From the NCBI GenBank assembly GCA_023146045.1, contig JAGLCW010000114.1, positions 1-35,631 on the forward strand: a stretch of 35,631 nucleotides of DNA. The letters are read 5' to 3'. The DNA is from Caldisericia bacterium. GTDB taxonomy: Bacteria > Caldisericota > Caldisericia > UBA6126. A program made the position numbers and the translations under genes. Under the pieces are notes generated by a model. That model saw nothing but the letters and a program-made list of their open reading frames with translations. It was not told the origin of the DNA and ran no database searches. Positions 1 to 35,631 of this stretch are shown piece by piece (the first letter of the stretch is position 1; every line of letters begins with the position of its first letter).

Positions 1-2234
1 ACATCAGGCAGGAATTGCATTTCAACCTTAACTAGTCCATCTCCCTTACAACTTTCGCAGCGACCACCCCTAACGTTAAAGCTAAATCTGCCTTGAGCAT
101 AACCCTTCATTTTTGATTCAGGTAAAGATGCAAATATTTTTCTAATTTCTGTCCAAAGACCAACGTAAGTTGCTGGATTTGATCTTGGCGTACGACCAAT
201 TGGACTTTGGTCAACCATCATTACTTTTTTTATGTACTCTAAGCCTTTTATAGATTTGAATTTACCAGGTGTAATTGATCTACTCCCAAATTCTTTTTTT
301 ATGGCTTTATAGAGAACATCATTGATTAATGTACTTTTACCAGACCCAGAAACACCTGTAATACAAGTAAGTTTGCCAAGCGGAAAATCAACTTTAATGT
401 TTCTAATGTTGTGTTCTGTAACTCCATTTAATGAGATAGAGTATCCAATACCATCTCTTCTATTCTTTGGCAATGAAATAGATTCTACACCGTTTAAGTA
501 CTTTGCAGTAAGTGATTCTTTAGAATTTAAAATTGTTTCAATTGGTCCAGCTACCACTACTTCGCCTCCATGAACTCCAGCCATAGGACCCATGTCTACT
601 ATATAATCTGCACTTCTAATTGTTTCTTCGTCATGTTCAACGACGATAACAGTATTTCCTGTATCTCTAAGTTTCATAAGAGTTTTAAGTAGCTTTTCGT
701 TATCTTTAGAGTGTAAGCCAATACTAGGCTCATCTAAAATATAAAGGACCCCCATAAGTCCAGAACCAACTTGAGAAGCAAGACGCAATCTTTGAGCTTC
801 TCCGCCTGATAATGTTGCAGATGGTCTAGATATGCTTAAATACTCTAGTCCAACATTTAATATAAAATTTAGTCGTTCTTTTATTTCTTTGACTATTCGA
901 GATGCGATTATTGCTTTAGAAGGTGAAAATTCCAAGTTATCAAAGAAGGAATATAAGTTTCGAATTGATAAATTTGAAGCTTCTGAAATATCTTTTCCAC
1001 CAACTGTAATTGCAAGCGCTTCTGGTCTCAATCTGCTTCCATTGCAGTCTAAACAAGTGTGAGTTATCATAAATTTTTCATAAGCAATTTTTGAAGACTC
1101 TAAAGGTGTATCTTTGTGACGCCTTTGGATTGTGTTTATTACTCCTTCAAATCTTCCTTTACCATATAGAATTGCAGACTGCATTTCATCACTTAGATCA
1201 CAAAATGGAGTATTAATGGATTCGCCGTGTTTTTTTAAAAAGATTTTCATTTTTCTTTGAAAGTAGCTATCGTTGGAGTTTCGATATCCAGGAACAAAAA
1301 TTGCACCATTAGAAATCGATATTGTTTTGTCAGGTATTACCAAATCTTGGTGTACTTCTTTAATAATCCCTAAACCTGTACATTTTGGACAAGCTCCAAA
1401 AGGACTATTAAACGAGAACAACCGTGGCTCCATTACTGGAAGAGAAATATTGCAGTCAAGACAAGCAAATGTTTCAGAGAAAGTCTTTATAAGCCATTTG
1501 TTGTCATTATTCTCATCTAAATACATTATGTCTACAATTCGATCTGATAGTTCCATTGCCTGTTCTAATGAGTCAGTCAATCTACTTCTGTCTTTTTTTG
1601 AAACCTTTATTCTATCTACAATTACTGAAACATCATGTTTGTATGTTTTTTTCAATTTTATCTCATCATCTAAATCATACATAACTCCATCAACAAGAAC
1701 TCTTACGAAACCCTTTTTCCTTAGTTTTTCGAATTCATTTTTAAATTCACCCTTTTTTTTTCTGGCAATTGGTGCAAGTATTTGAATCTTTTTTTTATCC
1801 CATAAACCAAAAATTGTATTAATGATTTGATCTACCGATTGGCTTTGAATTTCTTTGCCACACTTTGGACAGTGAGGAACTCCAATTCGAGCCCAAAGAA
1901 GCCTCATATAGTCGTATATTTCTGTCATTGTGCCTACAGTTGAACGAGGATTCCGACTACCAGTTTTTTGAGTTATAGCAACCGTCGGAGACAGTCCTTC
2001 AAGGTAGTCAACGTCAGGTTTTTTCATTTCACCTAAAAATTGTCTAATGTATGACGATAGCGATTCAAGATATCTGCGTTGACCTTCCGCGTAAATTGTA
2101 TCAAAAGCAAGAGAAGATTTACCTGATCCAGACAATCCAGTAATAACAACAAGCTTGTCTCTAGGTATTTCAAGGTTTATATTCTTTAAATTGTGAACTC
2201 TAGCTCCACGAATAATTAATTTTTTATCAGGCAT
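1..2234 (-). CDS. uvrA: Excinuclease ABC subunit A (UvrA), N-terminal ~744 codons; C-terminus lies off the left edge
   Basis: Minus-strand reading from ATG at 2234 gives [68 protein letters not shown]..., zinc-finger Cys pairs, [14 protein letters not shown] signature, second Walker [11 protein letters not shown]. Not in the ORF track because it has no stop inside the window. Confidence 0.97.
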
Positions 2235-2240
2235 AGTATG

Positions 2241-3857
2241 TCAATCTTTTTTTAAATTTTTAAAATCATTCGCAGCTTTGACAAAATTTGTAAAAATAGG
2301 TTCTGGTTTAACCGGTCTTGATATTAATTCAGGATGAAATTGACAAGCTACAAAAAATGGATGATCTGTAAGTTCAATCATTTCAATTAAGCCACGTTTT
2401 GGATTGAATCCAGAGAATTTGATTGGAGTATTCTCAAAATATGGCATGAGCGCATTGTTAAACTCGTATCTATGTCTATGTCTTTGTTCAATGGTGTTTG
2501 TTTTGTACATGTCAATTGCTTTGGAATCTGGTTTTAACTTGCACTTATAATTTCCAAGCCTCATCGTACCACCCTTTTTATCTAGATTTACCTGATCTGG
2601 CATTAAATCTATTACAGGATATGGTGTATTTAAATCAAATTCAGTTGAGTTTGCATCTTCAAGATTTAGAACGTGACGTGCATAGTCTATTACGGCAATC
2701 TGCATTCCTAAACAAATCCCGAAGTAGGGAATTTTATTTTCTCTAGCAAATCTTGATGCTTCTATCATTCCTTCAATTCCTCGTGTTCCAAATCCTCCAG
2801 GAACTAAAATACCGTGACATCCCGTTAACTTTTCCTTTACATTATCCGAAGAAATGTCCTCGCTTTGAAACCACTTAATATTTACTTTCACATTATTTGG
2901 AATCTGAGAATGCTTTAATGCCTCAACCATAGAAAGGTATGCGTCTCCTAGTTCAACATATTTTCCAACAACTCCAACAGTTACTTCTTTTGTTACACTA
3001 TCCATTTTTTTAATTGTATCTGTCCAATTGGAAAGTTTAGCTTCTCTTTCTTCTAATTTCCAAATATCTTCTAATGCGTTACATAAACCTTCTTTTTGAA
3101 TCATTTGTGGAACGTTGTAAATATTTTTTGCATCTAAAACGGCAAAGACATTTTCCCTTTTAACATCGCAGAAAAGTGAAATTTTATTTCGGATATCTTC
3201 TCCAATTTGAATATCTGATCTGCATGCAATAATATTTGATTTAACGCCAACTCTTCTTAATTCTGCAACACTATGTTGCGTAGGTTTAGTTTTAAGTTCC
3301 CCAGTAGCACTTAAATGCGGTAGGTATGTTAAGTGTATAAGTGCTGTATCTTCAGGAGACTGATCGTTTGTGAATTCTCTAATTGCCTCCAAGAAAGGAG
3401 ACCCTTCGATGTCACCGATTGTTCCACCAATTTCTGAAATTACTATATCTGCATTTGTCTCTTTTACATGATCTAGTATTCTGTTTTGGATTTCATTAAT
3501 TAAGTGAGGAATAACTTGAACTGTAGCTCCAAGGTATTCGCCTCGCCTTTCTTTTTCTATTAGTCTTTGATAGACACTTCCAGAAGTTACATTTGATGAT
3601 TTGTATAGATCCTGATTCAAATATCTTTCATAATGACCCAGGTCGAGATCTGTTTCTGCTCCATCGCAAGTAACAAAAACTTCACCATGTTGGTATGGGT
3701 TTTGAAGACCAGCGTCAACGTTAAGATATGGATCAAACTTAACGATACTAACTTTGTACCCTTTTGATTTTAGTATTAAACCAATAGAAGAAGTAAGAAT
3801 ACCTTTTCCTAATGAAGACATTACGCCTCCAACGATGAATAAATATTTTGTATTCAT
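2241..3857 (-). CDS. pyrG: CTP synthase
   Basis: MNTKYLFIVGGVMSSLGKGILTSSIGLILKSKGYKVSIVKFDPYLNVDAG; glutaminase part VPGGFGTRGIEGMI, FGICLGMQ, CQFHPE. Confidence 0.98.
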   Translation of the reverse strand: MNTKYLFIVGGVMSSLGKGILTSSIGLILKSKGYKVSIVKFDPYLNVDAGLQNPYQHGEVFVTCDGAETDLDLGHYERYLNQDLYKSSNVTSGSVYQRLIEKERRGEYLGATVQVIPHLINEIQNRILDHVKETNADIVISEIGGTIGDIEGSPFLEAIREFTNDQSPEDTALIHLTYLPHLSATGELKTKPTQHSVAELRRVGVKSNIIACRSDIQIGEDIRNKISLFCDVKRENVFAVLDAKNIYNVPQMIQKEGLCNALEDIWKLEEREAKLSNWTDTIKKMDSVTKEVTVGVVGKYVELGDAYLSMVEALKHSQIPNNVKVNIKWFQSEDISSDNVKEKLTGCHGILVPGGFGTRGIEGMIEASRFARENKIPYFGICLGMQIAVIDYARHVLNLEDANSTEFDLNTPYPVIDLMPDQVNLDKKGGTMRLGNYKCKLKPDSKAIDMYKTNTIEQRHRHRYEFNNALMPYFENTPIKFSGFNPKRGLIEMIELTDHPFFVACQFHPELISRPVKPEPIFTNFVKAANDFKNLKKD

Positions 3858-4936
3858 TTGTCTATATCCTTTCGAAGAAGTGCTGTCTGCACTAAATTAT
3901 CAATTAACTCTGCTGTTGAAATGCCAGATGTTTCCCAAAGTGATGGATACATTGATATAGCAGTAAAGCCGGGAATTGTGTTTACTTCACTAATTAAAAT
4001 GTTGTCATCAGAATCATTATCTGACGAAAGAAAGCAGTCAATTCTAGCCATTCCAAAACATTTAAGAACATTGTATGTGGAAATCGATACACTTTGAATT
4101 CTTTCAATTTGGTTTTTGGAAAGATTTGCTGGAATGATAAGTTTTGTTGAATCTTCAATGTATTTAGCAGTGTAGTCATAGAATTCTCGCGTGGGTTTAA
4201 TTTCTCCAGGTAGAGATGCAATTGATTTTGTTGTTTTATTTTTACCAACAATTGACAAAACTGAACACTCAATTTCTCTCCCGTCATTTGATTTCTCTAC
4301 AAGTACTTCCGATTCATTTTCTAGTGCTTCCAAAATTGCTGAGTAAAGTTGATCCGGTCTGTTAACTTTAATTACACCTATACTACTTCCGCCATGAGGT
4401 CCTTTAATAAAAAGTGGAAGATCAAATTTTTCAATAAGCTTGTCTGGATTGAAATTACCTGACTCAAAATCTATTTTTGAAACAACCTCATAAGGTGAAG
4501 TTGGTATATTATTTTTTTCAAGAACTATTTTTGTAAGAATTTTATTCATACAAATAGAAGAACTTTCAACACCGCAACCTACAAATGGTATCCCTGATGT
4601 TTTAAGAAAACCTTGTATAGAACCATCCTCGCCACCCTTCCCATGTAGTATAGGAAAAGCACAGTCTATTTTTATAAAATCCTTATTAATGTAGAGTCCG
4701 TTTTGTTGTGATACATCGACTAAAAGTGAATCATTTTTTTCTGGATCTTCTTCTACAGATTTAATAGTGCTAAATGTTTCGGCTGTGAAATATTTCCATT
4801 TTCCAGTCTTTGATATACCAAGTAAAATCGGGTTGTATTTTTCTGGATCTAAATGAGATAAAATTGTTCGAGTTGAAACCACAGAAATTTCGTGTTCAGG
4901 TGAAATACCACCAAAAATCAATAAAATATTAATCAT
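3854..4936 (-). CDS. ddl: D-alanine--D-alanine ligase
   Basis: INILLIFGGISPEHEISVVSTRTI, HGKGGEDGSIQGFLKTSGIPFVGCGVESS, SEVNTIPGFTAISMYPSLW. Its stop overlaps the pyrG start. Confidence 0.96.
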   Translation of the reverse strand: MINILLIFGGISPEHEISVVSTRTILSHLDPEKYNPILLGISKTGKWKYFTAETFSTIKSVEEDPEKNDSLLVDVSQQNGLYINKDFIKIDCAFPILHGKGGEDGSIQGFLKTSGIPFVGCGVESSSICMNKILTKIVLEKNNIPTSPYEVVSKIDFESGNFNPDKLIEKFDLPLFIKGPHGGSSIGVIKVNRPDQLYSAILEALENESEVLVEKSNDGREIECSVLSIVGKNKTTKSIASLPGEIKPTREFYDYTAKYIEDSTKLIIPANLSKNQIERIQSVSISTYNVLKCFGMARIDCFLSSDNDSDDNILISEVNTIPGFTAISMYPSLWETSGISTAELIDNLVQTALLRKDIDK

Positions 4937-5571
4937 AGCTGATTCTCCAAAAAAGATGTAATTGTTGTGAATAAAATATCTTCGTAGTAACTATTATATG
5001 TTAGGTTTTCATCTATCCAAATTGAATTTAGTCCAAATTTTTCTGCTGATAAACAATTAATCTTCATGTCGTCAATTAATACTGACTTACTTGGCAAAGA
5101 ATTTGTCCACCTTAATATCTGTGCGTAAGAAGATTTATTTGGTTTACCGATGTATTTGAAAGATTCAATTCCATATATTTGAGAAAAAATACCATCTATA
5201 CCCAAATGATATAAAATTTCATTAATATATGATTTTGGAGCATTTGAAAAAATGTATTTTTTACCAGGCAGAGTGTTTAAAAAGTACCGTAATGCTGGTT
5301 CTTTTTTTAAAAATGGTTCTTTTGGAAAAATATGCACATAGTCCAAAAATTCTTTAGCATCAAAATTGCACTCTTTAATACTACCAAGAAGGCTTGTCCC
5401 GTATTTATGCATGAAATAAAGACGAAGTTTGTTAACTTCTTTCAGCGTTTTGTTTAGATTGGTTTTGAAAAATTCGTTTATTCTTCTATTGCCCTCTTGG
5501 TAAAGCCCATTATTTGATGGGTACAGCGTTTTATCAAGATCGAAAAACCAATTAATTTGCTCTTGTTTCAT
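4933..5571 (-). CDS. HAD-superfamily hydrolase, pyrimidine 5'-nucleotidase (SDT1/YjjG)-like
   Basis: WFFDLDKTLYPSNNGLYQ (HAD motif I), IFSNAPKSYINEIL (motif II), GKPNKSSY and VLIDDMKINCLSAEKFGLNSIWID (motifs III/IV). Start chosen at the second Met of the ORF, preceded by AGGA; the ORF-track start is 5586. Confidence 0.8.
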   Translation of the reverse strand: MKQEQINWFFDLDKTLYPSNNGLYQEGNRRINEFFKTNLNKTLKEVNKLRLYFMHKYGTSLLGSIKECNFDAKEFLDYVHIFPKEPFLKKEPALRYFLNTLPGKKYIFSNAPKSYINEILYHLGIDGIFSQIYGIESFKYIGKPNKSSYAQILRWTNSLPSKSVLIDDMKINCLSAEKFGLNSIWIDENLTYNSYYEDILFTTITSFLENQL

Positions 5572-5635
5572 ATTTGTCCTGTTCATAACGCTTTACTATT
5601 ATACTTTTTTTTTAGGTTTTGTTTAAACTTTACAT

Positions 5636-5674
5636 AAAGTCGTTCATTGAAGCTTAGCTTCAATGAACGACTTT
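5636..5674. repeat. Perfect 18-bp inverted repeat with 3-nt spacer in a divergent intergenic region
   Basis: AAAGTCGTTCATTGAAGC-TTA-GCTTCAATGAACGACTTT; arms 5636-5653 and 5657-5674 are exact reverse complements. Confidence 0.95.
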
Positions 5675-5694
5675 GATAATTCCCAGAAAAAATA

Positions 5695-5722
5695 TTGCGA
5701 ATATATCAAATGCAATTACAAT
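5695..5722 (+). promoter_or_regulatory. Putative sigma70-type promoter for guaB
   Basis: TTGCGA (5695-5700), 16-nt spacer, TACAAT (5717-5722); about 25 nt upstream of the guaB ATG at 5748. Confidence 0.45.
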
Positions 5723-5747
5723 ATATACGAAAATACTGGAGGCGCTT

Positions 5748-7223
5748 ATGAAAGAACCAATCTGTGATAAAATTATAGGTATTGGATATACATTTGATGA
5801 CTTATTGCTTGTTCCAGCACATTCAGAAGTACTACCAAAGAATGTTGATTTGAGTTCAAGAATTACAAAAAACATCAAAGTTAATATTCCTGTTGTTAGC
5901 GCTGCCATGGATAGAGTTACAGACTCAAGATTAGCCATAGCTCTAGCACGTCAAGGTGGGATTGGCATTATCCATAAAAATATTTCTGCAGAAAAACAAG
6001 CTGATGAAGTTGATAGAGTGAAGCGTTCTGAAAGTGGTTTAATTAGCGATCCAGTCACCACAAAAAAACACAACTCTGTTAGAGATGCTCTAGATATAAT
6101 GAAAAAATACAAAATATCTGGGGTACCAATCACTGATGAGACTAATACATTGATTGGAATAATAACAAACAGAGATATTAGATTTGTTACAGATTATTCT
6201 CAATCAATTGAAGAGGTAATGACTAAAGAGAATCTTATCACGGCTTTAACTGGTACATCCATGGAAGAAGCTAAAAATATTTTAGCTAAATATAAGGTGG
6301 AAAAACTCCTAATAGTAGATAAAGATTTCAAGCTAAAAGGATTATTCACAATAAAAGATATCGATAAAATTACTAAATACCCTAACTCTTGTAAAGACGA
6401 AAAAGGTCGCTTAAGAGTTGGTGCTGCAGTTTCTACTTCAGTAGATGTAATCGATAGGATAGATATGTTGGTAGATGCAGAGATTGACGTGTTAGTTATT
6501 GATTCAGCGCACGGTCATCATATAGGAATAATAGATTTAGTTAAATCCGTAAGAAGCAAATATCCAAAATTAGAAATAATTGCTGGCAATGTTGCTACTG
6601 CCGAGGCTACAGTAGAATTGATTCAAGCTGGAGCTTCAGCAATAAAAGTAGGAATTGGTCCAGGCTCAATATGCACTACAAGAGTTATTGCTGGAGTTGG
6701 TGTTCCACAGATATCAGCAGTAATGAATTGTGCAAGAGCAGCAAAAAAATACGACGTGCCAGTTATAGCAGATGGTGGAATTCGCTTTACGGGAGATATA
6801 ACAAAAGCATTAGCTGCTGGAGCTTCCACGGTTATGTTGGGTAATCTACTAGCAGGTTTAGAAGAAAGTCCTGGAGATTTAATATATCTTGAAGGAAGAC
6901 AGTATAAAGAATATCGAGGTATGGGTTCTTTGGAAGCAATGAAACAAGGCGGAGGATCTAGGTATTTTCAAGATGAAATGGATACAACGAAACTTGTTCC
7001 AGAAGGAATTGTTGGAAGAATACCATATAAAGGAAAACTACAAGATTTTGTGTATCAAATGTTGGGTGGACTAAGAGCTGGAATGGGTTATTTGGGTGCT
7101 GCAACTATTCATGACCTTCAGAATGATTCCAAATTTATGACTATTACAGCTGCTGGGATTCGCGAATCCCACCCACATGACATTCAAATCGTTAGAGAAG
7201 CACCTAATTACTGGTTGAAATAA
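5748..7223 (+). CDS. guaB: IMP dehydrogenase
   Basis: [25 protein letters not shown], paired CBS domains, [20 protein letters not shown] active-site loop, [15 protein letters not shown] track starts at 5673, but ATG 5748 has an SD (GGAGGCGCTT). Confidence 0.97.
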
Positions 7224-7255
7224 GATATTGAGATAAGTTTTAGTTTCGATTAAAT

Positions 7256-7298
7256 AAAAAAAGTACAGCTTAAAATAGTTTTAAGCTGTACTTTTTTT
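7256..7298. terminator. Bidirectional Rho-independent terminator between convergent guaB and sepF
   Basis: AAAAAAAGTACAGCTTAAAA-TAG-TTTTAAGCTGTACTTTTTTT; A-tract/T-tract flanks allow function on both strands. Confidence 0.9.
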
Positions 7299-7328
7299 TA
7301 TGTTTAAAACAAATTATCTACATAAGGT

Positions 7329-7835
7329 TTAGAAATTAGCGTCATCTAAAAAAGAACTCTTAGGCAAATAACTAGCAAGTTCTTTTTTGTTAATGTTATT
7401 GACATTAAAGCTTCTTGGGAGAAATAAAAAGCTATATGGGGTAATTTTTTCAATTTTGCAGTCTAATGCATAACATGCACCAAAGAGCATATGATAATAT
7501 TTACCATCTCTTATTATTTCAGAAGCTGATGCTATTACTGGATGACCACCCTGAAGTTTGTCTATTGTCGTTTTTGCCAAATTAACTGCATCAGCTTCGT
7601 CTTTTGGTATGTTAATGCAGTCTATCTGAAGAGATTCATTGTTGCTATATGTTGGTTTGTGTTTTTTGCGTGAGTTAGATAACTGTTGAGAGGAGTTATA
7701 AGTATGCTTTGCAGACTTATGTTCTAATTTTGGTACTTCAGGTTCGTTTTCTTGTTGGGAAACAACATCTGTGTCATCATCTTCTTCATCGGGTATGTAT
7801 ATTAAATTTTTTAAAAAATCACCAAGTTTACTCAT
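7329..7835 (-). CDS. sepF: SepF-like cell division protein (DUF552)
   Basis: MSKLGDFLKNLIYIPDEED...; C-terminal domain INIPKDEADAVNLAKTTIDKLQGGHPVIAS...YSFLFLP. Start at internal Met after GGAGGTTAAT; ORF-track start 7856. Confidence 0.82.
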   Translation of the reverse strand: MSKLGDFLKNLIYIPDEEDDDTDVVSQQENEPEVPKLEHKSAKHTYNSSQQLSNSRKKHKPTYSNNESLQIDCINIPKDEADAVNLAKTTIDKLQGGHPVIASASEIIRDGKYYHMLFGACYALDCKIEKITPYSFLFLPRSFNVNNINKKELASYLPKSSFLDDANF

Positions 7836-7836
7836 A

Positions 7837-8634
7837 TTAACCTCCAAAAATTGCACTACCTATGCGAAGCAAAGTAGAGCCTTCCTTTATTGCGTACTCA
7901 TAGTCGTTACTCATCCCCATCGATAAAACAGGAAAGGTAGTCTGAAATTTTGATACCATTTTTTCTTGAGTGCTTTTTAGTAGAGAAAAGCATCTGCGAA
8001 TTTCTTTTTCATCTTGTGTATTTGTTGCCATAGTCATGAAACCTTCAATTTGTATGTTCTCAAATTCTTGTATTGATTCTATAAGAAATGGTAGAACTTC
8101 TGGTAATATACCAAATTTTGATTCATCTTTGGATGTTTTTACTTCCAAAAGAATTGGGTATGGTTTTATTGTTAAAATGTGGGCTTTAGACGAAGATATT
8201 TTTTCATAGTGAGAAGATATTGTTGAAGCAAGCGATACGGAATCTACTGAATCGATTCTAGAAAAATGCTCAAGTACTTTAGTCACTTTGTTTTTTTGAA
8301 GATGTCCAATAAAAGAAAATTCGAAATGTCTATTTAAGTAGTCTAAGCTGTAAATATCATTTGAATTTTCCAATGTGTCATTTTTGTGATTGGAGTATTT
8401 TAGTTCAGTTAGTTGAGAAATTGCTTGAATTTTTGGAATTGCATTTTGTGTGTAGTTTTCACCAAAAAGCTTTTCTCCGCAATCTATTGCATCGATAATG
8501 TTTTGCATTGTAGCTTTTTTAGAAACACACATTAGCTTTATCTCATCTTGCACCCTATGTGATTTGGTAGCCACATTGCTGATGTTTTCATGAACAATTT
8601 TTAAATTGTTCGAAATAGCTTCTTTATTGATCAT
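7837..8634 (-). CDS. yggS: YggS-family PLP-binding protein (PLP homeostasis)
   Basis: IKLMCVSKKATMQNIIDAIDCGEKLFGENYTQNA, FEFSFIGHLQKNKV, LLEVKTSKDESKFGI, LSMGMSNDYEYAIKEGSTLLRIGSAIFG. Confidence 0.92.
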   Translation of the reverse strand: MINKEAISNNLKIVHENISNVATKSHRVQDEIKLMCVSKKATMQNIIDAIDCGEKLFGENYTQNAIPKIQAISQLTELKYSNHKNDTLENSNDIYSLDYLNRHFEFSFIGHLQKNKVTKVLEHFSRIDSVDSVSLASTISSHYEKISSSKAHILTIKPYPILLEVKTSKDESKFGILPEVLPFLIESIQEFENIQIEGFMTMATNTQDEKEIRRCFSLLKSTQEKMVSKFQTTFPVLSMGMSNDYEYAIKEGSTLLRIGSAIFGG

Positions 8635-9601
8635 TTTCCATGATCTCTTTTTCAATAGATTCCCAGCTGTTGCATATCTGAACTCCTAGAAAATTTTCAA
8701 CGTTTACTTTTTTTTCTTTTACAAAAGACGAAACTATATAATAATTTGTACCAGGTTGTATTCCAATAACATCAACAGATGTGAAAACTGGGATATCTCC
8801 ATTTGCTGGAATGTAGTAAAGAGCATAATTGCCTGGGCTAACTTCTTTGATAGCATCCATTGGCATTAAAGAAGCATTATGAAAACCGTATGAAAAATAT
8901 CCTTCAATCTTACGTGTATTAAGAAGAACATCGATGTAGTATGGAGTTGAAAAAACTACTATTGCATTATTTTCGTCAATATGTGTTATGCTATTTACTG
9001 TTCCGCTAATAGACATACTTGTAGGGTAGGTTAAGCTAAATGTTGCGCTACTGTTTTCAACAAGCTTATTCAGAAATTTTGGCTCCACAACAAGAACATA
9101 TGAGATTAAATCATTACCTACAACTTTACAAACAAAGTCACCTTCGTTTACTTTTTTTCCGTCTTCTACTCTTTCAAAAGACGTTGCTGGATCTAAAATT
9201 TCGTTAACTGACAATGTTCCATTAAGAGCATTTTCTACAGTGTATGTTGATTCTAGACCGTCTCTTATATAGCTTAATATACCAATATGTTGTGAAGAAA
9301 GTTCTGTTTTTGTTTCATCTGAATCTATAGAGAGCATTGGCGAACCAACTCTAACTACTGAGCCAGCATTCTTTAGGCGTTTAACTGTTCCACGTATTGG
9401 AGAGAAATATTGGAATTCTGTTTTGCTGTTATATCCATTGCCAGGAGTCGTTACCTCTATACGCATAATGTCCAAAGAAAATGTATCTGTTTTTGGAGAA
9501 AAAGAAATTGTTCTGACTACCTGCACAATGATAATAATCGCCACAAGGAAACAAAAAATTATAAAGATCGATGATATTGTATCTGGTTTTTTGTTAGTCA
9601 T
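8624..9601 (-). CDS. HlyD-like / putative membrane fusion protein
   Basis: One N-terminal TM segment followed by a biotinyl-lipoyl-like segment (FSPIRGTVKRLKNAGSVVRVGSPMLSIDSDE) and a beta-rich C-terminus; sits next to yggS-sepF. Confidence 0.6.
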   Translation of the reverse strand: MTNKKPDTISSIFIIFCFLVAIIIIVQVVRTISFSPKTDTFSLDIMRIEVTTPGNGYNSKTEFQYFSPIRGTVKRLKNAGSVVRVGSPMLSIDSDETKTELSSQHIGILSYIRDGLESTYTVENALNGTLSVNEILDPATSFERVEDGKKVNEGDFVCKVVGNDLISYVLVVEPKFLNKLVENSSATFSLTYPTSMSISGTVNSITHIDENNAIVVFSTPYYIDVLLNTRKIEGYFSYGFHNASLMPMDAIKEVSPGNYALYYIPANGDIPVFTSVDVIGIQPGTNYYIVSSFVKEKKVNVENFLGVQICNSWESIEKEIMENDQ

Positions 9602-9696
9602 ATTTTCTAAATGCTCCTACTTTGTAAAGTTTAATAAAAAGAGAAAACAAGACGCGTAAAATGATACAGCATTGGATTGTTGCAAATTAGCTCATT

Positions 9697-10812
9697 TTAT
9701 CCCATTTGAGATTTTAAAAAATCTGGAATATCTAATCCATCATCATGGTATTTGTCGGAGTTTATTGGCACCTCTTCTTTAAAATCTGATGAAGTTTTTT
9801 TTTGTTCAGAGCTAGAATTTCCTGGACTGGATACTTTTTCTTTTGGAACTCCTGTTGCAATAACTGTAATGTATACCTCGTCATCTTTAATATTGCGGTA
9901 ATTTCCACCACCCCAAATAACTTCTGGTTCTGAACCATTTTTCTTAGCTATTGAAGTTATTGCATTAACGCTTTTCATTGCTTCTTCCATGGAAAATTTC
10001 ATCGACCCACGAGTATTTATTAATATTGATTGAGCCGACTCAATAACGCTTTTGTCTATCATTTTGCTGTTGATAGCATTTTGAGCTGCGTCTAAAGCGC
10101 GATTTTCACCCTTACCATGACCAATCCCAAAATATGCTCTACCAGAATTCTTTAGTACTTTTTGAAGATCTTTGAAATCAACATTCACGAAACCAGCTTC
10201 ATAGAGTAACTCAGATATGCCCTGGACGCATTGCCTAAGGACATCGTCTACAAGTGCGAAAGATTCATGCATTGGGGCAGAACGGCGTTCAAGAGTAAGA
10301 AGGTTTTGGTTTTCTATTGTAACTAGAGCATCAACACGTTTTGCAAGTTTATCTATCCCATCACTTGCATATTCTGTACGCCTTTTTCCTTCAAAGTCGA
10401 AAGGTTTTGTAACAATGGCAACTGTTAGTATTCCCATGTCTTGAGCAATTCTAGCAAAAACAGGAGAAGCACCAGTACCTGTTCCACCACCCATACCAGA
10501 CGTTAGAATAACCATATCTGAACCTTCGAATAGTTTTCTTATATCTTCTTCGTTTTCTTGAGCTGATTTTTCACCTAACTCAGGATTTGCTCCAGCACCT
10601 AAACCATCAGTTGTTCTTGCACCAATTTGAAGTTTTGTTGGGGCAACTGACTGATCTAATGCCTGTACATCAGTATTGACTGCTATAAACTTTATTCTTT
10701 CAATACCGTAATCAACCATTCGATTTACAGCATTTGTACCACCGCCACCAATGCCTACAACAGATACTGTTGGATATCGCTTCCATGAATTTACACTTGA
10801 TTTATCGGTCAT
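9697..10812 (-). CDS. ftsZ: Cell division protein FtsZ
   Basis: [51 protein letters not shown]-terminal peptide [10 protein letters not shown]. Confidence 0.98.
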
Positions 10813-11232
10813 GAAACGCCCCCTTCCGCTAAAAAAGTAAACATATATTCAATATTACTCTGATCTATAATTCTATAGTATAGTTCATTAATATGGACTG
10901 CTCCTTAAATGATAAAAAAGGCAGAATAAAAATCAAGTTTTTTGTTCACTTTATAGAGCATAAAGTTGAACTATTTTTAAAAATATGGTAACAAAAAGAT
11001 TATAATATACACATAGACCTAAAAATATTACAAAAAAAGCGTTATTGATATTGAAAATATTTCTCTATTGTGTATATAGAAAAAAAAGACAGATAGTTAT
11101 ATTTTGTATTTATAACATGGTAAAATGCTTATTATGACAGTAAACGTAGAATTAACTTAAGTTTCTAGAAGTAAAGTACATTTATTTTAAAAATATTGTT
11201 ATAAAGTTATTTTATTTTAAGTATTAAGCTTT

Positions 11233-12090
11233 TTATTGTTCTTCTGTAATTATTTTATCCACAGGTGAATCAGCCTTTTTATCATTTTTATCAGGATTAA
11301 CTTGTGAATCATTTACTAGAAGTTCTTCTTTTGGCGGTGGCGGTGGATTTGAGCAAATTGATTGACTATGAAACCTAAGGTCGACTATAGAATAAGTTCC
11401 TTTGTTAGGGTGCGCTATCAAGTACTTTTCAGTTTCTTGTAGTTTAAAATCCATCGAAGTATAGTTAGGATCCCAACCAAAATGGCAAGTTAATATTTTG
11501 TTATTATATGCATGTTTTTCAAAAGAAAGACCATCTTTTTTGCTATAAGTTATTGAAACTATCTGAGGGCCTAGCTCACTGGTTGAATGAAACAAATAGT
11601 TTACAAACGGTCTTACTTTATGCCTATAAGTATTAAGAAAGTTTTCAGTAGAATTGTCTGCAATTTTTATGTGTATAACATATAAGCATTCTATGTCTTT
11701 TGTTGTAAGCGAACCTGAAACTCCAGGTATGTTAATCAGAGTACCAATTGAGTCGCATGTATATAAAAAATTGTTTATTGATAAATAATTAGTTTCAATA
11801 TGCTCAATTGTATTGATATTCAACGAGAAGAACCTATTTTGATTAACTATTGGAGATACATACCCATCACCAAGCAACCTTTGAAATGGTATTTCTTGCA
11901 CAGAGCTATTCATAATAAAACCAAATGTGCTGTTCTCTTTAATATACTTGCACAAAGTTTCTGAAGAATTATTGTTGTTTGAGTAGCGTATGAGAGGCAC
12001 AAAGGTGAAATATTTACCACCAATAAGAAGAAAAGATACCAAAAATATAAAAATAAAAAATGGTGTCAGCCTGAGCTTTCTTTTTTTCAT
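11233..12090 (-). CDS. Secreted or membrane-anchored protein, possible highly divergent FtsQ/DivIB
   Basis: Short basic N-terminus plus one TM, then NNFLYTCDSIGTLINIPGVSG and C-terminal GTYSIVDLRFHSQSICSNPPPPPKE, which resemble the FtsQ beta-domain and its terminal 'IDLRF' strand; located directly upstream of ftsZ. Confidence 0.45.
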   Translation of the reverse strand: MKKRKLRLTPFFIFIFLVSFLLIGGKYFTFVPLIRYSNNNNSSETLCKYIKENSTFGFIMNSSVQEIPFQRLLGDGYVSPIVNQNRFFSLNINTIEHIETNYLSINNFLYTCDSIGTLINIPGVSGSLTTKDIECLYVIHIKIADNSTENFLNTYRHKVRPFVNYLFHSTSELGPQIVSITYSKKDGLSFEKHAYNNKILTCHFGWDPNYTSMDFKLQETEKYLIAHPNKGTYSIVDLRFHSQSICSNPPPPPKEELLVNDSQVNPDKNDKKADSPVDKIITEEQ

Positions 12091-12126
12091 CAGAAATACC
12101 TTTTGTTTAAAAAGAATGTTTCAAAG

Positions 12127-12199
12127 CGTGCCCGAGAGGATTCGAACCTCCAGTCTTCAGCTCCGGAGGCAGATGCTTTATCCGTTAAGCTACGGGCAC
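12127..12199 (-). tRNA. tRNA-Arg, anticodon CCG
   Basis: Minus strand GTGCCCG-TA-GCTTAACGGATAAAGC-A-TCTGC-CTCCGGA-GCTGA-AGACT-GGAGG-TTCGAAT-CCTCT-CGGGCAC-G folds as a cloverleaf; CCA is not encoded. Confidence 0.93.
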
Positions 12200-12249
12200 A
12201 TTAATTGAGTTACATGTTAACAGTTTTTTGATCGTTTACAAATTTTATG

Positions 12250-12960
12250 CTAAATACCTTCTGGTTTACTTTCTTCCCATGGGAAGGTAAGGAATAACCT
12301 TAGTGGAATAATCGGATATTTAATTCTTTCTTCTAATTCTTTAGTTAACATTTTATGCCAAACTGCAACTATTTTAATTGGAATGTTTACAATTTTGGAT
12401 GCAACTTCTAGTTTTTCTAAGCCTTCAAGAATTTCTTCTTGCGAGGTATCAAAACGCAAATGTGTGTTGCTAATTAACCCTGTTACTTTAAGTCTAGAGT
12501 AATGTTCTAAAGATTTTAATGTTTTTACAATTAACTCAGGAGTATTTGAAAAAGGACGCTTTGTGTTTATTACAAGAAAAACTTCAAGTTCTGCATTATT
12601 AAGCATACTGTTAAACTGTGCAATTGTTGTGCTTCCAGCTTCTTCTCCTCCAACATCCATAACTAAATTGAATGAATCGTTTCTTATGTGGTCATTTATA
12701 TGTGATGGAACTATTGGCATATCCATATCTCGAACTGCCTTATCTGGCAAGAGAAGATCAACACCAAGTTTGGAAATTTCTTCTTCTTTGTCTCTTATTC
12801 GAATATATGGTTTTACTATGTCCATATCGATCAATTTTATTTTTTCGTCTGGGTTACTTTTCTGACGCTGGTACGTAAAATTTATAGATATCTCGCTTTT
12901 ACCTGATCCCATATTGCCAATAAAAACCCATATTTTCTTTTTCCTATTTGTTTTTTCCAT
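12250..12960 (-). CDS. P-loop ATPase (MinD/CooC/ParA-like nucleotide-binding protein)
   Basis: KKIWVFIGNMGSGKSEISINFTYQ (Walker A), LIDMDIVKPYIRIRD, LVMDVGGEEAG; follows the buk-ptb-buk genes on the same strand. Confidence 0.7.
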   Translation of the reverse strand: MEKTNRKKKIWVFIGNMGSGKSEISINFTYQRQKSNPDEKIKLIDMDIVKPYIRIRDKEEEISKLGVDLLLPDKAVRDMDMPIVPSHINDHIRNDSFNLVMDVGGEEAGSTTIAQFNSMLNNAELEVFLVINTKRPFSNTPELIVKTLKSLEHYSRLKVTGLISNTHLRFDTSQEEILEGLEKLEVASKIVNIPIKIVAVWHKMLTKELEERIKYPIIPLRLFLTFPWEESKPEGI

Positions 12961-14029
12961 ATTGTTTTGTTTCCATTTTTCCAATCTGCACACTATAAAT
13001 ATTTAATGCTAGAGCTTCCATTTCATCTTCGCCTGGATATACAATATATTCTGCTCCAATGAAATTTAGGTGATCTTTAAGTTGTTTAACTATGATGGGG
13101 GAATAAGCCATACCGCCAGTGAAAACGATAGCATCAACTTTACCTTTCAAAACCGCACTGAGTCTTCCAATCTCTTTTGCAAGCTGATAGATAAGAGCAT
13201 TCATAATTTTTTTCGGTTCTGCTTCACCTGCTTCTGATCTATCCTCTACATCTTTTGCATTGTTTGTTCCAAGATGAGAAACCATACCACCTCTGCCTGC
13301 TAGTAGTTTTTTCATTTCTGCATGTGTGTACTCGCCTGAAAAGCATAAATCAACCAAAGCTAAACTCGGTAGTGTTCCAGCCCGTTCTGAACTAAAAGGA
13401 CCATCTCCATTTAAGGCATTGTTTACGTCTATGCATTTACCATTATGGTGTGCCCCAACAGAAATACCACCACCCATATGCACAACAATTAAATTTGTTT
13501 CTTCATATGTTTTACCAATTTTTTTGGATGCTTTTCTTGCAATATGTTTTTGATTCAAAGCATGCCAGATAGATTTTCTCGTAACGCCTTCGAGTCCAGA
13601 AATTCTAGCAACGTCTTCAAGTTCATCTACAGTAACTGGATCAGCGATGAACCCTGGAATATTATACTTTTCACAAATTTCACTACCAATTACTGCTCCA
13701 AGATTAGATGCGTGTAGCATATATCTACCTTCGCGAAGGTCTTCTAACATTTCTTCATCAAATGGATATACCCCAGATGTTAATGGCCTTAACACTCCAC
13801 CTCTAGATGCAACAGCGGTTATATCATTAAGGTCAAAGCCTTTATTTGCAATAGACTCTATTATTTTTTCTTTACGGAATTCCAATTGATCAAACAATTG
13901 TTTGAAATCTTTCAATTCTTCTGCAGAGTGAACTAAATTTTCCTGCATTAACTTTTCAGAATTCCGAAAAATTGCAATTTTTGTTGAAGTTGAACCAGGA
14001 TTAATAACTAGAATCAACGAATCTGCCAT
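12944..14029 (-). CDS. buk: Butyrate kinase (copy 1)
   Basis: LILVINPGSTSTKIAIF, SRGGVLRPLTSGVY, SIWHALNQKHIARKASK, VVHMGGGISVGAHHNGKCIDVNNALNGDGPFSSERAG, GGMAYS. Confidence 0.93.
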   Translation of the reverse strand: MADSLILVINPGSTSTKIAIFRNSEKLMQENLVHSAEELKDFKQLFDQLEFRKEKIIESIANKGFDLNDITAVASRGGVLRPLTSGVYPFDEEMLEDLREGRYMLHASNLGAVIGSEICEKYNIPGFIADPVTVDELEDVARISGLEGVTRKSIWHALNQKHIARKASKKIGKTYEETNLIVVHMGGGISVGAHHNGKCIDVNNALNGDGPFSSERAGTLPSLALVDLCFSGEYTHAEMKKLLAGRGGMVSHLGTNNAKDVEDRSEAGEAEPKKIMNALIYQLAKEIGRLSAVLKGKVDAIVFTGGMAYSPIIVKQLKDHLNFIGAEYIVYPGEDEMEALALNIYSVQIGKMETKQYGKNK

Positions 14030-14080
14030 AACTAACTCCTTCTTTTGAAAAAATTGAAATGTAAATTGCTTATCGATGTA

Positions 14081-15001
14081 CTAATTTTTTATATCCTTAA
14101 CAGCGCTCATGAGTGTCGCTATAAGAATTGCATTGTATTTGTTTTCTGGTGTATCGGCTCTTGAGGGTACTACTATTGGTACTTTCGCACCAACAGTTAC
14201 GCCAGCAGATTCAGTTTTCCCGCCGCCCAAGTAAACAAGTGCTTTGTAGAAAATGTTGCCAGATTCAATATTTGGCATTAGAGTAATATCTACGTCACCG
14301 CATATTTCAGATTTAATTCCCTTATGCTCAGCAGCTTTAGCAGATACTGCATTGTCTAGTGCCAATGGTCCTTCAATTATGCAACCTGGAATTTGACCTC
14401 TCCGGCTCATTGTAGCCAGAATTGCTGCATCAACACTAGATTGCATTTTTATTGAAACAGTTTCAACAGCTGAAATTGCAGCAACCTTTGCGCATTCAAT
14501 TCCTAGTCCATTTGCTACCTCAAGAGAGTTTTTCAATATTTCTATTTTTTCTTCTAGTGATGGAGCAATGCAAATACCACCGTCTGTCATTAATATCATT
14601 TTGTGATAAACAGGGCTTTTTATTACTCCAACGTGAGAAAGAACTTTTCCTTTTCTTATTCCGTATTCTTTATTTAAAATCTGGCGGAAAATAATGTGTG
14701 TTGGAATTTGTCCTTTCATGAGAATGTTTGCTGCATCTTTATGAATTAACTCCAAACCTTTCTTGCATTGCGGAATTTTTCCATCTACAGATATTACTTC
14801 AACTTCTTCAAGTGGGTATCTATCTTTACAAAGTTCTTTCAATAAAGAATGGTTATCAATTAATATTGGATCAATAATACCATGTTTTTTTGCTGTGAAA
14901 ACAGCATCTAATACTGCATGGTCAGCAGCTGCAACAACAGCTACACGTTGAGGCATATTCTGCTGTGCTTTGGCTTTTGCTTCCTGAAAATTATGAATCA
15001 T
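14081..15001 (-). CDS. ptb: Phosphate butyryltransferase / phosphate acyltransferase
   Basis: RVAVVAAADHAVLDAVFTAKKHGI, NILMKGQIPTHIIFRQILNKEYGIRKGKVLSHVGVI, GGKTESAGVTVGAKVPIVVPSRADT; SD AGGAGGTTTTTATG. Confidence 0.92.
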   Translation of the reverse strand: MIHNFQEAKAKAQQNMPQRVAVVAAADHAVLDAVFTAKKHGIIDPILIDNHSLLKELCKDRYPLEEVEVISVDGKIPQCKKGLELIHKDAANILMKGQIPTHIIFRQILNKEYGIRKGKVLSHVGVIKSPVYHKMILMTDGGICIAPSLEEKIEILKNSLEVANGLGIECAKVAAISAVETVSIKMQSSVDAAILATMSRRGQIPGCIIEGPLALDNAVSAKAAEHKGIKSEICGDVDITLMPNIESGNIFYKALVYLGGGKTESAGVTVGAKVPIVVPSRADTPENKYNAILIATLMSAVKDIKN

Positions 15002-15023
15002 AAAAACCTCCTAAGTTTTTAAT

Positions 15024-16094
15024 TTACATTAAATATTCTTTTGCTTTTTCCTCTTGATTTAAAACCCTGTGTGCTCCTTCGGAAAGCGCTTTCATTTCAT
15101 CGCTACCTGGGTATCTATAAACTGGAGCAATAAAAGATACACGTTCTTTTATAAGGTTTGAAATATGATCATTATGTGCCATTCCACCAGTTAGTAGTAT
15201 CGCATCAGGTTTAGCAGCCATAGCAGCAGTCATTCCACCAATCTCTTTTGAAATCTGATATGCTAAGGCCTTGAAAATGAGTTTTGCTTTTTCGTTGCCT
15301 TCGTCCATCATTTTTAACACATCGCGCAAATCATTTGTTCCCAAATAGGAAACTAAACCAGATTGTTTGATAAGTTTTTTGTACATAGATTTTTTATTGT
15401 ACTCTCCAGAATAGCACATGTTCACAATATCAATAGCTGGAAGAGTTCCAGCCCTATTGGCTGAAAATGGACCAGATTCCATGGCATTATTGACGTCAAT
15501 TATTCGTCCTTTTTTTATGCAAGAAACAGAAACTCCACCACCTAAATGAACTACTATGCAAGATGTAGTTTCAAACTTATAGTTATGCTCTTGACAAAAA
15601 TGCCTCATTGTTGCGCGACAATTTAGTGGGTGATCCAGAGATTTGTGGAATAGATCTTGAATACCAGTCATATATGATTCATTTTCAAATTCGTCTACTG
15701 AAACTGGGTCTACAACAAAAGATGGAATATTATTATTTTCAGCAATTTCATATGCTAAAACGCATCCAAGATTTGAAGCATGTTGGCCAAATTGAACTGC
15801 TTGTACAGCAAGTAACATTTTTTCATTTACCCTGTAAGTACCTGCTGAAATAGGACCAAGCATTCCACCTCTACCTACGACTGCATGAAGTTGAACGGTT
15901 GAAAAATTATGCTCTGATAAAGCTTTTAAAATTTCACTTTTTCTGAATTCTTTTTGATCAAAAACTGTTTTAAATTTGTTTAACTCTGTTGTTGGATGGG
16001 ATATTTCCTCGTACAGAAGTTCTTCGTTATTCTTGTAGATAGATATTTTCGTCGATGTTGATCCTGGGTTAATAACAAGAATTTGATTTGACAT
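15024..16094 (-). CDS. Butyrate kinase-family acyl kinase (copy 2, divergent)
   Basis: NQILVINPGSTSTKISIYKN, GRGGMLGPISAGTYRVNEKML, VVHLGGGVSVSC, FSANRAGTLPAIDIVNMCYSGEY, LLTGGMAHN. Start at ATG 16094 (AAGGAGGAAGTAATG); ORF-track start is 16175. Confidence 0.9.
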   Translation of the reverse strand: MSNQILVINPGSTSTKISIYKNNEELLYEEISHPTTELNKFKTVFDQKEFRKSEILKALSEHNFSTVQLHAVVGRGGMLGPISAGTYRVNEKMLLAVQAVQFGQHASNLGCVLAYEIAENNNIPSFVVDPVSVDEFENESYMTGIQDLFHKSLDHPLNCRATMRHFCQEHNYKFETTSCIVVHLGGGVSVSCIKKGRIIDVNNAMESGPFSANRAGTLPAIDIVNMCYSGEYNKKSMYKKLIKQSGLVSYLGTNDLRDVLKMMDEGNEKAKLIFKALAYQISKEIGGMTAAMAAKPDAILLTGGMAHNDHISNLIKERVSFIAPVYRYPGSDEMKALSEGAHRVLNQEEKAKEYLM

Positions 16095-17152
16095 TACTTC
16101 CTCCTTTTGAAAAGAGCTATTTTTGGACAAATTGAAATACAGTAACCACAATAATTGCATTTTAGGTTGTCCCAAAGCAAATGATTATTTTCAATGTAAA
16201 TTGCTTTTAATGGACAAAAGGTTGTACAATCGGCACATAGGTCACATTTATCTTGACTAATACCCATTTTGAAACTTTCATTAAATAATTCGTAATTTTG
16301 AATTGGTGTTTTTATTTTTTCTCCGAAAATATTTAAGCGATTTATTACAGAAATACCTAAGTTTTTTTTGTCAGATAAAAAAACAAGTTTATTTTTCGAA
16401 GGATGGATACCACAAAGAATCGAACTGACAGCATCTGCCGAAACTGCATTTTGACTAAGGACAATGAATGGATCTGGTTTAGCCGTAGATATGTTAATTA
16501 CACAATGAATTTTTGGAAATATTTTTTCAATACTCTCTATTAAGCTTGTACATCTTTGCAAATTGTTTTCTTGTACAAGAATTTCATTCCTTGTGTAAGT
16601 TGGATTCATCCAGAAAAAAGAAGCTAGCGAACCATGCATTTGAAAAGTAGCATCTTGATTAAGTAATGTTATAGGGATAATAAAATCTGCATTAAAAATA
16701 CTTTTTGCAATATACTGAATACTTAAGAACTGGGTTTTCTTTGCGGTACCAAAAAAATCAATCTTTAGAGGTCCCCTATGTTTTTTTAACTTAACAAAAT
16801 GTTCCATTTGGAGAAAACGAACGTCTTCAATTTGAGACTTTAGTGACATTTCAAGGTCATTGAAAAACATATCAGATAACACAAACAAGTTAGTATCTGG
16901 AAGCTGTTTCTTAAGAGATTCCAGAATCAGCAATACGAGATTTACTGTTTGTATGGAAGGTTTTTCATTTAAATTCAAGATAATTCCAACAGATTTGTTA
17001 GCTAATTCTTTAGATTGTCTATCACCATGAATTTGCTTTTCAATCAGATATGGTACATCTTTGACGGAAGACTCATCACATAGTTTTTTCCAAAATACAT
17101 TCATAACTTCATTATAGCGAAATCTTGTATGCATTAGGATAGTACTTTTCAA
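16094..17152 (-). CDS. DUF362-type protein with C-terminal 2x[4Fe-4S] ferredoxin domain
   Basis: CDLCADCTTFCPLKAI and CNYCGYCISICPKIAL; N-terminal region resembles the DUF362 fold. The ORF-track start is a TTG with no obvious SD, so the true start is uncertain (alternative ATG at 17134). Confidence 0.75.
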   Translation of the reverse strand: MKSTILMHTRFRYNEVMNVFWKKLCDESSVKDVPYLIEKQIHGDRQSKELANKSVGIILNLNEKPSIQTVNLVLLILESLKKQLPDTNLFVLSDMFFNDLEMSLKSQIEDVRFLQMEHFVKLKKHRGPLKIDFFGTAKKTQFLSIQYIAKSIFNADFIIPITLLNQDATFQMHGSLASFFWMNPTYTRNEILVQENNLQRCTSLIESIEKIFPKIHCVINISTAKPDPFIVLSQNAVSADAVSSILCGIHPSKNKLVFLSDKKNLGISVINRLNIFGEKIKTPIQNYELFNESFKMGISQDKCDLCADCTTFCPLKAIYIENNHLLWDNLKCNYCGYCISICPKIALFKRRK

Positions 17153-17320
17153 AATCTGTAACTTTTACGTCATATTTTTCAAAAAACTTAAAAATTATAG
17201 TAAAAATGTTGAAGAAAAACTGTGTTACAAACGTAATGTAACTTTTTTTAAATTAGGGAATATATAGTTTGAACGAATTGATTATTTTGCGATTGCCATA
17301 TAGAGGCATAGGAGGCAATA

Positions 17321-18580
17321 ATGTTTGAACAAGAAAATATGAGTTTTGAACCAAAACAACCAAGGAAACAGGAACGGAAAAGCAAAGTAGGGAGTATAGT
17401 TTTTGCAGTTATTCTTTTTATTATTGGAGGAATGATTGGTAGCTTTTTCTCAATTTACTGGATAGCTGGAAATCCATCAATTCTACCAGATAGTCCAATT
17501 AGAGTAGTTAACTATTCACAGCCTGATGGTTCATCAACTATTAATAGTACTGAAGAGAATAGTGGGAATAGCATAGTTTTATCTAGAGATCCAATTGTAA
17601 CGGTTGCAGCGTCTGTAAGTCAATCTGTTGTAAAAATCAAAATTTTGCAGTTAAGCAATAGGGGTTATGTTACTGCAGGTTCAGGATCTGGGTTTGTTGT
17701 TTCAGAAGATGGATACATTGTCACAAATAACCATGTTGTGGAAAAGGCAGATCAGCTGTTAGTGTCATTCAAAAACGGCGAAGAATATGAGGCACAACTT
17801 ATTGGAACAGACAATGTTTCAGACATTGCTCTGATTAAAATTGATGAAAAAAATTTGCAGTATCTAAAATTTGAAAATTCAGAAAATGTTAGAGTTGGAG
17901 AATCCGTTATCGCTGTTGGTAACCCTTTTGGATATGAATACACTGTTACAAGCGGTGTAGTTTCGGCTGTTCAAAGAGAAATTGTTATTCCAGAAAAAAG
18001 TAGTCAAAGTAATCCTTTTGAAGGAACACCTTTTGATGGAATGCCTTTTGGTATTCCGAATCAGCAACAAGCGCAACCAAAAGCAAATATTCCAATGGTT
18101 GGGATCGTTCAAACAGATGCAGCAATTAACCCTGGAAATAGTGGTGGACCACTTGTGAATATGGAGGGTAAAGTTGTTGGAGTAAACTTCCTGATTGATG
18201 CTCAAGGTCAAGGACTAGGATTTGCAATTAATTCAAATACAGTCAAAAAAGTGATTAACGATTTAAAAAGATTCGGTAATGTTGGTTGGGCTTCTTTAGG
18301 TGTTATAATTACAGAGAATTCTACAGACATTGCTTACAGCTTAAAACTAAAAACAGATAAAGGTGTAGTTGTAATGGAAGTTCCTGCTGGTAACGCTAGA
18401 GATGCTGGTGTAGAAAAGAACGACGTTATTTACGGGATAGACGGAAAGAAATTTTACTCTCCTCAGGAATTAATAACATATATAAGATCAAAAAATCCCG
18501 GTGATGAAATTGAATTGATGATTGATAGAAACGGGAAAAAAATAAACATAATAACAGAGTTAGATGTCCTAGAGAAATAA
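17321..18580 (+). CDS. htrA: HtrA/DegP-type membrane-anchored serine protease with PDZ domain
   Basis: N-terminal TM, GSGSGFVVSEDGYIVTNNHVV (His), TDNVSDIALIKI (Asp), NPGNSGGPLVN (Ser), PDZ; SD AGGAGGCAATA. Confidence 0.95.
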   Translation: MFEQENMSFEPKQPRKQERKSKVGSIVFAVILFIIGGMIGSFFSIYWIAGNPSILPDSPIRVVNYSQPDGSSTINSTEENSGNSIVLSRDPIVTVAASVSQSVVKIKILQLSNRGYVTAGSGSGFVVSEDGYIVTNNHVVEKADQLLVSFKNGEEYEAQLIGTDNVSDIALIKIDEKNLQYLKFENSENVRVGESVIAVGNPFGYEYTVTSGVVSAVQREIVIPEKSSQSNPFEGTPFDGMPFGIPNQQQAQPKANIPMVGIVQTDAAINPGNSGGPLVNMEGKVVGVNFLIDAQGQGLGFAINSNTVKKVINDLKRFGNVGWASLGVIITENSTDIAYSLKLKTDKGVVVMEVPAGNARDAGVEKNDVIYGIDGKKFYSPQELITYIRSKNPGDEIELMIDRNGKKINIITELDVLEK

Positions 18581-18755
18581 ATATCAGAAATTAACCATCT
18601 GGTTCTGACCATAGTGACTGCTTATGTAATATGAAACTACGTCGAGTTATATACAGTGGTCAGTTCTAGATGAGTTGCCTTAATAAAGTTGAAATTGTAC
18701 TTAAGGTTTATTTAAGATATATAAGTGTTAAACTTCTTTGTTTGTGGCAATTAAA

Positions 18756-18784
18756 TTGCCTCAGACTTTTTAAGCATTTATAAT
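18756..18784 (+). promoter_or_regulatory. Strong sigma70-type promoter, possibly giving a leaderless mRNA
   Basis: TTGCCT (18756-18761), 17-nt spacer, TATAAT (18779-18784), then only 5 nt (GTACT) before ATG 18790. Confidence 0.6.
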
Positions 18785-18789
18785 GTACT

Positions 18790-19692
18790 ATGGAAAATAT
18801 AAATGAGACATCAAACATCCGAATAAAGAAAATATCACAAAAAAAAGATTACACATCCTGTGTCAACATTCAAAAACAAGTTACAAATTTAAGTTCGGTT
18901 GGCATTATACCTGCATACTTTATGGAGATCATCAACAATAGAGGTGGACTAGTATTGGGATGTTTTGATGAAGAAAAATTAGTAGGATTTAATTTTTCTT
19001 TCCCGTGTTTTTCAAAAAAATACGGGAACTATCTATTTGCAGATTCTATGGGGTTTTTAGAAAACTATCAAAGAAAAACGCTTGGATTTAAATTAAAAAG
19101 GCATCAATATTTTTCCACAAAAGAAAAAGGGATACGCTATATAATATGGACTTACGACCCACTAATGGGAGTTAATGCAAATATCAATATTAGAAAATTA
19201 GGCGGAACAGTTTCAAACTATATTTCTGACAAGTATGACATATTGAAACCTAAAGATTTTGAAGAGGATAAAAAGGCTACAGTTATTCCAGGGGATCGTG
19301 TTGAATTAGTGTGGGATCTTGAATCAAAAACAGTCGAAGAAAGAACATTCAAAGAAAGAATACCAACTGCAACAAATGAAATTTTAAACTATCCATGTGC
19401 CACAGAAACTGCATTTAATGGAGAATATAGGACAATTACCAAAAGTTATTCTGATCTAGATTTTGAACGTATTCGTGTTGAAATTCCTCTTGAATATCTT
19501 GATATTGAATACAATCATCCATCTGATGCTTTAAATTGGAGAATGAAAACAAGAGAATTGTTTTTAAATTACTTTTCTAGTGAGTATATCATTAAAGACT
19601 TTTTTTCTGTATATATCGAAAGTGAGAAGAGGAATTTCTATATTCTAGTAAAAGACAAAAAATTACATGCTCCATCTAACACCTCACACTAG
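18790..19692 (+). CDS. Predicted GNAT-superfamily acetyltransferase (COG3375-like)
   Basis: GGLVLGCFDEEKLVGFNFSFPCF...LFADSMGFLENYQRKTLGFKLKRHQ...WTYDPLMGVNANINIRKLGGTVSNY pattern. Confidence 0.7.
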   Translation: MENINETSNIRIKKISQKKDYTSCVNIQKQVTNLSSVGIIPAYFMEIINNRGGLVLGCFDEEKLVGFNFSFPCFSKKYGNYLFADSMGFLENYQRKTLGFKLKRHQYFSTKEKGIRYIIWTYDPLMGVNANINIRKLGGTVSNYISDKYDILKPKDFEEDKKATVIPGDRVELVWDLESKTVEERTFKERIPTATNEILNYPCATETAFNGEYRTITKSYSDLDFERIRVEIPLEYLDIEYNHPSDALNWRMKTRELFLNYFSSEYIIKDFFSVYIESEKRNFYILVKDKKLHAPSNTSH

Positions 19693-19733
19693 ATCGCTCT
19701 TTGAAGCTCTATTGAGCGACCTAATGTGAATAC

Positions 19734-19766
19734 AATGAGCAAAAATATAACCTACTTTTGCTCATT
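19734..19766. terminator. Inverted repeat, probable terminator between convergent genes
   Basis: AATGAGCAAAA-N11-TTTTGCTCATT (11-bp perfect stem). A second stem TCGCTC...GAGCGA lies at 19694-19719. Confidence 0.55.
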
Positions 19767-19777
19767 GGTATCGATGT

Positions 19778-20989
19778 TTAATAATTATCTATAAAAGTCC
19801 TAATATCATTCATGTTTCCTGATTTATCTTCTACCTGATTTATTTTTATGTCAAAGTTTGATTCACTAATGTTAAATTTGTTTGCAAGTGTTTCTAATGG
19901 AATATTGGATTGATTCGATATTTCTCTAAGTGTCATATCCATATTGATTCTTTGTTGATTGTCTTTAATGTCAATTGAATTGTCTGTTTCATGTTCGTCT
20001 TCACAGTTTGTGTGAGTATCATTATTTGGCTGATTGTTAAGACCTTTTCCGCCACCAGAAGACCAGCTGAATTGGCCAGTTATGGAAGTAGCAACAATTA
20101 ACCCAACGATCAAGGCATATGTAACTATTATTGTTAATAATGGGGTTACATTCAGTTTTGACTTGCTCCTTATTGTTAGTGCGTTATTTTCTGGACATTT
20201 GTCTACGCATTTATAACAACTTATACATTCTTTATCAGTAACAACATCTGAATTTGCAATGTCAATGTTAACAGGGCAAACCTGGTTGCAAACATTACAT
20301 GACGTACAAGATGTTTTTTCTCTGTGAATTTTGAAGATACTCACTGGAGCCAACAAGGAAAGAAATGCTCCAAGAGGACATAAATATTTACAGAAAAATT
20401 TTTCCCAGAAGAAAGAACCAATCAAAGAAATTAACAAAACCAAGAAGCCAGCTAAAAATACTGAAAATATTTCAGTGGTGAAAATATGGCTATATGCAAC
20501 CCATGGATCAATCCATCTGAAAAATAATGTAGATGTACTCCATGTGAAAAAAATGAAGACGACCATAACAATATATTTAAGCCATCTGAAAGACTTGTCT
20601 AATGACCCTGGAAGAGTCCTTTTTTTACTTTTCAGATGTTTTCTTCCTAGTCTACCAAATATTTCCTGAAGAGTCCCAAGAGGGCACATTTGTCCGCAGA
20701 AAACTCTTCCAAATAGAATTGTTGTAATCAAAACTCCAGCTAAAAGAATCAAGCTAGACAAGGCAGTACGTTTTATAAAATATCCTGTTGATATCCAACT
20801 TAGAAAACTTTCAACACCTCCAAATGGACAAAGCATACAACCTGACGGGGTTTTCCAGAGTATTTCTGGGTTCTGATGGAAAAAGGCAATCAAAGTTATA
20901 AAAATCAATACGACTATAAGAATAGCCCACCTAACGACAGAATAGTTAGATTTCTCAGACTTTTTAAGAGTAGAAATTTTATTTTTCAT
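19778..20989 (-). CDS. NapH/CcoG-like membrane 4Fe-4S polyferredoxin
   Basis: CMLCPFGGVESFLSW, CGQMCPLGTLQEIFG, CKYLCPLGAFLSLLAP, ferredoxin motifs CTSCNVCNQVCP and CISCYKCVDKCP, multiple TMs, soluble C-terminal tail. Confidence 0.88.
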   Translation of the reverse strand: MKNKISTLKKSEKSNYSVVRWAILIVVLIFITLIAFFHQNPEILWKTPSGCMLCPFGGVESFLSWISTGYFIKRTALSSLILLAGVLITTILFGRVFCGQMCPLGTLQEIFGRLGRKHLKSKKRTLPGSLDKSFRWLKYIVMVVFIFFTWSTSTLFFRWIDPWVAYSHIFTTEIFSVFLAGFLVLLISLIGSFFWEKFFCKYLCPLGAFLSLLAPVSIFKIHREKTSCTSCNVCNQVCPVNIDIANSDVVTDKECISCYKCVDKCPENNALTIRSKSKLNVTPLLTIIVTYALIVGLIVATSITGQFSWSSGGGKGLNNQPNNDTHTNCEDEHETDNSIDIKDNQQRINMDMTLREISNQSNIPLETLANKFNISESNFDIKINQVEDKSGNMNDIRTFIDNY

Positions 20990-21046
20990 TTAAACAATCC
21001 TTTCTAAGAAGTAGTAAAATCATTACGTCCTGAAAGCAGTAGGAAA

Positions 21047-22408
21047 CTATTTTAGTGCATTTTCAAGTTCTTTTTTTATAAAGTCAAGATTTTCTTGAGT
21101 TTTTGCTTCAGCTCTCATAACGAGAACTGGTCCAGTATTTGATGCTCTAATTAATCCCCAACCATCTTTTATTATAGCTCTCACTCCGTCAATTGTCAGT
21201 GCTTCATATTTTGCTCCAAGATATTTTTTGGCGTTTTCTACAAGCTGAAATTTGGTTTCTTCAGTAACTTTTACTCTAATTTCGGGAGTTACATATGTTT
21301 TTTCTAGATTTGACAATAGTGACGACAGATTCTTTTGTGTGTTTGAAAGTATCCTAAGGATTCTTAGTGCTGCATATATGGCGTCATCAAATCCAAAATA
21401 TTCATCTTTGAGAAAAATATGCCCTGACATCTCTCCAGCACATATTGCTCCAGTTTCTTTCATTTTTGCTTTGATCAAAGAGTGCCCAGTTTTGTAAACT
21501 ATTGGGTTTCCACCATTCTTTATTATGTCATCAACTAAAAGCTGGGAACATTTTACTTCGCAAATAACTGTAGCATTTGGGTTTTTCTTGAGTATCTCTC
21601 TTGTTAGGAGGACCATAATCATGTCACCCCAAACTGGATTACCCTTATTGTCTATTAGCCCAACTCTATCTCCGTCACCATCAAAACCAATACCACAATC
21701 GAGTTTTTCTCTAATAACTAATTCAGATAAGTCTTTGCAGTTTTCCAGATTCACAGGATCTGGAAAGTGATTCGGGAATGTTGGATCTGATGTGCAATAA
21801 ATTGGGAACACTTCAACTCCAAAGCTTTCTAGAATCTTTGTTGCAAACAAGGATGCTGTCCCGTTGCCGCAGTCTAGGCCAATCTTTAGAGGTTTTGTGC
21901 CTATCTGTACTTTTTCTAAAATATATTTTTCATAATCAGGAAGAATATCTAGTTTTTCTGCTTCAGCTTTTGATTCCAATTCTGGTTGATGAAAGCCCAA
22001 GTAAGATTTATCTTCAATTATTTTGTAAATATCTAGAATTTCATCACCATATATCGTGCTGTCTTTGTGATAAACCTTAAACCCATTGTATTCCCCAGAA
22101 TTATGACTAGCAGTTATCATTACTCCAGCCGTGTAATTTTTGGTTCTGGCAGCAAAATAAAACATAGGAGTAATTACACAACCGATATCAATTACTTTTA
22201 ATCCAAAAGATTGAAATGTGGTAAATAAGATATCGCGAATGTGCTCTGATGAAATGCGATTATCATATCCCAAGAGTATTACTCGTTCACCTTTTTTCAA
22301 AAAATATATAGCGAACCCTTTGGCAAGAGCAGAAAGATTTTCATCTTGAAGATCTGTTTCGACTATTCCACGAATATCATATTGACGAAAAATACCTTTA
22401 TTAATCAT
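21047..22408 (-). CDS. Phosphomannomutase/phosphoglucomutase (ManB/AlgC family)
   Basis: FRQYDIRGIV, VMITASHNSGEYNGFK, GLDCGNGTAS, GFDGDGDRVGLID, GEMSGHIFL. Confidence 0.94.
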   Translation of the reverse strand: MINKGIFRQYDIRGIVETDLQDENLSALAKGFAIYFLKKGERVILLGYDNRISSEHIRDILFTTFQSFGLKVIDIGCVITPMFYFAARTKNYTAGVMITASHNSGEYNGFKVYHKDSTIYGDEILDIYKIIEDKSYLGFHQPELESKAEAEKLDILPDYEKYILEKVQIGTKPLKIGLDCGNGTASLFATKILESFGVEVFPIYCTSDPTFPNHFPDPVNLENCKDLSELVIREKLDCGIGFDGDGDRVGLIDNKGNPVWGDMIMVLLTREILKKNPNATVICEVKCSQLLVDDIIKNGGNPIVYKTGHSLIKAKMKETGAICAGEMSGHIFLKDEYFGFDDAIYAALRILRILSNTQKNLSSLLSNLEKTYVTPEIRVKVTEETKFQLVENAKKYLGAKYEALTIDGVRAIIKDGWGLIRASNTGPVLVMRAEAKTQENLDFIKKELENALK

Positions 22409-22645
22409 TTTCTACCTCATCATTTTTGGATAACCTACAATCATTTTACACAATATTTGTTTTTTTTAAATATAATTCTGTGAATTTAGGTAAATAATAA
22501 AAACACGTAATTACGAGAAAAACTTATAATAAAGATTGCACTGAATGAAACTATAGATACAATTTCTATGTATGTTATTTTAATTTAAAGATTTTTTTAT
22601 TTTATGTGAAATTGTTTGTTAAGAGACGGGTTAAACATTGAAACG

Positions 22646-23029
22646 ATGGTGAATATGGAAAGTGTAATGCGCGATGATAGAAAGCAAAAAAACGAAACAT
22701 CAAATTTTGAAAATTCGCAGAATATTACAAACGGAAATGATTCTATAGAAAAAAAGAATTTTCTAGATACATTTAACCCAAAAGATTATTACTTTCAAAT
22801 TTATCTAACGGTTGCTGTTACAGCAATTGTGGTTTTAAGTATTTTTACTGTAGGGAAAAGAACATCTATGAGTTCTGTAGAATCTTCATATAACATCCTA
22901 GGGGGATCACAATTTACTAGAACCATTTTAAAACAAAATAGTAATATTCAAAGAAAAACTTATCGAATTGAAAGCACTAACGGTGTCGAATTTCAGTTAA
23001 CTCCAGAAATACCTCTTGTAGATAGATAG
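22646..23029 (+). CDS. Small single-pass membrane protein of unknown function
   Basis: Asn/Glu-rich N-terminus, one TM (FQIYLTVAVTAIVVLSIFTV), ~45-aa exported or cytosolic tail. ORF-track start 22616 is a TTG; ATG 22646 chosen. Confidence 0.5.
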   Translation: MVNMESVMRDDRKQKNETSNFENSQNITNGNDSIEKKNFLDTFNPKDYYFQIYLTVAVTAIVVLSIFTVGKRTSMSSVESSYNILGGSQFTRTILKQNSNIQRKTYRIESTNGVEFQLTPEIPLVDR

Positions 23030-23076
23030 GAACTACTATTAAATTAAGAAGATTTACAACTTTACACTATATAAGA

Positions 23077-23181
23077 ATGCGCAATGTAGCAGTTATTGGC
23101 ATTATTAGTGTAAAAAAACTTGCTGGCATTATAGCTGCTCATTCTCTAATTTATACGTTTAATTTACTAGAAAGACAATGA
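23077..23181 (+). CDS. Possible 34-aa hydrophobic small protein
   Basis: ATG CGC AAT GTA ... TGA = MRNVAVIGIISVKKLAGIIAAHSLIYTFNLLERQ; the stop overlaps the SD (GAGGG) of the next gene. Confidence 0.3.
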   Translation: MRNVAVIGIISVKKLAGIIAAHSLIYTFNLLERQ

Positions 23182-23190
23182 GGGTTTTGA

Positions 23191-24294
23191 ATGTTTGAAA
23201 AAATGCCAAAGTTAAGAATTGGTGAATTTGTTGCAAAAATGCCTGTTATTCAAGGAGGAATGAGTGTTGGAGTTTCTCTCTCAAGACTTGCTTCTGCAGT
23301 AGCAAATCAGGGAGGGATTGGTGTAATTGGAGCTGCTGGAATCGGTATGCTAGAACCAGATTTCAGAATGAACTATATGGAAGCTAACCAAAGAGCACTC
23401 AAAAGAGAAATAAGACTGACTAGAGAAAAAACGGATGGCTTGATAGGCGTTAACATTATGGCAGCACTATCTGATTTTAATCAACTTGTATCTACTGCAA
23501 TTGAAGAAATGATTGATTTTATCTTTATTGGTGCTGGATTACCTTTGCATTTACCAAAATTAATGTTGAACTATAATTTCATGAAGCATATTCCTAAAAT
23601 AGTTCCAATCGTTTCTTCTGAGAAAGCTGCAAGAATTATCTTTACATACTGGGATAGACATTACAATATAATTCCAGATGCTATTGTAATAGAAGGTCCA
23701 ATGGCTGGAGGACACCTTGGGTTTAAAAAAGATCAAATCAATTCTCCCAGTAACAATCTTAAAAATATCCTTAAAGAAGTTTTGATAACAAAGAAATGGT
23801 TTGAAGAAAAATATAACAAAGACATTCCAGTAATTGTAGCTGGAGGAATTTTTTCCGGTAGCGATATTTACGATATGATAAAGCTTGGGGCAAATGGTGT
23901 TCAGATGGGAACAAGATTTGTGGCAACCGAAGAGTGTGATGCAGACAAAAGCTTTAAGGATACATATATAGCGTGCAAAAAGGAAGACATTGTGATAATA
24001 GATAGTCCTGTTGGAATGCCAGGAAGGGCAATAAATAATTCATTTTTAAGAAATGTAAAATTGGGGAAACGAAAACCAGTAAAATGTGGGTGGAAATGTT
24101 TACACGGTTGTGACTTTAGGCAAGTTGCTTACTGCATAAACATAGCTTTAACAAATGCTAAAATGGGATTATTGGAAAAAGGCTTTGCATTTGCAGGAGC
24201 TAACGCCTACAGGGTAAACGAAATCACTTCTGTGCAAAAGCTTTGTCAATCACTTTCCGAAGAGTATGTACTAGCTGCAATAAATGATTCCTAA
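23191..24294 (+). CDS. NAD(P)H-dependent flavin oxidoreductase (nitronate monooxygenase/FabK-like)
   Basis: MPVIQGGMSVGVSLSRLASAVANQGGIGVIGAAGIG, IEGPMAGGHLG, VIVAGGIFSGSDIYDMIKLGANGVQMGTRFVATEEC, Cys-rich KCGWKCLHGC. Confidence 0.88.
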   Translation: MFEKMPKLRIGEFVAKMPVIQGGMSVGVSLSRLASAVANQGGIGVIGAAGIGMLEPDFRMNYMEANQRALKREIRLTREKTDGLIGVNIMAALSDFNQLVSTAIEEMIDFIFIGAGLPLHLPKLMLNYNFMKHIPKIVPIVSSEKAARIIFTYWDRHYNIIPDAIVIEGPMAGGHLGFKKDQINSPSNNLKNILKEVLITKKWFEEKYNKDIPVIVAGGIFSGSDIYDMIKLGANGVQMGTRFVATEECDADKSFKDTYIACKKEDIVIIDSPVGMPGRAINNSFLRNVKLGKRKPVKCGWKCLHGCDFRQVAYCINIALTNAKMGLLEKGFAFAGANAYRVNEITSVQKLCQSLSEEYVLAAINDS

Positions 24295-24474
24295 AAGACC
24301 AATAAGACATAGGATGCTTAGTAAATACTAAATTAGATGTGCGAACTAAGAAGATAGTAGAGTTGCTAGTATGAACAAGTTAGAGATATGGTAACTTTTT
24401 CTGCACGTGAAACAGTTAGCACTTTAAGCCGATGTAGAATTTGTATTCAACGTAATTTTTAAAGGAGTTACGAT

Positions 24475-24708
24475 ATGAAGATAATTGAAGTTTTAGGTGT
24501 TGGGTGTCCTAAATGTGTTAAATTATATGACACTGTATGTGAAGAAATTAAAGCTCTTGGGATAGATGCATCTGTTACTAAAATTACAGAACTAAAACAA
24601 ATAATGGCTTACGGAGTTATTAATATGCCAGGGTTAGTTATTGACGGAAAAGTAATATGTTCTGGATCTGTACCAACAAAAGCTGAAATTAAGAAACTAT
24701 TGAAGTAA
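24475..24708 (+). CDS. Small thioredoxin-like protein (MTH895-like, CPKC)
   Basis: MKIIEVLGVGCPKCVKLYDTVCEEIKALG...YGVINMPGLVIDGKVICSGSVPTKAEIKKLL; SD AAGGAG. Confidence 0.88.
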   Translation: MKIIEVLGVGCPKCVKLYDTVCEEIKALGIDASVTKITELKQIMAYGVINMPGLVIDGKVICSGSVPTKAEIKKLLK

Positions 24709-24805
24709 ATATCGAAAATGTTCAACAGAACTAGACAAATATATAGCTACATGTAAGTAACACTTTACACAAAGACGTCCCTGGTGTTTAACTACAATAG
24801 ACGAC

Positions 24806-27343
24806 TTAGGGTAATGTTGGTGTATATAATAATGTTACAGTTTGTGTATTGCTGTTCCAACTTACGTCAAAACCAATGTTTTCTGCAATAAATCTTAAAG
24901 GTAAAAAAGTTCTTCCGTTTTCTATTAATGGTACAACTAATTTGTTGTTTTCGTCTATCAATACAACTTTATCGTTAACAATTGCTTTGGGATTGTTGAT
25001 AAAAAGAACAATTGAGATATTTTCTGAATGTATTACAATTTTATCCTCATCTGGATACCAATTGATAGATGTTTCATTTAAATGATCAACAATTGGAATA
25101 TTTTCAACTAGTTTTCTAATTGGAAGGTATGATCGTTGTTCAAGAATGAATGGAGCACTATCGAGAAATTCTTTTTTTGAATTGATTAGCATTATGTTTG
25201 AACCAATTGAAAAGACTATTTTTGTTGCACATTGAATAATAACAGGAATAGTTACAACTTGATTTGTTTTACAATCTGTTCTAAAAACCAACTCTGATTT
25301 GTAAATGCCAGCCTTAAGATTTGTTGCATCTAGTTCAATCTGAATAATTCTTGTGTGATCATTGAAATTTTCTTCAAGAATCTTAATCCAAGGTTTCTTG
25401 GATAAAACCTTTCCTTTCATACCAACATCACCAGTCACATTCAAAGTGAGTATTTTTTTCATAATGTAACCCACAACAATTGTTTCAGTGATATTAGTAG
25501 GGGTTACAATTAAATGGGGAGGAGGAATATACTGAATATTTACTGGTAGAACAAAATTACCACCATTAGAAGTGATGTTAATATTTCCAATTTTATGGAT
25601 GATGTCAATCTCTTTTTGAAAATAACTTGAGTCTATAAAAAATGGTATCTCAAAATATTCATTGTGTAATACTTTAGAAAAACTTGTTTTAGCTATTCTA
25701 AGCCAAGGAGTTTTTGTTGTTATCGAGCCTTCTAATTCAGATTCACCAATATTAAAAACTGAAAAATTTCTAAATAAACAATCACCAGTAAACAGATTTT
25801 CTGAAAACTCAGAGGGATTGATTTGTATCTTGGGTGGCTTTGGTGGCGATTTATGGCAGATAATTCTATTATCACCTAGAAAGGTTATGTATATGGAATT
25901 ATTGCTTATTGTTAAATATCTTGGATTGTTGTTAAAAATTTCATTGGAAAAGTACTCTTTTTCAATTTTACCAGTGTTAATGTTAATAATTTTTAACTGC
26001 AATTGTCCTGTTGAATTTATTCCAGAGGTGAATACATTTGATTTTGTTAGCGCATATGGTGTTGCATCTGTTCCAAATGAATTAGAACTTGAACCTACTA
26101 TTTGATTCCAAACCCATTCGCCATTGTCCTTGTTAATGCCGTTTATCCCTCCAGAACGATTAAGGAGAACTAGGAAGTCTTCATGAATATATGGTGCACT
26201 TCCCCATCCTACTGGGAGCCTTGATGAAATGTTTGTCCACCTTTCTTTTACGCTGTTTTTATTGAGCATCATATCAACTTTATATGAACTTATCTTTGTC
26301 ATATTGCTGTTTACTTCCGTACGAGCAAAAAAAACATTTTTACCTTCTATTGTGCAAGGTGCGGCAGTGTAACAATCTTTAGATTCGATAGATTTTATTA
26401 CTTCACCAGTTTTTTCATTTAAAAAGTGTATATAGCAAGGAGCAAATTGTTCTACTACTTTTGACTTATATAACTCAGGCGTGCTAGAAAATGTACCACC
26501 TGTAACTGAAAGAAATCTACCATCATGAGATAGTGGTGGAGGACTAATGGCTGGTGGATTTGGAAAACTTCCTTCACCTCCTTTTAGTTCTTTTTGCCAA
26601 CACTTTGAAAGTGGAAAATTAGCAGTTAGTTTTGTTAGTAAGCATTCAGTGCATATGTATGGATGGTCTTTATCTGATCGAATTAGTAGTGTTTTTACGA
26701 AAACAGAATTTTCTGAGCATACAATACTATTGAAGTATCCTTTGATTTGTTTTTTGTCTATCATACTGCCGTTTGAGCAACTGAATGAGTACACGTTAGT
26801 GTAAAAGGATTCGTTTAATCCAAAGTCTTCTGTTTCCCAAGAACCTTTGAAAGTTTCTGCAACAAAAATCTGTTCGGATTCTGAGATTATTGAACAAAAA
26901 GCATTTTCAAACTTACTATCAGGTAACTTTACTTTGAAAATTACTGAATGATCTTTTTCTGAAAGACAAATCAAAGAATGTGAAACAACATCTATGAAAT
27001 AAATGTTTTCGTTATGGATTAGCATCGGATTAGATGACCGATATGGTAACTCAGATTGTTTTAAAGTTTCTACATCTATGTCGGATTCCGAAAATCCACT
27101 TCCCTTGTAATCATGCAATTGAGAAATCCAAAACGCAGAGTGGGTTTTACTAGATGAATGTATAAAAGAACTCGAACTTTCAACAAAATCTAAAGAAGCC
27201 TGAATTATGTGATTCTTGTAAGATAATAAACTAGAAAAAAGACAGAAAGAAATGAATAGAATTGAGAAAAGCTTAAAAAAGTTAATTTTTTCTTTTGTGC
27301 TAAAAAAATGTAACACAGTATGTTGTTTTGTCTTAAAAATCAT
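24806..27343 (-). CDS. Secreted PQQ-like beta-propeller protein with two BACON-like repeats and a C-terminal stalk (copper amine oxidase N-terminal-like) domain
   Basis: N-terminal hydrophobic export signal; propeller-like repeats; paired TKTPWLRIAKTSF / SKKPWIKILEENF modules; PLIENGRTFLPLRFIAENIGFDVSWNSNTQTVTLLY. Confidence 0.72.
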   Translation of the reverse strand: MIFKTKQHTVLHFFSTKEKINFFKLFSILFISFCLFSSLLSYKNHIIQASLDFVESSSSFIHSSSKTHSAFWISQLHDYKGSGFSESDIDVETLKQSELPYRSSNPMLIHNENIYFIDVVSHSLICLSEKDHSVIFKVKLPDSKFENAFCSIISESEQIFVAETFKGSWETEDFGLNESFYTNVYSFSCSNGSMIDKKQIKGYFNSIVCSENSVFVKTLLIRSDKDHPYICTECLLTKLTANFPLSKCWQKELKGGEGSFPNPPAISPPPLSHDGRFLSVTGGTFSSTPELYKSKVVEQFAPCYIHFLNEKTGEVIKSIESKDCYTAAPCTIEGKNVFFARTEVNSNMTKISSYKVDMMLNKNSVKERWTNISSRLPVGWGSAPYIHEDFLVLLNRSGGINGINKDNGEWVWNQIVGSSSNSFGTDATPYALTKSNVFTSGINSTGQLQLKIININTGKIEKEYFSNEIFNNNPRYLTISNNSIYITFLGDNRIICHKSPPKPPKIQINPSEFSENLFTGDCLFRNFSVFNIGESELEGSITTKTPWLRIAKTSFSKVLHNEYFEIPFFIDSSYFQKEIDIIHKIGNINITSNGGNFVLPVNIQYIPPPHLIVTPTNITETIVVGYIMKKILTLNVTGDVGMKGKVLSKKPWIKILEENFNDHTRIIQIELDATNLKAGIYKSELVFRTDCKTNQVVTIPVIIQCATKIVFSIGSNIMLINSKKEFLDSAPFILEQRSYLPIRKLVENIPIVDHLNETSINWYPDEDKIVIHSENISIVLFINNPKAIVNDKVVLIDENNKLVVPLIENGRTFLPLRFIAENIGFDVSWNSNTQTVTLLYTPTLP

Positions 27344-27415
27344 ATGTCTACCTTAAAGTAATTGATAAAGCTTCTAAAGAATTCAAAGATATCTTCTACC
27401 TAAATTTTATTAAAT

Positions 27416-27447
27416 AAAAAAGCCCGGTCACACGACCGGGCTTTTTT
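27416..27447 (-). terminator. Strong Rho-independent terminator of the subtilisin-NHL operon
   Basis: AAAAAAGCCCGGTC-ACAC-GACCGGGCTTTTTT, perfect 14-bp stem, GC-rich core plus T-tract on the minus strand. Confidence 0.93.
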
Positions 27448-27473
27448 ATTTCTACAAGTATATCAAGAAAAAT

Positions 27474-30419
27474 CTATGGCTTTGGGTAAGTTAGAGTGAT
27501 TGTTTGAGTTGTTCCGTCCCAACCAACTGCAAATCCAAGACTTTCAGCTACAAATCTAAGTGGGAGGAATGTACGACCAGCAACAATCATTGGTTTAACG
27601 CTTGGGTTATCATCAATTGTAGCGTCTTTTCCATTAATCTTTGCTTTAGGATTGTCTATCCAAAGCTCGATCGTTATATCGTCTTTTTTAATTGTTACTT
27701 TACGTGTTTTACTGTCCCAACCAATATCTCCATCAATGGCTTCGACAACAGGTCTAATAGGTAACACTGTTCTACCTTCATGTACAAAAGGTGCAGCGTC
27801 TAATAGCTCTGGTTCGTCGTTCAGAATGTAAGTCTTTCTTCCAATGACGAATTTCAATACTGTTCTTTTTTCTCTATTTATAGTAATTTTTGTTTCAGCA
27901 ACATTTTCAGATAGATCGGTAGCTTTGACTGTAAAAATGTTTTCACCAAGTTTTAATTTTACGTCATATGAAAAGTTACCTTTTTTATCTAGTGCTACTT
28001 CTTTATCATTTATGGTTACTTTTGCATCTAGTTCTGTGCTACCTTTAATAGTGTAATTGTCTTCATAAATCACTTCAGGAATGTCTTCAATTTTAATGAT
28101 TGGAGGTTCAGTATCGCCTTTTAAAATTGTGAATTTCAAGGATTTTGAATCTTTAATTGTTACTTCTTTATTTTTTAGATTGAACATTTTGATTCTATCA
28201 AATAGAATTTCAACGTCTCCAGTTTCTTTGGCGTGGAATTTCATAACGGCAACCGTTCCTGTGCCAGAAATACCATTTTTACACATTAAGTCAAAGATAA
28301 TTGTCTCATCCATAACATCTGTATCAGATATTTTTCCAGGACCTAGTAATTTACCACCAGTAACAGAGTCAAATGTTATATGTTCAAAAGGAATTGTGAA
28401 ACCAAACTCAATTTTACTAATATCTTCGATTTTTTCAGCATTGATATTTACTGTAAATTCAGAACCAGCTTTAATTTCTTCTGAAGCTTCTAATGTGAAA
28501 ACTGTTTCAGATTCTTTAACTTTACCGTTGTCTGGAGGAACTGCTGTAGAGTCATTCAAAACAACAACAGTGCTGTGAAGACAATCGGTTACATACAGTT
28601 TACCATCATAGTCCATTGTAATAAATGTTAATCCTGGCCACTGCATTTCGGAGGTCCAAATTAAATCACCTTCTGGAGTGAATTTTTGAATACGTCCACC
28701 ATTAGTTTCAGCAACGTATACATTTCCTTCACCATCAACACAAGTGCCTTGTGGACCATTCATTTGCCCTGGTTCTGAACCAGATTCTCCCCATTCAGTG
28801 ATAACATCACCGTCTGGATCCATGCTAACAACTTTGTCACTACCTGTTAATGCGATAAACATATTGTCATCTGCATCACAAGATACTCCTACTGGCCATG
28901 TACCATCTATAGGATAGTTATCTACTTCTTCAGCATATTCATCAAGGATCTCTGTGGTGTCAATAACAGACAAAGAGGCACTTTTTGAGTTAACTACAAG
29001 CAAGTACCCTTCACTATTTACACAAAGTCCTTGTGGATAACTGAAACCTTCGTCAATAATTGTCCATGGTTCGTGATCCGGATCGAATACGTGGATGAGT
29101 CCTGACCGTGTGTCAGAAACATAGATAAAGCCATCTTCATCTAGACATACATCTGTAGGAGAGAAGAATTCTCCTGGATCTGGATCTCTATTTTTAGCAG
29201 CGTGTCCCAAATGTTCAATATCTTCACCCTCAGAATCAAATACTACAACATTATAGTAGTTACTATTACCAACATATATATTTCCATCTTGATCTACTCT
29301 TACACCTTGAGGATTTGAGAGAATGCCTTTTGGTGTATCTTTTGTATAAAGCATACCACTGGAATAAATTGGAGTACCATCTGTTGTACTAACATGTGAA
29401 TCCATGAAGTCATTATTTTTGTTAAAGACCATTATGGTGCTAAGAAGGCCATCAAGAACAAAAGTTTTTTCGTCTTTTATACATGCTCCAGAAGGAAGCA
29501 TGATGTTGTCTTTTTCAATTGTTCTTCCGGATGGTGGAGATGCGACAATTTCAAGAAATTCAAGAAGATCTTTTGGATTAGTTGGAATCTCAAATTTCTT
29601 GACTGAGGATTTTTGACCATTTAATTGTGATACAACAAGGATGTTGTTTTCAATTGACAAGCCAGTTAGTAAACCACCGATATTTTCATCATTAGTACCA
29701 GGTTCAATGCAATCAATGAGATGATTACCATCTTTATCGAAAGCAGCCATTTTGCAGATACCAGAAATGGAACTAGCGGAAATGTATACTATACCTTCTT
29801 TAGTAATTTCAATTTGAGAAGGCCCATACATATCGTCAGGAGAAGGTTTTAGACCAGTGTAATTTGAGAAAGGTCCAATATATTTCCCTTCAGCATCGTA
29901 TTTTAAAACACCCGAAGACACGTCTGTTACTAAAATGCTGCCATCAGGAAGAAAAGCGACGTCAGTAGGGGTTACCATCTCTTCGTCGAAACTCTTTATA
30001 AATTTACCATCTTGAGTCATTACAGAAACCTTACCAATAAAAGAATCTGTAAGGTAAAGGTTTCCTTTAGAGCAAAGGTTGACGGAAGTTAAATACATAA
30101 ATTTACCGTCTTCTTTTCCTATTCCTCCAAAATGAAGTATTGGGACTAAATCGTTGCCAAATACTTCTATTTGTGACTCACCACTGTCTACAACGAAAAT
30201 TTTCCCATCATCCCCAACACAAATACCTAATTGGTACATTGGGCTGAAATAAGAACCATCTTGTGCAGCAACACGGAATGTTCCAATTTCACTGGTTAAA
30301 CCAATAATCTTTTCAATAGATAATGGATCTTTTTCTTCTGCTAAAGTTAATGTTGGTAGAATACTGAAAATACTAATAAAAAGAAAAAAAACAGCAATTA
30401 CTGAAATAAATTTCTTCAT
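27474..30419 (-). CDS. Secreted NHL-repeat propeller protein with cohesin-like, Ig-like and C-terminal stalk domains
   Basis: Signal peptide MKKFISVIAVFFLFISIFSILPTLTLA; repeated PQGxxVDxDGNIYVxxxxxxxVxxF blades; FTLEASEEIKAGSEFTVNINAEKIEDISKIEFGFTIPFEHITFDSVTGGKLL cohesin-like; GRTFLPLRFVAESLGFAVGWDGTTQTITLTY stalk. Confidence 0.8.
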   Translation of the reverse strand: MKKFISVIAVFFLFISIFSILPTLTLAEEKDPLSIEKIIGLTSEIGTFRVAAQDGSYFSPMYQLGICVGDDGKIFVVDSGESQIEVFGNDLVPILHFGGIGKEDGKFMYLTSVNLCSKGNLYLTDSFIGKVSVMTQDGKFIKSFDEEMVTPTDVAFLPDGSILVTDVSSGVLKYDAEGKYIGPFSNYTGLKPSPDDMYGPSQIEITKEGIVYISASSISGICKMAAFDKDGNHLIDCIEPGTNDENIGGLLTGLSIENNILVVSQLNGQKSSVKKFEIPTNPKDLLEFLEIVASPPSGRTIEKDNIMLPSGACIKDEKTFVLDGLLSTIMVFNKNNDFMDSHVSTTDGTPIYSSGMLYTKDTPKGILSNPQGVRVDQDGNIYVGNSNYYNVVVFDSEGEDIEHLGHAAKNRDPDPGEFFSPTDVCLDEDGFIYVSDTRSGLIHVFDPDHEPWTIIDEGFSYPQGLCVNSEGYLLVVNSKSASLSVIDTTEILDEYAEEVDNYPIDGTWPVGVSCDADDNMFIALTGSDKVVSMDPDGDVITEWGESGSEPGQMNGPQGTCVDGEGNVYVAETNGGRIQKFTPEGDLIWTSEMQWPGLTFITMDYDGKLYVTDCLHSTVVVLNDSTAVPPDNGKVKESETVFTLEASEEIKAGSEFTVNINAEKIEDISKIEFGFTIPFEHITFDSVTGGKLLGPGKISDTDVMDETIIFDLMCKNGISGTGTVAVMKFHAKETGDVEILFDRIKMFNLKNKEVTIKDSKSLKFTILKGDTEPPIIKIEDIPEVIYEDNYTIKGSTELDAKVTINDKEVALDKKGNFSYDVKLKLGENIFTVKATDLSENVAETKITINREKRTVLKFVIGRKTYILNDEPELLDAAPFVHEGRTVLPIRPVVEAIDGDIGWDSKTRKVTIKKDDITIELWIDNPKAKINGKDATIDDNPSVKPMIVAGRTFLPLRFVAESLGFAVGWDGTTQTITLTYPKP

Positions 30420-30428
30420 GTGCCCTCC

Positions 30429-33400
30429 CTAGGTACCAGGTGTATAAAAACGAGAGAATATTTTTAAATCATCAATGTTGATGTAGTAGTCTGAATTAAG
30501 GTCAAAATCTGGAATCCACTTTTCATCTTTCCAGTTTAAACCATAATGCTCTACTAAAATTTCAAAATCTAAATCATTAATATGTCCATCATCATTGAAA
30601 TCGCCTAATGTTGCTCCTTCTTTTTCGATTGTAACATCTGGAAGAAGGAATATTGTTTTACGATCATTGTCGTCGATATCTTTAAACGTGTAGTCAATTA
30701 TTTTTATTTCTAATTCATCAACAGATCTTTTTGCTTTAAATTCAAGTTGGGCAATAATGGCGTTACCGTTGCCATTCCAATCTGGATTCCTCGTTCCGTT
30801 GATATAGAATGTTCCTTTTTCAAATTCGCAATCTTTCGATTTTAAATTCTCCTGATCCACAAAATCACCAAAGTACATATTTAATGGAGTAATCTTAGAC
30901 CTAGAAAATTTCAACTCAACCGAGAATTCCTCAATGTTTAGTGGTTCCCTAAAGCCAATATTGATGACAAATTTTTCACCAATATTAATTTTCTTAGGAC
31001 CAGTTATGATAAAAGATGGTGGTTGAGGAATAGATGATCCTTCAATTTTTAGATCTGTGTCTGAAACAATTGTTTCAAATACTTCATTTCTAGAACCATC
31101 CCACATCATACCTTTAATTTTAGCACCAAGATTGAAGTTTCCATTTGGTAAAAATTCGTTTCCTTCAAGACTTTTCCCGTCCCATTTGAAATAGTATTCT
31201 CCGAGAGGAAGATTTTCAAATGATTTTACAATACCCCAATCAATGCCAGTATTATCATAAGCATGAATAGTAATAAGTGTAGCAATGTTGTTGAAGTTAA
31301 TAGTGTCTTGAGGTGATCCAGTATCAATTTCAAGTATACTTCCTGCATTTAAGTTGAAATGCATGTATCCCTCTTCATTTGCTTTTAGGTCTAAAATGTC
31401 TTGACTAAAATAGAAGTCAGATACACTTTTTTTAATTTTTGTTAGAGAATCCTTCCAAAGAATTACTGGTAAATGATGCTGTTCAGATGAGGATAACAAT
31501 GATTTAGCGTCTTTTATATTGACCCATATTGCTCCTTCATATTTGGAATTTATAAAAGCATCATCTTTCAATGTAAAAGTTGCAGTGAAAGTTTTTTTGG
31601 CTCCAGCTCTTATAGTTATTTCTTTTTGGGACAGATCAATTGTTGCAGGTTTTGCAATTGGATCAAAATGTCCATCTTCAATTTGTGTAATAACACTTTC
31701 AAAAAGCTCTGAAGAGAGTGAGACTGTAACATCTTTATCAATTACATTTTGAATTGTGAAAGTTACAGGATCACCAAATTGTTCAATATTTCGCATCACG
31801 TATGATGGAGAAATATCAATTGGACTTGTAATTGCATTGTTTACATCAATTTCTCCTGCTCCTTGTAGGAAGTATGAAGTAAATTGTCCATTAACATTGT
31901 TTTTCAATATTCTAGAAGAAGCCATTATTATTCTTTTCATACGTTTGGTTGACCATTGAGGATGAGCTTCACGGATAAGGGCTACGCATCCAGCAACAAA
32001 TGGAGTTGCCATTGAAGTGCCATCCCAATTTTCATATTTGTTATCTAAAACTGCAGAATTAATTTGTTTGCCTGGGGCACAAATTTCTGGTTTTAATATA
32101 TTATCATCAGCTGAAAAACAAGGTCCAGTTGATGAAAAATCTGAAAAGCTAAGATTTGAGTTAACTGGGAAACTAAGAGTGTAGTTTCCATCTAAATTAG
32201 CTTTAATTGCGTTGGCGGTGTTTCCAGAAACAAATGCACAAGGGATGAATTCATAATCCTCAGGAAGCTCACCATCTCTTGTGTTTACAAGTAAGCCATT
32301 CAAGACGTCTGCATCGTAGTTGTAAATTATACAGCCAATAGCTCCAGCTTCTTTTGCGTTTAGATCTTTACTTTGGAATGTAGTCCCATTGTCTTTTGGA
32401 CCTCTAGAAATAAAAGCAATATTTCCCTTAACTTTGCTTGGAAAATCTTCAGATGTTCCATATCCGCAGTCAATCAATTCGACGTTTGAAATATCTTCCT
32501 CAAATGGAGGGCAAAAAAGTGGTACGTTTGCATTTACGACAATTGGATCTTTGTTATCTGGTTTAAATGAAAATACCTGATGTAACCTGTCGTCGGATGC
32601 AGAAACCTGAAGAGAGAAACTAAACACACCAGGAGTGTCAATTGTCCATGGATTCTTTTTGTGACGTGTACCCGAATTACCAGCTGCTGCAACTACCATG
32701 GTTCCAGCTTTGTCTGCATTGGCTAAAGCATCATAGTAAGGATTCCCTACTGAAACAGATTCAGAAGCTCCACTATGGCCTAAAGAAAGGTTTATTACAT
32801 CGCAACCGTCTTTAACTGACTGATCAGCTGCAGCTATAATGTTGGCAGGATTCGCTCCACCACCCTTTTTTGAAAAGACTTTGTAAACATAAAGGTCACT
32901 TTCTGGAGCAACACCAGTTTTTTCTGCCCAATCAGGGTTTCTTCCTGATGTTATTCCAGCAACGTGTGTGCCGTGTGGTGGCATATTTCCACCATATCCA
33001 GAATCCATACAATCGTTTGTACCGTCAACAAAATCATAACCAGCTTTTACTCTTGAATCTGGTCCAACTCCCTTTGGAGTGAAATCATTGTGTTCGTAAT
33101 CAATACCAGAGTCAATGATACCAACTTTTGTACCTTTACCAGAAAGGTTATTGAATGATTTTCCTTTCAGTTTCCAGGATTCAAATGCGTTGACTGTTTT
33201 ATTCCCAATGATTCGAGTTGCATAGTATTCTTCCATAGCTGGATAGATTCCTATGACTTCAGGAATATCTAACAAATATCTTAGGTTGTATCCTGATATT
33301 TCTATTGCCATGCCGTTGTATACGTTTTGGTATGTGTGTAATAATGTAGTAGGAATTAAAGTAGAAATTGAGTCAAAAACAGATAGCTGTTTTTCTTTTA

Positions 33401-33680
33401 ACTCAGCAGCACGATATGGATCAAGTATTAGTTTTGCTTGATTGTTTATGCTACTAGATTTTAACCGTAATGCGGTTTGATTTTTTTCTGAAAAAGAAAC
33501 TACAGCTTCGTCTTTAAGTTTAATGATAACAATCTGTTTTTCAGAAGAATTCATTACTTGTTCGTAATATTCTAAATCAATTTTACTTTCAGCTGCATGT
33601 GTAGGGATAGCAGATGAAAAAATACTAATGAATAAACTAAGGACAACAACATAAGTGCAACACCATTTAAAATTTCTCAC
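30429..33680 (-). CDS. Secreted S8 subtilisin with I9-like propeptide, PA insert, FlgD-Ig-like, cohesin-like and C-terminal dockerin-like modules
   Basis: GTKVGIIDSGIDYEHNDF (Asp), HGTHVAGI (His), DGTSMATPFVAG (Ser); C-terminus GDFNDDGHINDLDFEILVEHYG ... DFDLNSDYYINIDDLKIFSRFY. Start reassigned to GTG 33680 (AGGAGGATATTGTG) instead of 33782, giving signal peptide (M)RNFKWCCTYVVVLSLFISIFSSAIPTHAA. Confidence 0.9.
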   Translation of the reverse strand: MRNFKWCCTYVVVLSLFISIFSSAIPTHAAESKIDLEYYEQVMNSSEKQIVIIKLKDEAVVSFSEKNQTALRLKSSSINNQAKLILDPYRAAELKEKQLSVFDSISTLIPTTLLHTYQNVYNGMAIEISGYNLRYLLDIPEVIGIYPAMEEYYATRIIGNKTVNAFESWKLKGKSFNNLSGKGTKVGIIDSGIDYEHNDFTPKGVGPDSRVKAGYDFVDGTNDCMDSGYGGNMPPHGTHVAGITSGRNPDWAEKTGVAPESDLYVYKVFSKKGGGANPANIIAAADQSVKDGCDVINLSLGHSGASESVSVGNPYYDALANADKAGTMVVAAAGNSGTRHKKNPWTIDTPGVFSFSLQVSASDDRLHQVFSFKPDNKDPIVVNANVPLFCPPFEEDISNVELIDCGYGTSEDFPSKVKGNIAFISRGPKDNGTTFQSKDLNAKEAGAIGCIIYNYDADVLNGLLVNTRDGELPEDYEFIPCAFVSGNTANAIKANLDGNYTLSFPVNSNLSFSDFSSTGPCFSADDNILKPEICAPGKQINSAVLDNKYENWDGTSMATPFVAGCVALIREAHPQWSTKRMKRIIMASSRILKNNVNGQFTSYFLQGAGEIDVNNAITSPIDISPSYVMRNIEQFGDPVTFTIQNVIDKDVTVSLSSELFESVITQIEDGHFDPIAKPATIDLSQKEITIRAGAKKTFTATFTLKDDAFINSKYEGAIWVNIKDAKSLLSSSEQHHLPVILWKDSLTKIKKSVSDFYFSQDILDLKANEEGYMHFNLNAGSILEIDTGSPQDTINFNNIATLITIHAYDNTGIDWGIVKSFENLPLGEYYFKWDGKSLEGNEFLPNGNFNLGAKIKGMMWDGSRNEVFETIVSDTDLKIEGSSIPQPPSFIITGPKKINIGEKFVINIGFREPLNIEEFSVELKFSRSKITPLNMYFGDFVDQENLKSKDCEFEKGTFYINGTRNPDWNGNGNAIIAQLEFKAKRSVDELEIKIIDYTFKDIDDNDRKTIFLLPDVTIEKEGATLGDFNDDGHINDLDFEILVEHYGLNWKDEKWIPDFDLNSDYYINIDDLKIFSRFYTPGT

Positions 33681-33696
33681 AATATCCTCCTGACAA

Positions 33697-34140
33697 TTAT
33701 ATTCCAGTAGAACCAAAGCCGCCATTACCTCTATCTGATATCGATAAAGGTTCTTTTGACTCAGTTGGAATAGCTTTTTCAAATGGAAGAATGATCAATT
33801 GTGCAATTCTTGTAAGCTTTTGAAGATGAACTTCTACTTTGCTTTCATTGATTACAATTGCGCAAACTTCTCCTCTATAACCACTGTCTATGACTCCCCA
33901 GCTGTTTAAAAGAGTAACACCCTTTTTAAGAGCTAGGCCAGATCGGGGAGCCAAAGCTCCAAAATATCCTACTGGGATTTCTACTTGTATACCACAACCA
34001 ACTTTCTTCCATTCTCCAGGTTTAAGGGTGACATCTTCTATTGAATACATATCCATGCCTGCATCTTCTTCATGAGCATACTTTGGAAGAATAGCATCTT
34101 GTTGTAGTTTGTAAAATTTAATTCTTTTCAACTTTTGCAA
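33697..34140 (-). CDS. dut: dUTP diphosphatase
   Basis: Motifs AGMDMYS, PRSGLALKKG, GVIDSGYRGEV, RIAQLIILP, RGNGGFGSTG. The start must be non-ATG (TTG), overlapping the upstream gene. Confidence 0.95.
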   Translation of the reverse strand: MQKLKRIKFYKLQQDAILPKYAHEEDAGMDMYSIEDVTLKPGEWKKVGCGIQVEIPVGYFGALAPRSGLALKKGVTLLNSWGVIDSGYRGEVCAIVINESKVEVHLQKLTRIAQLIILPFEKAIPTESKEPLSISDRGNGGFGSTGI

Positions 34141-35455
34141 CTGCCTTTTCGATAATCTCTAGACCCACTTCCATTTCTTTCTTTGTAATTACTAGTGGCG
34201 GAATAAAACGAATAGAACTTACTCCGCAGTCTAAAGTTACCAGTCCCAATTTTAGCATTTCTTCGCATATCTGGTCTCTACTTTGTGGATCAATTTCTTT
34301 TGTTTTTGGATCTTTTACAATTTCTATAGCTTGCATTAGACCAATTCCTCTAACATCACCAACAAGTGGATGACGTTTTTGTATATCCTTTAGACCCTCA
34401 TGCATGAAATCACCAATATTTTTAGCATTTTCTAAAAGGTTTTCTTCTTCTATTACGTCCAGAGTTGCATTTCCAGCTTCGCAACAAACAGGATTCCCGC
34501 CAAACGTGTTAGAATGACAACCTTTATGAGGGTAATTTAATTTTTCGTCTATGATTATGCAACCAATTGGCATACCAGACCCCATGCCTTTGGCACATGT
34601 GATAATGTCTGGTACTACGTCAAAATTTTCACATGCAAAGAATTTACCGGTTCGACCAAATCCTGCTTGAACTTCATCACTAACGTAAAGTATGCCGTAT
34701 TTTTCGCATAACTTCTTTATCATTGGTAAGAATTCTTTTGGTGGAACAATATAGCCACCTTCTCCTTGAATTGGTTCGCAGAAAAATGCTGCAACATCAT
34801 TTGGAGAAAGAAGTTTTTTCATTACTGTTTCTTCTATATATTTAACACATTCCATGTTGCAAGTTGGGTATTCTAGGTTGTATGGACATCTGTAACAATA
34901 TGCATATGGGACATGCTCTACTCCAGGCATAGTTGGTTGAAAACCTTCTTTGTGTACCGCTCTAGAGGAAGTTAAAGAAAGAGAACCCATAGTCCTACCA
35001 TGAAAAGCACCAGTGAAAGCAAGGAATTGTGGTCGTTTAGTTTTATACCGTGCAAGCTTAATTGCAGCTTCAACAGACTCTGTTCCAGAATTTGTAAAAA
35101 AGACTCTTTTTTTGTTAGGACCTGGAGCAAGTTTTGCCAATCTTTCCATAAGCACTGCTTGAGGTTCATAATAGTAATCTGTTCCAGCAAAATGAATTAG
35201 TTTTTCAGCTTGATCTTTAATTGCTTTGACAACTTTTGGGTGGCAGTGTCCGGTGTTGCATACGCCTACTCCAGATGTAAAGTCGTAAAAAACATTACCA
35301 TCCTCATCTTCAAGAACAATTCCTTTGCCTTTTTTTATTGCAATAGGAAAAACTTTTGTAGCTGTTATCATGTAATTATCGTCTTTTTCCACAATCAAAC
35401 GAGATTTTTCTCCAGGAATAGCCGTTTTGACACTAGGGCGTACAAACTCACTCAT
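34118..35455 (-). CDS. Class III PLP-dependent aminotransferase (acetylornithine/4-aminobutyrate aminotransferase-like)
   Basis: YDFTSGVGVCNTGHCHPKVVKAI, FFTNSGTESVEAAIKLAR, AFHGRTMGSLSLT, DEVQAGFGRTGKFFACENF, AKGMGSGMPIG; start at ATG 35455 after AGGAGGATATT. Confidence 0.9.
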   Translation of the reverse strand: MSEFVRPSVKTAIPGEKSRLIVEKDDNYMITATKVFPIAIKKGKGIVLEDEDGNVFYDFTSGVGVCNTGHCHPKVVKAIKDQAEKLIHFAGTDYYYEPQAVLMERLAKLAPGPNKKRVFFTNSGTESVEAAIKLARYKTKRPQFLAFTGAFHGRTMGSLSLTSSRAVHKEGFQPTMPGVEHVPYAYCYRCPYNLEYPTCNMECVKYIEETVMKKLLSPNDVAAFFCEPIQGEGGYIVPPKEFLPMIKKLCEKYGILYVSDEVQAGFGRTGKFFACENFDVVPDIITCAKGMGSGMPIGCIIIDEKLNYPHKGCHSNTFGGNPVCCEAGNATLDVIEEENLLENAKNIGDFMHEGLKDIQKRHPLVGDVRGIGLMQAIEIVKDPKTKEIDPQSRDQICEEMLKLGLVTLDCGVSSIRFIPPLVITKKEMEVGLEIIEKAVAKVEKN

Positions 35456-35518
35456 AATATCCTCCTGATAAAAGCATAACAATAATAACAAACGTAAAAC
35501 CGTAATTAATATAATATC

Positions 35519-35534
35519 TATATACTAGTATATA
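35519..35534. repeat. 16-bp perfect palindrome upstream of the aminotransferase operon
   Basis: TATATACTAGTATATA, about 65 bp upstream of ATG 35455. Confidence 0.6.
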
Positions 35535-35631
35535 CATAAAAATGCACTGGAAAAGTAACAATTGTAGTAGAAAAGTCAATTTTTTTAAAACTGAAACATG
35601 TAAAGTTCTGAAAGCGTTTTGAGATACAACA

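Follow-up and report, generated by a model that had tools for sequence, protein, structure and literature searches.

A secreted subtilisin of Caldisericia with a C-terminal cohesin-fold domain and dockerin, and a candidate docking partner encoded by the next gene

Results

A subtilisin gene and its cohesin-bearing neighbour

The window, a stretch of 35,631 nucleotides from a Caldisericia bacterium, carries a gene run that starts with the subtilisin P0001 and continues with its partner P0002 and with P0003. The features of the three genes are listed in Table 1.

Table 1 Features of the locus. Positions refer to the window, residues to the respective protein
Feature	Position	Strand	Basis or content
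P0001, secreted subtilisin, 1083 aa	30429..33680	minus	signal peptide, S8, PA, Fn3-like, cohesin-like, dockerin
Sec-type signal peptide, about residues 1-29, ...SSAIPTHA-A	33594..33680	minus	read by eye
Peptidase S8 catalytic domain, residues 181-609; triad D190/H236/S556 and N335 present	31854..33140	minus	Pfam
PA domain within the S8 domain, residues 404-492	32205..32471	minus	Pfam
Fn3-like (fn3_5) domain, residues 630-726	31503..31793	minus	Pfam
Cohesin-fold domain of the dyad, about residues 889-1019	30624..31016	minus	AF2, Foldseek, profile, Pfam on homologues
Dockerin, residues 1025-1074, continuing to the C terminus at 1083	30459..30608	minus	Pfam, profiles
Ca-binding loop 1, DFNDDGHINDLD, residues 1027-1038	30567..30602	minus	sequence
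Ca-binding loop 2, DLNSDYYINIDD, residues 1060-1071	30468..30503	minus	sequence
Coupling site TAG-GGAGGGCAC-ATG: protease stop, overlapping Shine-Dalgarno, P0002 start, same frame	30417..30431	minus	
P0002, partner, 981 aa: NHL propeller, cohesin, Ig, Cu_amine_oxidN1 "stalk"	27474..30419	minus	
NHL/beta-propeller region of P0002 (approximate)	28584..30242	minus	
Cohesin of P0002, about residues 637-770	28110..28511	minus	AF2, Foldseek, profile, HMM position
Ig-like domain of P0002 (Glucodextran_B), residues 786-849	27873..28064	minus	Pfam
Cu_amine_oxidN1 stalk domain of P0002	27495..27824	minus	Pfam
P0003, third gene of the run: PQQ-like propeller region, stalk domains at the end	24806-27343	minus	

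P0001: The gene starts with GTG, with AGGAGG upstream. The Pfam scores are 9.5e-54 for Peptidase_S8, 3e-13 for PA, and 6e-8 for fn3_5. An orthologue with 59% identity lies on another Caldisericia contig. As D190, H236, N335, and S556 are all invariant across the orthologues, the enzyme is probably active. An earlier sequence-only reading of this DNA had assigned a FlgD-Ig-like region to the protein. This label finds weak support in a paralogue.

P0002: The cohesin of P0002 was modelled by AlphaFold2 (AF2) with a pLDDT of 96.3, and the top Foldseek match of the model is 2xdh (E 4.8e-11, TM 0.84/0.82). Pfam Cohesin (PF00963) has no match in P0001 or P0002 themselves; several P0002 orthologues do match it. 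Judged by its predicted fold, the domain is a true cohesin. It is the only cohesin of the protein, and P0002 is therefore no multi-enzyme scaffold.

P0003: No cohesin or dockerin match was found with Pfam in this protein. The stalk domain that P0003 has in common with P0002 is strikingly abundant, with 82 Cu_amine_oxidN1 matches in the 1.95 Mb draft genome of P0001 (e.g., at 27495-27824 and 24830-25234), and may be a general surface module of this lineage.

The C terminus of P0001 is a cohesin-dockerin dyad

Taken alone, P0001 gives borderline Pfam matches. Dockerin_1 (PF00404) scores 18 bits (E 0.0034) for residues 1025-1074 with hmmscan, and 24.7 bits in a genome scan in which the dockerin was scored together with its neighbours in frame; the Pfam cut-off is 22.9. 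The related C termini settle the identity. Among 58 aligned homologous C termini, Dockerin_1 matches 55 and Cohesin 33. A profile built from the alignment of these dyads finds cellulosomal dockerins in the PDB at 3e-18 and the Archaeoglobus fulgidus cohesin 2xdh at 2e-7. For the last 204 residues of P0001, AF2 gave a model with a pLDDT of 92.9 and a pTM of 0.82. Foldseek placed 2xdh on top for this model (E 1.3e-8), and all 50 matches listed are cohesins or cohesin-containing scaffoldin chains. Family profiles, PDB profiles, and structure prediction thus agree with the initial proposal of a subtilisin bearing both modules, and it is confirmed that P0001 ends in a cohesin-fold domain followed by a type I-like dockerin. 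We refer to the two domains as the dyad.

The two EF-hand-like loops are present as first described, with all Ca ligands (D1/N3/D5/D12) and a spacing of 33 residues as in type I dockerins. The spacing is 33 in 90 of the 92 dockerins of the group and 34 in the other two. Between the last strand of the cohesin and loop 1 lie only about 4-8 residues, so that the dyad is nearly linkerless. The residues at loop positions 10 and 11 (D-L and I-D) had been taken as a hint that specificity may be unusual. They are ordinary for the group: of the 92 dockerins, just two have S/T at both positions in the first loop and one in the second, and the idea is rejected. Past the dockerin, the proteases of families f4 and f5 (L251, L253, L254, L260, L268) share the conserved terminal motif H-[FY]-G-[ED]-x-[YF]-P-COOH, perhaps a dockerin clasp.

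Dyads, dockerins, and cohesins across the class

The dyad profile matches 45 of the 49 Caldisericia genomes and none of five genomes from the rest of the phylum; the genomes are mostly drafts, and such conservation counts, here and below, are not independent events. The dyad of P0001 is hence no oddity but a recurrent, class-wide C-terminal module, whose dockerin ends 0-9 residues before the C terminus. Two matches from different families (G048:C46:2266-2856 and G006:C108:3873-4463) have identical scores, E-values, and ORF lengths (1034 aa), possibly by cross-binning of one contig. None of the papers searched reports dockerins in Caldiserica.

Dyads are carried by S8 subtilisins, PQQ propeller proteins, and Omp28-like or thioredoxin-like proteins. 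In the f6 dyad subtilisins adjoining the partner (L265:7850-10957, L166:3019-6126), the HGTH motif is not recognisable, and these may be pseudoproteases. Dockerins without a recognised preceding cohesin end M28 peptidases, C25 (gingipain-like) peptidases, and an M6-like protein, with examples in other Caldisericia at L258:3274-5559, L188:861-2627, L186:2448-4448, and L170:8941-10659. Since these proteins bring no recognised cohesin of their own, a partner in trans must be available. No GH domain was found among the dockerin proteins scanned, which were part of all dockerin proteins.

On the cohesin side, PF00963 gives eight matches in the genome of P0001, with at most two in any one protein, and this search recognised no multi-cohesin scaffoldin there. 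The cohesin proteins without dockerin that were examined in this genome have Cu_amine_oxidN1 stalk domains at their end. SLH proteins, considered as a lead to how the system is anchored, are present in all 49 genomes. The one link found to the dyad proteins is in family f5, where the dyad subtilisin has a divergently oriented SLH-domain gene as its close upstream neighbour (G032:C8:78172, G033:C57:33028, G039:C190:9302, G041:C37:9217).

Protease and partner genes are coupled and conserved as a pair

P0002 starts 9 nt after the stop codon of P0001, and its Shine-Dalgarno sequence overlaps this stop (TAGGGAGGGCACATG). In most pairs, a Shine-Dalgarno-like stretch coincides with the protease stop or follows it closely, and the partner usually starts 9-16 nt downstream. 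In 24 of 34 pairs (L251-L286), the two reading frames are in phase and separated by no stop other than that of the protease. Stop-codon read-through, which would fuse protease and partner, was considered for these frames and rejected. Translational coupling explains them better because the stop codon varies (TAG, TAA, or TGA) and the spacing suits a Shine-Dalgarno sequence.

By coordinates, a dyad subtilisin followed by a cohesin carrier on the same strand was found in 30 of 42 genomes, on a list compiled by hand from search outputs. For part of the remaining genomes the loci were read, which added three pairs (G021, G037, G039) and raised the count to at least 33 of 42 genomes in five of six families. 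Among pairs, the partner aligns over its full length. The arrangement varies between lineages. In family f3, the protease and partner genes are not adjacent. Genomes of f5 typically hold one Pfam dockerin, that of the protease, and two Pfam cohesins, the protease's own and its neighbour's. In G018, a C25 peptidase with a C-terminal dockerin lies between the protease and partner genes, so that two dockerin peptidases precede one cohesin carrier. In clusters of f6, up to three dyad subtilisins surround one cohesin carrier.

Conservation of the two cohesins and mirror-tree tests

The dockerin could meet either the cohesin fused to it or that of the partner. In four sets, the mean identities of dockerin and fused cohesin are 89/75, 67/36, 56/31, and 56/48%, and those of the partner cohesin in the same sets are 80, 49, 29, and 50%, so that the latter is itself moderately conserved. 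The faster divergence of the fused cohesin argues mildly against it as the conserved receptor, with the limit that the Ca ligands alone also constrain the dockerin.

Mirror-tree analysis gave no reliable support for either dockerin pairing. Between dockerin and partner cohesin there was no signal (partial correlation r 0.06, p 0.20; corrected r -0.16), and a weak signal between dockerin and fused cohesin was gone after saturation correction. The strong correlation between the fused and the partner cohesin fell from r 0.65 to r 0.08 upon the same correction and was discarded as a probable artefact. The partner assignment therefore rests on gene linkage and genome content rather than on covariation.

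Discussion

Proposed docking of the protease on its neighbour

For a protease with both modules, two outcomes had been put forward, docking on a neighbouring protein and self-assembly into chains. Docking on the neighbour is the best reading because the coupled P0002 has a cohesin of its own and the gene pair persists across the class. We give somewhat better than even chances to a model in which the dockerin of P0001 docks in trans on the cohesin of P0002 and thereby tethers the protease to a propeller- and stalk-bearing protein. The dockerin would plug, in a Ca2+-dependent manner, into the cohesin of the co-translated P0002 and perhaps also into further proteins with cohesin and stalk. The protease, and in relatives also C25 and M28 peptidases, would thereby be held on a surface or matrix protein, which the stalk domains may anchor, and could serve peptide nutrition. 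The outcome would be a small peptidase counterpart of the cellulosome, built on single-cohesin carriers and not on a multi-cohesin scaffoldin. The fused cohesin before the dockerin would most likely act as a rigid X-module-like platform, or else as a secondary acceptor. In this way, Caldisericia probably attach proteases to surface proteins, much as cellulases are mounted in other bacteria. Against this model stand the missing mirror-tree signal between dockerin and partner cohesin, the moderate conservation of the latter, and the separation of the two genes in f3.

An unlikely alternative is that the two modules do not recognise each other and serve solely as structural caps or sorting tags stabilised by Ca2+. 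Dyads do end very different proteins, loop positions 10 and 11 are highly variable, and the co-evolution signal is absent from the mirror-tree analysis. However, without recognition it would be difficult to account for a cohesin gene that directly and conservedly follows the dockerin gene, and archaeal non-cellulosomal pairs do bind according to PMC9012536.

Chain formation would have each dockerin bind the fused cohesin of a further protease, so that proteases and other dyad proteins polymerise and the cohesin-stalk protein terminates or anchors the chain. It is possible but unsupported, and we consider it improbable. AF2 and Foldseek show the fused domain to be a real cohesin in fold, so short a linker would keep both faces free, and the f6 clusters would supply several dyad subtilisins per carrier. 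Yet in all four sets the dockerin is better conserved than the fused cohesin, Pfam Cohesin recognises it in little more than half of the dyads (33/58), and the weak mirror-tree signal did not survive correction. Equally doubtful in our view is a "proteolysome" that would combine docking and chains: the class-specific dyad would be a general tag by which peptidases and propeller proteins dock on cohesin-stalk carriers and chain via the fused cohesin into a branching surface assembly without a multi-cohesin scaffoldin.

Least probable is an intramolecular lock, with the dockerin seated on its own cohesin's binding face and both domains folded into one structural or sorting unit: the confident joint model of both domains and the position at the extreme C terminus would suit it, but the joining residues are probably too few to reach the canonical face, and dockerins occur also without a recognised cohesin before them.

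Docking on P0002, the reading that we prefer, suggests that a class of anaerobes dominated by uncultivated members relies on dockerin-cohesin protease docking with the cognate cohesin encoded in the next gene. The role of scattered dockerins and cohesins outside cellulosomes is a long-open question, for which the gene pair offers a small and testable non-cellulosomal case. If binding holds true, new orthogonal Ca2+-dependent pairs would become available.

Comparison with known systems

Clostridial cellulosome: The dockerin and cohesin folds are common to both systems. X-module-dockerin dyads of the clostridial cellulosome are a structural analogue of the dyad, and adaptor scaffoldins carry both modules. 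In contrast to the cellulosome, the Caldisericia cargo examined consists of peptidases, propellers, and Omp28/thioredoxin-like proteins, and no scaffoldin with several cohesins was recognised in the genome of P0001.

Non-cellulosomal pairs: Single cohesins and scattered dockerins are likewise known from A. fulgidus (2xdh, the closest solved fold of both the dyad and the P0002 cohesin), ANME archaea (PMC9012536), and C. perfringens toxins. In contrast to these examples, the Caldisericia modules form a set fixed within a single class, where the C-terminal dyad recurs and the gene pair is coupled. Mucinolysomes (PMC12997984) and ANME archaea (PMC9012536) have extended the cohesin-dockerin paradigm.

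Ca. Stygibacter: This member of the Cloacimonadota has a cellulosome-like set with dockerin S8 and C25 peptidases (PMC8542988). Like Caldisericia, it has C-terminal dockerins on secreted peptidases, there of the S8/S53 and C25 (gingipain-like) types. It differs in having dockerin glycosidases and a scaffoldin of 3,755 aa, in which CBMs accompany tandem cohesins (PMC8542988), whereas the Caldisericia carriers seen hold one or two cohesins.

Planctosome: In freshwater Planctomycetes (Nemodlikiaceae), a hypothetical cohesin-dockerin complex that degrades polypeptides was proposed (Andrei et al. 2019; PMC6461901). There, peptidases would likewise be docked to a cohesin-bearing protein, and an adaptor has both a dockerin and a cohesin; as in planctosome-type sets, dockerin peptidases (S8, C25, and M28 in the class) and a cohesin carrier occur together in one genome in Caldisericia. 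The planctosome has M12B and M14 peptidases, an LTD anchor, and an HYR adaptor (PMC6461901), whereas Caldisericia use S8 (also C25 and M28) peptidases, the dyad is fused to the enzyme, and the NHL/cohesin/stalk partner is encoded by the next gene. Cohesin-dockerin peptidase complexes have thus been proposed earlier; what sets Caldisericia apart is the class-wide dyad on the enzyme together with its translationally coupled single-cohesin partner.
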